Source: Winogradskyella aurantiaca
GTDB taxonomy: Bacteria; Bacteroidota; Bacteroidia; Flavobacteriales; Flavobacteriaceae
Length of the DNA: 64,000 nucleotides
Assembly: GCF_003362725.1 (NCBI RefSeq)
Contig: NZ_QKTV01000003.1
Location: 1 to 64,000 of the forward strand
Reading direction: 5' to 3'
The notes under the pieces are model-generated. The model was not told where the DNA came from, did not search any database, and worked only from the letters and a program-made list of their open reading frames with translations. A program made the position numbers and the translations under genes. This document shows positions 1 to 64,000 of this stretch, one piece after another (the stretch's first letter is position 1; each line of letters opens with the position of its first letter).

Positions 1-629
1 TTACTGATGTTGATCCAGTATGTATAGATGCTAGTTCATTCCAACTTCAGGCAAGTCCTGCTGGTGGTACCTGGTCTGGTGATGTTGATGCCAATGGTAA
101 CTTCAATCCAGCTAATGGTTCTGGTTCCGCTACTTATACTTATAAAGACGGTAATGGTTGTGAGAACTCCGATACTGTTCAGATTACAGTTAACCCACTT
201 CCAGAGGTAAGTATTACTGATGTTGATCCAGTATGTATAGATGCTAGTTCATTCCAACTTCAGGCAAGTCCTGCTGGTGGTACCTGGTCTGGTGATGTTG
301 ATGCCAATGGTAACTTCAATCCAGCTAATGGTTCTGGTTCTGCTACTTATACTTATAAAGATGGTAATGGTTGTGAGAACTCCGATACTGTTCAGATTAC
401 AGTTAACCCACTTCCAGAGGTAAGTATTACTGATGTTGATCCAGTATGTATAGATGCTAGTTCATTCCAACTTCAGGCAAGTCCTGCTGGTGGTACCTGG
501 TCTGGTGATGTTGATGCCAATGGTAACTTCAATCCAGCTAATGGTTCTGGTTCTGCTACTTATACTTACGAAGATGGTAATGGTTGTGAGAACTCCGATA
601 CTGTTCAGATTACAGTTAATCCACTTCCA
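1..629 (+). repeat. Three tandem 213-bp coding repeats
   Basis: Units begin at or before 1, at 213 and at 426; the third runs to about 629. Each encodes a 71-residue Ig/PKD-like module running from ITDVDPVC to VNPLPEVS. Copies 1 and 2 differ by about two silent changes (TCC/TCT and GAC/GAT). Copy 3 carries a Lys-to-Glu change near TYTYEDGNGC. The array probably continues to the left. Such identity, including at silent sites, points to recent amplification or homogenisation. Confidence 0.93.
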
Positions 630-3600
630 ACGATTACTCCACAGACACCTGTTTGCTCTGAAGACCTTTTAACTTATTCTGTTGCATTCTCAAGTAATGG
701 AACAGTAACTGTAAAAGAAGATATCCAAGGTATTGTTGTTGCTAATGGTTCTGTATCTGGAATCCCTGCTGGTCAAAACATTACCCTTGTAGCCACTAGT
801 ACTGATCAATGTACAGCTGAAGCTATTATAACAGCTCCAGATTGTAGTTGTCCTGTAGTAGAAGTTCCTCAGGCCTCTGATCAGGCAGAGTGTGACTCTG
901 GTCAAACTCTTACTGCTTCGGCAACAGCTGGTAATGGTGAAGTCATTGACTGGTTCGATGCTCAGAACAATCCAGTACAAGATCCGTCATTAAGTAATGT
1001 TGGTATGGTTACTTATTTTGCGCAAGCAAGAAATACTACAACCAATTGTACTTCTGCTAAGATTCCTGTTAAACTTGAAATCTATGCACTTCCAGATGCA
1101 CCTGAGACAACACCACTGTCATATTGTATAGGTGAAACTCCTGATGATATTGAATCATCTGTTACAGCTACAGGAACTCTAAAATGGTATTCAGACGAGA
1201 ACGGTATCAATCAATTAGATGGAGCACCAAGCATTGATACAAACAGTGCTTCAGTTGAGACCTATTATGTTACTCAAATTGATGGTAACTCTTGTGAAAG
1301 TTTACCAACCATGATTCAGGTAACGGTTTACCCAGACCCAACAATTGAGATAATTTCTAAGGAATGTTCAGAAGATGCTTTAACCTATAGCATTACGTTT
1401 GAATCCAATGGAGAGGTAGAAAGTTCGGCCGGTGAAGTGGATAACGAGAATGGTATTGTTTCGGGCATTCCATCTGGTGAATCTGTATTACTTATGGTTG
1501 TTTCAGAGAATGAATGCGAAATCCAAGAGGAAGTTGAGGCAGAAGTGTGTACAGATGTACAACTAGACTTTAGTAGCTTCTGTTTTGAAGACGGTGCCTA
1601 TTTAGACTATGATGTTAAATTAATTGGTCTACCAGACGTAACAAGTTTTACCATTACCTGGAAAGACAATGATGGGGCCACAGTGGATACAGACGAAATA
1701 GAACTTGAGAATGGCATGGCTTCCGGTTGGATCCCATGGCCAGGAATAGTCTTAGATGAAAATGATGTGGTTATAGATTGGCCAGGTTGGGTATTAGAAG
1801 ACGACGTATGGGTAATGGGTGATGATGGATTTGAAGATCTAAGACCTACAGCTGATATTGAAGTTTCCTTTAACTCTGGAAACGGTGGACGCTTTATGGG
1901 ACCAAATGCTTCTCTTAATAATGAGGAGGATGGAGTTATGCCACAAGAGTTTAAGGTGGCCTACCCACCAGGAACACCTCAGTGTAACCCTAATCCACCT
2001 GAAGAAGATCCATGTGTATTATATGGTGGTATTGCCGATGATTTATATCAAGTTAAAGATCATACGAGAGAGGCTGAAAACTACAAACACAGTGTTTGGG
2101 TCAACGGATTCCCATGTCAAGGTGCTAAAGCCAACTTTAGTTTTGATGATGACATGTATAAAGGATACGCCTATACGCTATTAAGTAATGGAAACTTCGT
2201 AATTACTGGAACGGCGGTCTTAAGTGGAATCCAAAATAACAATTGTGAAGATGATTATGAAGGTTCTGTGTGGAGCGTGTATTTCGAGTTTGCACCTATT
2301 GAAGATATTTCAGGAGTAGATCCGTTTAGTGCTCATGGTTTTGACGACACTGGATTCCCTGAAGATCCAATCTGGGATTATTATGAACTCGTTCCTGGAA
2401 GAGGAGAAATGACTTTATTGGAAGGAGATTTTGAATATGATGCCATCACCTTCACTAAAATGGATAACGATTATGCCTTCCAGGTTGGTGATGGTGCCAA
2501 TGCTAAAAACAGTGGATTAGGGGCTGCTAGCTGGTTAAACTATACAGTTTGGAGTGATGGACAAGAAGCCTATTCTAATTCAGGTGCTATTCACGCCGAT
2601 ATTAATGTTAACCTTCACGAGATTATTTGTGAGCCAGTATTTGAAGAAGATCCAATTTGTGAGACTTATGCGTCGTTCTACGCACACAATGGACCTAACA
2701 ATGCTTCAAGTATCATTTATGGTGTTGAGTTTGAGAACGGAAATGCAACGTTCACCGAACTTATAGACATGGCACAATACGGAGCAAACTATAGAGTACA
2801 CATCTCATTTGATGAAGACATGAATATTCTATATACCGCTAGAAATGATGGATCCGAATTAATTTCGTTCGTCTACAACCCAGTAAGCCTTAAATGGCAA
2901 GAACTCAACAGAATCGAATTGGATGGAGTTCCTGGGGGTATTGTTCAGAATACATTCTTTAACGATATGGTGTACCTGGGCTCTAGTGTAACTAATGATA
3001 TTTATTCAGTTAACCCACTGACTGCTGCAGTTACGCATTACGATTTCACCAACTTGAATATTAATGGTGGTGACCTAGCGGTTAAGGATGGAAGAATGTT
3101 CTCTGCTAGTAGAAGTGGCAGAAAAATCTACTTATTAGATTTCGACTCACTAACTGGAAGCGTTATTAATAATAATCAGGGAACTCCAGCTCAGGTTAAC
3201 GGATTTGGATTATCACTTGGTGGAAACTTTGTAATGACTAATGATGGTGCTAACGTTGTCTATGTTCTTGACAATAACGGTGCTGAATTAGGATCTTATA
3301 ATGTCGTAGCCGATTTCGATCAATTAATGGATGGTGATTTTGCTGCAGGTTGTGTAGGTCGTGATGAAGATCCACAAGATCCATGTGAGGATTATAAAGC
3401 CTTCTATGCTGATCATAATGGTGGAGATACCCGTCTTTACGGTGTGTCACTGGATGACAACTCCTTAGTTGCTGACTTTGATTTCATTACTTCATTACCA
3501 TATCAGGCACATATAACACTGAATACTACAGATGGTTATGTCTATGCTGTTGATGAAGACGATAATAAAATCTATAAGATCAATCCTAATGGTGGTACTA

Positions 3601-4997
3601 CAGAAGATGTAATTACGCTTAATGCAACCGACGGATCGTCTATTAATTCTATCTATTGTATGGCCTTCTTTGAAGATAAGATCTATTTAGGCTCTGCTCA
3701 AAAAGACCAGATTTATGAAGTAGAATTGGATGGTGATTATTCAGTCATTGCTTCTGAAGTACCTGTACAAGGTGGTGATCTAATTTTCAGAAATAATAGA
3801 CTGTACCTAGCTACAAGGGCTCAAAACAAATTGTATTTCATTGCTGGTGGACCAGATAGTGAAATTCATGTAGGAGATATTGCAGGCAAAGTAAATGGAC
3901 TGGCATTAAATGCTTCTAATGAGTTCATAACTACCAACTATGGTCACAACAAAGTATATCGTTATGACGGAAATGGTGGAGCGCTTGCACCTTATACGGT
4001 GAGCGGTGATCTCACAACATTTAAAAATGGAGACTTGGCTTCCGGCTGTACTTCAGCTGATCCAGAACCATTGTGTGATGTTGCAACATTTGATAACCCA
4101 GGTGCTGAGGGTGCACAAATAGCTAAGGATGATCCTCAGAATAATGACTTCAATAATGGTTGGCATCAGTATTCTGCTAATCAGGAACCTTCTTGGTTAG
4201 GATGGTCTACAACTACTTCAATTGAAGTTCAGGAAACTGGTCGTATTGATGGTAACGATTCGTTCTGTGGTAATTTCCACTTCGAATTATTGAGTAGAGC
4301 AGAAGGTGATAACATGTATCAGGTAGTAACAACGCAGCCTAATACAACAGTTTATCTGAGCTTCTACCATAAGAAACGTAGACAAAACAACATAGTAAAT
4401 GTCATGGATGTTCTTGTAGGCTCTGAGTCTGACTTCGATCCAGAAGATCATTCAGAAAACACCACGTACGGCCTGTCGGTTGTTGAGACTATAGTAAGAA
4501 CCTGGGAAGATGGCTGGGAGTTTGTTCAAATTGCCATTGAGCCAGATAGTGATAGCACCGTTATTATGTTGAGAGGACAATCCGGTACCACAACTTCTGT
4601 AGGTAACTTAATTGATGATGTTTACATCGGATGTGAGATGCAAGAGGAGAGAGAGCCATGTAACGGAGACGATAACAATGATGTCCCACCATTAACTCCA
4701 CATGATGGCGCTTACTCAGATCTTATGATTGATGCAAGTCGTGTTAGTTTGTATCCAGTACCAGCTCATAGAGACTTATCAATTAAAATTGATAATAGTG
4801 GACAAAAGGTCACTGGAACATATTACATTACATCAATCAATGGTAGAACTGGGCATAAAGGAGAGATTCATGTCATTGATGGCGAGAGTGATATTGTTAA
4901 GGAAGATGTTTCTGATTTACCAGACGGTATGTATTTCTTAATGTTAGAAATAAATGGTCGTGTAATTTCTAAACAATTCATGAAAATATCCAACTAA
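1..4997 (+). CDS. Giant T9SS-secreted adhesin-like protein with Ig/PKD-like repeats (5' partial)
   Basis: The reading frame (codons starting at position 3) is open from the left edge to the stop at 4995-4997, giving about 1664 visible residues of a longer protein. It starts with three Cys-containing 71-residue Ig/PKD-like repeats, followed by further Ig-like modules up to about 1350. Two homologous modules (about 2650-3360 and 3365-4065) both begin with an acidic DPxC-like segment and end in a D/N-G-D-x-A-x-G-C motif; they look like propeller or lectin-like domains. A jelly-roll-like domain lies at 4075-4640. The last 84 residues, from VSLYPVPAHRD, match a type IX secretion C-terminal sorting domain, so export to the surface or medium is expected. 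Many D/N/E residues suggest calcium binding. An internal ATG at 1005 is not the true start. A role in adhesion or gliding is inferred from architecture. Confidence 0.85.
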   Translation, partial: TDVDPVCIDASSFQLQASPAGGTWSGDVDANGNFNPANGSGSATYTYKDGNGCENSDTVQITVNPLPEVSITDVDPVCIDASSFQLQASPAGGTWSGDVDANGNFNPANGSGSATYTYKDGNGCENSDTVQITVNPLPEVSITDVDPVCIDASSFQLQASPAGGTWSGDVDANGNFNPANGSGSATYTYEDGNGCENSDTVQITVNPLPTITPQTPVCSEDLLTYSVAFSSNGTVTVKEDIQGIVVANGSVSGIPAGQNITLVATSTDQCTAEAIITAPDCSCPVVEVPQASDQAECDSGQTLTASATAGNGEVIDWFDAQNNPVQDPSLSNVGMVTYFAQARNTTTNCTSAKIPVKLEIYALPDAPETTPLSYCIGETPDDIESSVTATGTLKWYSDENGINQLDGAPSIDTNSASVETYYVTQIDGNSCESLPTMIQVTVYPDPTIEIISKECSEDALTYSITFESNGEVESSAGEVDNENGIVSGIPSGESVLLMVVSENECEIQEEVEAEVCTDVQLDFSSFCFEDGAYLDYDVKLIGLPDVTSFTITWKDNDGATVDTDEIELENGMASGWIPWPGIVLDENDVVIDWPGWVLEDDVWVMGDDGFEDLRPTADIEVSFNSGNGGRFMGPNASLNNEEDGVMPQEFKVAYPPGTPQCNPNPPEEDPCVLYGGIADDLYQVKDHTREAENYKHSVWVNGFPCQGAKANFSFDDDMYKGYAYTLLSNGNFVITGTAVLSGIQNNNCEDDYEGSVWSVYFEFAPIEDISGVDPFSAHGFDDTGFPEDPIWDYYELVPGRGEMTLLEGDFEYDAITFTKMDNDYAFQVGDGANAKNSGLGAASWLNYTVWSDGQEAYSNSGAIHADINVNLHEIICEPVFEEDPICETYASFYAHNGPNNASSIIYGVEFENGNATFTELIDMAQYGANYRVHISFDEDMNILYTARNDGSELISFVYNPVSLKWQELNRIELDGVPGGIVQNTFFNDMVYLGSSVTNDIYSVNPLTAAVTHYDFTNLNINGGDLAVKDGRMFSASRSGRKIYLLDFDSLTGSVINNNQGTPAQVNGFGLSLGGNFVMTNDGANVVYVLDNNGAELGSYNVVADFDQLMDGDFAAGCVGRDEDPQDPCEDYKAFYADHNGGDTRLYGVSLDDNSLVADFDFITSLPYQAHITLNTTDGYVYAVDEDDNKIYKINPNGGTTEDVITLNATDGSSINSIYCMAFFEDKIYLGSAQKDQIYEVELDGDYSVIASEVPVQGGDLIFRNNRLYLATRAQNKLYFIAGGPDSEIHVGDIAGKVNGLALNASNEFITTNYGHNKVYRYDGNGGALAPYTVSGDLTTFKNGDLASGCTSADPEPLCDVATFDNPGAEGAQIAKDDPQNNDFNNGWHQYSANQEPSWLGWSTTTSIEVQETGRIDGNDSFCGNFHFELLSRAEGDNMYQVVTTQPNTTVYLSFYHKKRRQNNIVNVMDVLVGSESDFDPEDHSENTTYGLSVVETIVRTWEDGWEFVQIAIEPDSDSTVIMLRGQSGTTTSVGNLIDDVYIGCEMQEEREPCNGDDNNDVPPLTPHDGAYSDLMIDASRVSLYPVPAHRDLSIKIDNSGQKVTGTYYITSINGRTGHKGEIHVIDGESDIVKEDVSDLPDGMYFLMLEINGRVISKQFMKISN

Positions 4998-5021
4998 ATA
5001 ATTCAAAAACAGATATTTAAT

Positions 5022-5052
5022 AAAAACCACGCCTAATAAGCGTGGTTTTTTT
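5022..5052 (+). terminator. Rho-independent terminator after the adhesin gene
   Basis: An 11-bp stem (AAAAACCACGC pairing with GCGTGGTTTTT) encloses a 7-nt loop, with a T-run at 5046-5052. It starts 25 bp after the adhesin stop codon. Confidence 0.85.
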
Positions 5053-5155
5053 GTATCTTAAAGCGAAACCTAATCTTTATCATGTTTTTGGCCGTTGTTG
5101 GTTCGTACTTTTAATGTACGCATTTCACTGAAGTTTTAACTAAATCAAAGTTCAT

Positions 5156-7276
5156 ATGAAAGAATTCGACAACAAGCACATCAAAAATGTGGCTTTTGTT
5201 GGTGCCCACAGAGCCGGTAAAACAACACTTGCAGAGACCATGTTGTTTGAAGCCGGCTTAATTAACAGACGCGGCACTGTAGAACAGCAAAATACGGTTT
5301 CTGATTATCACGAATTTGAGCACCAACGCGGTGCTTCTGTTTTTGCTACCCCTTTGCATACAGAGTGGCGTAACTATAAAATCAACATTATAGATACGCC
5401 TGGATTGGATGATTTTATTGGAGAGATTATGTCCTCCATTCGGGTGGCAGATACAATTGTTACGGTTATCAATGCCAAACATGGAGCCGATATTGGTACT
5501 GAGATTATTTGGAATTATGTAGACAAGTACCACAAACCAACACTTTTTGTAATTAATAAGATTGATAGTGAAAAGGCCAAGTTTGATGAAAGTGTTGAAA
5601 ACTTAAAAAGTCTAGTAGGTAACAATGCGGTACTTATTCAATACCCCATTAATTTAGATGGAGCTCAGGCCATCATAGACGTACTGAAAATGAAGTGCTA
5701 TAAGTTTGGTCCCGAAGGTGGTAAGCCAGAAAAACTACCTATCCCAGAAGATCAGTTAGATCGTGCCAATTACTTGCATAACGAGCTCGTGGAGAAGGCC
5801 GCCGAGAATGATGAAGAACTCTTAGAACTCTTTTTTGATAAAGGTACTCTTAACGAAGACGAATTACGTCAAGGCTTAAAGCAAGGGATGCTTAACCACG
5901 ACGTATTTCCAGTGTTCTGCGTATCTGCTTTAAATGATATGGGAACTGGCCGTTTAATGGGATTCATTGATAATGTAGCACCTGCTGCGGCTGACTTAAA
6001 ACCTGAGCAAACTATTGAGGGGGGATTGGTAACCCCTAATCTAGAAGATGACACCTCACTCTTTATTTTCAAAACCATCTACCAACCAAATCTCGGGCAG
6101 ATTACCTTCTTTAAGGTGATGTCTGGCGAAGTGCACACCAACGATAAACTTTACAATACCAGAACCGGTGAGAGTGAAACCCTTAACCAACTCTACATCA
6201 TGGACGGTAAGGAAAAGCATCCAGTTCAAAAGTTAACTGTTGGCGATATTGGAGCCACAACTAAATTAAAATATACCGACACCAATGATACTCTGGCTAC
6301 TAAGGCCGAAGCAGGTACCATTAAACCTATTAAATTCCCTCAGCCACGTGTTTTAAAGGCCGTATTTGCAGAATCCAATTCAGATGAAGAGAAACTATCT
6401 GATGCCCTAAAACGCATACATAGTCAGGATTTTACAGTTGATCTCAGTTATAACAACGAGACACATCAAACCATTGTAGGAACGCAAGGAGAATTGCATC
6501 TAGCAACTCTCAATTGGATCTTGGAAAATATTTATGGTGTAAAAGCGCGTTTTGAAAATCCAAAAATATCCTATAGAGAAACCATTCAACGTAGTGCAAC
6601 GGCTAACTACCGGCACAAGAAACAGAGTGGGGGAGCTGGACAATTTGGTCAGGTACATTTAAAAATTGAACCCTGGTACGAAGGAATTCCAGAGCCAGAA
6701 GGCTTCTCACTTCGAGGAAAAGAAGTTGTGGACTTACCCTGGGACGGAAAATTAGTATTCTACAATTGCATAGTTGGCGGTGTCATCGATCAACGTTATT
6801 TGCCATCCATCATGAAGGGTATTTTGGAAGTCATGGAGAATGGACCATTAACTAATTCCTATGCTCGTGATATTAGAGTAATGGTTTATGATGGGAAAAT
6901 GCACTCCGTTGATTCCAATGATATTTCCTTTAAAATAGCAGGATCTCACGCCTTTAAAGAAGCATTTATAAATGCCAACCCTAAACTTCTAGAGCCAACA
7001 GAATTATTGACCTTAAGAGCTCCTGAAGAAATGGTAGGAGGAGTTATGACAGAACTACAGAGTAGACGTTCCATTATTCAAGGTATCGAGACTGAAGACC
7101 ATTATCAGGTATTACGATGTATCATACCAAGTGCTGAGATGTCTGACTTCTCAACACAACTGCGATCCCTCACACAAGGTAGAGCTACTTATACGACAAA
7201 ATCTGAAGGTTATAGTCCTGTCCCTGCACATGTGCAAAAAGAACTAATTAAAGAACAAGAATTAATAACAACATAA
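5156..7276 (+). CDS. Elongation factor G paralogue with degenerate GTPase motifs
   Basis: The 706-residue protein has the full EF-G layout: G domain (about 1-280), domain II with the usual FFKVMSGEV-type segment, and domains III-V, including a GQFGQVHLKIEP-like segment of domain IV. The P-loop is intact (GAHRAGKTT, 16-24), as are NKID (134-137) and SAL. The switch regions deviate: canonical RGIT is RGAS (58-61), and canonical DTPGHVDF is DTPGLDDF (80-87), so the GTPase-activating histidine is Leu84. This is probably not the housekeeping fusA. EF-G2 paralogues of Bacteroidetes have been reported to support translocation without GTP hydrolysis; applying that here is inference. The following small gene starts 10 bp downstream, so the two are probably co-transcribed. 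Confidence 0.88.
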   Translation: MKEFDNKHIKNVAFVGAHRAGKTTLAETMLFEAGLINRRGTVEQQNTVSDYHEFEHQRGASVFATPLHTEWRNYKINIIDTPGLDDFIGEIMSSIRVADTIVTVINAKHGADIGTEIIWNYVDKYHKPTLFVINKIDSEKAKFDESVENLKSLVGNNAVLIQYPINLDGAQAIIDVLKMKCYKFGPEGGKPEKLPIPEDQLDRANYLHNELVEKAAENDEELLELFFDKGTLNEDELRQGLKQGMLNHDVFPVFCVSALNDMGTGRLMGFIDNVAPAAADLKPEQTIEGGLVTPNLEDDTSLFIFKTIYQPNLGQITFFKVMSGEVHTNDKLYNTRTGESETLNQLYIMDGKEKHPVQKLTVGDIGATTKLKYTDTNDTLATKAEAGTIKPIKFPQPRVLKAVFAESNSDEEKLSDALKRIHSQDFTVDLSYNNETHQTIVGTQGELHLATLNWILENIYGVKARFENPKISYRETIQRSATANYRHKKQSGGAGQFGQVHLKIEPWYEGIPEPEGFSLRGKEVVDLPWDGKLVFYNCIVGGVIDQRYLPSIMKGILEVMENGPLTNSYARDIRVMVYDGKMHSVDSNDISFKIAGSHAFKEAFINANPKLLEPTELLTLRAPEEMVGGVMTELQSRRSIIQGIETEDHYQVLRCIIPSAEMSDFSTQLRSLTQGRATYTTKSEGYSPVPAHVQKELIKEQELITT

Positions 7277-7286
7277 ATAGACCGGT

Positions 7287-7667
7287 ATGCTAAGCAAAGT
7301 TATGTATTTAAGCGATCTTCAGTTCAATATTGATACCTGGAAGCGCGAATTACGATTTCATTTTAATGAAATGGATACCTTCCAGGAAAAACTAGAAGAA
7401 GCTGTTTCAAGAATTGAAGACCCTATTGCTCTAAAGAAATTAGAGATGTTTCAAAATAGAATTATGATAGAAAAGGACGCTATTTCTAAACTCATGCATC
7501 GATGTAAAAACAAAGCCATTAGCATTAGAAATGTTGATTTCAACGAATCTATTGACGGACGATTACAAACCGAGCAATACACCCTAAAAGATGATATGCG
7601 TACCTACATTAAATTGCATTACGATCTTAAAGAGGAAATGATGGATTATTTTCTCGAGGTGCTATAA
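7287..7667 (+). CDS. Small helical protein of unknown function downstream of the EF-G paralogue
   Basis: The 126-residue protein has no signal peptide or membrane segment. It is rich in Lys, Glu, Met and Leu with heptad-like spacing, so it is probably an all-alpha cytosolic protein with coiled-coil potential. It starts 10 bp after the EF-G paralogue and ends just before a strong hairpin, so the pair forms a closed unit. An alternative start is the ATG at 7305. I do not recognise the family. A partner role for the elongation factor is only a guess from position. Confidence 0.7.
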   Translation: MLSKVMYLSDLQFNIDTWKRELRFHFNEMDTFQEKLEEAVSRIEDPIALKKLEMFQNRIMIEKDAISKLMHRCKNKAISIRNVDFNESIDGRLQTEQYTLKDDMRTYIKLHYDLKEEMMDYFLEVL

Positions 7668-7685
7668 ATAGACTTCTAATCAATT

Positions 7686-7715
7686 AAAAAAGACCACGTT
7701 TTAGTGGTCTTTTTT
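7686..7715. terminator. Bidirectional terminator between convergent genes
   Basis: A perfect 12-bp stem (AAAAAAGACCAC with GTGGTCTTTTTT) encloses the loop GTTTTA. The A-run and T-run let it work in both directions. It sits between gene ends at 7667 (plus) and 7717 (minus). Confidence 0.88.
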
Positions 7716-7716
7716 A

Positions 7717-8607
7717 TTATTTGAGTATCGATTTTCCTTTATATAATACCTCTATTTCCTCCTTTGATAAACTCCTATTAAAGATGGATAACTCGTCAAA
7801 TAAACCAATATAGCTTAAGCCTAAATAGATATTGGATTCTTCCAGATTCCAGGTAAATGCATTACTTATGTTCTCACGGACACCAACAAAGTCTCCGTTA
7901 ACATAAAGTTCTGCCTTTCCATCAGGACTGTTTAACCCAGAGTAGTTGACCAAAACATGAGTCCATTCGTCTCTGTTAAAGGGTGGATCATCCATTCTAA
8001 CTAGCAAATCTAAGAACTTTGGATTTTCATTATCTGGCCCTTCAGGCTCAGGGTTCCAGGCATCTCTATCTTCTATCACTCCCAATCTAAAGGCTCTAGG
8101 TAATGTTTTAGTAAAGTCAACCCATATTGAGGCATCGTTATAGCTGACGTCTGTTATTTGAATAGGATCGCAGTAGCCAGGCTGTAAATCTTCGTTTGGA
8201 TTTAATTTCAACCAAAAGGATATGGCACCATTCCAATTAGTGCTATCATAAGCAATGTTTCCTCTACTCTTATAATAAATACTGCCTTTGGTCTTACCAC
8301 TGAATAACAAGGCACCATCAGTCTTACCAAGATTTTTAGAATGGGAAACCGAATCTTTGTGTAAGCCCACTATTGCTGAATCGGCTTCACGTCTATTCAT
8401 AACAGTATATAGCTTGGCATCCCCATTAGCTACATCAGCATCAATGCTCGTATCAAATGAGGCATATAGCGTTAATGCCTCTTTTAGATTATTTGAAATG
8501 GAAGATTCATCCATTCCATCCTCAATTTGGTTTGAGGACTTCTTTGTCTTGTTTCCACAGGATAATAGGACCAATGCTAAGACTAATATGACAAAACTAT
8601 TTTTCAT
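7717..8607 (-). CDS. LamG/concanavalin-like lipoprotein
   Basis: The 296-residue protein has a lipoprotein signal with the lipobox ending LLSC (Cys17). After a Lys/Ser-rich linker, the region from about residue 48 to 290 resembles a LamG/pentraxin-like jelly roll: it opens with LYASFDTS, carries the segment WTHVLVNYSG, and closes with IGLFDELSIFNRSLS, the typical ending of these domains. It starts 9 bp after the stop of the upstream acylase gene, so the two should be one transcript. A carbohydrate- or ligand-binding role at the envelope is inferred; no catalytic motif is visible. Confidence 0.8.
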   Translation of the reverse strand: MKNSFVILVLALVLLSCGNKTKKSSNQIEDGMDESSISNNLKEALTLYASFDTSIDADVANGDAKLYTVMNRREADSAIVGLHKDSVSHSKNLGKTDGALLFSGKTKGSIYYKSRGNIAYDSTNWNGAISFWLKLNPNEDLQPGYCDPIQITDVSYNDASIWVDFTKTLPRAFRLGVIEDRDAWNPEPEGPDNENPKFLDLLVRMDDPPFNRDEWTHVLVNYSGLNSPDGKAELYVNGDFVGVRENISNAFTWNLEESNIYLGLSYIGLFDELSIFNRSLSKEEIEVLYKGKSILK

Positions 8608-8616
8608 AAGATATAT

Positions 8617-10797
8617 TTATTTTAATTCACCAGGGTGGTAGGTCTTAACAGCATTGGCTTCCACATCATCCTTGTAGTAGAGTACATCCTTAAATTCCAT
8701 ATTGGCATAACGCTGTGACTGGTCATTAAAATGAGAAGATTCAGGATGACCACTCTGTCCACCAGCAAGCATACTTTTAGCCTTTAGTTTATCTCCAAAC
8801 TCAACCACAGCTACAAAGCTATTACCCCTCGTACCATAAATTTTCTTTGCATTATCAGCTCTGTAGCTCACACCATAAGCAGCCAAAGCTCCCCAACGAC
8901 CAGATGCAAAACCAATGGGAATACTTGGCTTAGAGTCATCAAATTCCTGATAAATATCTCCATTCAATCGTTGGTAACGATTAACATCACCCCACACTAA
9001 GTCCCAAGTACCAAAATCCAGGGTGAGCTGTGCTAAAACATCTGTAAAAACCTGAAGTCGTTCCTTTTCTGGTGCTTCTGTACCAAAATATTTGAAATAA
9101 TCCATCATTCCCATGCCTCTTGGTCTCGAGCTGTTTCTATTTACGGCTGTTCCATAATAATGCGCAAGGGTCATAGCTTTGGACTCAGCACTCGTATTAA
9201 AATCCCAATTGCGCAATAATTCTATAGCCCCTTTAATACCTTCAAATGCATCACTATTATTATCGTAAGCCAATACCAGTCCTGGAATCAAATCCTTAAA
9301 GGCTGGTAAGTAAGGGTCGTGAGCCATAGCTATAACATCATCTAAACTGTAATCCTTCTTTCCATTAGACAGTAATGAGATGGCATGCACACCTCTAAAA
9401 TTTTCGCGATCCAAAGACATATACTTTGGATAATCTCCACGCTTAGGACTGTTTTCTGCGGCTGCCGTATAAGGCGTTGAGTTACAATTCTGAATCCAGC
9501 CATTTTCTGGATTAAGCAAGGTGATGGCCTCTTCAACATCATGTAATCCTTTCCAATCAGTATCAGGATTACTTCCATCAACCGGTAAGCGATAGTTAAA
9601 GTGTTCATTTCTAACAGGAATAAAATTGCCATGGAAATAAGCGATATTACCTTCTGCATCCGCATACACCGTATTATTTGAGGAGTTGGTTTTTATATCC
9701 ATCATCTCACGGAAACCTTTATACCCACTTTGTTTAGTGCGTATGTAGGACTGTTCCAAAGCTTTTACCGGTTCCCACATGAGTGCTGTGGAGGTCCATT
9801 GGCCATCAACTGCATGGGTAATAGGGCCATGGTGGGTATGATAGGTGTCAAAAGCTTTTTCTTTTAATGAGTCACCACTTTTATACTTCAGAATCACTTC
9901 CGATTTTTCTACTGGACGTAATTCTTCTCCATAAGTGTAGAACAAATCATCACCAGATTTTACGATGGTTTCTTTAAACTCATCAATCACATCGGTAAAG
10001 GTAGAGGTATGCATCCAGCCAGTTTTTTCATTAAACCCTTGGTAAACAAAAAATTGGCCCCATGTAACTGCTCCGTAAGCATTTAAGCCCTCCTCACTTA
10101 CCACATGAACCTCGCCACGGAAGAAAAAAGAAGTGTGTGGGTTAATGAGTAAAATTGGATTTCCTGAAGCCGTCATACTGCCGGATAAGGCAATACCATT
10201 TGATCCTTGCGGTTCAGCTTCTTCCACTGCCGTTGGTTGTATTTGCATCTCCCACAAAGAAGGTCTATTTTCATAGAAGTCTCTTATTCTACGAGTGGAC
10301 ACACGCTCTATATCGCCACCAATTGATCCCTCTGAAAAGTACATGGGCATCCAGGGTTCAAATTTAGTAAGAAGTCGAGGCTCAACTTCAGGGTGGGTAT
10401 GTAAGTAATAATTAATACCATCAGCAAAGGCATCACATAGTTCCTTTAACCATTCAGGACTATTTTCATAGTTAGATTTTGCTTCTTCCTCTGTCATAAA
10501 CAATTTGGCACGTAAATCACTATAAAGCGCTTCTTCTCCTTCCACTTCTGCTAACCTTCCTGTAGCCCAAATATAATTTTGTTCAACACGATTAAAATCG
10601 TCTTCACATTGGGCATATAATAATCCAAACACCGCGTCGGCGTCTGTTTTTCCATAGATATGTGGAACACCAAAACCATCCCTAATTATGGAAGTTTGAT
10701 TAGCATGAGTCTCCCAACGTTCTATATCTGGATTTTTGTTGTTATCGGAATTACAGGCAATTAGTACGATAAATGCCACTAATAAAAGATATCGCAT
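8617..10797 (-). CDS. Penicillin acylase family (Ntn-hydrolase) lipoprotein
   Basis: The 726-residue protein has a lipobox with Cys15. It matches the penicillin/acylhomoserine-lactone acylase family: IIRDGFGVPHIYG near the N terminus, an acidic linker, and GSNGIALSGS, whose Ser199 would become the N-terminal nucleophile after autoproteolysis. NPHTSFF and VYQGFNEKTGW follow the expected family pattern. These enzymes hydrolyse amides such as beta-lactams, N-acyl homoserine lactones or acylated peptides; the substrate cannot be read from sequence. It is the first gene of a two-gene minus-strand operon. Periplasmic or outer-membrane location is expected from the lipoprotein signal. Confidence 0.88.
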   Translation of the reverse strand: MRYLLLVAFIVLIACNSDNNKNPDIERWETHANQTSIIRDGFGVPHIYGKTDADAVFGLLYAQCEDDFNRVEQNYIWATGRLAEVEGEEALYSDLRAKLFMTEEEAKSNYENSPEWLKELCDAFADGINYYLHTHPEVEPRLLTKFEPWMPMYFSEGSIGGDIERVSTRRIRDFYENRPSLWEMQIQPTAVEEAEPQGSNGIALSGSMTASGNPILLINPHTSFFFRGEVHVVSEEGLNAYGAVTWGQFFVYQGFNEKTGWMHTSTFTDVIDEFKETIVKSGDDLFYTYGEELRPVEKSEVILKYKSGDSLKEKAFDTYHTHHGPITHAVDGQWTSTALMWEPVKALEQSYIRTKQSGYKGFREMMDIKTNSSNNTVYADAEGNIAYFHGNFIPVRNEHFNYRLPVDGSNPDTDWKGLHDVEEAITLLNPENGWIQNCNSTPYTAAAENSPKRGDYPKYMSLDRENFRGVHAISLLSNGKKDYSLDDVIAMAHDPYLPAFKDLIPGLVLAYDNNSDAFEGIKGAIELLRNWDFNTSAESKAMTLAHYYGTAVNRNSSRPRGMGMMDYFKYFGTEAPEKERLQVFTDVLAQLTLDFGTWDLVWGDVNRYQRLNGDIYQEFDDSKPSIPIGFASGRWGALAAYGVSYRADNAKKIYGTRGNSFVAVVEFGDKLKAKSMLAGGQSGHPESSHFNDQSQRYANMEFKDVLYYKDDVEANAVKTYHPGELK

Positions 10798-10905
10798 TTC
10801 AAATTTTTTATGTGAAAATAAGGCTTAATTGGCAAAGCAGAAAACCGCACAAAAGCAGATAAAATTTGATTATCTTGTGTAACCTCTTTAACCAACCAAA
10901 ACATT

Positions 10906-12786
10906 ATGACATCCATTACCAGGCTATCTATTGCAGTTTTAATTGTTTTATTTTCTTATCAATCTCATGCTCAAAACAATATCCTCGAAAAACTTGAAGA
11001 AATTGCCATCATAGATCAAAAAGTCATGATGCCGATGCGTGACGGTATACGATTAGCTACAGATATTTATAGGCCAAAGACTGATGAAAAAGTTCCTATT
11101 ATTTTTTCCAGAACCCCATATAATTTTAATTCCTGGGGTGATGGAGAGCAGCGTACCAGAACGGCACAACGCGCTTATGAAGCTGTTAAACGTGGCTATG
11201 CTTATGTGGTGCAGAACGAACGTGGTCGGTATTTTTCTGAAGGTAAATGGGACATCTTGGGAGTTCCTTTAACAGATGGTTATGATGCCTTTTCATGGAT
11301 GAAAGATCAGCCTTGGTCTAATGGGAAGATTGGAACCATAGGATGCTCATCTACAGCCGAATGGCAGATGGCAGTAGCTGCTCTAGATCACCCTTCACAT
11401 GCAGCAATGGTGCCACAAGCATACGGGGCTGGTGTAGGACGGGTTGGTGATCTATATGAGCAAGGCAATTGGTACCGAGGTGGTGTAGAACAAATGCTTT
11501 TCTTTTCCTGGTTGTACGGTGTGGAACATGATAAGTTCAAGCCACGGATTCCAGCTGGTGCTACCCAAGAAGATCTTATCAGGATTTCACGCTTTTATGA
11601 TTTAGCTCCAGAAAATCCTAGAGTGGACATGTCCGAAGCCCTGAGCCATTTACCAATCCAGGATATATTGCAAAACATTAATGGTAAGCGCGAGGTATTT
11701 GACAAAATGGTACGTCGTAAACCCAATCATCCCGATTGGTATGCTGGTGGCTTGTACCATGATGATATGGGATTTGGAGTACCAAGCTTCTGGTTTGCAT
11801 CATGGTATGATGTATCGATAACACCAAACTTGGCACTTTTTAATCATGTTAGAAATAATGCAGAGGATGCCGAAGTTCGAGACAATCAATATATGGTGAT
11901 AGCACCAGTATTACATTGTCGCTACACCAGAGCTACTGAAAACACAATGGTTGGTGAGCGTAATGTTGGTGATGCCCGGCTCAACTATGACGAGCAGATC
12001 TATGCCTGGTTCGATTGGTGGCTGAAAGGAGAAAACACCAATTTTAAAGAAAAAACACCCCGTGTTCAATATTATACCATGGGGAGCAATACATGGCAAT
12101 CTGCCAACCAATGGCCACCTAAGGATAGCCAATTAGTCACTTATTATTTAAACAGTGGAGGGGAGGCTAACACCATGTATGGGGATGGATCTTTAAGCAC
12201 AAAGATGCCAGGTAAGGACAATCCAGATTCTTATGTGTACGATCCCATGAATCCTGTAAAATCTTATGGAGGTAATGTATGTTGTACTGGTAACGCTGTA
12301 CAAGGTGGATCTTTTGATCAACGTGTTATGGAGACTCGAAATGACATTCTGGTTTACACCACCGACATCTTGGAAGAAGGTGTCGAGGTAACAGGATTTA
12401 TTGAAAGTACGCTTTATGTCTCCTCAGATGTAAAAGATACAGATTTCACCATCAAACTTATTGATGTTTATCCAGACGGGACCGCCTATAATTTAGATGA
12501 AACCATTCAAAGAGCCCGATTTAGAGAAGGTTATGATAAAGAAGTTTTTATGAAAGAAGGCGACGTTTATAAAATAGACCTTACACCAATGGCTACCAGT
12601 AATTATTTTAAAAAAGGCCATCGCATTAGAATCGAAATATCCAGCAGTAATTTTCCAAGATTCGCTCGTAATCTAAATACTGGTGGAGATAACTATGACG
12701 AATCAGAAGGGGTTGTTGCCAACAATTCTATTCATCATTCAAAAGCACATCCATCACATATTAAATTACCTATTAAGCAAGATTAA
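10906..12786 (+). CDS. CocE/NonD family alpha/beta-hydrolase, secreted
   Basis: The 626-residue protein has a cleavable signal ending about SHAQ (residue 23). It then carries the CocE/X-Pro dipeptidyl-peptidase-like hydrolase core: [16 protein letters not shown], the RGRYFSEG segment, and the elbow GCSS with likely nucleophile Ser148. In family terms this is glutaryl-7-ACA acylase, cocaine esterase or X-Pro peptidase; the C-terminal third is the usual jelly roll ([14 protein letters not shown] onward). It heads a run of three genes with spacings of 15 and 0 bp, all exported and related to peptide or amide hydrolysis. Confidence 0.88.
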
Positions 12787-12801
12787 TCTGCATTAAACAT
12801 C

Positions 12802-15800
12802 ATGAAAAGAACATTTATTATTTTCCTGAGTTTGGTCCTAGGACTTTCACAGGGAGCAATTGCACAAAAAAAATCTAAAAAGAAAGGTGACGATAAATCA
12901 CCATTAGAACAAATCAGTATATCGGGACTAAAATGGCGTAATGTCGGCCCAGCACTGACCTCAGGACGTATTTCGGACTTTGCTGTTAACCCAGACAATC
13001 CATTTGAGTATTATGTAGCCACATCGGCTGGAGGTGTCTGGAAAACAGTTAATGCTGGGGTTACCTATGAACCAATTTTTGATTCTCAAGGTTCCTATTC
13101 TATTGGCTGTGTGACCATGGATCCTAAGAATTCCAATGTGGTTTGGGTTGGGTCTGGGGAAAACAATAACCAACGTTCAGTAGCCTATGGAGATGGAGTC
13201 TATAAATCGGAAGATGGAGGAAAATCCTGGAAAAACATGGGGCTTAAGAATTCCGAACATATCGGTAAAATAATAGTCCACCCTGAAAATTCTAATGTGG
13301 TTTATGTGGCTGCTATTGGACCCTTATGGAGTAAAGGCGGAGATCGCGGTTTGTACATGACCAAAGATGGCGGTGCTACTTGGGAAGTCATTTTAACGGT
13401 AGACGAACACACAGGAGTTAATGATGTTGTGATTGATCCAAGAGATCCTAATGTCCTTTACGCATCTACCTTACAGCGTCGTCGACATGTTTATACCTAC
13501 GTTGGTGGTGGTCCTGGTTCTGGATTGCAGAAAAGTACCGATGGAGGTATGACCTGGACTAAAATCCAAAAAGGACTTCCATCTGAAGAATTAGGACGAA
13601 TTGGTTTGGCCATTTCACCAGTTAATCCCGAAAAGATCTATGCTATTGTTGAAGCGGCCAATCGTAAAGGAGGATTTTATATTTCTACCAACCGCGGTGC
13701 CAGTTGGACCAAGCAGAGCTCTCATGTTACTAGTGGAAACTACTATCAAGAAATTATAGCCGATCCTGTTGACGAAAACACCGTGTATTCTATGGATACT
13801 TGGATGTCTGTGACCAAAAACGGGGGTAAGAATTTTGAACTGGTTGGTGAAGACACTAAGCACGTTGACAACCACTGTATGTGGATTAATCCCAAAAACA
13901 ACAAACACTTTATTGTAGGCTGTGATGGTGGAATTTATGAAACCTTTGATGGTGCCAAAACCTGGGATTTTAAAAAGAATTTACCGGTAACTCAGTTTTA
14001 TAAGGTAGCGACTGATAATGATTACCCCTTTTATAATATTTATGGTGGCACACAGGACAACTTTAGTTTAGGTGGCCCCTCAAGAGTATTGACCGAGCAC
14101 GGTATAAGAAACTCTGAGTGGTACATTACCAATGGAGGTGACGGTTTTGAATCTCAAATAGACCCCAATAATCCAAATATTGTTTATGCCCAAAGTCAGT
14201 ACGGCGGCTTGGTACGCTTTGATAGAAAAAGTGGTGAGTCCGTTGGAATTAAACCAAAAGCACGGCGCGGAGAGGATGCTTATATTTTCAATTGGGATGC
14301 ACCATTAGCTGCAAGTAGACATGTCCCTGGACGCTTATACTTTGCAGCCAATAAGGTATTTAGATCCGACGATTATGGTAACAGTTGGGACGTTATTAGT
14401 GAGGATTTATCGAGACAAATTGATAGAAACACGCTTAAGGTTTATGATCGTGTGGTTAGTATAGATGCGGTAATGAAAAACGGATCAACCTCACCTTATG
14501 GGGCCATAGTGGCTTTTTCAGAATCACCATTAAATAAAGACCTTTTAGCAGCTGGTACCGATGATGGCTTAGTTCATATTTCAGAAGATGGGGGTAATTC
14601 CTGGAAACAAATTTCAAACATTTCAGGGGTACCAAATCAGTCTTATGTCAATGCTGTATTTCTATCCAAGCATGATGAGAATGTCATTTATGTAGTCTTT
14701 AACCATCACAAGTATGGAGACTTTAAACCTTACATATTTAAGTCCAGCAATAAAGGGGCGTCCTGGACGGCCATCCAATCTAATCTTCCAGAACGCGGTA
14801 GTGTGTATGCCATTGAAGAAGACCATTTGGATAAAGACCTGCTCTTTGTTGGAACAGAATTTGGGGCCTTTTTCTCCCCAGATCAAGGTCAAAATTGGAA
14901 ACAATTAAAAGCAGGTCTGCCAACTATAGCAGTCAGAGATATCGCCATTCAGGAACGTGAAAATGATTTAGTGCTAGGAACATTTGGTAGAGGCTTCTAC
15001 GTCATGGACGATTATTCAGCCTTAAGAAATGTTGAAAACAAGACACCAAGTGAGGAGGCCGCAATTTACCCGGTACGTACCGCTTTAATGTGGGAAAAGA
15101 GCAGTCCTTTAGGTTTGCCCGGCAAATCCTTTCAGGGAGATAATTTCTACACAGCAGAGAATTTAGGGCCGGAAGCTTTGATAACTTACTATTACAATTC
15201 AAGCTATAAGTCATTAAAAAGTCAACGTCAGAAAAAGGAAAAAGATTTAGTGAAGTCAGGTTCAGATACGCCTTATCCTAGTTATGAAGATTTAAAAGCG
15301 GAATCTAACGAAGCGAAAGAAGAATTGGTTTTTACCATAAAAGATGCCAATGGCACTGTAGTTAAAAAGGTATTTAAATCCGCTTCTAAGGGCCTACAGC
15401 GCTTTCATTGGGATCTGCGTTACACTCTACAAGATCCCATAGATTTAAGTACCCCATCTTTTTATAATCCTTTTGGCGGACGTGATGAAGGTACCTTGGT
15501 CGCTCCCGGAAATTATACAGTAGAAATGGGGCTTTTAAAAGATGGACAATTGACATCTTTAGTAGCACCAGTAAGTTTTGAAGTCAAGGCTCTTGATAAT
15601 GTAGAAATACCGGCAGAAGATAGAGCAGAGAAGGTGGCCTTTCAGAAATCCTTGGCTAAACTTCAGGCAGATTTTGGTATTGCTCAAAACCTAATGTCTG
15701 AATCCAGAAATAAGTTACGCTATATCAAGGCTGCCATTAAACGCGCTGAACAACCCTTGGGCAATTTAACTAAAGACGTTATTGCAATTGAAAAGCAATT

Positions 15801-16092
15801 AGATGAAGTTCAGTTAGCTATGTATGGTGATCCGGTGAAGCGTCGTTTGGACATGAAGCAACCACCATCTCCTGCAAGTCGTTTAGGAAGTATTGGTTAT
15901 GAGCAGAAGTATTCAACTGCGACCCCAACCCAGACCCATCGCGATAGTTATGCTATTGCTAAAGAACAGGTGACTGCCATCAAATCAAAAATAGAAGTAA
16001 TATATAACCAAGACCTCAAGTCCCTAGAGGAAAAGCTTGTGAGCACAGGTGCACCTTACACCCCGGGACGAGGCTATGAAAACAAAAATTAA
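12802..16092 (+). CDS. Sortilin/BNR-repeat beta-propeller protein, secreted
   Basis: The 1096-residue protein has a signal peptide ending about AIAQ. From residue 40 it has many BNR/VPS10-type Asp-box repeats, for example YKSEDGGKSWKNMG, KSTDGGMTWTKI and FSPDQGQNWKQL, predicting one or two large propellers up to about residue 720. A C-terminal region of mixed helices and a beta domain follows. Such proteins are often labelled glycosyl hydrolase, but I see no catalytic evidence, so a binding or scaffold role is as likely. It lies between two exported hydrolases in one operon; the stop codon is directly followed by the next gene's ATG. Confidence 0.82.
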   Translation: MKRTFIIFLSLVLGLSQGAIAQKKSKKKGDDKSPLEQISISGLKWRNVGPALTSGRISDFAVNPDNPFEYYVATSAGGVWKTVNAGVTYEPIFDSQGSYSIGCVTMDPKNSNVVWVGSGENNNQRSVAYGDGVYKSEDGGKSWKNMGLKNSEHIGKIIVHPENSNVVYVAAIGPLWSKGGDRGLYMTKDGGATWEVILTVDEHTGVNDVVIDPRDPNVLYASTLQRRRHVYTYVGGGPGSGLQKSTDGGMTWTKIQKGLPSEELGRIGLAISPVNPEKIYAIVEAANRKGGFYISTNRGASWTKQSSHVTSGNYYQEIIADPVDENTVYSMDTWMSVTKNGGKNFELVGEDTKHVDNHCMWINPKNNKHFIVGCDGGIYETFDGAKTWDFKKNLPVTQFYKVATDNDYPFYNIYGGTQDNFSLGGPSRVLTEHGIRNSEWYITNGGDGFESQIDPNNPNIVYAQSQYGGLVRFDRKSGESVGIKPKARRGEDAYIFNWDAPLAASRHVPGRLYFAANKVFRSDDYGNSWDVISEDLSRQIDRNTLKVYDRVVSIDAVMKNGSTSPYGAIVAFSESPLNKDLLAAGTDDGLVHISEDGGNSWKQISNISGVPNQSYVNAVFLSKHDENVIYVVFNHHKYGDFKPYIFKSSNKGASWTAIQSNLPERGSVYAIEEDHLDKDLLFVGTEFGAFFSPDQGQNWKQLKAGLPTIAVRDIAIQERENDLVLGTFGRGFYVMDDYSALRNVENKTPSEEAAIYPVRTALMWEKSSPLGLPGKSFQGDNFYTAENLGPEALITYYYNSSYKSLKSQRQKKEKDLVKSGSDTPYPSYEDLKAESNEAKEELVFTIKDANGTVVKKVFKSASKGLQRFHWDLRYTLQDPIDLSTPSFYNPFGGRDEGTLVAPGNYTVEMGLLKDGQLTSLVAPVSFEVKALDNVEIPAEDRAEKVAFQKSLAKLQADFGIAQNLMSESRNKLRYIKAAIKRAEQPLGNLTKDVIAIEKQLDEVQLAMYGDPVKRRLDMKQPPSPASRLGSIGYEQKYSTATPTQTHRDSYAIAKEQVTAIKSKIEVIYNQDLKSLEEKLVSTGAPYTPGRGYENKN

Positions 16093-18933
16093 ATGACTAG
16101 TATGAGAATTAATGTAATTCTAGGATTATTGTGTTTTTCAGGGCTACTTTCGGCCCAGAAAAAAGTCCTGCAGCATGATGACAAAGATCTTTGGAATCGA
16201 ATTAGAAGCGTGAGCATATCCAATTCTGGGGATTATGTTTTGTACGCTAAAGAGCAAGGCGAACGGGAACAAACCATTCAGCTTAAGGATATTAATGGAA
16301 ATCTGCTCTATAGCCATGTACGAAGTAATGGAGGCAAATTTTCTAATGACTCCAAATACATAGCTTTTACAGTTAATGCCAGGAAAGACAGTGTCAAGGA
16401 AATGAAACGGCGTAAGGTTAAAGACAAAGACATGCCAAAAGATACTTTAGTAGTTTATTCCATCGCTAACTCTAAAGAGACCAAAATTGCGAACGTTAAG
16501 TCTTATAAAATGCCAGAAAAATGGTCTGGTATCGTTGCTTATATGTTGGAAGAGATTAAAAAGCCCAAAGACACGGCAAAATCTAAGGAGAAGGATACCA
16601 CTAAGGCCAAGGTTAAAGACACTTTAAAAAAAGGTAAGAAAAAGCCTAAGAAGGTTTCTAAAAAGAATGGCTATCATGTGGTGGTTAGAAATTTAGAATC
16701 GGGTACTCAGGACACTCTTAAATATGTACTAACCTATGCCATTTCTAAGGAGGGACAATTCATTACTTACGCCACCACAGGTGAAAAGGAGAAGGATAAT
16801 GCTGGTGTTTACCTATATGATGTCAAGAAATCGGAAAGCAAGAAACTTGTATCCAGTCATGAGAAAACCAAATATCCACAGCTATCTATTTCAGACTCAG
16901 GGGAGCGCGTAAGTTTTGTAATGGATGCCGATTCCACTAAGAGCCTCATTAAAAAACCAAGCTTGTATGGATGGAAAAAAGGTCAAGATTCTGCCAGTGT
17001 TTTGGTTGCTTCAGAAACCAATGCATCCAAGCTTTTGGTTTCAAAAGACCGACGTCTTAACTACTCGGAAAATGAGGAACGCCTATTCTTTGGATTACGA
17101 ACCGCACCAATTGTACAGGATACCACACTCTTAAAAGAAGAAATAGTAAATGTTGAAGTTTGGACCTATGATGAACCAAGGCTATACACTGTTCAGGAAT
17201 TAGATGTAAAGGATGATCAAAAGAAATCCTATTTATCGGTGTATGATTTTAAATCCAATACCATGGTGCAAATAGCCGATACGGATTTTGATAATGCCAG
17301 GTATGGTGATGAGGGTAATAGTAATTACGCCGTAGTTGCAAATGCCACACCTTATATGTTACAAAGCCAATGGACAGCCCAAAGGCCTTTAGACCTACAC
17401 CGTGTTGACCTTAAAACAGGGGAACATACACCTATAGCTAAAAAAGTCTATGGTGGTAATTCTTTAAGTCCTAAGGGCAAGTATTTGTATGGTTATAGCA
17501 GAAAAGACAGTACCTGGTTTACCTACAATCTGGAGACCTTGAAATATACAGCATTGACCAAAGGACGACAGTTCTATAACGAACTTCACGACTATCCTGA
17601 CGACCCTTATAGCTATGGCTCTGCCGGCTGGACCGAAGATGATAAGAAGTTCTTGATCTATGACCGTTATGATATCTGGGCCTTTGATCCTGAAACGGGT
17701 TCCTCTGAGAACTTAACTAATGGTAGAGCGCAACAAATACGCTACCGTTATTTAAGGTTGGATAAAGAAGAACGGTCCATACCTAATAAAGGTCCTTGGA
17801 TGCTAAGTACATTTAATGAAGATTCCAAATATGGTGGGGCTGCAGCATTTGATCCTAAGCGTAAAACTATTAGCCAGTTAATAGAAGGGCCTTATGCTTA
17901 TGAAATTTTTTGGATGGCTCAGGATGATAAAAAGAAACGTTTATTGTTTACAAGACAGTCATTTACAGATTTCCCTAACCTATGGAGTACCAATACCTCC
18001 TTTGAAGGGGCCAAACAAATATCGGATATTAATCCTCAGCAAAGCGATTATAACTGGGGAACTGCTGAAATGGTGGAGTGGGTGTCTCTCGACGGCAAAC
18101 CTCTAAAAGGGATGCTTATAAAACCAGAGAATTTTGATCCTAACAAGAAGTACCCTATGATCGTGAACTTTTATGAGCGTAGTTCCGACGGTCTGTACAG
18201 GCACCGACCACCATCCTATGGAAGAAGTACCATCAACTACCCGTTTTATGCGAGTCGTGGTTACCTAATCTTTAATCCTGATGTTCAGTACAGGGATGGC
18301 TATCCTGGGGAAAGCGCCTTTAATTGTGTGATTCCAGGGGTTACCATGTTAATTGATAAGGGCTTTGTTGATAAAGACAATATTGGTGTCCAAGGCCATA
18401 GCTGGGGAGGTTATCAAATTGCCTATTTAGTTACTAAAACAGACATCTTTAAAGCTGCTGAATCAGGAGCACCCGTACCAAACATGATCTCTGCCTATGG
18501 TGGAATTCGCTGGTGGACTGGACTTAGCAGACAGTTTCAATACGAGCATACACAAAGTAGAATTGGAGGTACTCCTTGGGAATACCCGCAACGCTATATT
18601 GAAAACTCACCAATTTTTAACATTGATAAGATCAATACTCCGCTTCTGATCATGCATAATGATGCCGACGGTCATGTCCCCTGGTATCAGGGAATAGAGT
18701 TCTTTGTATCTCTGCGTCGCCTTGGGAAACCAAGCTGGTTCCTAAATTATAACGACGAACCACACTGGCCACTGAAATGGCAAAACCGCATCGATTTCAA
18801 TATACGCATGCAACAGTTCTTCGATCATTATTTAAAGGGAGAACCCAAGCCAGTTTGGATGGATCGTGGAGTACCAGCTCTAGAAAAAGGAATCAATCAG
18901 GGCTACGACTTTGTAGAGTCTGATAAGGAATAA
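16093..18933 (+). CDS. S9 family prolyl oligopeptidase, secreted
   Basis: The 946-residue protein has a signal peptide ending about LLSA. It has a beta-propeller region (about 30-640) and a C-terminal alpha/beta-hydrolase domain. The triad is visible: Ser770 in GHSWGG, Asp859 in HNDADGHVPW and His891 in EPHW. An unusual very Lys-rich, repetitive insertion lies at about residues 155-195 within the propeller. The start abuts the preceding stop; an ATG nine bases later is an alternative. It probably degrades oligopeptides in the periplasm or outside the cell. Its upstream partners suggest a common substrate pathway. Confidence 0.9.
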   Translation: MTSMRINVILGLLCFSGLLSAQKKVLQHDDKDLWNRIRSVSISNSGDYVLYAKEQGEREQTIQLKDINGNLLYSHVRSNGGKFSNDSKYIAFTVNARKDSVKEMKRRKVKDKDMPKDTLVVYSIANSKETKIANVKSYKMPEKWSGIVAYMLEEIKKPKDTAKSKEKDTTKAKVKDTLKKGKKKPKKVSKKNGYHVVVRNLESGTQDTLKYVLTYAISKEGQFITYATTGEKEKDNAGVYLYDVKKSESKKLVSSHEKTKYPQLSISDSGERVSFVMDADSTKSLIKKPSLYGWKKGQDSASVLVASETNASKLLVSKDRRLNYSENEERLFFGLRTAPIVQDTTLLKEEIVNVEVWTYDEPRLYTVQELDVKDDQKKSYLSVYDFKSNTMVQIADTDFDNARYGDEGNSNYAVVANATPYMLQSQWTAQRPLDLHRVDLKTGEHTPIAKKVYGGNSLSPKGKYLYGYSRKDSTWFTYNLETLKYTALTKGRQFYNELHDYPDDPYSYGSAGWTEDDKKFLIYDRYDIWAFDPETGSSENLTNGRAQQIRYRYLRLDKEERSIPNKGPWMLSTFNEDSKYGGAAAFDPKRKTISQLIEGPYAYEIFWMAQDDKKKRLLFTRQSFTDFPNLWSTNTSFEGAKQISDINPQQSDYNWGTAEMVEWVSLDGKPLKGMLIKPENFDPNKKYPMIVNFYERSSDGLYRHRPPSYGRSTINYPFYASRGYLIFNPDVQYRDGYPGESAFNCVIPGVTMLIDKGFVDKDNIGVQGHSWGGYQIAYLVTKTDIFKAAESGAPVPNMISAYGGIRWWTGLSRQFQYEHTQSRIGGTPWEYPQRYIENSPIFNIDKINTPLLIMHNDADGHVPWYQGIEFFVSLRRLGKPSWFLNYNDEPHWPLKWQNRIDFNIRMQQFFDHYLKGEPKPVWMDRGVPALEKGINQGYDFVESDKE

Positions 18934-19764
18934 TTACCACCAGGTTACAAAGGCCTTCTGAAGATTGTCTTCAGGGTCTTTTAGCCAAATCATAGGAGAC
19001 CGATGCGATTTGCATTGGTCTTTTATGGTTTTATAGGCGTCTGAAAATGATATCCAATCCACTTCAAGGCTGGGGATAGCCAACCACTCCAACTTTAATG
19101 GGATGTAAAATTTAAAACCCTCAAATTGATCCAAGTCGTTTATGTTACAATAGAATCCTTTTATACATTTCCTGTTTAATGGGCCTAAATGGACATCCAA
19201 ATTGTTTAAGGGTAGAAATAATTGCGCCTTGAACTGAACATACTGCGCAAAGTTTCGAGATTCATAACCCAAATCATGAATATAAGATTGCGTTACTTGA
19301 TGGTGCAGTAGAGGTAGTTGCTTCAACCGCAACTTATCCAATTTAAGCATAAGGGCATCCGTTCTGTTTGGACCGATCCATGGCTCTAAATTATTGTCAT
19401 AGGACTTTGTGTAATCATATAAGTAAAACTTATAAATACACTCTAAATGTGAAAGTTGTGATTTATTTTTAAATAATAAATCGAGCTCCCCTAGTGTTTG
19501 TTTTTCCTGTCGGATTTGTAAGCTATCCGTTATTAAATCCAAGTCGTTATGATTAGCTATTTGATGGGCTGCAAAATGTTCAACCCATTTACCTAATCGT
19601 AGTTTTTTTGATGAATCTAATGGCTGAAATGGTACTGTTGTAGATGCTAGCTTATACTGCCGCATTCCTAAAAGCGTTCCCCTCCATAACGTAGGGGTGT
19701 GCTGATATCCTTCAAATAAATTCTGGAAGTTCAAATTAAGGCTCAATGATGAGCTTTTGACCAA
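18934..19764 (-). CDS. DUF1853 family protein
   Basis: The 276-residue cytosolic protein matches DUF1853 by its ordered motifs: YQHTPTLWRG near the N terminus, LGKWVEHF, GELDLLF followed by LECIYKFYLY, and WIGPNRTD. The GELD...LE-x-K spacing resembles a PD-(D/E)XK nuclease core, but activity is not established. Its first 29 bases overlap the 3' end of the upstream M23 peptidase gene. The YQHTPTLWRG motif lies close to the N terminus, so a much later start is unlikely. Translational coupling with the upstream gene is plausible. Confidence 0.8.
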   Translation of the reverse strand: MVKSSSLSLNLNFQNLFEGYQHTPTLWRGTLLGMRQYKLASTTVPFQPLDSSKKLRLGKWVEHFAAHQIANHNDLDLITDSLQIRQEKQTLGELDLLFKNKSQLSHLECIYKFYLYDYTKSYDNNLEPWIGPNRTDALMLKLDKLRLKQLPLLHHQVTQSYIHDLGYESRNFAQYVQFKAQLFLPLNNLDVHLGPLNRKCIKGFYCNINDLDQFEGFKFYIPLKLEWLAIPSLEVDWISFSDAYKTIKDQCKSHRSPMIWLKDPEDNLQKAFVTWW

Positions 19765-20647
19765 CTCTTAGTACTGAGTTTCTTTTGATAGAATTGGATT
19801 TACATAATGCCTCAATGGTAACGTTATTTCGCCTGGAAATGCGCGATAGGGTATCTCCCTTTTTAACAATGTACAAGCGCTTTTCACGATCTTCAAATTC
19901 AGCCAATTTTTCTTCAGAGGTGATTAAATCTATTTTAGGCAATCTTCTGGAACTGTAGTAATACGCCTTTGTCCAGGGTCGCATCACAAATAACTCTTTA
20001 CCATGAACTTTGTTGGTATCATCAAACTCAAACAGATAGTCTGGGTGAATGTATTGCCCTTTGTAACTCACTACTAGGTGCAGATGGCTACCTCTGGCAT
20101 TTCCACTACGTCCTCCTTTACCAATGTATTGTCCTTTTCGCACGCTATCATTCGCCTTAACTGCATATCTGGACATATGCGCATAAGTGGTTTCCAAACC
20201 GTTGTAATGTCTGATAACCACGGCATGCCCTAATCCACCGTTATAAACCGCCATCCGTACCACACCATCAAACATGGCAAAGAGACTATCTCCTGTTATT
20301 AGATCTATATCAATCCCCTGGTGCGCACGTCCCCAACGCCAACCATAACGCGAGGTCACTACCTTTTTTCTTGAAATTGGTGAAGCATATGTAGAATCCT
20401 CAAAGGATATTTTCAAAGGGAATTTTACAGGTACACCTTTATAGGGGTTGTAAACAGAATTGGTCCAATATTCCGAAGTAATATCTGGTGCAGGCACCGA
20501 ATGAAGCGGTAGTTCTACCTCTGTCCAAACTGCCCGTTCAGATACCTTAGATAAGGGTAGGGAAATTTTTAGGGTTTCAGCTCGTTTATTCTGAGCAAAC
20601 CCTACGGCCAATAACAAACAACATAACAAGGTAAGAATGCGTTGCAT
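19736..20647 (-). CDS. M23 family metallopeptidase with C-terminal LysM
   Basis: The 303-residue exported protein has a signal peptide ending about AVGFAQ. A lysostaphin-type M23 domain follows (about 95-215), with HQGIDID for the first zinc ligands and GSHLHLVV for the last, then a C-terminal LysM motif (YIVKKGDTLSRIS to VLRVGQKLIIEP). The zinc ligands H, D and HxH all appear present, so it is probably an active peptidoglycan endopeptidase. It is transcribed ahead of the overlapping DUF1853 gene. Confidence 0.9.
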   Translation of the reverse strand: MQRILTLLCCLLLAVGFAQNKRAETLKISLPLSKVSERAVWTEVELPLHSVPAPDITSEYWTNSVYNPYKGVPVKFPLKISFEDSTYASPISRKKVVTSRYGWRWGRAHQGIDIDLITGDSLFAMFDGVVRMAVYNGGLGHAVVIRHYNGLETTYAHMSRYAVKANDSVRKGQYIGKGGRSGNARGSHLHLVVSYKGQYIHPDYLFEFDDTNKVHGKELFVMRPWTKAYYYSSRRLPKIDLITSEEKLAEFEDREKRLYIVKKGDTLSRISRRNNVTIEALCKSNSIKRNSVLRVGQKLIIEP

Positions 20648-20766
20648 TATGTAACTGGTCTTTTTTAAACCGCTGCAAAGAAAACGAAAAATCGTTAATA
20701 TTAGTATTTCATCGATATAACTTAGGGATATTTTAACGCTAAATCCCTAATTGTGAATTCAATGAA

Positions 20767-22959
20767 TTAGGCTAGAATACTTTCGTGACCTGAGTCTTTG
20801 ACAAATAAACAGGAACTTTTTGTTTTATAAGACATCTCCTTTATAAAGGCATAGGGTAAGGCATTATTCATTCCAAAAATACTAAGATCGGCACTTGGTG
20901 CTGCTTCAACAAGATTTAGAAAATCGCCCACATATACCTCGGTCATGGTTTCTGGTAAGCGCGCTAAATTGATAAGACGCTTCAAAAAATCTTTGGCATT
21001 GGCCTCTTCGTTAGGGTCTTGAACTACTGTTATTAATCGGATCCTGGCACCCCAATTCATTTTAAGTTTATAGGCAATCAACACCGAAAGATCAAGGTTT
21101 CCAATGTCCCAACCCAGTTCCCAATTGCCACTTCTATCACTTACCCAAACATTAATAGTATTCCGTTGTCCTAATAAGGCTGTTGGGTGGGATAGAAACA
21201 GCAAAACCCCTGTTTCCAGGCGCATTGCTTCCTGCATTACTGGTTTCAGTTCATTTTCATAATCATCATGGTCCTGAAGATTTAAAAACACAATATTAGG
21301 TCTAAAGAACGCCCCTTGAAGCGCCTGGTTCCCATAATTAATGCCTTTGGCAAACTCATCGGCATGAATCACCGCAGAAGATGAGAAGACTCCTTTTTCT
21401 CTAAACGAAGCAGAAATAGCCTCCAATTCAACAGCCAACTGGCTTTGAGTGGTAAAAGGTTCAATACCCACTAATTTAATAGAACCTTTCGGCTTGGTTA
21501 TATTCCTAAGAAACTCAAAATTCCCCTTTAATCCTTGAACGTCTCTTACAGGCACCATAAGATTGGCTTTCCAAGCACGCTGCTGCATTTTTTTCATACC
21601 CCAGGTATGCTTTGCTGCCCATTCAGCAAAGGATACAAACAAGCCGGATCGCACATCTTCAAATGGTGTTTCCAGGTTTTGTCTGGATAAATAATAGTAC
21701 ACTACGAGAACGATGACAATGGATAATAGACTCACCGTTGGGTTAATAATAAACATCGCCAGAACAGAGGAGGCCAAACCTAAATAGGGCACCCATTTGG
21801 CAATACGAAATAAAGGACGGTAACTAATAAGCCCCAAGCGTTGTTCAATAATCACCACAATATTGATCATGGCATAGGTAATAAGGAAAAACAAGGTCAC
21901 CAGAGGAGCAATGGCATTAATGTTTCTTAGTAATAAGGTTACAAAAATGAGAATACCTGTAACGATCATGGCGTTTCGGGGTTGGCCATTTTTACTGGTA
22001 CCTGCCAGTATGTTGGAATAGGGGAGCACCTTATGCTCACCCATGGCATATAAGATTCTTGACGAGCCAACTATGGATGCTAATGCCGAGGAAAAGGTAG
22101 CTCCCAAAACACCAGCAATGATAAACGGACCAAAGTAAGCCTTATCAATCATCACATAATAGTTGGTAAGTAATTCTTCCTCCGTAGCTGATCGGGCAAT
22201 CCAAAAGGCCAAAAGCATGTAAATGATAAAGCTCACCCCAATAGCCCAAAGTGTTCCCGCTGGTATACTGCGTTTGGGATCCTTTAGCTCTCCAGACATA
22301 TTGGCGCCTGCCATAATCCCAGTCGCTGCTGGAAAAAAGACAGCAAACACAATCCAGAAACTTGACCCAGAAAAATCATTTTCTACCGAACCTTTAAAGC
22401 TTCCCCATCCTAAGGCTTCGGATGTAGGCACAAACATGGAACCAGAATAGGCTGCCATAACAATCGAGATCAGTGATAAAATAATGATCCCCATAATAAT
22501 ATACTGGGTCTTTATAGCCAGATTAGCACTGATGTAAGCTATGGTAAACAGGATGCCGAAGACAGCGAAATCCACAATAAAGGCATTATGTTCTGGAAAA
22601 ATACCTAACCAACCCTCCCTAAAACCAAAGATATACATGGTTACCGCCAAGCCTTGAGAGACATATCTGGGAATCCCCAAACTTCCACCTACTTCAAGAC
22701 CTAAAGCCTGCGATACAATAGCATAAGCCCCGCCAGCACCAATACGAATGTTGGTGGTGATGGCTGACATGGACAAGGCCGTACATAAGGTGATTAAAAA
22801 CGAAATAATGATGATGAGCCAGGCACCCATCAATCCAGCATTACCCACAACCCAACCCAGGCGGAGATACATGATCACCCCAAGGATGGTTAGTAAGGTA
22901 GGGGTGAAAACACCACCAAAGGTGCCGAATTTTTTGGCTGTAGAAACAGGTTGGCTCAA
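20767..22959 (-). CDS. SLC12-type cation-chloride cotransporter / APC permease
   Basis: The 730-residue protein has about 12 hydrophobic segments in residues 1-450 and a soluble C-terminal domain of about 270 residues. The opening GTFGGVFTPTLLTILGVIMY and the GIMAGANMSGELKDPKRSIP loop are characteristic of the Na-K-Cl (SLC12) branch of the APC superfamily. The C-terminal domain resembles the cytosolic domain of bacterial SLC12 homologues. Ion specificity cannot be read. It stands alone, with about 120 bp between it and the M23 peptidase gene on the same strand. Confidence 0.88.
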   Translation of the reverse strand: MSQPVSTAKKFGTFGGVFTPTLLTILGVIMYLRLGWVVGNAGLMGAWLIIIISFLITLCTALSMSAITTNIRIGAGGAYAIVSQALGLEVGGSLGIPRYVSQGLAVTMYIFGFREGWLGIFPEHNAFIVDFAVFGILFTIAYISANLAIKTQYIIMGIIILSLISIVMAAYSGSMFVPTSEALGWGSFKGSVENDFSGSSFWIVFAVFFPAATGIMAGANMSGELKDPKRSIPAGTLWAIGVSFIIYMLLAFWIARSATEEELLTNYYVMIDKAYFGPFIIAGVLGATFSSALASIVGSSRILYAMGEHKVLPYSNILAGTSKNGQPRNAMIVTGILIFVTLLLRNINAIAPLVTLFFLITYAMINIVVIIEQRLGLISYRPLFRIAKWVPYLGLASSVLAMFIINPTVSLLSIVIVLVVYYYLSRQNLETPFEDVRSGLFVSFAEWAAKHTWGMKKMQQRAWKANLMVPVRDVQGLKGNFEFLRNITKPKGSIKLVGIEPFTTQSQLAVELEAISASFREKGVFSSSAVIHADEFAKGINYGNQALQGAFFRPNIVFLNLQDHDDYENELKPVMQEAMRLETGVLLFLSHPTALLGQRNTINVWVSDRSGNWELGWDIGNLDLSVLIAYKLKMNWGARIRLITVVQDPNEEANAKDFLKRLINLARLPETMTEVYVGDFLNLVEAAPSADLSIFGMNNALPYAFIKEMSYKTKSSCLFVKDSGHESILA

Positions 22960-23023
22960 GGATACTAGCTTAAATTCAAAAGAAATTTAAGAATTTAAAC
23001 TGTATCCTGGCCAAAACTTGCTT

Positions 23024-23602
23024 TTAAAGGCTTAGTAAAACCTCAAATCCAATGGCATCTGAAATGGCCCCATCTCGCAACTTGCCATTGTAACTCACAC
23101 CCCATAACATGCGGTCAATTTTAAATTTTGCTTCGAGCGTTTCAGCCTTATAATCGACAGTGGCATAAAAGCTAATGGGATTGGTCACTCCCCGTATGGT
23201 GAGATCTGCATAGATTTTCATGTTATTGGCGTCTTCATATTGTACTGATTTGATCACTAGTTTAGCAGTAGGATAACTAGGTACATCAAAAAAGTCCGGA
23301 TCTTTTAAATGTCCTATCAGAGAGGCTTTTCCATCTTCGGAATCAATGTCCAGATTGGTCATGGAATCCATGTCTATAATAAATTCTCCACCCGAGATTA
23401 CTTCATTACTTTTAAGAAAGTAGCCTTCCTTGAACTTAATATTACCATCGTGTCCTCCAAAATAAAACAGGTATTCCCCAATCCAATGGATGTTACTGGT
23501 CTCGGTGTTTATGTGTAATTTTTCTTCTTCAAGCATCATTTGTGCTTGGCTTAACCAACAGCTGCTCAGCATAATTAGTAGTAAAAACGTCTTGTGTTTC
23601 AT
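23024..23602 (-). CDS. YceI family periplasmic protein
   Basis: The 192-residue protein has a signal peptide ending about WLSQAQ. It has the YceI lipocalin-like barrel signature: an early SNIHWIGEYL segment, GGEFIIDMDSMTN, HLKDPDFFDV, LTIRGVTNPISF and a closing MLWGVSYNGK. The family binds isoprenoid or amphiphilic ligands. It is divergent from the winged-helix regulator gene, with about 128 bp between the two start codons. Confidence 0.87.
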   Translation of the reverse strand: MKHKTFLLLIMLSSCWLSQAQMMLEEEKLHINTETSNIHWIGEYLFYFGGHDGNIKFKEGYFLKSNEVISGGEFIIDMDSMTNLDIDSEDGKASLIGHLKDPDFFDVPSYPTAKLVIKSVQYEDANNMKIYADLTIRGVTNPISFYATVDYKAETLEAKFKIDRMLWGVSYNGKLRDGAISDAIGFEVLLSL

Positions 23603-23730
23603 GATAGTTTTAGATTAAATGATTACAGGGGTAAATCTATCTGGAGCAAGTGTGGAGAATGTCAAAAATGTGTAAAAGAACTGTCAACTACTGTAAATTC
23701 TCTTTAATTTATCGGTTATTTACGATTGAA

Positions 23731-24603
23731 ATGAAATGCGCCCTGACTTTCCGATATGTAATCTTGAATATAGCGCTGCTATTATTGCCAGTGAGCATTT
23801 GGGCACAAGTGACTGAGGTTTCAGATAAAATGATGAAAGTGGCACTTCGTGATGCCGGAAATCAACTCTTGCTGACTCAAAAAGACTCAACCACACGCAT
23901 CGCACCTGTGCGTCAACTCTCGGACTCCTTATATGAATTGTCCTTTGGAAGTAGCATCTCCTTTGAGCCTAGCGCCCTGGTATCGGCTATTGAAGAAAGT
24001 CTTAAACGAATTGATCTTGAGAACAAGTATACCGTAGAAGTAAAACGCTGTGCAGATAGGGAAGTGGTTTACAGTTACCTTATGACCAACAACCGTGAAA
24101 GCACTATTGTACCTTGCCTGGACAGGCCTATTGCCAGAGACTGTTATCTTATAGAATTGGAATTTTCAGGTGTGGTTACCAATACCGCTGGAGAATCCAA
24201 GGGTTTTTATCACAACCTATTTTATGGATTTCTATTAGCTACCTTGTTTTTAGCTGTGGTTGTTTACATCAAGAAACCATGGCAACACAAAACTCAAACT
24301 GAATCAAGCTTGGTTTTAGGGAAGTTTCATTTTATCCCAGATCAGTTAAAACTAGTTCGCGAAGCCGAGGAGATCACGCTCTCTAAAAAGGAGTGTGAAA
24401 TTCTGGAACTACTAGTCACTAACATCAACGATATCGTGACGCGTGATGAGCTTAGCAAGCGCATTTGGGAAGACAATGGAGTAGTGGTAGGCAGAAGTCT
24501 GGATACCTACATCTCGAAACTTCGTAAAAAACTACAATCCGACAGTAGCATTAAGATCAATAATGTGCATGGGGTGGGTTATCGGTTAGAAGAAATTGAC
24601 TAG
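23731..24603 (+). CDS. Membrane-anchored winged-helix regulator with N-terminal periplasmic domain
   Basis: From the ATG at 23731 the protein has 291 residues; an upstream in-frame GTG at 23650 would add 27 residues with no signal character. Order: signal peptide (1-26), a periplasmic domain with three cysteines, a transmembrane helix (about 158-182), and an OmpR/PhoB-type winged helix (about 190-291) with LSKKECEILELL, SLDTYISKLRKKL and NNVHGVGYRL. DNA binding is thus C-terminal and cytosolic while sensing would be N-terminal and periplasmic, opposite to ToxR/CadC. The OprO/P-like porin follows 55 bp later and may be a target, by position only. Confidence 0.83.
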   Translation: MKCALTFRYVILNIALLLLPVSIWAQVTEVSDKMMKVALRDAGNQLLLTQKDSTTRIAPVRQLSDSLYELSFGSSISFEPSALVSAIEESLKRIDLENKYTVEVKRCADREVVYSYLMTNNRESTIVPCLDRPIARDCYLIELEFSGVVTNTAGESKGFYHNLFYGFLLATLFLAVVVYIKKPWQHKTQTESSLVLGKFHFIPDQLKLVREAEEITLSKKECEILELLVTNINDIVTRDELSKRIWEDNGVVVGRSLDTYISKLRKKLQSDSSIKINNVHGVGYRLEEID

Positions 24604-24658
24604 AAGGTTTTGAAATTTAGCTTTTTGGTTATTTCTTTAACCGAGCAACATCAGCATT

Positions 24659-25885
24659 GTGAACAGTCCAATCCAATATCAATTTAAATTCTGTCTTCTT
24701 CTTTTTGTTTCCCTTTCAGCCTCAAGAATGGAACTCTATTCTCAGGAAAACGATTCTATTGCTCGAAAATCCATAAACATTGAATATACGGACAAAGGAT
24801 TTCAATTTAGTTCAAGCGACGAGCGTTATAAACTGCACATTGAAGCACGACTGCAATTTAGATATGCTACTCCGTTTGACCAGAATCCGTTGACTTTTGA
24901 GGAAGTTTATGATGAGCGTTCCCCTGTTCTAAATATTAATAGAGCGCGTTTAAAAGTTGGAGGAAATGCTTTTGACACTGATTTAAACTACTACTTTGAG
25001 TATGAACTGGCACAAGGCAATCTTTTAGATTTTAGGATCATGTTCACCAAATGGAAGGGGTTTAATATAAAAGTAGGGCAGTGGAAAACCTTTTATAACA
25101 GAGAACGGGTTATATCCTCTGGAAAACAACAAATGGTGGAGCGGTCCATCATTAATCGTCCATTTACCATAGACCGTCAACAAGGAATCTCCTTTTACGG
25201 AAGATTGTTTGAAGGCAGTTTGGCAGATCTAACCTATCATCTATCGGTACTTACTGGAACCGGTAGAGGAAACTCAGTAAATGATGACGGCTATTTAATG
25301 TATGCTGGACGCTTGCAATGGAATGTCTTTGGACGCGAACTAGGAATGTCTGGATCTGATTTTAATGATACCATAAAACCCTCAGGGCTCGTTGCATTTG
25401 CTGCTGTTACTAACAGAAGTCCTTATACACGGTTTTCACAAGATGGAGGAGGCCAGCTCATGGGATATGAAGACGCAGGGCTTCCTGGCCAATTTCGGGT
25501 TAATCAGATGATGCTAGAGACTGCCTTTAAGTATAAAGGATTTTCCTGGCAAAGTGAATGGCACTATAAGGACATTGACGATACAATCACCGATCTGGAT
25601 CGTATTTTAAGTGGCTATTACCTGCAGGGAGGTTACTTTTTTTCCAATGTAATCAGTTTTATACCAAAGCCACTGGAATTGGCTGCTCGCTTTGCTACTT
25701 ATAAACCATTTATCAATTTACCCGATAATCTGGAACAGGAGACAGCTATTGTTGCCAACTGGTTTTTTAAAGGAGGTCACCGCAACAAACTATCAGCAGA
25801 AGTTACCTATTTTAATTTTGAAGAAGCCCGCGAAAACCAAGCCAACGGATGGCGTTTTCGTTTGCAATGGGAAATTTCATTTTAG
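24659..25885 (+). CDS. OprO/OprP-type outer-membrane porin
   Basis: The 408-residue protein starts at GTG (24659); the next in-frame ATG would remove the signal peptide, so GTG is preferred. The signal ends about LYSQ. The body has beta-barrel character and phosphate-selective porin O/P motifs: RARLKVGGNAFDTDLNYYFEYE, KVGQWKTFYNRER, INRPFTIDRQQGISFYG and a C-terminal LQWEISF with terminal aromatic. It follows the winged-helix regulator by 55 bp. Anion or phosphate specificity is a family suggestion only. Confidence 0.85.
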   Translation: MNSPIQYQFKFCLLLFVSLSASRMELYSQENDSIARKSINIEYTDKGFQFSSSDERYKLHIEARLQFRYATPFDQNPLTFEEVYDERSPVLNINRARLKVGGNAFDTDLNYYFEYELAQGNLLDFRIMFTKWKGFNIKVGQWKTFYNRERVISSGKQQMVERSIINRPFTIDRQQGISFYGRLFEGSLADLTYHLSVLTGTGRGNSVNDDGYLMYAGRLQWNVFGRELGMSGSDFNDTIKPSGLVAFAAVTNRSPYTRFSQDGGGQLMGYEDAGLPGQFRVNQMMLETAFKYKGFSWQSEWHYKDIDDTITDLDRILSGYYLQGGYFFSNVISFIPKPLELAARFATYKPFINLPDNLEQETAIVANWFFKGGHRNKLSAEVTYFNFEEARENQANGWRFRLQWEISF

Positions 25886-25991
25886 TCGCCTTTCTCAACA
25901 TTTGGGGCTTATATTGTGACAATTAGGAATACTGCTATTGGAAATATTGGTGGAAGTTTAGACCTTGAACCTAAATTAAGCACGAACACCT

Positions 25992-27632
25992 ATGAAAACC
26001 TTTTTTACAGCCGTTTTAATCTTAATAATAAGCCTTTGTTATGCCCAAAACACCATAACAGCAGAGCAGTGGCAGGAGGACTTAATGCAACTGCAAGAAT
26101 CAGTCCATAAAGACTTTCCCTTTCTATTTAAAAAAGTAACAGCGGAAGATTTTGATGCTTCTGTGGCAGACTTCAATGACGCTATTCCTAATTTAAAAGA
26201 GCATGAGATTAGAGTAGGCTTCAATAAGATCGTGGCCTTATTCCAATACGGGCATACGCAGATTCCCTATAGCAATGTTACTAGTAAGGGTGTTTTACCT
26301 GTAAATCTGTACCACTTTTCAGATGGGGTTTATATCGAAGGAGTGTACAAAGGTTATGAGGAGGCGCTTGGAGCCAAGGTCATAGAAGTAGAAGAGACCC
26401 CAATTGATAAGGCCTTAGAACTTATTTATCCGGTGGTGCCTGTGGAAAACGCACAGTATTTTAAAGCCTATGGCATCAGGTATTTACTGGCACCAGAGGT
26501 TTTGCATGCACAAGGAGTGATTCCTGAATTAAGTGATACTGTGACCTTTACCCTTGAAAAAAAAGGGCGAACGTTCCGACATTCCTTTACAGTCATCCCT
26601 AGAAAGGAGAAGCCCAGAGCCTTTAATTTCACCTTGCCGACAGACAACTGGCTGACGGCCAGAGACACCAGTACGACACCCTTATACCTTAAGTATATGG
26701 ATAAGTACTACTACTTTGAATATATGGAAGATTCACAAGTATTGTATGTGCGTCAAAGCTCTGTGTTTAACATGGACTCAGAAAGTTTAGAGGCTTTTTA
26801 TAAGCGCTTATTTGACTTTATCGATACCCATGAAATCTCAAGACTGGTCTATGATGTACGCTTAAATGGGGGTGGTAACAACTACAACAACCTCAATTTT
26901 ATAAAAGGCTTACTGGCCAGACCCAAAGTGAATACCCTTGGGAAGTTCTTCTTTATTATTGGACGGGATACCTTTTCTGCCTGCCAAAATCTTACCAATG
27001 AGGTACAGCGTTATAGTGAAGCTATTTTAGTGGGTGAACCTACAGGTGAAAACGAGAATTTTTATGGAGATACCAAACCTATAAGACTCAGAAATTCTGG
27101 GATGACCGCCTATTTGAGTTTTGCCTGGTGGCAGGACCGACCCCAGTGGGAAGGACGGGATGCGACCTATCCACATTTGGCAGCAGACATGTCTTTTAGT
27201 GATTATGTAAGTAATACTGATGTGGTTTTGCAAACGGCTTTGGATTATACCGATGATGGTTTTATTCTGGATCCCATGCAGCATTTAACCAATTTATTTA
27301 TCGCCGGAGAATTTCAACAGGTAAAAACCGATGCCTTTAAGATAGCCAAGGATCAACGCTACCGGTTTTATGATTTTAAAGAAGAATTCTCAAAGGCTGG
27401 TGGAAGGCTTCAACAACAAGGTAATTTGGAAGGCTCGCTTTTTGTTTACCAATTGATGAGCGAAATTTATTCAGAGGATGTAGGCACCTTGTTTAATTTG
27501 GCGGGAGTTCAAAAAGAATTGAAACAAACCGAAGCAGCTATTAATTCTTATAAGAAAGTCATTGACTTAGATCCCCAGCACATATTAGCCAGGAGTGCTC
27601 AAAAGCAGATTGATAAACTAAAACAACAATAA
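25992..27632 (+). CDS. S41-like peptidase with C-terminal TPR region
   Basis: The 546-residue protein has a signal peptide ending about CYAQ. The middle (about 270-430) resembles the S41 fold: LVYDVRLNGGGNNYN, GRDTFSACQNLTNE with Ser329 as probable nucleophile, and VGEPTGENENFYG. The canonical catalytic Lys is not clearly identifiable, so activity is uncertain. The last 100 residues contain a TPR-like pair of helices (LFNLAGVQKELKQTEAAINS). It starts 106 bp after the porin and may form its own unit. Confidence 0.78.
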   Translation: MKTFFTAVLILIISLCYAQNTITAEQWQEDLMQLQESVHKDFPFLFKKVTAEDFDASVADFNDAIPNLKEHEIRVGFNKIVALFQYGHTQIPYSNVTSKGVLPVNLYHFSDGVYIEGVYKGYEEALGAKVIEVEETPIDKALELIYPVVPVENAQYFKAYGIRYLLAPEVLHAQGVIPELSDTVTFTLEKKGRTFRHSFTVIPRKEKPRAFNFTLPTDNWLTARDTSTTPLYLKYMDKYYYFEYMEDSQVLYVRQSSVFNMDSESLEAFYKRLFDFIDTHEISRLVYDVRLNGGGNNYNNLNFIKGLLARPKVNTLGKFFFIIGRDTFSACQNLTNEVQRYSEAILVGEPTGENENFYGDTKPIRLRNSGMTAYLSFAWWQDRPQWEGRDATYPHLAADMSFSDYVSNTDVVLQTALDYTDDGFILDPMQHLTNLFIAGEFQQVKTDAFKIAKDQRYRFYDFKEEFSKAGGRLQQQGNLEGSLFVYQLMSEIYSEDVGTLFNLAGVQKELKQTEAAINSYKKVIDLDPQHILARSAQKQIDKLKQQ

Positions 27633-27941
27633 ATTAGATAAAAAGGGGATTACCGTTCGTCGATGTTTTGCTAAATGGATCCTTGAAATATCTATTTTAC
27701 ATAATATAAATTATAGAACATTATTTATATCTCGTTAATCAAAGGATGATTACATAGTAATATAATGAGCCATTAACATCCTGTATTTCTATAATTGGTG
27801 CTACTTAGAAATTCTCAAGACTTTTCTAGAATAATAATTTCCTTAAAATTATAATAAATTCTATTTAATAGTCAGTCATCTTTATGACTTTTACAAAACA
27901 ATTAATGCAGTTAAAATCATCTGCATTATCATTAAATATAA
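27633..27941. other. 309-bp AT-rich intergenic region
   Basis: I see no open frame with coding character. The only structure is an 8-bp inverted repeat close to the downstream start, listed separately. No convincing -33/-7 promoter was found. Confidence 0.5.
27903..27928. promoter_or_regulatory. Inverted repeat upstream of DoxX-like gene
   Basis: TAATGCAG and CTGCATTA form perfect 8-bp arms separated by 10 bp, ending 13 bp before the ATG at 27942. It could be an operator or an mRNA hairpin close to the ribosome site. There is no further support. Confidence 0.3.
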
Positions 27942-28307
27942 ATGCGATACATGAGCTTATTGACCATCCTCGTTTTCTTCGTGGGCTTATCATTTATTTA
28001 TTACGGGATTAATTGCTTATATAGTAAAACTATGAAGTCAGAATTTGAGCGGTATGATTTAAAGAATTTCAGAATACTGACCGGTATGCTCCAACTCCTT
28101 GGAGGAACTGGACTTATTGTAGGTTATTTTTTTAGTGAGGTACTTGTTTTAACTGCTGCCTTTGGTTTGTTTTTATTAATGTCGGCAGGCTTTGCGGTGC
28201 GATTACGACTAAAAGATAGAGCTAAACAGTCGGCACCATCATTGATCTATGCCATATTATCTTTATATATCGTTTACGAGAGTTTTTTGTTGCTCAATAT
28301 CAATTAG
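27942..28307 (+). CDS. DoxX-like four-helix membrane protein
   Basis: The 121-residue protein has four hydrophobic helices and a DoxX-like layout: helix 1, a short polar loop, then MLQLLGGTGLIVGYF, a third helix with FLLMSAGFAVRLRLKDR, and a last helix. Its 3' end overlaps by 4 bp the 3' end of another small DoxX-like gene on the opposite strand. Function is unknown; DoxX-like proteins are poorly defined membrane proteins. Confidence 0.75.
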   Translation: MRYMSLLTILVFFVGLSFIYYGINCLYSKTMKSEFERYDLKNFRILTGMLQLLGGTGLIVGYFFSEVLVLTAAFGLFLLMSAGFAVRLRLKDRAKQSAPSLIYAILSLYIVYESFLLLNIN

Positions 28308-28666
28308 ACTAAAACTATAATCAGACACAACACTAAAAACAGTGTCGCCGGAAAGGATTTGTATAGTGGATCTTTGATCTTAAAATGCATGGCTATTGAT
28401 CCTGTTAATAAAACTGCAAGCCCTGAAGCCGATGGAACGGCCAATACCGGATACCAAATTGAGGCGATAAGTCCAATAGCAAACACTACTTTCAATGTGC
28501 CAATTACATAGCAGAACCACACTGGTAAGCCGTATATTGCAAATTCTTCTAGAATAGTCTCAGCATCTCCTCCACGCCATTTAGTGGCCTTTTTATTTTG
28601 AATAAGCCAAACATTCAAGATGCTTAAAGCAACCACACATTTAAGAATTAATATGAAATAATACAT
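28304..28666 (-). CDS. DoxX-like family membrane protein
   Basis: The 120-residue protein has four helices. The segment WFCYVIGTLKVVFAIGLIAS and the following SIAMHFKIKDPLYKS are typical of DoxX-like small membrane proteins, the latter being the conserved loop ahead of the last helix. It is convergent with and overlaps the plus-strand DoxX-like gene by 4 bp. No partner enzyme is adjacent. Confidence 0.8.
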   Translation of the reverse strand: MYYFILILKCVVALSILNVWLIQNKKATKWRGGDAETILEEFAIYGLPVWFCYVIGTLKVVFAIGLIASIWYPVLAVPSASGLAVLLTGSIAMHFKIKDPLYKSFPATLFLVLCLIIVLV

Positions 28667-28873
28667 AATTAATAAACTCTTGTCTTTCTATTTAAAGATA
28701 GTTAAATATTACTACAGAATCAAGCGCCTTTTTTATGAACAGTAGTAATGCTGAATTTTGTTGAAGAATAAAACATTCTGAAACCATCATATCTTACTAA
28801 TAAAGCTCAGGTTACCTCAGAACGATGGTGATGATGCTAAAAGCGCAATGTGATCCTAAAATCAGCACTTCCA

Positions 28874-29440
28874 TTATTCCTTCGGCATCCGATTCTTAAT
28901 CGTTGCAATTTGCCCCATATGATTGGCCGAGTGTTCCATAACATGGTACCAGATATAATGGTAATTAAGGCCTTCTTCAATAATAGAAGCAAACCAGGTA
29001 TCGTCTTTGGTTTTGAGTTCTTTTAAGGTGATGGCACGCACTTCGTCCCATAAATCCAAATAATGAGATATGGGCATCCCCTTAAGCATGTTTTTAACCT
29101 TCTCATTAATAACTCCAGCTGTACCAAATTTGGCGCGCTCCTCCTCTGTCCAATCACGTCCTTCTATAGTAGCGACTTGGTAATAAGATTCGGTAGATAC
29201 CAAATGCATAATCAAGGCCCCAATACTATTGGCATTTTCATCGTATTGAAAATCCACCTGGGATTGGCCCATATCTTTTACTTGTTCGGTAATTCGGGTT
29301 TTTAAGTCTTCTAACATAAAGACCATATTGCCAATATTTGGCGAGTAGCCTTCTACCGGTTTTAGTTCACCCTGGGCGTTTATTAGAAAAATAGAAAGGA
29401 ATAATGATACTGATAGGATTCTAAACTTTAATGATGTCAT
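28874..29440 (-). CDS. DinB-superfamily protein with signal peptide
   Basis: The 188-residue protein starts with a signal-like segment ending about FLINAQ, then a four-helix DinB/DUF664-type domain. Probable metal ligands are the His in LIMHLV and the two His in VMEHSANHMGQI near the C terminus. DinB-like proteins include metal-dependent thiol transferases and many unknowns. An exported member is less common than the cytosolic ones. It appears monocistronic. The exact activity is not inferable. Confidence 0.8.
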   Translation of the reverse strand: MTSLKFRILSVSLFLSIFLINAQGELKPVEGYSPNIGNMVFMLEDLKTRITEQVKDMGQSQVDFQYDENANSIGALIMHLVSTESYYQVATIEGRDWTEEERAKFGTAGVINEKVKNMLKGMPISHYLDLWDEVRAITLKELKTKDDTWFASIIEEGLNYHYIWYHVMEHSANHMGQIATIKNRMPKE

Positions 29441-29619
29441 AGGTTTGTTGTTTAATCTGCTTTCTAAAGATACAAGTTGTGGTCCTCCTTATTCTTAAAA
29501 AAGAATTAATAGTTCAAATTGATCATCTGCCGAAACATCTCTTTTGAATAATCTATTTAAGAATTGCACCATACAGCTCCCCTCTAACAATTATTGTAGT
29601 TTTACACTAAACTTTAGCC

Positions 29620-30495
29620 TTGCATCCAGCCAATATTCATCAGTCTTCCTATGACTTTAAGTTTTTAGTAAGGGCCCATCCGGCCTTAGGCCGTTTTGTG
29701 TATTCTGGCAGATCTGGTGTTGAGACGATTGATTTTGCTGACAACAAGGCTGTGCTGGCCCTTAATACAGCCTTATTAAAAGGGCATTATGGTCTGAGCG
29801 ACTGGAACATCCCCTCTGAATACCTCTGCCCCCCTATTCCCAGCAGAGCTGATTATATTCACCATCTTAAGGATTTACTACAAGAAGATGGTATAAAATC
29901 AAATATCAAAGGACTTGATATTGGCACAGGGGCTAATGCAATATTTCCCATTCTCGCAAACCGCATTTATCAGTGGCAAATGATTGGATCTGATATAGAC
30001 GCCACAGCCATTGAATTTGCAAAGGCCAACATAAAGGCCACAGAAGGACTCAATAAGGCCATAGAAATCAGACATCAGGAAAACAGGGCCAACATATTTA
30101 AAGGCATATTATTGGAAAAAGAGTATGTGCATTTTACTATGTGTAACCCGCCGTTTCATGCCTCTGAAGACGAGGCCATGAAGGGCAGCCTGCGAAAACT
30201 TCGAAATCTTGGAGAACCTTCTTCCTTTAAAACAAAAAATGAACTGGTGCTCAACTTTGGAGGGCAAGCCAACGAACTATGGTGTAATGGCGGTGAGTCC
30301 CTTTTTATAAAACGCATGATTAAGGAGAGTGTCGCATTTAAGAATCAAGTGGGATGGTTCACAACACTCCTGGCTAAAAAGGAGCATCTTCCAAAAATCT
30401 ATAAACAGTTGTCAAAGGCTAAGGCAGATTACAAGACCATTCCCATGGAACAGGGTCATAAAAAAACCAGGATAATCGCCTGGAAGTTTAGATGA
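29620..30495 (+). CDS. rlmF: 23S rRNA (adenine(1618)-N6)-methyltransferase
   Basis: The 291-residue protein matches RlmF: it starts HPANIHQSSYDF (compare HPRNRHHSRYD in E. coli), then LKGHYGLSDWNIP, CPPIPSRADYIHHL, the SAM site LDIGTGANAIFPIL and the catalytic NPPF for N6-adenine methylation. The start is decided by sequence: the frame is closed by TAA at 29608-29610 and the only usual start codon before the conserved N terminus is TTG at 29620. It methylates A1618 of 23S rRNA. It is transcribed alone. Confidence 0.9.
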   Translation: MHPANIHQSSYDFKFLVRAHPALGRFVYSGRSGVETIDFADNKAVLALNTALLKGHYGLSDWNIPSEYLCPPIPSRADYIHHLKDLLQEDGIKSNIKGLDIGTGANAIFPILANRIYQWQMIGSDIDATAIEFAKANIKATEGLNKAIEIRHQENRANIFKGILLEKEYVHFTMCNPPFHASEDEAMKGSLRKLRNLGEPSSFKTKNELVLNFGGQANELWCNGGESLFIKRMIKESVAFKNQVGWFTTLLAKKEHLPKIYKQLSKAKADYKTIPMEQGHKKTRIIAWKFR

Positions 30496-30555
30496 TCTAA
30501 TATGAGTACTATATAATGCTATCACTCATGTTACTTATAAATTAAACTACATTAA

Positions 30556-31869
30556 TTACTCAACAAAAAATGGAATATTGGCATGAGCCGCGTGATTATT
30601 GCCATCATATACGTAAATAAACAAGCGATAAGCACCTGGTAGTTCGGGTGCTGAAAAGGTTGCCGTATCTCCCGAATCGGCTTTAAATAAACCTTTTATT
30701 TCTTTTGGGATTTCTTCCCTATCGCCGCCAGATTTATTAGACTTGCTCTCCTCCATGATTACCCATTTGTAGATAAGCGTATCATTATCTGGGTCGGTGA
30801 CTTTTACTTGAGCCATGTACTCCTGCCCTACTTTAAGTCGAATATTGTCCATGGGTGTTTTACCGTCCAGACTAAAGGCTTCCAATCTTGGAGTGCGATT
30901 CTCAGGCCAGGTGCCCTTCCATGCATAATGCATGACGTCAATGGCTTCGGTCTCGGTACCATCTGCCAGGAACATGCCAAACCATGTGGGAGTGCGTTCT
31001 TGTTTTTGCCCCCATAGAAATGCAAACGAACCCATAACTTGTTCCGGTTTTTTTAAAATTCCGTTTTGATATCGACTTAAGTATAAATCTGCCTTTTTAG
31101 AACTGTGGTTCTCAATTGGTGCACCCCAATCAGTTTTGGGCACTTCCCAATACCCAGTAGCACCCCATTCGGTAACAAGTACCGGTCCTTTATAAACGGA
31201 CTTACTAATGATTTCATTAAAAAAATCCATGGGACCGTACAGTTGGGTGCTTATAAAGTCTAAATCCGGAGCTCGTTCAGTAATTTTTTCAAGAAGCTCT
31301 GATTCGAATCCGGCCAGGGACGTCGTGGTAAGGTGATTGGGATCAAGCTCATGGATCATTTTAGAAATATCATTCACCGCATTCCAAACTTCTAAGTTAC
31401 TGCCATTGAGATTAAGCTCGTTTCCAAGGCCCCAACAGAATAAAGCAGGATGATCCTTTAATTCCAAAACTATCTTTTTTACCCGCTCATATTGCGTCCT
31501 TACTTGCTGTTCATCACTGTAATTAGCGCCATGGCGCTCAGGGACCAACCAGATCCCCATTAACACTTTTAATCCGTGTTCATGGGCTAAATCCAAAATT
31601 TGCTTTCCATTATCAGCGCTCCAGGTTCTAAGTGCATTTGCGCCATGACGTGCTAATTCGGCAGAATCTGTACTTTGACCCGCACCGACGCCTTTCACAT
31701 AAAAGAGTTCATCATTAAGAAAGATCCGAAAACCCTCGTCTGTTTTTCTAATTTCAGCCTTTGTGACTTTTGTTTGGGATTCTTGAGCGTTTATTGAGCT
31801 TAACCCCATTCCTAAGATTAAAAGCATACAGGACAGCAGAGTCATTTTATGGAACGGGATCTTTAGCAT
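30556..31869 (-). CDS. Clan GH-A glycoside hydrolase (GH2-like barrel), exported
   Basis: The 437-residue protein has a signal peptide ending about SINAQ. A TIM barrel at about 45-310 carries acid/base Glu151 in GNELN and nucleophile Glu234 in VTEWGATG. The early FYVKGVGAGQSTDSAELARHG resembles the start of GH2 catalytic barrels. A C-terminal Ig/cadherin-like domain follows (about 330-437). There is no T9SS sorting domain. It lies 111 bp downstream of the GH81 laminarinase gene in the same direction, with a terminator between them. Action on beta-1,3-glucan oligomers is inferred from context; the exact GH family is unresolved. Confidence 0.82.
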   Translation of the reverse strand: MLKIPFHKMTLLSCMLLILGMGLSSINAQESQTKVTKAEIRKTDEGFRIFLNDELFYVKGVGAGQSTDSAELARHGANALRTWSADNGKQILDLAHEHGLKVLMGIWLVPERHGANYSDEQQVRTQYERVKKIVLELKDHPALFCWGLGNELNLNGSNLEVWNAVNDISKMIHELDPNHLTTTSLAGFESELLEKITERAPDLDFISTQLYGPMDFFNEIISKSVYKGPVLVTEWGATGYWEVPKTDWGAPIENHSSKKADLYLSRYQNGILKKPEQVMGSFAFLWGQKQERTPTWFGMFLADGTETEAIDVMHYAWKGTWPENRTPRLEAFSLDGKTPMDNIRLKVGQEYMAQVKVTDPDNDTLIYKWVIMEESKSNKSGGDREEIPKEIKGLFKADSGDTATFSAPELPGAYRLFIYVYDGNNHAAHANIPFFVE

Positions 31870-31926
31870 GGCATTGAATTTATAGTATTAAAATTAAGGA
31901 TTATATATAAGTCTAATGAACCGCAT

Positions 31927-31960
31927 AAAAAAAGTGACTGCATTGCTACAATCACTTTTT
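31927..31960 (-). terminator. Terminator after the GH81 gene (hairpin A)
   Basis: On the minus strand the GH81 stop is followed by a hairpin: AAAAAGTGA pairs with TCACTTTTT, extended by TG/CA across one mismatch, loop CATTGCTA, then a T-run. The hairpin including its loop is nearly identical to the one at 35905-35936. Confidence 0.8.
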
Positions 31961-31980
31961 AATTTATAAAAGATCCACCT

Positions 31981-34900
31981 TTAGTTTTTAATTATTCGCT
32001 TAACGCTAAATTGATCTGGGCTCGAATACAATTTGACAAAGTAAATACCTTGTGACAGACTCTGGAGGTCTATACTATCTGGGTTACCCTTAACTTCAAA
32101 TAATTTTTTACCTAGTATAGAGTATATCTCTACTTTAGTTAATTGTCCAAAGGACGCGTTGATATACAGCATTTGATTTACTGGGTTAGGATATAAAGTA
32201 ATGGTAGGTACATCTACACCTCCGGTTGATAAACTAGCCACTTGTTCTACATCATCAAAATAGAAAGTGGATGCTGCTGTTCCATCCCCGACATTTCCAA
32301 TATCAAACATAAAGACGAGCTTGTCATACGCACTGACACCAAGGGAGCCGAAGTCCCAACTTAAAGTTTCCCACGCTCCCGTAACGGTTGTAGGTGTCAC
32401 CAGTTCAAACGTTGATCCCCCACTCTGCTGTTCTAATTTGATCTGCATTTGCGTACCAATTGGTGCCTCTGTCCAAATCTTTAAAGTAATGTAACGGTTA
32501 GAAGAAAAGTCTAAATTTTCATTGAGATTTATATACGATCCGGCCCATGGTTGTCCGCCATTTCTAACAATTTTAGCAAGGTTGTTACTGTTATTGCCAT
32601 CATTTTGTGGTGATTCTACAGGCTCAACGGTTGCCGTACCACCATCAAAATTATTGAAGTCAGCAGTTGTTGGCGTGGTTTCAAAATCAAAAGGCATTCC
32701 TGGTCCTCCAGAGGCTACACATTCTACCCCATTGTAACTAAAGGTCATTCTACCTAGATTAACCTCACCATTATCCACTCCCAATCTGAGGATATGTGTT
32801 CCAGCTGTTAGCTCAACATTACTGCTAACTTTAGTGTTCCAGTTGCCCCAGTCACCAGTTGAGCCAAAAATTATATTATTGCTCACCTTGACCCCATCTA
32901 TTTCAAAAAATATTGGGCCACCTCCATTATTATTTCCTGAAGCATACCTAATACTAACATCATAACAACCAGTATTGGCCACGGCAACAGTATACTCCAT
33001 CCATTCACCAGCGCTTATCCAACCCACAGTTTTGCCTTCGTTGTTGTCAGATACTGCATCAACATACTCAGTGGGTCTAAAATCTCCTTGATTATTAATG
33101 GAAGAATCGAAATATGAAATGTTCTGTCCAATACCACCCTCAAACATATCATAGTAGCCCGCTTCTATAGTTCCTGGAATGTTATGAGGACTGCCCAAAT
33201 ATGGCAACTGATCACCAACAATTATCGTTACCACGTTGGACACCACCGATGCACTGCTGACATAAACTTTAGCATATACATTATGAATACCTAATTCAAT
33301 ATCCATAAGATTAAATTCATATGGTGCCGTCGTATCCTCACCCAACAATACATCATCTTTATAAAACTCAACCTTAGTAATGTTATTTCCCGTTGTTGTA
33401 GTTGTCAGTAGAATATCATCTCCGGCACTGGCTTCTGTAGCACTTGCTGAAAGATTTCCGGTGATATTTATATCCCTACTTGTAGCCAAGGTTTGTGCAG
33501 GAACGTCTAGAATAAACCCGTTTGAAAAAGTAACACTTGTATCACTATTGGTATAGTTTTGAGCTACGTAAGTAATATTGTCGCCGTCATTAAAGGCAAC
33601 TGCTAAAGGACTATTAGCAGTAATGGAGACATCCGGTGGACCTAATGCATTCATGTTGTGCAACCAATGATAGGTATGCGCATCAGAGATACCAAATTTT
33701 AGGTTTCTATTAGGATACGAATCGTACAAATCTATAGCCGTCTCAGCATCAGTAAGCGCTAAGAATTTCCAAATAGTATCATGCCATAAATTGGGGTTTT
33801 CTTCATTGCTTAAGATACCGGTATCCGCACTTATTTCTGACCACAATAACTGCGCATAATCTTGATTATGCCCCAGATACAGTGATCCGCCATGCATTGG
33901 ATATAATTCAATACCATAGGAAGCAGCAATATCATTAGTCCAAAATGTACCATTGTCGTATGAGTTACCCCAAACCCTTGATACAAACTCATATGGATGT
34001 GATGGTGAAAAATTACGTTGGTACATATCAAACCAATACTCTTCAATAGCAGTTTGCTCAGTGGTATAAATAAAAATTCCCAGATCTCTAATGGCGTCAT
34101 TATTGGTAACAGAGCCCCAATGAATTAAGGATGAGGCAAACTGCATACTTTCTGAAGTGGACTCCTGATCATTTCCATGAGGAAACGATGCAAATCCGTT
34201 GGCCCAGCTATGACCTTGATAAGGATTGAAATTCCGCAAAAACGGAAATAAGGCGTCATTTCTATCAGCTGAGGCTGCATCACGGACCAATAAATTCACC
34301 ATATCGCCCCATTGATTGGCCCAACCAGGTTGGAACTGTTCTACAAAAGCAGCCGCATGAATAAAATACCCCCAGTGAAAATGGTGATCATTAATATTGG
34401 TGTCTTGACCATGACCAGAAGGGTAACCCAACATACTGGACCACGAATCATTATAGTAATATAAAAAAGCGACTTCGCCATTTTCATATGACAACCAATC
34501 TTCAAGACGCTCTTTTACAGTTTCAAGCATGAGATCACGCGATTCTGTATTGCCCATTTGATCTGCGATTCTAGCCGTTTGAATCAATCGATTCATAACC
34601 TGACCTTCATTATATGAATCTGTCCAGGTGGATAATTGATCATTTTCAATAAAAGCAATTTTACTTGCTAATTCCGCAGGGTCATAGCCATCACTATACT
34701 GCCCTAAGTTTGGAAGAGTAGGTAAAATACCTTTAAAGCTATGCTCAATCTCAAAACTATTACCGTCAAGTGTCTTCAATTCTCCCCTTACGGTGCTATA
34801 ACTAAAGGCATTAGGAGTTGCGGATGTACCTGAGAGATTATTCCATTGATGCGGTAATAACCCTAATAAGACATTAGTATCCGTTCCTTCTTTAATATCA

Positions 34901-35712
34901 GTAGTAACGGAAAATGTTGTCGTTACTTTTGAAGTCTGTTCATTATACGACCAATCCGTTAGCGTGTTTTCAGGAAATACGTAGGCGTACTTCTTATAAT
35001 CCTGGGCCATTGTGGCAACATTTGTTGTAGTTAGTGGCAACATGGCTAGGGACCAATAGTTTTCCCCGCTTAAGGTCGAACTATAAATAGAGCCTGACTG
35101 GGTCCAGGTACTTCCGGTTGGGGCATAAATGGCAAAATCAGCACCTGAGGTAGCGTCTTGTACTGTAATTATTTCATCAGTTATGGTTACAGTACCTGAG
35201 TTAATTGATATTTCCACAACATCACTATCACCTTTCTCGAAATATATGAATGGCATACCAATACCAGATGTCGCTTGCAGATCATGTACCCCGTCATTCC
35301 AATTCATAGTTACAGTCCAATCTGAATAATCCGAGGCTGTAGCATTTGAAACATTGAGTCCTGACAATCCAACTTTTATAGGCGCTGAATCCCCTATAGG
35401 ACCCCATGGAATATAAGTAACTATGAGCCCTTCATTATAGGTTCTCATGGTCATTGGGTAATTAAAAAGGTTGTCTGCATGGTCTTCTTTGATTAATCGA
35501 GACCACCAATCGTTAGTAGGGATTGGTTTTCCAGCAGCATTTCCACTAACTTGGGGTTGCCCAGATGGAAAACCATTTCTGCCTGCAGAATCGACACCAG
35601 GGAAGCCAGTTGTGTAACTTCCGTTTCCTACATTAACAATTTGAGATGAGCTTATCAAAAAGCTTAGAATAAGAACTAAGCTCATGATAAATTTTTTAGA
35701 ATAAGTAGACAT
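31981..35712 (-). CDS. GH81 endo-1,3-beta-glucanase (laminarinase) with CBM6 and T9SS sorting domain
   Basis: The 1243-residue protein has a signal peptide ending about SSSQ, then a GH81 module (about 45-740): PIPTNDWWSRL, NDHHFHWGYF with acid Asp442, and NDQESTSES with Glu517 and Glu521 spaced as in characterised GH81 enzymes. An Ig-like linker (about 755-840), a CBM6-like domain (about 845-995; IEAGYYDMFEGG, WMEYTV), a second carbohydrate-binding-like jelly roll (about 1003-1155) and a C-terminal T9SS sorting domain (from ITLYPNPVNQ) follow. It should be secreted and cleave beta-1,3-glucans such as laminarin. A close match to the Bacteroidota promoter lies 27 bp upstream. Confidence 0.93.
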   Translation of the reverse strand: MSTYSKKFIMSLVLILSFLISSSQIVNVGNGSYTTGFPGVDSAGRNGFPSGQPQVSGNAAGKPIPTNDWWSRLIKEDHADNLFNYPMTMRTYNEGLIVTYIPWGPIGDSAPIKVGLSGLNVSNATASDYSDWTVTMNWNDGVHDLQATSGIGMPFIYFEKGDSDVVEISINSGTVTITDEIITVQDATSGADFAIYAPTGSTWTQSGSIYSSTLSGENYWSLAMLPLTTTNVATMAQDYKKYAYVFPENTLTDWSYNEQTSKVTTTFSVTTDIKEGTDTNVLLGLLPHQWNNLSGTSATPNAFSYSTVRGELKTLDGNSFEIEHSFKGILPTLPNLGQYSDGYDPAELASKIAFIENDQLSTWTDSYNEGQVMNRLIQTARIADQMGNTESRDLMLETVKERLEDWLSYENGEVAFLYYYNDSWSSMLGYPSGHGQDTNINDHHFHWGYFIHAAAFVEQFQPGWANQWGDMVNLLVRDAASADRNDALFPFLRNFNPYQGHSWANGFASFPHGNDQESTSESMQFASSLIHWGSVTNNDAIRDLGIFIYTTEQTAIEEYWFDMYQRNFSPSHPYEFVSRVWGNSYDNGTFWTNDIAASYGIELYPMHGGSLYLGHNQDYAQLLWSEISADTGILSNEENPNLWHDTIWKFLALTDAETAIDLYDSYPNRNLKFGISDAHTYHWLHNMNALGPPDVSITANSPLAVAFNDGDNITYVAQNYTNSDTSVTFSNGFILDVPAQTLATSRDINITGNLSASATEASAGDDILLTTTTTGNNITKVEFYKDDVLLGEDTTAPYEFNLMDIELGIHNVYAKVYVSSASVVSNVVTIIVGDQLPYLGSPHNIPGTIEAGYYDMFEGGIGQNISYFDSSINNQGDFRPTEYVDAVSDNNEGKTVGWISAGEWMEYTVAVANTGCYDVSIRYASGNNNGGGPIFFEIDGVKVSNNIIFGSTGDWGNWNTKVSSNVELTAGTHILRLGVDNGEVNLGRMTFSYNGVECVASGGPGMPFDFETTPTTADFNNFDGGTATVEPVESPQNDGNNSNNLAKIVRNGGQPWAGSYINLNENLDFSSNRYITLKIWTEAPIGTQMQIKLEQQSGGSTFELVTPTTVTGAWETLSWDFGSLGVSAYDKLVFMFDIGNVGDGTAASTFYFDDVEQVASLSTGGVDVPTITLYPNPVNQMLYINASFGQLTKVEIYSILGKKLFEVKGNPDSIDLQSLSQGIYFVKLYSSPDQFSVKRIIKN

Positions 35713-35738
35713 AAAGTATAATTCAGGTTTTGATTTTG

Positions 35739-35768
35739 CAAGGTATTCTAAAAGCCTTCAACCTCAAA
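35739..35768 (-). promoter_or_regulatory. Predicted Bacteroidota sigma promoter for the GH81 gene
   Basis: Read on the minus strand it is TTTG (35768-35765), exactly 19 nt, then TACCTTG (35745-35739). This fits the TTTG-N19-TAnnTTTG consensus with one missing T. The expected start site is about 20 bases before the ATG at 35712. Confidence 0.55.
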
Positions 35769-35904
35769 AAATTCTGCCTCTACACCAACAATACAAGCCA
35801 AAATATCAGAAATTACAGGGTGATTTATCCTGGTTGTTTAGTGAGCTAGTAATCAAGTTGTAAGGACTTTTAATTCACTATTTTGATGATTAAATAGCTC
35901 TAAT

Positions 35905-35936
35905 AAAAAAAGTGACTGCATTACTACAGTCACTTT
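35905..35936 (-). terminator. Hairpin B upstream of GH81, near-duplicate of hairpin A
   Basis: A perfect 10-bp stem (AAAGTGACTG with CAGTCACTTT) encloses the loop CATTACTA; on the minus strand it ends in a T-run. It sits 24 bp after the stop codon of a probable gene remnant and differs from hairpin A at about two positions over 30. Confidence 0.7.
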
Positions 35937-35959
35937 CTTGCATGAAATTTACTTACATC

Positions 35960-36076
35960 TTAATTCTCAATCAAACCCTGCCCTTCTATCCATTGGGCAC
36001 CGGATTGCTTAAGGTCTAGCTCAAGACAATCTTCTAAACAAATGCTTAAAATTTTATTCTTGTCAATTAAAATAAT
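35960..36076 (-). pseudogene. Possible 3' remnant of a decayed gene
   Basis: The stretch from 35713 to 36193 has no intact gene. On the minus strand a frame bounded by TAG at 36077-36079 and TAA at 35960-35962 encodes about 38 residues ending LKQSGAQWIEGQGLIEN. It has protein-like composition, no start codon, and is followed 24 bp later by a proper terminator. The end weakly recalls the C terminus of DJ-1/PfpI proteins (NAGAxWVDE). It may be the tail of a gene whose 5' part was lost. This is tentative. Confidence 0.33.
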
Positions 36077-36193
36077 CTAAAAACACTACACCAATATTAG
36101 TTCAAAACCTAATCTCTCAACTAATAATGACATGTTTGACCTACTGGCCTAAAGATTATTTTGTATATATGAATTATATCTACAAAAGCCTTA

Positions 36194-37891
36194 CTAATAT
36201 CCTGCTGCCTGCCCATCTTTGCGGCTTTCCGACGCTCCATGGTAGACTTTATTCTCGTCATCCCACATAATGGCCTGATAGCCTCCATAGACCCCTCTGG
36301 CCGTGCCTATGCGATGACCACGATCCATCAATCCTCTGATAGTACTATAAGGAATACCTGATTCCGTTCGAACCGTCCCTGTATTCTCTGTGGTTTGTCC
36401 CATTGGTGATGCTCCACCTGTATGATCCCATCGTGGTGCATCTCCGGCTTCTTGTAAATTCATTCCAAAATCTACAAGGTTCATTACGATTTGCGTATGA
36501 CCCATAGGTTGAAAATCTCCACCCATAACTCCAAAGCTCACAAAAGGCTGTCCATCTTTAGTTATAAATGCTGGGATTATGGTATGAAAAGGTCGCTTAC
36601 CAGGTTCATACGTATTGGCCTGACCGCGCTTGAGGCTAAAGAGTTCTCCGCGGTCCTGTAGCATGAATCCTAATTTTGGCGGTGCCATACCAGAGCCCAT
36701 TCCACGATAGTTACTTTGTATCAGGGATATCATAGTACCATCTTTATCGGCTACCGTCATGTAGATGGTTTCACCGGCTGATATTTCACCAGCTTCATAG
36801 GTTCTGGCACGCTTACCTATTTGGTCTCTGCGCTCGTCAGCATACCTATCAGAAAGTAACGCTTCCACTGGTACATCTGCAAAATCCATATCAGCATAGT
36901 ACTTGGCACGGTCTTCAAAGGCGAGTTTTTTAGCTTCAGTGAATAAATGCAGGTGCTCTGCACTTCCAAACTCAATATCAGAAAAATCGAATCCTTTTAA
37001 GATCTGAAGCATTTGTAAAGCAGCAATTCCTTGACCATTTGGTGGTAATTCCCAAACATCATAGCCTCGGTAATTAACCGAAACTGGCTCTACCCATTCC
37101 GATTTATGATTGGCCAAATCCTTTTCCGATAAAAAGCCTCCTTGTTCTTTAATAAAATTGGCAATGGTCTTAGCAATATCCCCTTTGTAAAAGGCATCTC
37201 TGCCACCTTCAGCCAATTGCTTATAGGTGTTGGCTAAATAAGGGTTCTTATAGATTTCACCTTCATTAGGCAGCTTACCACCGTTTTGTGTGATATAGGT
37301 ATCCTCAATATTCGGTAGTCCTCGTGACTTGAAGTAAGGCACAGAACGTTGCATGTACCAGGAAATTAATTCGGTTAAAGGAAATCCTTTTTCAGCATAA
37401 TCAATGGCCGGTGCTAAAATCTCACTCATGGGTTTGGACCCAAATTTCTTATGAAGCTCAAACCATCCGTCTACCGCACCTGGCACACTTACTGGTAATG
37501 GGCCAAGAGAAGGTATTTTAGTCATGCCTTGTTCTTCAAAATATTCTAAGGTTAAATCCTGAGGGGAACGTCCACTGGCGTTCAAACCATACAGTTTCTC
37601 GGTTTTGCCATGCCAAACAATGGCAAACAAGTCTCCCCCAATGCCACAACCAGTAGGCTCCATCAAGCCTAGAGCCGCATTAGCTGCTATGGCAGCATCA
37701 ATGGCATTACCCCCATTTTTAAGCACATCCAGCCCTATTTGAGTAGCTAAGGGGTGGCTAGTGGCCACCATTCCATTTTGACCTAGTACTTCAGAACGCG
37801 TTGCAAAAGGTTCTCCTGTAACCCGGTCCTGAGCCCATAAACTGCTTACCAGGCACATCAAGAGAATTGACATGTAATTTGATAATCTCAT
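36194..37891 (-). CDS. ggt: Gamma-glutamyltransferase / glutathione hydrolase
   Basis: From the ATG at 37891 the protein has 565 residues; an upstream in-frame TTG at 37915 would only add a polar extension before the signal peptide (ending about SLWAQ). The GGT fold is clear: VLGQNGMVATSHPLATQIG, GGNAIDAAIAANAALG, GCGIGGDLFAIV. The autocatalytic Thr is in the GETIYMTVADKDG segment (Thr375 from this start), where E. coli has TTHYSVVD; the histidine of that motif is Tyr here. The GMGSG loop is present. It should act on gamma-glutamyl compounds in the periplasm or as an acylase-like enzyme. It is transcribed alone. Confidence 0.9.
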   Translation of the reverse strand: MRLSNYMSILLMCLVSSLWAQDRVTGEPFATRSEVLGQNGMVATSHPLATQIGLDVLKNGGNAIDAAIAANAALGLMEPTGCGIGGDLFAIVWHGKTEKLYGLNASGRSPQDLTLEYFEEQGMTKIPSLGPLPVSVPGAVDGWFELHKKFGSKPMSEILAPAIDYAEKGFPLTELISWYMQRSVPYFKSRGLPNIEDTYITQNGGKLPNEGEIYKNPYLANTYKQLAEGGRDAFYKGDIAKTIANFIKEQGGFLSEKDLANHKSEWVEPVSVNYRGYDVWELPPNGQGIAALQMLQILKGFDFSDIEFGSAEHLHLFTEAKKLAFEDRAKYYADMDFADVPVEALLSDRYADERRDQIGKRARTYEAGEISAGETIYMTVADKDGTMISLIQSNYRGMGSGMAPPKLGFMLQDRGELFSLKRGQANTYEPGKRPFHTIIPAFITKDGQPFVSFGVMGGDFQPMGHTQIVMNLVDFGMNLQEAGDAPRWDHTGGASPMGQTTENTGTVRTESGIPYSTIRGLMDRGHRIGTARGVYGGYQAIMWDDENKVYHGASESRKDGQAAGY

Positions 37892-38010
37892 AGTTGGTTT
37901 TTTAAGATTGGTCAAATTACAAATTAATGCTATGTATTATGAAGATCACAGCTGCATTGAATTACTAAAATTGCGTTAAATTTAGACGCAGTGAAGACAT
38001 TAAACTTTGT

Positions 38011-39117
38011 ATGAGTACCCTAAGACCCATGTTACGTCGTAAGCTAACCTCAATCCTACCCTTCGGAATAATCTGGTTGGTCAATGGCTTGTTGTTTTTA
38101 TTTGTTGAATATGCCGTTATCTCCATTATGGAACCCCAATCAGGACTGCAATCGGCAATTACAATTTCGCCCAGGATAGTAGTATTTGCCAGCATAAGTA
38201 TATTTTTTATTGGATGTTTTGTAGGTTTTGTAGAAGTGTCATTTATCAATAAGTTCTTTGTAAAGTGGACGTTTATTCAAAAGATCATAGGAAAGGTACT
38301 TATTTATGGCATGTTCTTTTTCTGCATCATATTTATCTTTTATATGCTGGCTGCGAGTATTGAAATGAAACAATCGGTGTTTAGTACTGCGGTCTTCAAT
38401 CGCTATCTCATATTTCTTTTTAGCATAACCAACATTAGTACTTTCGTTCAAATTGCCTTTTCACTCTTTACATCGCTTATTTATTCAGAAATTGAAGACA
38501 ACCTTGGGCAATCTGTTTTTTTGAATTTTTTTACCGGTAAATATCACAAGCCGATTGAAGAAGAGCGAATTTTTATGTTTACGGATATGAAAAACTCTAC
38601 AACTATTGCCGAAACCATGGGCCATGAACTATACTTTGAGTTTTTAAGACATTATTACAATGACCTTTCAATAGCCATAATCAATTCATACGGAGAGGTA
38701 TATCAGTATATAGGCGATGAAATTGTAATCTCCTGGGATTTGGCACGTTTTGAAGCAATTGAACAAGCCATAGGGTGTTTCTTTGAAATGAAAAAGGCAT
38801 TAATTGCCAAACAGAACTGGTATTTGGACCATTTTAACTTGTTTCCCGACTTTAAAGGAGCCATCCACTTAGGCAAGGTTACCACTGGTGAAATAGGCGC
38901 ACTTAAAAAGGAAATCTTTTTTACAGGAGATGTACTAAATACTACTGCTAGAATGCAAGGCTTATGCAATAAATACAAGACGGACTTGATAGTTTCTAAG
39001 CAGATTGTTGAAGATATTAGAGACAAGCAAAACTATGTTACAGATTTTGTTGGAACAACCCTACTTAGAGGAAAAAAGAAATCCATTGATCTTTTTACCC
39101 TTAAACCAAATATCTAA
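38011..39117 (+). CDS. Membrane-anchored class III adenylate/guanylate cyclase
   Basis: The 368-residue protein has four hydrophobic helices (about 15-35, 50-70, 90-112, 128-150) and a C-terminal cyclase domain (about 180-365). Metal-binding Asp192 lies in FMFTDMKNST and Asp236 in YIGDEIVISW. The transition-state Asn310 and Arg314 lie in GDVLNTTARM. The adenine-selecting Lys position appears to be Gln232, so nucleotide specificity is uncertain. It converges with the adjacent AraC-HTH/TolB/TPR regulator, with only 12 bp between stop codons. Confidence 0.87.
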   Translation: MSTLRPMLRRKLTSILPFGIIWLVNGLLFLFVEYAVISIMEPQSGLQSAITISPRIVVFASISIFFIGCFVGFVEVSFINKFFVKWTFIQKIIGKVLIYGMFFFCIIFIFYMLAASIEMKQSVFSTAVFNRYLIFLFSITNISTFVQIAFSLFTSLIYSEIEDNLGQSVFLNFFTGKYHKPIEEERIFMFTDMKNSTTIAETMGHELYFEFLRHYYNDLSIAIINSYGEVYQYIGDEIVISWDLARFEAIEQAIGCFFEMKKALIAKQNWYLDHFNLFPDFKGAIHLGKVTTGEIGALKKEIFFTGDVLNTTARMQGLCNKYKTDLIVSKQIVEDIRDKQNYVTDFVGTTLLRGKKKSIDLFTLKPNI

Positions 39118-39129
39118 TCTTTATCCATT

Positions 39130-41190
39130 TTAGTACAACTCAATAATCCCAAGAGTTTTTTCAAGAGCCTCATGACGCTCCCAGAAACTAGAGGTCATAC
39201 TTTGAAATAAAGCCTTAAAATCTTCAGTTTCTCTGATGTTATCCAGTAAAGGTTCTGAATCTAAAAACAACAGACTCCAGTAATTAACTCTTGGGTCTTT
39301 AGAATAGGTTTCAAACAGTTGCATGGCTTTTTCGGTTTCTCCAATATAGGATTGGTACATAGCCATATCCAAATCTTTTGAGAAGTTGGGGTTAACATCA
39401 ATAAACTCCCTGTAGGACACCATGAATTTCTTTGATTCCTTTGTTTTACCAACCTTATCAAAAACATAAGCTATCTCGCCATCAATGTTCTTGAATATAG
39501 CAAGATTTAGACGGTCTCTTGCATCTACAAATGATCGGAAGTAAGCATAACTACTTTTCCAGTCACGTTGATAGTAACATACTTTAGCTACTTCTTGCAA
39601 GACATCAAGCCTCGTAGTATCTCTGGCTAAAGTCTTTTCCAAACGTTCACGAGTAGCTTGTAGATCTTGGTCTCTAGCATAAAGAATATAAGCCTCCAAA
39701 TAGTCCGCAAAGATGTTACTGGGATCGAATTTTTTCGAAATCTTGATGAAGTGTTCTGCTTCCTCAACAAATCCATTTTGAACAAGCGCATTACTAACAT
39801 GCATGTAATTGATACTGGTAGTAGCCGAATCACTAGCTATAGTATTTATCTCCAACCCCTTTAAGGCATGTATCAGGTATTTTTCAGTATCTGGAAGGCA
39901 TAAGGCGTAGATATCTGACATAAAATTTAAGGCTAGCCCTGAATTTGGATTGTAGACCAAAGCCTTTTCAAGGTAAGGTATGGCTCTTTCACAGTCGCCT
40001 TTGGTTCTGTAATACAAGGATTTGGCAATGAGACCCTGAGCCAATTCATCATCATAAAGCAACGCCTGATCGGCGAAGTAGTTGAGATCATCCAAATGCG
40101 TCTTATTCGCTTGAAACACATCCATATAGTAGTAGGCCATCGCGATTGCCGCATAAGCTCTTGAATAGGCGCTATCTTCTTTTATGGCCTTAGCGAAAAT
40201 TTCTACGGAAACTTCCAAATCTACTTGAGTCTTAGAGTTGTTCAAAGCCTCAAACCCTTGCAAAAAATAATCATAAGCTATCAAATTATTGGTATAGCGC
40301 TTATTAATACGTTCTTCCTCTTCTGGAGTTACCATGACCTCTATGAACTGGGTTATAATCTTTGAAATCTCTTTCTGCAGCTCAAAGACATCACTGGCAT
40401 CTCGTCTAAATTCTTCAGACCAGATTGGTATATCCATAGCTGCGTGAATTAATTGAACATTTAGAACTATCTGATCTCCTACCTTTTGACCACTGCCTTC
40501 AACGAGATAAGTGACTCTAAGCTCATCGCCTATGGCAGTCATAGACTTAGGATTGTTTCTATACTGTTCAACAGAAGTCCGGCTCACCACTTTTAACTCT
40601 TCTATCTTTTGAAGATCGTTAAGAACAGATTCCATTAAACCATTTACAAAATAGGTGTTGCCCACATCATTACTGTTGTTCACAAAGGGTAAAACGGCTA
40701 TTGACTTACCATAAGTGAGTCCAGATTCAGGAGTACCCTGAAAATAGGTTATACCTGCGTAGATGAGGGCCGCTACTGCCAAAACTAAAAGGCCGGCAAA
40801 CGTATACTTCTTAATTGAGCTGCGTCGCCTTACAATCTCTTCATGATTTTTAGCATACTGAGCGGCCTCGCCTGGTGGAAAGCCATACAATTCACGAAAG
40901 CACTTGGTAAAATATGAGGTGCTTCCAAAGCCTACAGCATAAGAGACTTCAGAAACCGTAACATCCGATTCCTGAAGCATGATAAATGCCTTACTCAGCC
41001 TAAAATCTCTAATGAACTGACTTACTGAAACCCCTGCTGCTTTCTTTACCCGTCTAAGAAGATTACTTCTACTCATATTGACGGCATCTGCTAACTCAGA
41101 TACGCCAAAGTCCTCATTAGACAAATTTGAAGTTAAGATGTCTTTGAGTCTGGTTAGAAATTCAAGATCCTTTTCTGAGGGTTCTGTCAT
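39130..41190 (-). CDS. AraC-type HTH regulator fused to membrane helix, TolB-like domain and TPRs
   Basis: The 686-residue protein has an N-terminal AraC HTH (about 10-112: FGVSELADAVNMSRSNLLRR and EVSYAVGFGSTSYFTKCFRE), a transmembrane helix (about 130-150), a TolB/FlgO-like domain (about 158-285: SIAVLPFVNNS, YLVEGSGQKVGDQI) and TPR-like repeats to the end. DNA binding is cytosolic and the sensor part should be periplasmic. TolB-TPR regions are elsewhere fused to class III cyclases; here a cyclase gene is the convergent neighbour. It is divergent from an ankyrin lipoprotein/acyltransferase pair, with a tandem direct repeat between. Confidence 0.87.
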   Translation of the reverse strand: MTEPSEKDLEFLTRLKDILTSNLSNEDFGVSELADAVNMSRSNLLRRVKKAAGVSVSQFIRDFRLSKAFIMLQESDVTVSEVSYAVGFGSTSYFTKCFRELYGFPPGEAAQYAKNHEEIVRRRSSIKKYTFAGLLVLAVAALIYAGITYFQGTPESGLTYGKSIAVLPFVNNSNDVGNTYFVNGLMESVLNDLQKIEELKVVSRTSVEQYRNNPKSMTAIGDELRVTYLVEGSGQKVGDQIVLNVQLIHAAMDIPIWSEEFRRDASDVFELQKEISKIITQFIEVMVTPEEEERINKRYTNNLIAYDYFLQGFEALNNSKTQVDLEVSVEIFAKAIKEDSAYSRAYAAIAMAYYYMDVFQANKTHLDDLNYFADQALLYDDELAQGLIAKSLYYRTKGDCERAIPYLEKALVYNPNSGLALNFMSDIYALCLPDTEKYLIHALKGLEINTIASDSATTSINYMHVSNALVQNGFVEEAEHFIKISKKFDPSNIFADYLEAYILYARDQDLQATRERLEKTLARDTTRLDVLQEVAKVCYYQRDWKSSYAYFRSFVDARDRLNLAIFKNIDGEIAYVFDKVGKTKESKKFMVSYREFIDVNPNFSKDLDMAMYQSYIGETEKAMQLFETYSKDPRVNYWSLLFLDSEPLLDNIRETEDFKALFQSMTSSFWERHEALEKTLGIIELY

Positions 41191-41286
41191 GAGTCAATTG
41201 CTTAGCGAAATATACAACAATGCCGTTAAGAAAGCTGTAGCTAATTAAGTCGGGTTTTAAAGGCAATTTTAAGCCGCCTTGAGCAT

Positions 41287-41325
41287 GATGCGTCAAAATT
41301 TATAGTGATGCATCATAATTTATAG
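41287..41325. promoter_or_regulatory. Tandem 19-bp direct repeat, candidate AraC-family operator
   Basis: Two copies of GATGCRTCAWAATTTATAG (41287-41305 and 41307-41325) match at 17 of 19 positions, with a 20-bp period, about two helical turns. They lie between the divergent starts of the HTH-TPR regulator (41190) and the ankyrin gene (41433). Direct repeats at this spacing suit AraC-family binding. Confidence 0.5.
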
Positions 41326-41432
41326 ATGATTTTACTAGGCTTACATCGGATTCCTGAATCCTAATAGCTCTTGCATCGTCCTTTAATGGAATTTTACAAC
41401 ATCAAATTATTGTTCAATTAAAAACAAAAAAC

Positions 41433-42029
41433 ATGACAACTAAAATCAATTTTTCAAAAGGAATTCAAAGCATTCTTATGATAGCTTTAGTCTTGAATCT
41501 TTTCTCTTGTAACAACAAAGAGAAAAACATCGACAATGTAGCTGAAGTAGCTACTGAAACAAAAGAAACAATTGCAGCACCAGACACCGATTTACCAACA
41601 GCCGTATTCTTTGGGAATCTGGAAGCTGTAAAGCAACACATTGCTGCTGGTTCTGATCTCAACATTAAAGACCCTTACGGATCTGCACCTTTACACACAG
41701 CAGCCACCTTTGGACGTACTGATATAGCTCTAGCCTTAATTGAAGGTGGTGCAGACCTTAGTATTAAAAATAATGAAGGCTCTACGCCATTACATATAGC
41801 GGCGTTCTTTTGTAGAACAGAGATTGTAGAATCCTTAGTTGCTAATAATGCGGACAAGACCCTTACTAATAATTTTGGATCTACACCGATACAAACGGTA
41901 CAAGGTCCATTTGAGAATGTAAAACCTATATATGACCAAATGGCTAAAAATCTTGGACCTTTTGGTTTAAAACTTGACTATGAGCGCATTGAAACCACAA
42001 GACCTGTTATTGAGGCTTTGCTACAATAA
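41433..42029 (+). CDS. Ankyrin-repeat lipoprotein
   Basis: The 198-residue protein has a lipobox ending LFSC (Cys26). About three ankyrin repeats follow, roughly residues 55-155: GSAPLHTAATFGRTDIALALI and GSTPLHIAAFFCRTEIVESLV are near-consensus. The C-terminal 35 residues are not ankyrin-like. It lies 25 bp before an acyltransferase gene and is divergent from the HTH-TPR regulator. Protein-protein binding in the periplasm or at the outer membrane is inferred. Confidence 0.87.
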   Translation: MTTKINFSKGIQSILMIALVLNLFSCNNKEKNIDNVAEVATETKETIAAPDTDLPTAVFFGNLEAVKQHIAAGSDLNIKDPYGSAPLHTAATFGRTDIALALIEGGADLSIKNNEGSTPLHIAAFFCRTEIVESLVANNADKTLTNNFGSTPIQTVQGPFENVKPIYDQMAKNLGPFGLKLDYERIETTRPVIEALLQ

Positions 42030-42054
42030 TTAAAACATTTTAAATTTTACAATC

Positions 42055-43167
42055 ATGACAACTGCAACAAGACGATACGATATAGATTGGCTACGAGTTA
42101 TTACCATTGGGTTGTTACTCATTTATCACGTGGCCATTGTGTTTCAACCCTGGGGTGTTTTTATTGGATTCATTCAGAATGATGTGAGTCTCGTAGATAT
42201 CTGGACACCAATGGCTATGCTCAATGTATGGCGTATTCCGCTGTTGTTTTTTGTATCAGGAATGGGGGTCTGTTTCGCCATCAGACGACGTAGTTGGAAA
42301 CAACTATTGATAGAGCGAACACAGCGCATATTAATTCCTTTGATTTTTGGTGCAGTTGTGATTGTTCCCATTCATGTGCTGATTTGGCAACAATATTACA
42401 GCCAGGATGTGGTTTACGAGCCATTTGAAGGGCACCTATGGTTTCTTAAGAACATATTTTTATATGTTTTGGTCTTGAGCCCAGTATTCTTCTTATTAAA
42501 AAAATACAAAGAGAGCCAATTCAAAAGCATTGTCAAGCGCTTATTCTCACATCCTTTGAGCATAGTTATAGTGATGGCCTTTACCATTAGTGAGGCCCTG
42601 ATAATTAGTCCAGAAATGTATACCATGTATGCAATGACAGCTCATGGTTTTGTATTGGGACTTATAGCATTCTTTTTTGGATTCCTGTTTGTACACTCAG
42701 GTGAGTCGTTCTGGCCAATGGTTTTGAAGTGGAGATGGTTGTTTTTATGTAATGCAGCTTCCATGTACCTGGGACGTGTGTTTTACTTTGGATTGGAAGG
42801 CACTAATGTCTATTTAAGTATAGAGTCCGCACTATGGATATTCGCCATCTTCGGTTTTGGATATAAATACTTGAATAAGCCAAGCAGAACTTTGTCACTT
42901 TTAAGTGAGGGGGCCTACCCGATTTACATTGTTCATATGATTTATATTTATGTGGGATCCTTGGTTATTGTACCACTAGACATAAATGCTAATTTAAAAT
43001 TTATCTTATTGACTATAATAACCTTTGTGGGCAGTTATTTAAGCTATTACTTTATTATAAGGCCTGTAAGTTTTTTGAGGCCATTATTTGGATTAAAATC
43101 AAATGCCAGAACTGAACCACCATTAGTTAATAAGCAAATTGATGTAATTAATCACCAAAGTTTATAG
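42055..43167 (+). CDS. Acyltransferase family 3 membrane protein
   Basis: The 370-residue protein has about ten hydrophobic segments. RYDIDWLRVITIGLLLIYHV is the signature opening of acyltransferase-3 proteins, and its His is the likely catalytic residue; RIPLLFFVSGMGVCFAIRRR is also characteristic. Of the family, it looks closest to the MdoC/OpgC-like branch. It probably moves an acyl group across or at the inner membrane onto a glycan or lipid; the acceptor is unknown. Likely co-transcribed with the ankyrin lipoprotein. Confidence 0.87.
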   Translation: MTTATRRYDIDWLRVITIGLLLIYHVAIVFQPWGVFIGFIQNDVSLVDIWTPMAMLNVWRIPLLFFVSGMGVCFAIRRRSWKQLLIERTQRILIPLIFGAVVIVPIHVLIWQQYYSQDVVYEPFEGHLWFLKNIFLYVLVLSPVFFLLKKYKESQFKSIVKRLFSHPLSIVIVMAFTISEALIISPEMYTMYAMTAHGFVLGLIAFFFGFLFVHSGESFWPMVLKWRWLFLCNAASMYLGRVFYFGLEGTNVYLSIESALWIFAIFGFGYKYLNKPSRTLSLLSEGAYPIYIVHMIYIYVGSLVIVPLDINANLKFILLTIITFVGSYLSYYFIIRPVSFLRPLFGLKSNARTEPPLVNKQIDVINHQSL

Positions 43168-43344
43168 ACATGGTAAATTCTGTTATTGATCTATTATAGT
43201 TAAGTTATCAAGTAGAAATATCAATTATCAGGTTTTTAAATTGTGTTGATGATTTTTGATAATTGAATTTTTTGGATGCTGAGATCGATGTAAAGTCCTA
43301 TATTGAAATTAGATAATTAAACAAGTGATTTTAATCAATGAGCC

Positions 43345-44064
43345 ATGGCCAAGGTATTCCGTAAGATTCGATATAAACTAGTGGGAGGATCTAATACTGT
43401 AAAATATTTTAGATATGCCGTCGGTGAAATTCTACTGGTTGTTATTGGGATCCTAATTGCGTTACAAATCAATATTTGGCGGACCGAGAAGCAACTATCC
43501 AAGGAAGAAACCAAAATCTATAGAAACATCAAACAACAGTTAGAAGATGATAAAGTAGAGTTGGAACAGGTAAAAGGCATGAACGATTATTTTTATCATG
43601 TTTACGATTTTGCAAATGATATCATAGTTACAAAAGATTATGAGCAACAAGATGCCCTTGCCCCTGCTATTGCAGCTTTAGCTATTGATATCAACTTTCA
43701 TAAAACAGCGCATATCTACGAAACACTTTTGATTAGTGGAGATATAAAACTATTGAACAACGACACCATTCCATCTCAACTACAGAAGTTGGAAATGATT
43801 TATAATTCCACAAATAGATTAGAGGAAAAGCATTGGGAAACCATTACGACAAACTTGGGGCCTGAGATGAGAGGTTTGATCAACATCAGCACTTTTGAAC
43901 CAGTGAAGCCTAAGGAATTGTATACAATTGAGATGCAAAATGCCGTGACAACGGCGATGTATCTAACAAAGACTAAGGATTCTATGTACAATACAGCAAT
44001 AAATAAGATAAACGATATTGTTGGGCTAATTAATAGAGAATTAGAGCGTAAACAAGCAGAATAA
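43345..44064 (+). CDS. DUF6090 family membrane protein
   Basis: The 239-residue protein has the pattern of DUF6090 proteins common in Flavobacteriaceae: a basic N terminus (MAKVFRKIRYKL), one helix (YAVGEILLVVIGILIALQIN, about 28-47), then a mostly helical soluble domain with a YETLLISGDIKLLNN-like motif. Function is unknown. The serine hydrolase gene starts 6 bp after its stop, so the two are probably co-transcribed. Confidence 0.82.
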   Translation: MAKVFRKIRYKLVGGSNTVKYFRYAVGEILLVVIGILIALQINIWRTEKQLSKEETKIYRNIKQQLEDDKVELEQVKGMNDYFYHVYDFANDIIVTKDYEQQDALAPAIAALAIDINFHKTAHIYETLLISGDIKLLNNDTIPSQLQKLEMIYNSTNRLEEKHWETITTNLGPEMRGLINISTFEPVKPKELYTIEMQNAVTTAMYLTKTKDSMYNTAINKINDIVGLINRELERKQAE

Positions 44065-44070
44065 AACAAA

Positions 44071-45099
44071 ATGAAAATTACGAAGCTTTTTATTATTCGA
44101 TTTTTATTGTTTGGTGGTACTATTGTCTCTTTATTCTTTGTTCCCTGGTTATTAGTGAGGGCTTGGATAATGCCCCTACCCGATTCGATTCAGGAAGTTT
44201 TGGATGAAGGCATAAATTATGGTCTTGACGGGATGATTGTTTATGTGGATCAAGGTGGCAACCCCCCTGAGTTTTATGCTGCTGGTTGGAAAGATCGCGA
44301 TGAAAAACTACCGGCAGATCCGCATTCCTTATTTAAAATTGCCAGTATTAATAAGTTGTACGACGCCGTTTCTATTACCAAATTAGTTGGCCGTGGGCAA
44401 TTATCGCTAGATGGAACTGTTGCAGACTATTTTCCGGAATTGGTTGATCAGATTGCTTATGCTGACGAAATAACTTTACGAATGTTGATTGGCCATCGAA
44501 GCGGTATTCCAAATTATACGGATACACCCGACTATTGGACCAGACCTTCGACTAATTATGAAGAAGCGCTTGATCTTATCAAAGATGTTCCACCTCTATT
44601 CAAACCAGATGAAGACTATGCTTACTGCAACACCAACTATTTGTTACTAGGAAAGCTTATAGAAAAAACAACAGGAAAGAACACCTTCGGATTTTTTAGG
44701 GAAAATATTTTAAACCCGCTCAATTTAAAGAATACTTATGCTTCTGTTAATGATGTAAATCTTGATGATGTCATGGGCGGATACCACAAAGGATACCAGC
44801 CTAACTTGAAGGCAAATGATCAAGGTATGCTTGCTACAGCAGAAGACGTTGGTATCTTTTTAAGAGCATTAAATGATGGTTCCATATTTGAAGACGACGA
44901 ACAGGAAATTTATGCATCCATATATGAGTTTAACCATTCGGGCTGGGTTCTAGGGTATCAAAGTTTTGCGGAATACCATGCAGATATTGACACCGTAGTC
45001 ATACTGTTCAACAACACCACTGACAATGACCTTCTTTTGTGGAATCTGTCTGAAATATTAAATGGAAGGATACTTAAAATCTTAAAAAACAGATCCTAA
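44071..45099 (+). CDS. Beta-lactamase-fold serine hydrolase (class C/DD-peptidase-like)
   Basis: The 342-residue protein has an uncleaved-looking N-terminal helix (residues 5-28). The penicillin-binding fold motifs are present: SxxK as S92-I-N-K95 in FKIASINKLYD, and YxN as Y185-C-N187 in YAYCNTNYLLLG. A typical third KTG-like or HxG box is not obvious; HSGWVLGYQ near residue 290 is the best candidate. Such proteins include esterases, D-aminopeptidases and DD-peptidases. It follows the DUF6090 gene by 6 bp. Confidence 0.85.
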   Translation: MKITKLFIIRFLLFGGTIVSLFFVPWLLVRAWIMPLPDSIQEVLDEGINYGLDGMIVYVDQGGNPPEFYAAGWKDRDEKLPADPHSLFKIASINKLYDAVSITKLVGRGQLSLDGTVADYFPELVDQIAYADEITLRMLIGHRSGIPNYTDTPDYWTRPSTNYEEALDLIKDVPPLFKPDEDYAYCNTNYLLLGKLIEKTTGKNTFGFFRENILNPLNLKNTYASVNDVNLDDVMGGYHKGYQPNLKANDQGMLATAEDVGIFLRALNDGSIFEDDEQEIYASIYEFNHSGWVLGYQSFAEYHADIDTVVILFNNTTDNDLLLWNLSEILNGRILKILKNRS

Positions 45100-45132
45100 A
45101 TTCCAAAAGCAATTCATTCTATTATTATTGGA

Positions 45133-45975
45133 TTAAAAAACTTCTGCAAATAAGGACTTCATACTTTCCCAGGATTTGGCATCAGCCTCAGCATTATACT
45201 TTAAGGGTAATCCGAATTTCTCCCCATTGGCATCTGCAGCTTTACTTGTAAATGAATGTACAGCACCAGGATATGCAATGTACTCATATGGCTTCCCAGT
45301 GGCATCCATGGCTTCCTTAAAAGCTGTAACGGATTCAGGAGATACAAACGGATCATCGGCCCCATTGCAAACCAAAACTCTTGCTTTTAAATCTGAACCG
45401 GGCATAACCGGAAGTTGCACTCCTGAATGAAAGGCGGCAACAGCATCCAAATCTGCACCAGAATTGGCCATGGTTAAAGCAACAGAACCGCCAAAACAAT
45501 AACCAATGGCGGCTATTTTTTCAGGATCAACGGATTCTTGCTGTTTTAAAAGTTCTAATGCCGCATTAAAACGCGCTGTTGCCTCAGGCAGATTGGAAAA
45601 AACACTCATCGCAAACTTCCCAGCATCATCAGGATGTTCTGCTTGTTTACCATCACCGTACATGTCAATGGCAATGGCTGTATAACCAATTTCTGCAAGT
45701 TGGTCTGCACGCTCACGAACATAATCATTATGCCCCCACCATTCGTGAATAACGATTATTCCCGGACGTTTTCCTTTTTGGTTTTCATTGAAAGCAATGT
45801 ACCCTTTCATTGAAATGGAGTCAGCAGTGTAGGTAATCTCCTCGCCTTTAATCTTTACCTCTTTAGGAGACACCAACATTTCTTTACTTGAATCAAGTGA
45901 CTCATTATTTGTCTTCTTACATGACGAAAACATAACTACTGTCAAGGTCAAAAACAACAATTTAAAATGCTTCAT
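45133..45975 (-). CDS. Dienelactone hydrolase family lipoprotein
   Basis: From the ATG at 45975 the protein has 280 residues with a lipobox ending MFSSC (Cys19); an upstream TTG at 45993 would place the start within a promoter-like element. The fold is dienelactone hydrolase: VIHEWWGHNDYVRE, IGYCFGGSVA with nucleophile Cys160, GADDPFVSPE and YPGAVHSFTS for Asp and His. The natural substrate is unclear; exported members are common in Bacteroidota and are not necessarily aromatic-degradation enzymes. Confidence 0.87.
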   Translation of the reverse strand: MKHFKLLFLTLTVVMFSSCKKTNNESLDSSKEMLVSPKEVKIKGEEITYTADSISMKGYIAFNENQKGKRPGIIVIHEWWGHNDYVRERADQLAEIGYTAIAIDMYGDGKQAEHPDDAGKFAMSVFSNLPEATARFNAALELLKQQESVDPEKIAAIGYCFGGSVALTMANSGADLDAVAAFHSGVQLPVMPGSDLKARVLVCNGADDPFVSPESVTAFKEAMDATGKPYEYIAYPGAVHSFTSKAADANGEKFGLPLKYNAEADAKSWESMKSLFAEVF

Positions 45976-45990
45976 TTTGATAGTTTTAAA

Positions 45991-45998
45991 CAAAAATA
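45991..45998 (-). promoter_or_regulatory. -7 promoter box for the dienelactone hydrolase gene
   Basis: The minus strand reads TATTTTTG, an exact TAnnTTTG, 16 bp before the ATG at 45975. No clear -33 box was seen. It supports the later start. Confidence 0.4.
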
Positions 45999-46033
45999 AA
46001 AAAATACCAGACTGAATAGAAAATTAGTAATGC

Positions 46034-46690
46034 TTACATTTCCCTAACAATAATCACACTATTTGTATCAAAGCAAGAACCTAAAAAAGCTTCACCGTCA
46101 AAAACTTCATTAAAACTTATAACGAAGGGTTGATATTCTACCTTAGATGATGTCCAATAAAAAATACTAGTATCAAAATCACCAAGACTGTGAGCATGTA
46201 AATTATTAAAAATTGCTTCTGCCGAATTTTTACTTGGCACAAACCAATCGTTAAAGTTGCGGTAGTCAAGGTCTGTGACTATTTTAAATACATAATTATC
46301 GCTTCCAAATTCTAAACCATTCGGCACATTGCTGTTATCATTTGCGTTACCTAATACAATATCTAAGGTATTTTGTTTTCCATCACCAATAAGTTGACTA
46401 TTAGTAAAATCGAAATGGTCACCCCACGATATTGGCCCTAAGTCTGAATAATTAGCGGCAATCATAACTGTACCCCTCATCTGATTAACATAATAAATAT
46501 GTCCTCCACCAAATTCAAGTCCGATTAAATCCTCTTCATTTACAGAGGCTACCACATCTGAAACAGGAACACCGTTATTTAAATTTTCCAGAACTGTTAA
46601 TTTCTCATTATAAAGGGTTAAATCAATATCATCATTATCGGAACAATTAAATAAAGTTAATAGGGTTAAAATGATTAAAAAATTTTTCAT
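46034..46690 (-). CDS. DUF1566-like lipoprotein, probably surface-exposed
   Basis: The 218-residue protein has a lipobox with Cys16 followed by SDNDDID, an acidic run like the lipoprotein export signal that sends Bacteroidota lipoproteins to the cell surface. The body recalls DUF1566/FGE-like domains: LEFGGGHIYYVNQ, ISWGDHFDFT, DWFVPSKNSAEAIFNNL, YWTSSKVEY and a closing VIIVREM. Function is unknown. It stands alone, with 147 bp upstream. Confidence 0.72.
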   Translation of the reverse strand: MKNFLIILTLLTLFNCSDNDDIDLTLYNEKLTVLENLNNGVPVSDVVASVNEEDLIGLEFGGGHIYYVNQMRGTVMIAANYSDLGPISWGDHFDFTNSQLIGDGKQNTLDIVLGNANDNSNVPNGLEFGSDNYVFKIVTDLDYRNFNDWFVPSKNSAEAIFNNLHAHSLGDFDTSIFYWTSSKVEYQPFVISFNEVFDGEAFLGSCFDTNSVIIVREM

Positions 46691-46837
46691 AAGTAATTTA
46701 ATTAAATGATTTAGTTGTTTTTAAGATGTTTTTTTGTGCAATTGGTTGCGTCATAACTACAAAAAAAATAAACTCAAACTTTATTTTTAAATAATAATCA
46801 TTACCCTTACTTATAAAATTATTTTGTTGCTTTTAGT

Positions 46838-47434
46838 CTACTCAGGCATCACCACTGCATCAATGGCATGAACCATACCATTGGTTGCCGCCATATCTGG
46901 TGTTATAACGAGAGAACTTGCCCCTGTTATGTCTGTAATAAACACATTTCCTTCCATTAGGCTAAAGCTTAAAACTTCTCCTTGAACGGTAGCAATATTA
47001 TAACGGCCATCATTTGAATTAATAGACTCAATCAGCTGGGATGAATCCAACTTCCCAGGAACGATATGATACGTTAAAATTCCTGATAGAGCAACCTTTC
47101 CAGCTGGTTGTAACAAAGAGTTTAAAGTAGTATTAGGAATCTTTGAAAAGGCAGCATTAGTTGGTGCGAATACAGTAAAAGGTCCTTTGCCAGTTAAAAC
47201 ATTTGTAAGATCAGCAGCAGCAACAGCAGTGATTAACGTGCTGAAAGTTTCATCTTCATTAATTATTTCAAAAAGGTTTTTTGGTCCCTCTTGATTGATT
47301 TCAGATGTATCTTTACTCTTATCTTCTATAACCTTAGATTGTAATGACTCAGTGGTTTGGGCCTGTTCTCCATCTTTGCAACCCAGGGTGCCTAAAAGCA
47401 GTATCCCTGCAATAAAATAAGCGGTAATTTTCAT
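46838..47434 (-). CDS. Fasciclin-domain lipoprotein
   Basis: The 198-residue protein has a lipobox ending LGC (Cys19), a short acidic linker, then one fasciclin (FAS1) domain from about residue 55: FSTLITAVAAADLTNVLTGK, FTVFAPTNAAFSKIP, LTYHIVPGKLD and the closing NGMVHAIDAVVMPE. FAS1 lipoproteins act in adhesion or matrix binding. It is divergent from the broken LysE gene. Confidence 0.9.
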   Translation of the reverse strand: MKITAYFIAGILLLGTLGCKDGEQAQTTESLQSKVIEDKSKDTSEINQEGPKNLFEIINEDETFSTLITAVAAADLTNVLTGKGPFTVFAPTNAAFSKIPNTTLNSLLQPAGKVALSGILTYHIVPGKLDSSQLIESINSNDGRYNIATVQGEVLSFSLMEGNVFITDITGASSLVITPDMAATNGMVHAIDAVVMPE

Positions 47435-47512
47435 GTTATCAAGTTTAATATGTGATAAAATTACGCATATCCTTTAACTAAACTGTAATGATAAATCTAT
47501 TAATCCGTACTA

Positions 47513-48153
47513 ATGCTCATAAGTTTTACAACAGGTATGTTTTTTTACTTTTTTCTAGGTTTAGGGTCAAGTATTATTGGAGCAATACCACTTGGAGCTA
47601 CAAATGTTGTTGTTATCAATACAACCTTAAAGACTACAATCACCGAAGCTAAGAAGATCCTCTATCCGGCCGCATTTGGTGAAGTTATTCTAGTGGTTGT
47701 TGCGCTATATAGAAGCATGCCTTTAAAGGACTTTATTCAAAACAATTCGTATCTACCTGTTTATACCATTTATAATGTTGTTAATTGGCGGAATACTTTT
47801 CCTCAATAAAAAGTCAGCTGACAAGAAAAAAAATAAAATTTAACATTTCTAAACCTGTGCTAGGTTTTTCAACAGCGCTCTTAAACCCGCCTGTTCTAAT
47901 CTATTGGATATTTGTATTGTCCTTTCTAAACAAGCAGATGATTTCTATAAGCGTCAATAGTGCCTACTGGCTTTTAATTTCTTTTATATTAGGGGTGTTT
48001 TCAGGGAAAGCATTTACCCTATTAGCCTATGGTAAAAGCAGTGTTTATTTAAAGTCAAGACTTTCCGGGGTTCAAAACCGTATAAATCAGTTTACCGGTC
48101 TACTTCTTATCACAGTAGCCGTTTTTCAACTTATAAAAATAATTTTAAGCTAA
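47513..48153 (+). pseudogene. LysE-family transporter broken by two frameshifts
   Basis: Three consecutive frames together encode a plausible 210-residue LysE/RhtB-like exporter. Frame one (from ATG 47513) gives GAIPLGATNVVVINTTLK. Frame two supplies FIMLLIGGILFLNKK after a shift near 47756. Frame three starts within an 8-A run (47826-47833) and gives FNISKPVLGFSTALLNPP through to the stop at 48153. Each junction is repaired by removing one base. In the present sequence the first frame stops soon after its shift and the second at TAA 47841-47843. The second shift is in a homopolymer, so sequencing error is possible; the first is not. Confidence 0.82.
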
Positions 48154-48287
48154 TCGTTTTGTTTTCAAACGCTTAGTTTTTAAGCAGGTTTATAGCTGTA
48201 ATTATTTCAAATAATTTACCTACTTTTAAACTGTTAGGCCCCAAACCTACAACCCTTATTTACTTAACAACCTAGACCAAGTTAGTT

Positions 48288-48452
48288 ATGGAACTACGCA
48301 GAACATTGGCCGATTTTGAAGTTGGCATGAACCTTCTGATTAAAGATGAATTATTTGAATATGTAGAAAGAACACCCTCTTTCCATGTATTAAAATCATT
48401 AAAAAGCGATTACCGCCTTTTTATTCAAAAACATGCACAGATTACATTATAG
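48288..48452 (+). CDS. Small 54-residue hypothetical protein
   Basis: An ATG frame encodes MELRRTLADFEVGMNLLIKD and ends in QKHAQITL. It has no membrane segment, is charged and probably helical, with normal codon use. The stop lies 2 bp from the stop of the convergent transglycosylase gene, a compact fit that favours a real gene. I do not recognise the family. Confidence 0.45.
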   Translation: MELRRTLADFEVGMNLLIKDELFEYVERTPSFHVLKSLKSDYRLFIQKHAQITL

Positions 48453-48454
48453 AG

Positions 48455-49903
48455 CTATTCTATAAAGACCTTGTAATGTTCATAGCGAACTAAAATTTGA
48501 TTAACATAGTTAACAGGTTCTGTCCCGCGAACATAACCATGTTTAATAAAATCAAGTTTATAATTCTTCGGGTAGCGCAAATCCAGTAGCATTTGTTCAA
48601 CATTACCTTGCCAAATATTAGGGTCTAAACCACGAACTTCTGCTAATTTTTGAGCATCCTGAACATGACCTGAGCCGCAGTTATATGCCGCGAGAGTTAG
48701 TTTAACACGTTCCATTGAATCGGGTACATTCAAAAACTGTTTATGGTTGATTCTATAATAGTTGACTCCTGCTCTTATACTCTGTTCAGGGTCTGTGGGA
48801 TCAGTAACCTTCATGGCTTTAAGTGTCGTGGGCATCATTTGCATCAATCCAGCAGCACCCGCCCATGAGGTCGCATACCTATCGAATTTAGACTCCTGAT
48901 AGATCTGGGCAGCTACTAACCTCCAGTCAACACCAATGGTAGCAGCATATTGCTTAATAAGTGCATCATACTTACTTATTTGATTGTTTTTTATGCTATA
49001 GTACTCACTATTTCGCCTACGTTGGAAGGACCGTTTATTCTTGAAGTATTTGTTGTAAATAACATTGTATTCAGTAGTTTTTCTTTGATCAATAATCCAT
49101 TGATTAAGAACCTCCCTAAATTCTTTGGATTTTTTTCGCGTTACCCAGGCTATCCGCTGGTTTAATGATATTGGGACATCAACATTAAGAATAGGCCTGT
49201 ACGCTGAATTGATTTTGGCTAAATTTTCATCGGCAATAGTGTATTTAACAGTGCCATCAGCTACCTTGTCTATAATCTCATCTGTGGTAATATCACTATC
49301 CAAGTAATTGATGTATATAGTATCTCCAATTTCATTTGATAAACTTACCAGGCGCTCGTAATAAGACGAATTTTTTCTAATGGAAACCGTATCACCCATT
49401 AACTCAATAGGATCCTGAATAAGGGCTTTTTGGATCTTACTCCATGACATGCTCCTGTAGTTATCCGGTTTTTTCTGAACCAGAACCTGCCTCGTTAAAT
49501 ACAAATGTTCTGTAAAATCCACTTCCCATTTCCGTTGATTTGTGATGGTCATACCATGTGCAATCAGGTCAACATCGCCATTGTTAAGAACTTCAAATTC
49601 AGAATCCAAATTTGAGGAAATCACTAATTCTAATTGCAGATCAAGATCTTCTGCCAATCGCTTCAGTAATTCATATTCAAATCCCATAGGCTGGCCTTTG
49701 TACAAGAAGTAGCTGGTACTACTATAAACCACTAGGGCTCTAAGCACTCCATCTTTCTTTATGTCCTCTAAATCTCGATTGCTGGAATTGGCTACTATAG
49801 GATTATCATAAGGATCCTTATAGGTTTTCTGGGTATTGGATTCCTTACATTGAAAAAGAAAAACAACTAATAATCCTAATAAAATACGCTTCAACAGGGC
49901 CAT
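48455..49903 (-). CDS. MltF-like lytic transglycosylase with substrate-binding domain
   Basis: From the ATG at 49903 the protein has 482 residues; an in-frame TTG at 49915 is less likely. The lipobox ends LFQC (Cys19). A periplasmic solute-binding-protein-like domain spans about 45-290 (GVLRALVVYSSTSYFLYKGQ, IAHGMTITNQRK). A GH23/SLT transglycosylase domain covers about 325-482, with catalytic Glu337 in YQESKF and GLMQMMPTT. This is the MltF arrangement. It cleaves peptidoglycan at the outer-membrane inner face. Confidence 0.9.
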   Translation of the reverse strand: MALLKRILLGLLVVFLFQCKESNTQKTYKDPYDNPIVANSSNRDLEDIKKDGVLRALVVYSSTSYFLYKGQPMGFEYELLKRLAEDLDLQLELVISSNLDSEFEVLNNGDVDLIAHGMTITNQRKWEVDFTEHLYLTRQVLVQKKPDNYRSMSWSKIQKALIQDPIELMGDTVSIRKNSSYYERLVSLSNEIGDTIYINYLDSDITTDEIIDKVADGTVKYTIADENLAKINSAYRPILNVDVPISLNQRIAWVTRKKSKEFREVLNQWIIDQRKTTEYNVIYNKYFKNKRSFQRRRNSEYYSIKNNQISKYDALIKQYAATIGVDWRLVAAQIYQESKFDRYATSWAGAAGLMQMMPTTLKAMKVTDPTDPEQSIRAGVNYYRINHKQFLNVPDSMERVKLTLAAYNCGSGHVQDAQKLAEVRGLDPNIWQGNVEQMLLDLRYPKNYKLDFIKHGYVRGTEPVNYVNQILVRYEHYKVFIE

Positions 49904-49950
49904 GTATATACCCAAATATACACATTAGGATTTTATACTGCTCTAATTGA

Positions 49951-52488
49951 TTAGACTTCACGACGCAAGACCTCCAAGGGAGAACTTCTTAGAACGCCCT
50001 GTATGTTGGAAAGCCCAATTAGCATAACTATTAGTGTAATTCCAGGTAAGAACACCGTAAAGGGAATGGACGAAGGAACAAACGGTTCTTGAAATACAAA
50101 TAGGGCTAACATTAGACTACTAAATAAGGCTAATAATATACCCACCATTGTTCCAATCAGACCTAAAAACAAATATTCCAACGCGGATATTTTTAATATC
50201 TGCTGGTTCTTAGCACCTATAGTTCTTAAAAGCACAGACTCCTTAATGCGCTGATATTTGCTATTACGCACCGATCCAATTAAAACGATAATACCTGTTA
50301 GAATACTAAAAAAGGCCATAAAATTGATAATCCAAGAGACCTTGTTAAGAATATCCTCAACAATATTTAATACTTGTCTTAAATCGAGTATTGAAATATT
50401 TGGATATTTAGCGACCAACTCCCTCTGCAGATCGGCCGATTCCTGTTCATTGGCTGCATTGGTACTCAGAACAGAAAACTGCGGTGCTTGTTCTAATACG
50501 CCCTTTGGAAATACAATGGAGAAGTTAAGCTGTACGCGGCTCCAATCCACTTGACGTATACTGCCAACTGTTGTTTCCATTAATACTCCTTGTACATTAA
50601 AAACAATTGTATCACCGACAGTTACCTTAGCATCATTGGCAATATTATCTGATATAGAAATCTTAACATGTTCTCCAGTCCTTAACTCTGGGATCCATTC
50701 CCCTTTTTGCAATGTTTCTGATTCTACCAGTTCATCTCGATAAGTGGTTCTAAATTCATGGTTTAAAATCCAACCACGAACTTGCCTTGTTGTGTCTGTT
50801 CGTAATTCATTAACCAATTGGTTTTTGATTTTGTGCATTCGCATGGTGACAATGGGCACGTTGTCTATAACGGGAAGCCCTTTTTCCTGAAAGGTTTGCA
50901 CCACTTTTTCACGTTGCTGACTCTGAACATCCAGCAATATGATATTAGCATCTTGCTCTGTTTGACTAATGTCTGTATTAACTAATAGTATGTCTTTGGT
51001 AAAATAAAGTGTACTAATTAGGAATGATCCAAGTCCTATGGCAATAACTAACACCAAGGTTTGATTGTTGGGTCTAAACAGATTTAATAAGCTCTGACGT
51101 GAGGTGAAACCCCAGGACCTTGGGAAATACCGTTTGATCATTTTCATGCTTAAATAGGCAATACCAGATAAAACTCCAAAAGTCAATACCACCCCACCAA
51201 CAAATGCTAATGAGTAAGTAACACTCCGCAATAACCAATAAGAAAATGAAAATAGAAAGCCTAGAATAATAATGATAATTAGCGATCTCGCCTTCGAAAT
51301 TTGTTGTTTGGATTCCGCTCCTACTCTCAGTACTTCTAACGGTGACACATACCAGGTGCGCATTAAAGGAAGAAGCGCAAACAAAATGGAAATACAAAGG
51401 CCTAGAATCAATCCCATGACTATGGGTTGAGCCTCTATACTAATAGTAACATCAAAAGGTAAAAAGTCCTTTAGGATATAAGGAAAGAGCTCTTGAAGAA
51501 AAACACCTAACACAGTTCCAATAATCCCACCAACAAACCCAATGCCGGCTATTTGAATTAAAAAGATTAAAAAACTCTGTCTTCGAGTAGCGCCCATACA
51601 CTTTAAAACAGCGATGGACCTTAATTTTTCCTTTATATAAATATGGACAGAACTGGCAATCCCAATACAACCTAAAAGCAAGGCTATAAAGGCGACCAGA
51701 TTTAAAAACTTACCGACATTGTCATAACGCCTACCCAAGCGTCTACTTGTGCTGGTATGGGTATCGATATCGAGGTTTTCAGATTCGAGAATAGGTTCTA
51801 TTTTTCTTTCAAATTGATCAATATTAACAGAATCTGCTACTTTAAAAAAGTATTGGTATTCTTTGCGGCTTCCAAACTGAATCAATTGGGTGTCTTCCAC
51901 ATATTTATAGGGGATAATAACCGGTGGTGCCACTGAAGTTGACACTGCCGTACTTCCAGGAACTGATTTTAAGGCCCCGGAAATAGGAAGAACCACCTCA
52001 CCTACTTTGATGGAATCGCCTGGTTGCACACCGTATTGCAACATAAGGGTGGCATCTACTAAAGCCCCACCATTATCTTGAAAGGAAGATGCAGCAACTT
52101 CTGGCTGGGTATCTATACTTCCGTAAAACGGAAAATCTCCTTCCAGTCCTCGTACTTGAACTAAACGTGTCCCATTTTGTTTTGGAAAGGCTATCATCGA
52201 AACAAAATTGATCTCAAAAGCATCAGGGCCTAGAGAATCAATGATGGCCATGGATCTTTCGTTGGGCTCCTGGCGAGTATCAATAATATAATCAGCTCCC
52301 ATAAGAGCTTTGGACTGAAGCTGGATGTTGTTCTTTAAATTAGTACTGAAGAGTTGAATAGATACCACGGCACCTATTCCAAGTATGATGGATGCCATAA
52401 ATAAAAACAAACGTCCTTTACTGGCTTTTGCATCTCTCCAAGCCATTTTTAACATCCAACTAAAAGGTGTTTTTCTAGCCGTAATCAT
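49951..52488 (-). CDS. FtsX-type ABC transporter permease (YbbP-like)
   Basis: The 845-residue protein has an N-terminal transmembrane helix, a large periplasmic domain and FtsX-type transmembrane sets: around 265-385, a middle pair, and a last FtsX core at about 720-845 ending SPLEVLRREV. The repeated GSxRNSKYQRIKESVLLRTIGA and SIAVLKCMGATRRQS elements are FtsX hallmarks. Length and layout match E. coli YbbP. Its ATG overlaps the stop of the ATPase gene (TAATG). Probably extracts or moves lipophilic molecules at the inner membrane. Confidence 0.88.
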   Translation of the reverse strand: MITARKTPFSWMLKMAWRDAKASKGRLFLFMASIILGIGAVVSIQLFSTNLKNNIQLQSKALMGADYIIDTRQEPNERSMAIIDSLGPDAFEINFVSMIAFPKQNGTRLVQVRGLEGDFPFYGSIDTQPEVAASSFQDNGGALVDATLMLQYGVQPGDSIKVGEVVLPISGALKSVPGSTAVSTSVAPPVIIPYKYVEDTQLIQFGSRKEYQYFFKVADSVNIDQFERKIEPILESENLDIDTHTSTSRRLGRRYDNVGKFLNLVAFIALLLGCIGIASSVHIYIKEKLRSIAVLKCMGATRRQSFLIFLIQIAGIGFVGGIIGTVLGVFLQELFPYILKDFLPFDVTISIEAQPIVMGLILGLCISILFALLPLMRTWYVSPLEVLRVGAESKQQISKARSLIIIIILGFLFSFSYWLLRSVTYSLAFVGGVVLTFGVLSGIAYLSMKMIKRYFPRSWGFTSRQSLLNLFRPNNQTLVLVIAIGLGSFLISTLYFTKDILLVNTDISQTEQDANIILLDVQSQQREKVVQTFQEKGLPVIDNVPIVTMRMHKIKNQLVNELRTDTTRQVRGWILNHEFRTTYRDELVESETLQKGEWIPELRTGEHVKISISDNIANDAKVTVGDTIVFNVQGVLMETTVGSIRQVDWSRVQLNFSIVFPKGVLEQAPQFSVLSTNAANEQESADLQRELVAKYPNISILDLRQVLNIVEDILNKVSWIINFMAFFSILTGIIVLIGSVRNSKYQRIKESVLLRTIGAKNQQILKISALEYLFLGLIGTMVGILLALFSSLMLALFVFQEPFVPSSIPFTVFLPGITLIVMLIGLSNIQGVLRSSPLEVLRREV

Positions 52489-53177
52489 TAAAGAACTTCT
52501 GTTGGTTGGTTAGCAATAATCTGTCCGCCTTTTAATCTAAGAATTTGTTGGGTTCTATTGGCCAAATCCAAATCATGTGAAATAATTACCAAGGTTGTTC
52601 CTGCATCTTTGTTAAGTTGGAATAGTAACTGAATTACTTTTTCTCCAGTCTCTTCATCAAGGTTTCCAGTTGGTTCGTCAGCGAAGAGAATTTCAGGATC
52701 ATTAGAAAATGCTCTTGCAAGCGCTACTCGCTGCTGCTCCCCGCCAGAAAGTTGAGACGGATAGTGGTCCATTCGATCGCCTAATCCTACTTTATGCAAC
52801 AATTCTGAAGCCTTTTTTTGTGCATTTTTTGAGCCTTGTAACTCTAGTGGTACACTTACATTTTCAAGTGCCGTAAGTGTGGGAAGTAATTGAAAATTTT
52901 GAAAAATAAAACCCACCTTATTATTTCGCAGTTGTGCTCGTTCGTCTTCATTTAGGGTATTAAGGTCATAGCCACATAATTCTACCGAACCATTATTTGG
53001 TTGATCTAAACCTGCACATAATCCTAATAAGGTCGTTTTTCCACTTCCAGATGGTCCAATAATGGAAAACGTTTGACCCTTTTCAACTTCAAACGACACA
53101 TTATGCAATACCGTTAGTTCTTTAGAACCACTAGTATAGGTTTTCTCCAACCCTGTTATCTTTAATATCTTTGGCAT
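52488..53177 (-). CDS. ABC transporter ATP-binding protein (YbbA-like)
   Basis: The 229-residue ATPase has Walker [11 protein letters not shown]-loop FQNFQLLP, signature [14 protein letters not shown], Walker [14 protein letters not shown] and H-loop VIISHD. This is the MacB/LolD/YbbA type that partners FtsX-like permeases. It overlaps the permease gene by one base and is divergent from the TesA-like gene, 22 bp away, as in E. coli. Confidence 0.92.
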
Positions 53178-53199
53178 ACAATTTTTTTATTATCCATAT

Positions 53200-53922
53200 A
53201 TGAATCAGCTACATCACGACCAAAGGTCAATATTTGTAACAGCAAAAAGCTTAAAGTTTTGTTATATTCTAATCCTAAGTTTATTAGTGTCCTGCGCTAA
53301 CAGCAATAAAAATAACCAATCTACTGAGGAAATGGATGAAACAAAGGTTATTGAAGCCGAAGTTTCAGATACAAAGACCATTCTGTGCTTTGGTGATAGT
53401 ATCACGGCAGGGTATGGTTTGGATGACATTAACGATGCCTATCCTGCTGTAATTCAGTCTAAAATAGATTCATTACAATTGGATTATCAAGTCGTTAATT
53501 CTGGATTAAGTGGCGAAACCAGCGCAGGTGGGCTCAGTCGAATCAACTGGATTTTAAATCAAGACATCGACATTTTTCTATTAGAACTTGGTGCCAACGA
53601 TGGTTTAAGAGGAATTCCTTTGAGCGAAACCCGTTCTAATCTGGAAAACATCATAAAAGCCGTTCAAGCAAAGGACGCCAACATAATTATTGTTTTAGCA
53701 GGTATGGAATTACCACCTAACATGGGACAAGATTATATAAGTGAATTTAGAACCATCTTTTCAGACCTTGCCGCAAACTATGAGTTTCCTTTTATTCCAT
53801 TTATTTTAAACGGTGTTGGCGGCATAAAAGAATTAAATCAGGCCGATGGCATTCATCCTACAATTGCGGGTCATAAGATAGTAGCCGATAACGTCTGGCA
53901 AGTGCTACAACCACTTCTTTAG
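53200..53922 (+). CDS. TesA-like SGNH esterase lipoprotein
   Basis: The 240-residue protein has a lipobox ending VSC (Cys32) and a GDSL/SGNH hydrolase: Ser67 in CFGDSITAGYG, Gly in LSGETSAGG, Asn in LGANDGLRG and Asp-x-x-His in DGIHPT. It matches the TesA/arylesterase branch. It lies divergently next to the YbbA/YbbP-like ABC genes, the same layout as tesA-ybbA-ybbP in enterobacteria, suggesting that the esterase handles lipids delivered by the transporter. Confidence 0.92.
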   Translation: MNQLHHDQRSIFVTAKSLKFCYILILSLLVSCANSNKNNQSTEEMDETKVIEAEVSDTKTILCFGDSITAGYGLDDINDAYPAVIQSKIDSLQLDYQVVNSGLSGETSAGGLSRINWILNQDIDIFLLELGANDGLRGIPLSETRSNLENIIKAVQAKDANIIIVLAGMELPPNMGQDYISEFRTIFSDLAANYEFPFIPFILNGVGGIKELNQADGIHPTIAGHKIVADNVWQVLQPLL

Positions 53923-53923
53923 T

Positions 53924-54979
53924 TTAGGTCTTTAAGGATTTCATGTCAATTACAAAACGGTACTTGACATCACTCTTGAGCATACGCTCATATGCTTCAT
54001 TGATATTCTGCATGTCAATCACCTCCACATCTGAGGTAATGTTATGTTTTCCACAAAAATCCAAAAGCTCTTGTGTTTCAGCTATTCCACCAATCAAAGA
54101 ACCTGCCATAGAAGTGCGACTCATAATCATAGGCACTGTTACCAATGGTGTAGTTACTGGTCCTAAATATCCAAGAACGACAATGGTCCCATTCGTTTTT
54201 AATGTTGCTATATACGGGTTAAAATCATGCTCATAAGGTACAGTATCCAGTATAAGATCAAATTTCCCCATTGCCTCTTCCATTTGAGCTGAATCCGTTG
54301 ATATAATAACGTCATCAGCGCCAAGGGCTTTTGCATCGGCTATCTTATTCGTAGATCTTGAAAACAAACTGACATGAGCTCCGAGTGCATGAGCGAGTTT
54401 TATAGCCATATGACCTAAACCTCCTAATCCAACAACAGCCACTTTGCTATTCTCATTGACATTCCAATGTCTTAAAGGAGACCAAGTGGTAATTCCAGCG
54501 CATAAAACGGGTGCGATACCGGCTAAATCAAGATTTTCAGGAACAGAAAGCACGAAATGCTCATCTACCACAATGGTTTCAGAGTAGCCCCCATGTGTAT
54601 TGGTTTGAAGATGTTCATCGAAACCACCATAAGTACCAACCCAGGAATGGCAATATTGTTCTTCGTCGTTCTTACAATTATCGCAACTGCGGCAGGAATC
54701 TACAAGGCATCCAACAGCTACTAAATCACCCACCTTATGTTTGGTAACATCTGAACCAATCTTGGTAATTCTTCCAACGATTTCATGCCCAGGTACCACC
54801 GGGTATTGTGTCATACCCCAGTCATTACGAGCAAAGTGTAAATCGGAATGGCACACTCCACAGAATAAAATATCAATTTCAATATCTTTCGGTAAAACTG
54901 TTCTGCGGTCAATTTGGAGTTGCTTAAGATCGGCATCGGCAGCCTCTGTGCCATAAGCCTTAACAGTAATTGTTTCCAT
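53924..54979 (-). CDS. Zinc-dependent alcohol dehydrogenase (YahK/CAD type)
   Basis: The 351-residue protein is a medium-chain dehydrogenase: GVCHSDLHFARNDWG with catalytic Zn ligands from Cys43-His44, the PGHEIVGR motif, a structural Zn cluster in DSCRSCDNCKNDEEQYC, and Rossmann GLGGLGHMAIK. The SRSTNK after the dinucleotide fold suggests NADP(H). It likely reduces aldehydes. It is last in a minus-strand set after SDR, AraC regulator and metallo-hydrolase genes; its start is 50 bp after the metallo-hydrolase stop. Confidence 0.92.
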   Translation of the reverse strand: METITVKAYGTEAADADLKQLQIDRRTVLPKDIEIDILFCGVCHSDLHFARNDWGMTQYPVVPGHEIVGRITKIGSDVTKHKVGDLVAVGCLVDSCRSCDNCKNDEEQYCHSWVGTYGGFDEHLQTNTHGGYSETIVVDEHFVLSVPENLDLAGIAPVLCAGITTWSPLRHWNVNENSKVAVVGLGGLGHMAIKLAHALGAHVSLFSRSTNKIADAKALGADDVIISTDSAQMEEAMGKFDLILDTVPYEHDFNPYIATLKTNGTIVVLGYLGPVTTPLVTVPMIMSRTSMAGSLIGGIAETQELLDFCGKHNITSDVEVIDMQNINEAYERMLKSDVKYRFVIDMKSLKT

Positions 54980-55029
54980 GAAATTGTGATTGATTAATTA
55001 GCGTTCTTCCTAAAGATAAGAAAAATAGG

Positions 55030-56166
55030 CTACTGCCACCATTGATCTGTAAACAAAGATGCATCTTTAACCATTATAAAATCACCAATTCTTGGCACGG
55101 TAATGGGCATATGCAACTCGTTTGCCTTTATCAATACTCTTTTTACCGAGTCATCCCAAGAATGCAGTGCCAAGGTGAAGGCACCCCAATGAATGGGCAT
55201 TATTTTTTTGGCCTTTAAATCCACCCCTGCTAAAACAGTTTCTTCAGGCATCATGTGGATTTTGGACCACATTTGATTGTACTGACCACATTCAATCATA
55301 GCAAAATCAAAAGGGCCATAAGCCTCCCCGATAGTTTTAAAATGAGAATTGTAGCCACTGTCGCCACTAAAGAAAATATTATCCTTCTCAGATTGAATTA
55401 CCCAGGAGGCCCAAAGTGTGCTGTTTCTATTATCAATTTTACGCCCCGAAAAATGCTGGGCAGGAGTTGCTATAAATTTAAGATCTTCAAACTCTTGCTC
55501 TTCCCACCAGTCCAACTCCGTTATTGAAGTTTCTGGCACATCCCAGGCTTTAAGATGGACTCCTACACCCAGAGGTACATAAAAGTGACCAACCTTATCT
55601 TTCAATCGCTTTATGGACTTATAATCCAAATGATCATAATGATCGTGAGAAATTAATACGGCATCAATACGCGGTAATTGTTCTATTTCAATAGGTAATT
55701 CTTCATTGTAACGACGTTGTGCATCTCGTGATATAGGCGCAGGCATATCTGTTAACATGGGATCTATTAAAATTTGTTTGCCAGACATTTGAAGTAGAAA
55801 AGTAGAGTGACCAAACCACATGAGTCTGGTGGGCCCAGCATAATTAGCTAAACTGGATGAGTCCGCCTCAAGAACCGGGAGTTTCTTGTCAGGTTTAGCC
55901 TTAGGGTTTTTCTCGAAAAGCATCATTCGCATGATTTCTAATACTTTGCTAAAAGAAATGTCATCGTCTACCCCATCAATGTTCTCAAATTTATTGTCTT
56001 TGTGTTGTTTTGATTGGACGGAATACATCTTTTTCAGGTCTTTGGTAACATCCCCTCCAAAGGCCGGATTTACACGTACAAAGATCATATATCCCCCAAC
56101 AATGACTAGAACAATTGCTATCACAATGTATAACATGCGCTTCAATATTTTAATTACTAAATTCAA
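55030..56166 (-). CDS. Metallo-beta-lactamase-fold hydrolase (NAPE-PLD/UlaG-like)
   Basis: The 378-residue protein has an N-terminal hydrophobic segment (about 8-29) as anchor or signal. The MBL domain follows: MWFGHSTFLLQMSG, the metal site SHDHYDHLD (HxHxDH), FFSGDSGYNSHF and the late PIHWGAF. This pattern fits the N-acylphosphatidylethanolamine phospholipase D/UlaG-like subgroup. It starts 6 bp after the stop of the AraC-type regulator gene, in the same unit. Confidence 0.88.
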   Translation of the reverse strand: MNLVIKILKRMLYIVIAIVLVIVGGYMIFVRVNPAFGGDVTKDLKKMYSVQSKQHKDNKFENIDGVDDDISFSKVLEIMRMMLFEKNPKAKPDKKLPVLEADSSSLANYAGPTRLMWFGHSTFLLQMSGKQILIDPMLTDMPAPISRDAQRRYNEELPIEIEQLPRIDAVLISHDHYDHLDYKSIKRLKDKVGHFYVPLGVGVHLKAWDVPETSITELDWWEEQEFEDLKFIATPAQHFSGRKIDNRNSTLWASWVIQSEKDNIFFSGDSGYNSHFKTIGEAYGPFDFAMIECGQYNQMWSKIHMMPEETVLAGVDLKAKKIMPIHWGAFTLALHSWDDSVKRVLIKANELHMPITVPRIGDFIMVKDASLFTDQWWQ

Positions 56167-56172
56167 TTATTG

Positions 56173-57006
56173 CTAATTCTGGTTTCGGTACTGGACAGGC
56201 GTCATCCCTGTTTGTTTTTTAAACAGTTTGCTAAAGTGCTGAGGATATTCAAATCCAAGCTCATAGGCTATTTCACTAATGGCTTCAGTGGTTCCTAACA
56301 ATTGGTTTTTGGCTCTATTAACAACAAACATGTTAATATGATCCTTTGCTGATTTACCTGTTTCTTTCTTTAAGAGATCGCTTAGATAATTGGGTGACAT
56401 GTTCAATGCTTCGCCGCAGTATTTAACAGATGGAATTCCCTGTTCTGAAGGCTTATTTGAATTAAAGTAATCTTTCAATAATCCTTGAAAATCTGCTACA
56501 TGATCCTGATTCAAATTAGTTCTTACATAAAACTGACGATCATAATACCTGGTGCAGTAATTCAAGATTAATTCAATATTAGAAATGATTAACTTTTGAC
56601 TGTGTTGATCAATATTTTGTTCGTACTCACGTTTTATTTTCAGTGCCAATTCAAAAATATTAGCTTGCTCTTCATCTGATAGATGAAGCGCTTCATTTAC
56701 CTCATAATCAAAGAAATTGTAGTTGGCCATCTGGTTTCCCAGGTCTGATCTTCTTATCAAGTCAGGGTGAAACAGCAACATCCAACTATTTGAATTATTG
56801 GAGTGGTTTTCATCTTTGCCATAAAGGATCTGATTAGGTTTTGTAAAAACCATGGTTCCATCTGAGTAATCATAGGAATTGCGTCCATAATTAAAAGAAC
56901 CTTCTATACCATCTTTTACGGAGATCATATAAAGCTCAGAGTAAAATCGTGCTCCATCGAAATTAATTGCATCTGGTAAATCCTTTAAAAACACCAGTGA
57001 AACCAA
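56173..57006 (-). CDS. AraC family regulator with upstream in-frame amber codon
   Basis: A 277-residue frame from TTG (57006) has an N-terminal cupin-like region and a C-terminal AraC HTH (MSPNYLSDLLKKETGKS; ISEIAYELGFEYPQHFSKLF). Conserved-looking residues continue upstream in the same frame: QIHQLLGLKRPKHPLV is typical of the N terminus of this flavobacterial regulator group. That segment is preceded by TAG at 57060-57058 and, beyond it, by ATG 57081 (MDPIIQV), 17 bp after the SDR stop. So either the gene carries a nonsense mutation or an atypical start is used. Expression of full-length protein is doubtful. Confidence 0.8.
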   Translation of the reverse strand: MVSLVFLKDLPDAINFDGARFYSELYMISVKDGIEGSFNYGRNSYDYSDGTMVFTKPNQILYGKDENHSNNSNSWMLLFHPDLIRRSDLGNQMANYNFFDYEVNEALHLSDEEQANIFELALKIKREYEQNIDQHSQKLIISNIELILNYCTRYYDRQFYVRTNLNQDHVADFQGLLKDYFNSNKPSEQGIPSVKYCGEALNMSPNYLSDLLKKETGKSAKDHINMFVVNRAKNQLLGTTEAISEIAYELGFEYPQHFSKLFKKQTGMTPVQYRNQN

Positions 57007-57097
57007 TGGATGTTTTGGTCGTTTTAAACCGAGTAATTGATGAATCTGTGAAATAGACTATACTTGAATTATTGGGTCCATAAAAGTAATTTAACAA

Positions 57098-57874
57098 CTA
57101 TACCTCCTGCATTTGTCGCACTTGTTTGAGCAATAGCTTCTTCGGCGTAATAGGAATCATAGACATCATTAATTTTTGACTAAATGTTAATCCCGAAACG
57201 ACATCGAGTTTTCCTGCAATCATTCCATTATACCCTTCTTCAGCAACACTTCTAGCAGATACTGCCTTTTTAAATAAATCTGTTTTCTCCATATCAGCTG
57301 TTTGCGCAAACTCCGTTTCTGTAGCTCCAGGCATCAAGGTTGTTACACTAATATTGGTATCATGTAATTCTTCAGCAAGGGCATTTCCAAAAAATGTTGC
57401 ATAAGCTTTTGTAGCAAAATACACAGCTTGTAAAGGGCCTGGCATGAAAGAGGCTGTTGATGAGGTGTTTAGTATTTTCCCTGAATTTCTTTTGAGCATG
57501 TCTGGTAAAAAACAATAGGTGAGTTCAGACAGTGCTATCATATTCAAATTCATCATTTGCAATTGCCGATCCCAAGATAATTCTTGAAATTTGCCACGAA
57601 GTCCAAACCCAGCATTGTTTATCAAGTAATCCACCTGTAGTCCAGCTTTTGTAACTTCTTCAAAAAGTTCTTTCCCTGATCCCTGAACACTTAAATCTTT
57701 GGTAAAGGTTTCAACTTTCACAGAATGCTTCGTTTCAATTTCGTTTTTCAATTCGGTTAATTTGTCAGCTCTTCGAGCTACAATAATTAGGTTGCCACCT
57801 CTTTCTGCATGGATATAAGCAAGTTCTTTACCTATGCCACTGCTCGCACCTGTTATTAATGCTGTTAATTCCAT
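57098..57874 (-). CDS. Short-chain dehydrogenase/reductase
   Basis: The 258-residue SDR has TGASSGIG (residues 8-15), the VARRADKL cofactor segment (an Arg suggesting NADPH), NNAG, the Ser of NTSSTASF and YFATK as the active Tyr-Lys. It resembles the YqjQ/DltE-type classical SDRs. It is the first gene of a minus-strand unit with an AraC regulator, a metallo-hydrolase and a zinc alcohol dehydrogenase, so it may act with the second dehydrogenase on a common carbonyl substrate. Confidence 0.9.
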   Translation of the reverse strand: MELTALITGASSGIGKELAYIHAERGGNLIIVARRADKLTELKNEIETKHSVKVETFTKDLSVQGSGKELFEEVTKAGLQVDYLINNAGFGLRGKFQELSWDRQLQMMNLNMIALSELTYCFLPDMLKRNSGKILNTSSTASFMPGPLQAVYFATKAYATFFGNALAEELHDTNISVTTLMPGATETEFAQTADMEKTDLFKKAVSARSVAEEGYNGMIAGKLDVVSGLTFSQKLMMSMIPITPKKLLLKQVRQMQEV

Positions 57875-57899
57875 TTGGTTCTCTTTTAATTAGACAGTA

Positions 57900-57907
57900 C
57901 AAATTTA
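57900..57907 (-). promoter_or_regulatory. -7 promoter box for the SDR operon
   Basis: The minus strand reads TAAATTTG, an exact TAnnTTTG, 26 bp before the SDR ATG. A -33 TTTG was not seen at the right distance. Confidence 0.4.
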
Positions 57908-57971
57908 AAGCAGTCTCCAACTTCTATTTTATATGAATTACAGAATGATGTATACAAATTACTGATAATCA

Positions 57972-57999
57972 AAAAACCAGAGCTATGACTCTGGTTTTT
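57972..57999 (-). terminator. Terminator after the intradiol-dioxygenase-like gene
   Basis: A perfect 11-bp stem (AAAAACCAGAG with CTCTGGTTTTT) encloses the loop CTATGA, 24 bp downstream of the stop at 58023 on the minus strand. Confidence 0.82.
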
Positions 58000-58022
58000 A
58001 TTAAAGGATATGTTGCGTTTAT

Positions 58023-58625
58023 TTATTTAACTGAATCATTTGCAGGTAAGGTAATATCTTTCTTAACAACTGCTTTACCGTCCGACTGCTCCATAGAAAT
58101 TAAACAATCTATATTTTTACGTTTTAAACGTCTTTTACAATTTTTACTTATTAACGGATCATCTTCAAACATTAAGGCTGGAAGTGCAAAATCTTCTGAA
58201 TCTGGCAGTTTAGCTACCAAATAAAACTGCTTTGGACCGTAACGTCTTGGATAGTTTAGTTTTACAATAGCTTCACCAGGAACAAATGTATGAAAGGTAT
58301 AATTACCTTGATCATCTGTCTTCACCCATGTTCTGTGACGTAAACGCTCCTTTCCATTGTTGGTTTCAAACTGAAACTCTCCATTTTCATCATGTTGATA
58401 TAAATACAATATCACATTTTTAGCAGGAGTCAATCCATCAGACAACAGTACTTTTCCTGTTATAGTTACTTGTTCTGGTTTACTATCAGCATCAGGCATG
58501 GTAGCCTCATTTGATAAATCCATTTGCTCATAATCGTAAAACGGAATATCCTCATTTTGACCAAACGCCAAAATTGGAGTAAAAGACAGAACTAAAACAA
58601 GGATGAAATAATTTAAAGGTTTCAT
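58023..58625 (-). CDS. Intradiol-dioxygenase-like secreted protein lacking the iron-binding histidines
   Basis: The 200-residue protein has a signal peptide ending about AFGQ. The middle (about 50-145) has the fold signature of intradiol dioxygenases and related carboxypeptidase-regulatory-like sandwiches: ITGKVLLSDGLTPAKNVILY, HRTWVKTDDQGNYTFHT, VPG. At the place where active enzymes carry the HxH iron ligands the sequence is YGPKQFYLVAK, so it is probably not a dioxygenase. The C-terminal 50 residues are Lys/Arg-rich. It is transcribed alone with its own terminator. Confidence 0.75.
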   Translation of the reverse strand: MKPLNYFILVLVLSFTPILAFGQNEDIPFYDYEQMDLSNEATMPDADSKPEQVTITGKVLLSDGLTPAKNVILYLYQHDENGEFQFETNNGKERLRHRTWVKTDDQGNYTFHTFVPGEAIVKLNYPRRYGPKQFYLVAKLPDSEDFALPALMFEDDPLISKNCKRRLKRKNIDCLISMEQSDGKAVVKKDITLPANDSVK

Positions 58626-58754
58626 AAGATTCGGGTTTATTAATCAATATAAAACTAGAACCTAATCATGAGGGTTGCATTTTTTTTTGTTTAAACCCAC
58701 AAAAGTCCGATTTGAGGATTTTTCGAACGATTTTATCCGATAAACAACAAGTTT

Positions 58755-59378
58755 TCAATCACTTAAAACCATCTCAAATTCAATAATCCCAGCATCAATT
58801 TCTGTTTTAACTAATGTACCATTCTCATAATGGTATACACTTTTATGCCCGTTTGGTGCTGTTTTAGTATACTGGTGTGCACCAGAGGTTTCGAGTTTAT
58901 GAAATTCCCCCTTCTCTTCAGAAAAGACTTTTGATAAGCCAATTGGTTCATCAAAAAACAGACGTTCTACACTAAAAGAAATGGATTGATTGATGCTTAT
59001 AGGTTTGTCACTATTCTTAGTGTACACATAACCTTCTTTAGTTTTTTTTACTTCCGAAAAGTTCTTTCCTTTTTTACCAACTTCTGAGAGTACTTTGGAT
59101 TGCAATAGGATATCATTGAGGTAAACTGTACTATTTTGATGCTGGATTCTAATGGTTGCCAATAAATGGTACTCAATATCTACATACGAATTATACCTCA
59201 CAGAATCATTGGTTTTGACTCTTGTTGTTTCTAAGGACCCCATGACCTTCCCCTTGTGCAGTATACGATATTTAAGCGTTAACGATTGAGAACTTAAGGT
59301 GAGACAACTCAAACCAAATAAAAGCAACACAAGGGGTTTAATTGAGTTTAGCTTGCCTTTTAAACGGAAAATATCCAT
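58755..59378 (-). CDS. DUF6134 family exported protein
   Basis: From the ATG at 59378 the protein has 207 residues with a signal ending about TLSSQS; the ATG at 59441 would add 21 polar residues before the signal and overlap the divergent promoter zone. The body is beta-rich: LKYRILHKGKVMGSLE near the start, IDAGIIEFEMVLSD at the end, as in DUF6134 proteins. Function unknown. It is divergent from the glycosyltransferase gene. Confidence 0.75.
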   Translation of the reverse strand: MDIFRLKGKLNSIKPLVLLLFGLSCLTLSSQSLTLKYRILHKGKVMGSLETTRVKTNDSVRYNSYVDIEYHLLATIRIQHQNSTVYLNDILLQSKVLSEVGKKGKNFSEVKKTKEGYVYTKNSDKPISINQSISFSVERLFFDEPIGLSKVFSEEKGEFHKLETSGAHQYTKTAPNGHKSVYHYENGTLVKTEIDAGIIEFEMVLSD

Positions 59379-59447
59379 GTCTTCAATTTTATAATTTAAA
59401 TTATGACTTCTTTTAAAACAATCAAAACCCTGAATAAACATTTATGA

Positions 59448-59455
59448 TATCTTTG
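59448..59455 (+). promoter_or_regulatory. -7 promoter box for the glycosyltransferase gene
   Basis: TATCTTTG is an exact TAnnTTTG match, 28 bp before the TTG start at 59484. No good -33 box was found. Confidence 0.42.
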
Positions 59456-59483
59456 ATTATTAAATAAGAAATCGCCTTTAGCA

Positions 59484-60326
59484 TTGTTTAAACACTTTTT
59501 AATTACTCGATTTAATCTTAGAAAGGAAGACTGGATCTCAAACAAACACAATAAACCCATTCTCACAGATGAATGGCATGTGAATAGGTTCGAACTTTTT
59601 AAGACCTATTGCTTTCCCAGTGTTGCTGCTCAAACCAATAAAAATTTCGATTGGATTGTCTATTTTGACACAACCACTAAAGACGAATTTAGAACCATTA
59701 TTTCTGAATTAGAGAAAGAGCTTCCAAATTTTAAGCCTTTTTACATTGATGGGATGACACATTTTATTCCTTCTATAAGGGCTCATATGAAGAATGTTGA
59801 AGAAGACTTTATAATTACAACAGGTATCGATAATGATGATTGCATTAGCATGAATTTTATAGATGAAATTCAACAACAATTCGATGCCCAGGAATTTATG
59901 TGCATTGATTTTGTTGATGGGTATACTGTAGAAACTCAATCCTCCATAAAAATTGGAAAAAAACTGCACGCCTTTAATCCGTTCTTATCGCTCATAGAAC
60001 GAAATATCGATCCAAAAACCATTAAAGATCGGTCCCACAGAAATTGGAAAAAAGAGCGCAATATCAAAAGAATACCCAATAAAAGAATTTGGTCTTCGAT
60101 CATTCATTTTGAGAATAAAGTGAATGAATTCACTGGTTATGGTAAAGTAGACCCAGAAGAATTCTTTGAGAAATTTAAAATATTACCCCGTCAGGAGTCT
60201 TATATCAGGGCCAATTTAGTTCCCACATCTAAATGGAAAATGCAAAGCTTCATAAACCACCTGGACTCTCGACTAACCTATGCTTCTAAAAGCATTAAAC
60301 GTTCTTTAGGGCTTTATTACAAATAA
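59484..60326 (+). CDS. Putative rhamnosyltransferase-type glycosyltransferase
   Basis: The 280-residue cytosolic protein resembles the putative rhamnosyltransferase family: LITRFNLRKEDW, WHVNRFELFKTYCFPSVAAQ, FDWIVYFDTTT, and the metal/nucleotide-sugar DxDD-like motif GIDNDDC. The start is TTG at 59484, just ahead of the conserved first strand; I saw no ATG nearby. It is isolated from other glycan genes, so the acceptor is unknown. It probably acts in cell-surface polysaccharide synthesis. Confidence 0.8.
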   Translation: MFKHFLITRFNLRKEDWISNKHNKPILTDEWHVNRFELFKTYCFPSVAAQTNKNFDWIVYFDTTTKDEFRTIISELEKELPNFKPFYIDGMTHFIPSIRAHMKNVEEDFIITTGIDNDDCISMNFIDEIQQQFDAQEFMCIDFVDGYTVETQSSIKIGKKLHAFNPFLSLIERNIDPKTIKDRSHRNWKKERNIKRIPNKRIWSSIIHFENKVNEFTGYGKVDPEEFFEKFKILPRQESYIRANLVPTSKWKMQSFINHLDSRLTYASKSIKRSLGLYYK

Positions 60327-60645
60327 GGTATGCATTGATTAAAAGTAATTGATTTAAATAGGATTAAAGACTTTCTCGATTAACAAGATTTAAAATAGCT
60401 TGTTTAATTTATGCTAATAAAAAATTCCAAAATTATAATGACCTTAATTCGCTTGTTATTATAAAATGAATGGCTGCATATAAAATGTTATCACAATTGA
60501 GCCCAAACATTCAATCATCAAAAAAAATATAGTAACATTTCTTAAGAAAATGTCATGATTAGTTTTAGGGTTGACAACGACCATTATATTTACAAAAACT
60601 TGGTATAAAAAAGATTGATATTACCGGCCTTATTCCCTAATCTTA
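60327..60645. other. 319-bp AT-rich gap between convergent genes
   Basis: No coding frame with protein-like composition, RNA gene or clear terminator was seen. An imperfect palindrome lies at 60535-60553. Confidence 0.5.
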
Positions 60646-61158
60646 TTATTCTAATTTCTTCATGCTTATTGTTTTGGGGAAAATAGTCTCCATTTCACCA
60701 AATATCAAATCAACTTCCGGGTTGTCTCGATATACTAATGCCATGCCATTGTCCTGTATTTCAACAATTAATACCGCAAATTTTCTAGTTTTATAATTAC
60801 CGTATGGAAATTTAATTATCCCATCGTCTATTATCTTAGGTATTTTAATACCTGAAATATACCTTCCAGTTTGAAATTCGCATTTACCAGAATCAAATTG
60901 GCAAAATTTGGCTCTAAACATTTCCATATAGACATTTTCAAATTGTACTTTCTCAGTATATATTTTAATTTGAAATGCATCATTATTTTGAGTGCCCTCC
61001 CAAACCCCAGTGTACTTTTCAAATATATCTGTTGGTATCCTGTAATAAGCACCATCAATGGTATTTTCTAGTTTCTTTCCTTTTTCAAGGTAAATTTCTT
61101 GTCCAATTCCAATATGAGGAATGACCAATATTAAAGTGATAATAAAATATTCTTTCAT
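60646..61158 (-). CDS. Exported protein, possibly DUF6705-like
   Basis: The 170-residue protein has a signal peptide ending about IGIGQ. A beta-rich domain follows with YTGVWEGTQNNDAFQIKIYT, like the opening of DUF6705-type proteins of Flavobacteriia, where a GTW-x-W-T-x-x-x-D-x-F strand pattern occurs. Two cysteines (in RAKFCQFDSGKCEF) may form a disulfide. Function unknown; assignment tentative. Confidence 0.65.
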   Translation of the reverse strand: MKEYFIITLILVIPHIGIGQEIYLEKGKKLENTIDGAYYRIPTDIFEKYTGVWEGTQNNDAFQIKIYTEKVQFENVYMEMFRAKFCQFDSGKCEFQTGRYISGIKIPKIIDDGIIKFPYGNYKTRKFAVLIVEIQDNGMALVYRDNPEVDLIFGEMETIFPKTISMKKLE

Positions 61159-61277
61159 GAGGACAATAGTCTTACTTATTCATTTGAAGAATTAGAGTCT
61201 AGACCCTTCTATTACTGCAAAAAAAGTGCTTTATTATTTCAATCCCTCTAGATGAGAGTTAGTTACTACTACGATTA

Positions 61278-62312
61278 TCACATCATAATACCATTTTTAG
61301 ATTTAATGGGTGGCGGCAGTTCTGTTTCACCAAGCATTTCTCTAAGATCGATCTCAATGGTTCGGCATAGCGATAGCATGGGAATATCGTTGGCCATCCC
61401 CTGAAATGGATTCTCTGAATAGTCACCAACAACATCCATCATCACATAAATCCAAGCTACTAAAGCAGATACAGGTACAGATACCCATAAGCCCCATTCT
61501 CCAATTTTCATCAATTCCGGAACCATACTAAAGGGAATAAACAGTATGAAAATATAGACAAAATGTTGGCTCATATTGGCGTATTGTCTGGGCAAAGGAA
61601 ACTTCTTAATACGCTCATTCTTTCCTTGAAGTTCATAAAACGTCCTTAGAACTCCAGAAATGGTCATATGTCTAAAGTCGTCAATTAGGTCGTTTGCTCT
61701 TAATTCTCTTAAGTCTTTGGCTTGCTCATTAATTATTTGAGTCGCGGTATTAGCATAATTGACAAGCCTGTCATGTTCCTCTTCTGGTAAAAATTGACGC
61801 AATTCCACTTGTGTTACCTCATCATTTACTAAACCAATTCCATATTGTTCCTGGAAAATACTTGCGGTTCTACGCACATGTCCTTTCTGGCTAATATGTT
61901 CCCACTCTGTTGGAATTAACAATTGACTTCTATGTGCATACAACCAAGCTATGTGTCTGTATATTAATCGCTTCTTTACTTTATTAATATGTTCTTGAGG
62001 AACCTCAGAAGAAGTGAATTGATTAGAAATAAAATTGGTGACGTACATTCCCCAAGTGCGGCTATCATTTACAATTCCACCCCATATCTTTCTTGCCTCC
62101 CACATACGATCATAAGACTGGTTGTTCTTAAAACCAACATAGAATGCCACAGCAGTACCAATAACGGATACAGGTAGCCATGGAATTACAATCGAGATTA
62201 TTTTGTTATAATAAAGTGCCGCCACGACACCCATGAACAACATGAGCCAGATAATTCTTACCCAGCCCCATTTCAACATTTTTAATAAACTGATGCTTTT
62301 GGTTGTGATCAT
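61278..62312 (-). CDS. Bestrophin family chloride channel
   Basis: The 344-residue protein matches the bestrophin family: RIIWLMLFMGVVAALYYN, LPVSVIGTAVAFYVGFKNNQ, SYDRMWEARKIWGGIVNDSR, and late GLWVSVPVSALVAWIYVMMD with the ENPFQGMANDIPM segment. Four membrane helices and cytosolic helices are expected, as in bacterial pentameric homologues. Its ATG overlaps the stop of the DUF4251 gene by 4 bp, so the two are coupled. Confidence 0.9.
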   Translation of the reverse strand: MITTKSISLLKMLKWGWVRIIWLMLFMGVVAALYYNKIISIVIPWLPVSVIGTAVAFYVGFKNNQSYDRMWEARKIWGGIVNDSRTWGMYVTNFISNQFTSSEVPQEHINKVKKRLIYRHIAWLYAHRSQLLIPTEWEHISQKGHVRRTASIFQEQYGIGLVNDEVTQVELRQFLPEEEHDRLVNYANTATQIINEQAKDLRELRANDLIDDFRHMTISGVLRTFYELQGKNERIKKFPLPRQYANMSQHFVYIFILFIPFSMVPELMKIGEWGLWVSVPVSALVAWIYVMMDVVGDYSENPFQGMANDIPMLSLCRTIEIDLREMLGETELPPPIKSKNGIMM

Positions 62313-62872
62313 ACAGGTAATTTATCTATGGATCCTTCGTATCTAATAGAAGTCCTATTGGCACCATATACCTGAACTACAGCACGTTTATTGGTAAAAA
62401 CATCCATTTTAACATTAAACTGCTCCGTTCCATTTTTTATCACAAACCTTACCAATACGCGGCTATTCTTATCGTTTTCAATAATTTCCATAGACTGCGG
62501 TGTGGTATTAAATTCAATCGCCGTAGATCGGGTATCTGCATAATACCCGGTTTGAACTTCACCATAATAAGGGAGCCGCCCTTCAACATTATCAGTACTA
62601 AAATTCAAATAACTATTGTCTTTTTCCAAAACAATTCTAGATCCAACATTTTCAGTCCCTCTAAAAATTGCATCTGTGGCTTCTACCACGGCATTTGTTT
62701 GAAGTGGATATGCAATGGTTGCAGAAAACCGGTAATTCTGCGAATTAACAATTTCCTTTATCTCGTTATACTGTTGCAGGTTGTAAGCCTGTTCTGCCTC
62801 AGATTTTGAAGGACCACATGACACCATTATTACAGTGCATAAAATTGCGCTAACTCGGTGTAATCGTTTCAT
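62309..62872 (-). CDS. DUF4251 lipoprotein
   Basis: The 187-residue protein has a lipobox ending MVSC (Cys19). The DUF4251 pattern is clear: NSQNYRFSATIAYPL, YLNFSTDNVEGRLPYYGEVQ and a closing VYGANRTSIRYEG. The family is common in Bacteroidota and of unknown function. It is translationally coupled with the bestrophin gene downstream. Confidence 0.85.
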   Translation of the reverse strand: MKRLHRVSAILCTVIMVSCGPSKSEAEQAYNLQQYNEIKEIVNSQNYRFSATIAYPLQTNAVVEATDAIFRGTENVGSRIVLEKDNSYLNFSTDNVEGRLPYYGEVQTGYYADTRSTAIEFNTTPQSMEIIENDKNSRVLVRFVIKNGTEQFNVKMDVFTNKRAVVQVYGANRTSIRYEGSIDKLPV

Positions 62873-63127
62873 ACATTACATGTTTTGTGATGAACCTAAA
62901 TTTACTAAATATTAACGGATGCATTTAGAACTGATTCAGCTTATTATTCTCAATATTTAATGCTTTTCTACAATCGTCCAATAAATTCGATGAATTCCAT
63001 TTTTTATTTTTTGAACGAAAAAAGAAGAATTTCAACTTTAATTTTTTGAAGTCCTTAGTACCCGTGTTTAACTTCAATAATAGAAAAACTGGATTCCCTC
63101 GCCTTGAATATTATAAATTTAGAGATT

Positions 63128-63388
63128 ATGGAAACCACATTATCCTTGTTTAATCAAATTAACAGCCTCTCCTATTGGTTCTTGCATCAATCGCGATTTA
63201 AATGTGTTATTAAGCTGGATGCAGAAATAGACGAATACTACGTAAGTGTCAGAAAAAATAATGAGATACTTTACACTTATTCCATAAACAGATTCAGCAA
63301 AAAAAACAGGAGTTACCTGGAATTTGAATTGCGATCCATCGTTAATCAACTACTCTATTTCAAGGATTACGTTGCTGAAGCATCGTGA
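63128..63388 (+). CDS. Small 86-residue hypothetical protein
   Basis: The ATG at 63128 is preferred over an in-frame TTG at 63104. The protein METTLSLFNQINSLSYWF onward is charged with no signal peptide; the segment EIDEYYVSVRKNNEILYTYS looks like a beta hairpin and the rest helical. I do not recognise the family. Its stop codon starts a 10-bp inverted repeat shared with the convergent gene end. Confidence 0.6.
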   Translation: METTLSLFNQINSLSYWFLHQSRFKCVIKLDAEIDEYYVSVRKNNEILYTYSINRFSKKNRSYLEFELRSIVNQLLYFKDYVAEAS

Positions 63389-63434
63389 CAAGAAAACATT
63401 GTGACCAATGAAAGCTATTTATTATTTCTTGTCA
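63386..63434. repeat. Nested inverted repeat between convergent gene ends
   Basis: Perfect 10-bp arms, TGACAAGAAA (63386-63395) and TTTCTTGTCA (63425-63434), contain the plus-strand stop codon (left arm) and lie directly beside the minus-strand one. A smaller hairpin, CATTG-TGAC-CAATG, is nested at 63397-63410. It may end or stabilise both transcripts. Confidence 0.5.
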
Positions 63435-63862
63435 ACTAATAAACTTGAATTACTGGAGTTATCAAGCTTATCCCAAAGATAATCTGAGGTTAATCTAAAA
63501 CTACCAAGATGTTCAAAACTACAATTCTGTGGCTCTATAATGGATAAAAAAGGTTCCTGTTTCTTGTTATTATATAAATGGTAGACCTCACCAACCTGGG
63601 GTTCAAAACTAAATTTAGCATTGGTCACCAACTCATTATATTCTAACACTACCATTAATTGTTCATACTCCGCTTTAAGAGCTTGATACTTGGTCTTAAG
63701 ATGCTTATTCGCCTTGTATACCTGAGAATTCTTCCAGGTCCCATTATTAGGCATTGTTATTTGTGGCGCCCCTACCCCTGTTGCATATGGCTTAAAGGCA
63801 GCGTCGTATTGTTGAGTATCCTCATTAAAAACAACTAAATCTGGCTTTTTCTTTTTGGTCAT
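63422..63862 (-). CDS. DUF2452 family protein
   Basis: The 146-residue protein matches DUF2452: LPYA-like start YATGVGAPQI, VYKANKHLKTKYQALKAEYEQL, NAKFSFEPQVGEVYHLY, LSIIEPQN and LGSFRLTSDYLWDKL. Function is unknown, although members are sometimes mislabelled GTP-binding. It is 11 bp downstream of a flavin oxidoreductase gene and probably co-transcribed. Confidence 0.87.
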   Translation of the reverse strand: MTKKKKPDLVVFNEDTQQYDAAFKPYATGVGAPQITMPNNGTWKNSQVYKANKHLKTKYQALKAEYEQLMVVLEYNELVTNAKFSFEPQVGEVYHLYNNKKQEPFLSIIEPQNCSFEHLGSFRLTSDYLWDKLDNSSNSSLLVDKK

Positions 63863-63873
63863 CTGATTTCTAA

Positions 63874-64000
63874 TTAAAGATATTCTGAAGTTAAATTTTC
63901 AACGACCAAACCGTCTTCCAGGCTTTTGATAATTCCTTGGGCAGCACGCTCTCCTGAAATCATCGCTGCATTTAAGGAACTATTCAACAAATAATCTCCA
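63874..64000 (-). CDS. FAD-dependent oxidoreductase / amine oxidase (3' end only)
   Basis: The last 41 codons are visible. The minus-strand frame reads GDYLLNSSLNAAMISGERAA, the C-terminal FAD-contacting motif of flavin amine-oxidase-type enzymes, then ends EYL and stop at 63876-63874. The rest lies beyond the right edge. Operon with DUF2452 is likely from the 11-bp spacing. Confidence 0.78.
   Translation of the reverse strand, partial: GDYLLNSSLNAAMISGERAAQGIIKSLEDGLVVENLTSEYL

Follow-up and report, generated by a model that had tools for sequence, protein, structure and literature searches.

Whether translocation requires GTP hydrolysis is an old question, and the second EF-G (EF-G2) of Bacteroides, cited as devoid of GTPase activity (PMC12775393, PMC10294740), has been cited as a natural case against this requirement (PMC12775393). 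In this genus, the carbon regulator Cur controls the EF-G2 gene, fusA2 (PMC6989115). The EFG II subfamily (PMC3150367, PMC4342817) groups extra EF-Gs found beside EFG I that carry a Ser instead of a Thr in the G2 motif and keep DxPG, NKxD and GKT; the Thr-to-Ser change in switch I, or relaxed G2 motif, was published in 2011 (PMC3150367) and the P-loop Gly in 2015 (PMC4342817). Two EF-G-2 proteins from outside the Bacteroidota were reported to behave differently: that of Thermus thermophilus binds and hydrolyses GTP and is active in poly(Phe) synthesis, whereas that of Mycobacterium smegmatis binds guanine nucleotides without ribosome-dependent GTPase activity (PMC3150367). The available text of the EFG II accounts (PMC3150367, PMC4342817) makes no mention of a p126-like partner or of an FNR-type promoter, both of which are described below, and none of the papers listed by the literature searches links EF-G2 to a lack of oxygen or to these organisms.

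The present analysis concerns a 64,000-nt stretch of DNA (the window; contig C19 of a 3.1-Mb genome) in which positions 5156-7667 appear to form a two-gene unit encoding an EFG II-type EF-G (hereafter EF-G2) and a small, predicted helical-bundle protein (p126), all features of this locus being on the + strand. As an earlier note on this DNA stated, ORF 5156-7276 encodes 706 aa; its product contains the Pfam domains EF-G G, II, III, IV and V. The gene of p126 (7287-7667; 126 aa) starts 10 nt past the EF-G2 stop. A hairpin scan showed that the pair is flanked on both sides by terminator-like hairpins, one closing the upstream gene 1005-4997 (5022-5050) and one located 3′ of p126 (7685-7716), the whole stretch carrying three such hairpins compared to 1.8 in shuffles. 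The same genome encodes a canonical EF-G on another contig (G000:C25:80220-82322), so that EF-G2 is not its only EF-G, a possibility that the earlier note had raised against its own reading.

EF-G2 is a member of the known EFG II/EF-G2 subfamily, and this assignment is well supported by comparisons with profiles, PDB sequences and a tree. It exceeds the curated cut-off of NCBIfam NF009381 (PRK12740.1-5; 851.7 bits, cut-off 583). The highest score was reached with EFG2_Bacteroid (NF058620, an exception model), at 923.9 bits for a cut-off of 1000, and the protein stays below the cut-offs of the canonical EF-G model TIGR00484 (503 bits, cut-off 659.4; Leu at the position of the switch II His) and of the ribosomal protection protein (Tet) model NF012153 (271.8 bits, cut-off 775). 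Its G2 motif is RGASV, with the Ser characteristic of EFG II (xxxSx compared to RGITI) at the Thr position. The Gly commonly found in EFG II at the P-loop Asp position is replaced by Arg; this Gly was not used to define EFG II since 25 of 155 members deviate. EF-G2 is 46.7-48.2% identical to five Bacteroides-type EF-G2s (families f11 and f12) and 30.2% identical to the canonical EF-G of the same genome. A tree of 95 chosen rows was obtained by a quick method with a long-branch warning, and its deep forks are not relied on. In this tree, the 83 EF-G2s are separated from the 12 EF-Gs (SH-aLRT 100), the window EF-G2 is placed in a 41-row clade of family f1, taken as Flavobacteriaceae (support 100), and this clade shares one 61-row group with the Bacteroides-type clade (support 96). 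One f1 row (L048) clusters with family f4. The top PDB match of EF-G2 is 7uvp/8dmf (709 bits, full-length). The kinship with Bacteroides EF-G2 that was initially suspected is thus borne out by the tree, by the best NCBIfam model and by the best PDB match. It should also be mentioned that 7uvp/8dmf was deposited as "Tetracycline resistance protein TetQ", yet its sequence is that of a Bacteroides-type EF-G2, because the top EFG2_Bacteroid census member (L021; 1396 bits) aligns with this chain end to end (1288 bits); therefore, searches based on names would miss this EF-G2 structure. An AlphaFold model of the window EF-G2, built with 44 close sequences, reached a pLDDT of 57 and was set aside as poor.

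Like B. thetaiotaomicron EF-G2 (fusA2, BT2167), the window protein is a second EF-G of this subfamily that lacks the switch II His and the P-loop Asp and keeps domain IV. However, the two systems differ by their motifs (RGASV/DTPGLDDF in the window compared to YGYSV/DCPGSDDF in Bacteroides), by the score of the window protein below the NF058620 cut-off, by a CRP/FNR-type dyad of another form, with no Cur site seen, and by the adjacent p126 gene. The lack of the switch II His and the status of second EF-G are also shared with T. thermophilus EF-G-2 (1wdt/2dy1), but this protein is more distant (311 bits) and was reported to hydrolyse GTP (PMC3150367). M. smegmatis EF-G-2 belongs to another phylum and is likened to the window protein by description only.

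Alignment located the P-loop (GAHRAGKTT, aa 16-24; 5201-5227), switch I (RGAS instead of the canonical RGIT, aa 58-61; 5327-5338; Ser for the Mg-binding Thr), switch II (DTPGLDDF, aa 80-87; 5393-5416; Leu for the conserved His) and the G4 motif (NKID, aa 134-137; 5555-5566), as well as the domain IV loop SGGAGQFG (6626-6649) and tip HSVDSND (6902-6922). All the motifs listed in the earlier note are therefore present in the ORF, and its statement that the P-loop remains is right for G-x4-GKT, but not for the Asp of translational GTPases, which is an Arg here. We extended this comparison to 155 different EF-G2 genes, aligned with 30 canonical EF-Gs (30 of the 34 matches in 30 genomes, four second copies being left out). 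These genes come from a family draw of 60 genomes, 12 of which had an EF-G2-type match (EFG2_Bacteroid, E ≤ 1e-150 or 1e-170), and from a phylum draw of 395 genomes, 145 of which had one. The switch II His, present in 30/30 canonical EF-Gs, is found in none of the 155 Bacteroidota EF-G2s, where it is replaced by Tyr (n = 70), Thr (n = 45), Leu (n = 21), Ser (n = 10), Phe (n = 6), Ala (n = 2) or Pro (n = 1). Likewise, the P-loop Asp is present in 30/30 canonical EF-Gs compared to 3/155 EF-G2s, 130 of which have a Gly at this position, and the switch I Thr position is occupied by Ser (n = 150) or Thr (n = 5). The G, K and T of GKT, the D, P and G of DxPG and the domain IV His are kept in 155/155 EF-G2s; in NKxD, the Asn and Asp are kept in 154 and the Lys in 79. 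These alignments show that, across the phylum, the switch II His and the P-loop Asp, two residues with catalytic side chains, were lost and that binding and translocation residues were kept. The loss of the His pointed out in the earlier note is real in the window; however, since all census EF-G2s lack the His and the relaxed G2 motif has been on record since 2011 (PMC3150367), the window EF-G2 is not an isolated oddity.

Some variants were also observed during this census. The Arg at the P-loop Asp position is found in the window EF-G2 and in two relatives (L016 and L076). The P-loop is GAHNSGKTT in seven family EF-G2s (L009, L012-L015, L017 and L019) and GHFNTGKTT in two distant ones (L094 and L104); an Asn at that position binds K+ in some K+-dependent GTPases such as MnmE. 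In four distant Bacteroidota genomes (G118, G082, G218 and G102), EF-G2 is accompanied by two matches that exceed the cut-off of canonical EF-G.

The aligned upstream regions of EF-G2 genes show a single island of conservation. In the window, a putative CRP/FNR-type dyad, AACCTAATCTTTATCATGTT (5067-5086), is located 5′ of EF-G2 and is followed, 19 nt beyond, by the sequence TACTTTT (5106-5112), which matches TAnnTTT, the Bacteroidota -7 promoter element. This spacing to the -7 element would put the dyad near -41. The dyad has the form TRAC-N4-RTCA and was searched as T[AG]A[CT]-N4-[AG]TCAT-N-TT. Of 74 named upstream regions, 65 have this site, as do 20 of the 41 regions from the family census; these two sets overlap partly, and the sites of related species in them are not independent. 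The backwards pattern was found in neither set. It was absent from 21 of the 41 family census regions and from the 38 EF-G2 upstream regions outside the family. The 74 named regions come from 79 loci, five of which (L228, L258, L276, L280 and L285) were dropped because they were truncated or had an unclear start; L333 and four distant rows were left out as they had no usable upstream region. Although it was not included in the search pattern, TAnnTTT lies exactly 19 nt after the dyad in 67 of the 71 distinct sites. The arrangement of a CRP/FNR-type promoter, i.e., a dyad resembling TGA-N6-TCA, the core common to CRP and FNR sites, at a fixed distance from a -7 element, was thus found. The left half-site in the window, TAAT (TAA and not TGA), is weaker than the TGAC or TGAT of most of the genome matches described below. 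Overall, this predicted promoter architecture is well supported, and such a dyad-promoter upstream of EF-G2 appears to be new. The Cur consensus TATGTTnTAnAACATA was not found within 3 mismatches upstream of EF-G2 in the window (best site in its 400 nt, 5 mismatches); among 30 family upstream regions, the best site (2 mismatches) is 367 nt upstream of L239, far from the promoter. This promoter therefore does not point to the starvation trigger envisaged in the earlier note, a CRP/FNR-type dyad being found instead of a Cur site.

The AlphaFold model of p126 is a three-helix bundle (pLDDT 89). Comparisons of p126 and 34 aligned relatives with Pfam, NCBIfam and PDB sequences revealed no convincing family (scattered matches of one or a few members, lowest E 5e-4), and Foldseek retrieved nothing at E ≤ 0.001 with the p126 model. 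VIA-align gave Z values up to 14 with unrelated helical proteins, a range that, according to the tool, may mean only a common arrangement. The idea of a likeness to domain I of the ribosome recycling factor received no support in the 50 top rows of Foldseek and of VIA-align. When p126 was aligned with 17 close relatives and this alignment used as a query, 182 named relatives were retrieved, of which the best 80, all of them near relatives, were examined. EF-G2 is directly upstream in 79 of these 80 loci, some of which are cut by a contig end; the only exception, L279, has another gene upstream. Within these best 80 of 182, the closest loci are mostly from Winogradskyella (identity up to 88%), which points to a marine flavobacterium belonging or close to this genus as the probable source of the window. 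The small partner proposed in the earlier note is thus conserved beside EF-G2 and looks co-transcribed with it, and this link between p126 and EF-G2 appears to be new.

Among 199 family genomes, 40 carry EF-G2 and 42 any p126 match. The close form of p126 (E < 1e-25) is present in 25 genomes, all of them among the 40 EF-G2-positive ones; 18 of these genes are adjacent to EF-G2 and seven are located elsewhere. Linked and unlinked close p126 genes belong to one clade of 25 rows, with a support of 99/100 and a bootstrap that had not settled. Of 13 independent pairs on the EF-G tree, about nine associate p126 with EF-G2 and none shows the opposite (median p 0.004). This pairs tree includes 89 family EF-Gs, from 37 of the 40 EF-G2-positive genomes (G003, G452 and G495 had no EF-G match at the threshold) and from 52 chosen EF-G2-negative genomes, eight of which were selected for their weak p126 homologue. 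When genomes with adjacent genes are removed, three pairs remain (p at least 0.25). In family f4, a diverged p126 homologue was found in all six EF-G2-positive genomes searched, directly upstream of EF-G2 in five of them and at another place in the remaining one; uniting the EF-G2-linked p126 of f1 and f4 in one clade gave an AU p of 0.29. Homologues away from EF-G2 were found in 2/4 f5 genomes and, weakly, in 1/3 f8 genomes. None (E ≤ 0.01) was detected in five Bacteroides-type genomes, the single f2 genome, the single f3 genome and 21 genomes of 21 more distant families. Since the close form is missing in 15 of the 40 EF-G2-positive family genomes and no homologue was found in the five Bacteroides-type genomes searched, EF-G2 is not dependent on p126 everywhere.

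These distributions leave some room for p126 being a mere neighbour on a shared promoter, devoid of any role in translation, some of whose paralogues lie beside other genes with similar dyads. Weak p126 matches were found in 17 of the 199 family genomes, only three of which are EF-G2-positive, and show no link with EF-G2; furthermore, a dyad is present at the usual distance upstream of three of the five p126 paralogues examined (beyond 5000 shuffles), two of them also having the -7 element at the expected spacing. However, the close form co-occurs with EF-G2 even in the seven genomes where the two genes are unlinked, and the f4 homologue is linked to EF-G2 from the other side. Upstream of the seven unlinked close p126 genes, the dyad was found at -71 to -75 in three cases (0/5000 mononucleotide shuffles), none with the -7 element at the expected spacing; for the five f4 genes, it was found once (not significant), with this element. 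We regard the absence of any role in translation as a serious but somewhat doubtful possibility, and p126 is best read as a putative lineage-specific companion of EF-G2. Besides, three paralogues (L220, L222 and L223), from three genomes without any EF-G2 match, adjoin FtsH-like genes, and two of these three also adjoin AarF/UbiB-like genes (both identified by eye); L222 has a second, diverged p126 copy nearby.

The GTP-binding motifs are retained in the window EF-G2, which is thus predicted to bind GTP as previously proposed. The accompanying claim that it hydrolyses GTP poorly is likely as well, but the missing residue alone is no proof of it. T. thermophilus EF-G-2 (1wdt) has DAPGYGDF, with a Tyr at the His position, and reportedly hydrolyses GTP (PMC3150367); therefore, the lack of this residue alone does not amount to a lost GTPase. 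Ribosome-stimulated hydrolysis by E. coli EF-G is reduced about 7-fold in H91A and H91R, about 100-fold in H91E and hardly in H91Q; H91A retains 28 per s compared to 202, i.e., about one seventh, and phosphate release was hit harder where it was measured (PMC4532990). The loss of the switch II His is thus suggestive, not decisive. These data could fit an active GTPase, working as a translocase or a recycling factor and making up for the His in some other way, as Thermus EF-G-2 reportedly does, the window protein then being simply a second EF-G under a different regulation. However, we consider this improbable: Bacteroides EF-G2, a closer relative than the Thermus protein, is cited as lacking GTPase activity, M. 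smegmatis EF-G-2 reportedly has no ribosome-dependent GTPase activity (PMC3150367), and the window EF-G2 has lost the P-loop Asp as well as the His. An absence of GTP hydrolysis by the window EF-G2 is therefore probable.

A scan of the own genome for the dyad and the -7 element at fixed spacing, using a second pattern taken from the multi-species footprint and not from own-genome matches, yielded 20 matches compared to four for the backwards control. Eighteen of them are intergenic (14% for random positions) and 16 are both intergenic and followed, at 5-70 nt, by the start of an ORF that is 130 aa or longer (1.6%), the random positions being drawn from the window and five genome stretches, some of which were chosen around matches. 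Two matches lack a close downstream ORF and two are inside ORFs, one match combining both. The first, more palindromic pattern, AACMTRA-N6-TYAKGTT, was discarded: in the own genome (at most 1 mismatch), it was unenriched (15 sites compared to 31 in the control), only the EF-G2 site being perfect, and in the window (at most 2 mismatches), it gave six sites compared to 5.97 expected. The genes preceded by the 20 matches include hemN, ccoS, fhs (formate-THF ligase) and the methylmalonyl-CoA epimerase gene, all above NCBIfam cut-offs, and pfl (pyruvate formate-lyase; 684 bits over the 482 residues covered, cut-off 994). SQR-like and thioredoxin-reductase-like oxidoreductases were found below cut-offs, and inspection by eye identified triosephosphate isomerase as well as ccoN, which lies behind ccoS. 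Other families are universal stress (usp), PPK2, CBS, TonB, PRK/uridine kinase, cyclase, M49 peptidase and citrate-transporter proteins; one 230-aa protein has no family match. We take hemN, ccoS, pfl, fhs and usp to be an FNR-like set; several of the genes listed are not typical FNR targets.

A CRP/FNR-family gene of the same genome (G000:C17:114984-115658, minus strand; L460:8985-9659) adjoins cbb3-type oxidase genes, and its product has the N-terminus MSKCESC, with Cys4, Cys7 and Cys29, and a CRP HTH. It was missed by a regex based on CRP-type HTH residues and found by eye. We consider it as a candidate activator of the EF-G2 unit, its connection to the dyad being deduced from the co-regulated genes. 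Flavobacteriales CRP/FNR homologues have been called MalR-like (PMC8510549). Overall, the promoter and the genes that share it suggest that the unit is controlled by a regulator of the CRP/FNR type that perhaps responds to oxygen, in contrast to Bacteroides, whose Cur responds to carbon. That the regulator would instead be a carbon-responsive CRP-family protein (Cur- or MalR-like) with altered half-sites, EF-G2 answering carbon limitation as in Bacteroides, could be argued from the control of fusA2 by Cur, from the MalR-like naming and from the core common to CRP and FNR sites, but is unlikely given the Cur searches reported above and the occurrence of the same promoter shape before genes presumed to form an FNR-like set. 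Oxygen is thus the likely signal for the EF-G2 unit.

Taken as a whole, the best explanation would be an oxygen-linked unit made of a GTP-sparing EF-G2 and p126, to which we give about an even chance of being right. Upon a fall in oxygen, an FNR-like activator bound near -41 would switch on the EF-G2/p126 unit. The loss of its catalytic residues and the retention of its binding residues make a GTP-bound, hydrolysis-poor translocase for energy crises the preferred reading of EF-G2, which would drive slow translocation with little or no GTP hydrolysis and thereby spare GTP; canonical EF-G would serve normal growth, and p126 may assist EF-G2 or the same ribosomes. A stronger version, in which marine Flavobacteriaceae would use an oxygen-sensing FNR-type regulator to switch on a hydrolysis-free EF-G and a dedicated cofactor, p126, for GTP-sparing translation in anoxia, is tentative and, in our opinion, rather doubtful. 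A marine clade with the same residue losses as Bacteroides, a conserved partner gene and an oxygen-type promoter would offer a second system whose inducing condition can be tested, and p126 would be a first candidate cofactor for such an EF-G. If this holds true, an energy-sparing EF-G would be a general device of the Bacteroidota, wired in each lineage to a different energy crisis: carbon in the gut, oxygen in the sea.
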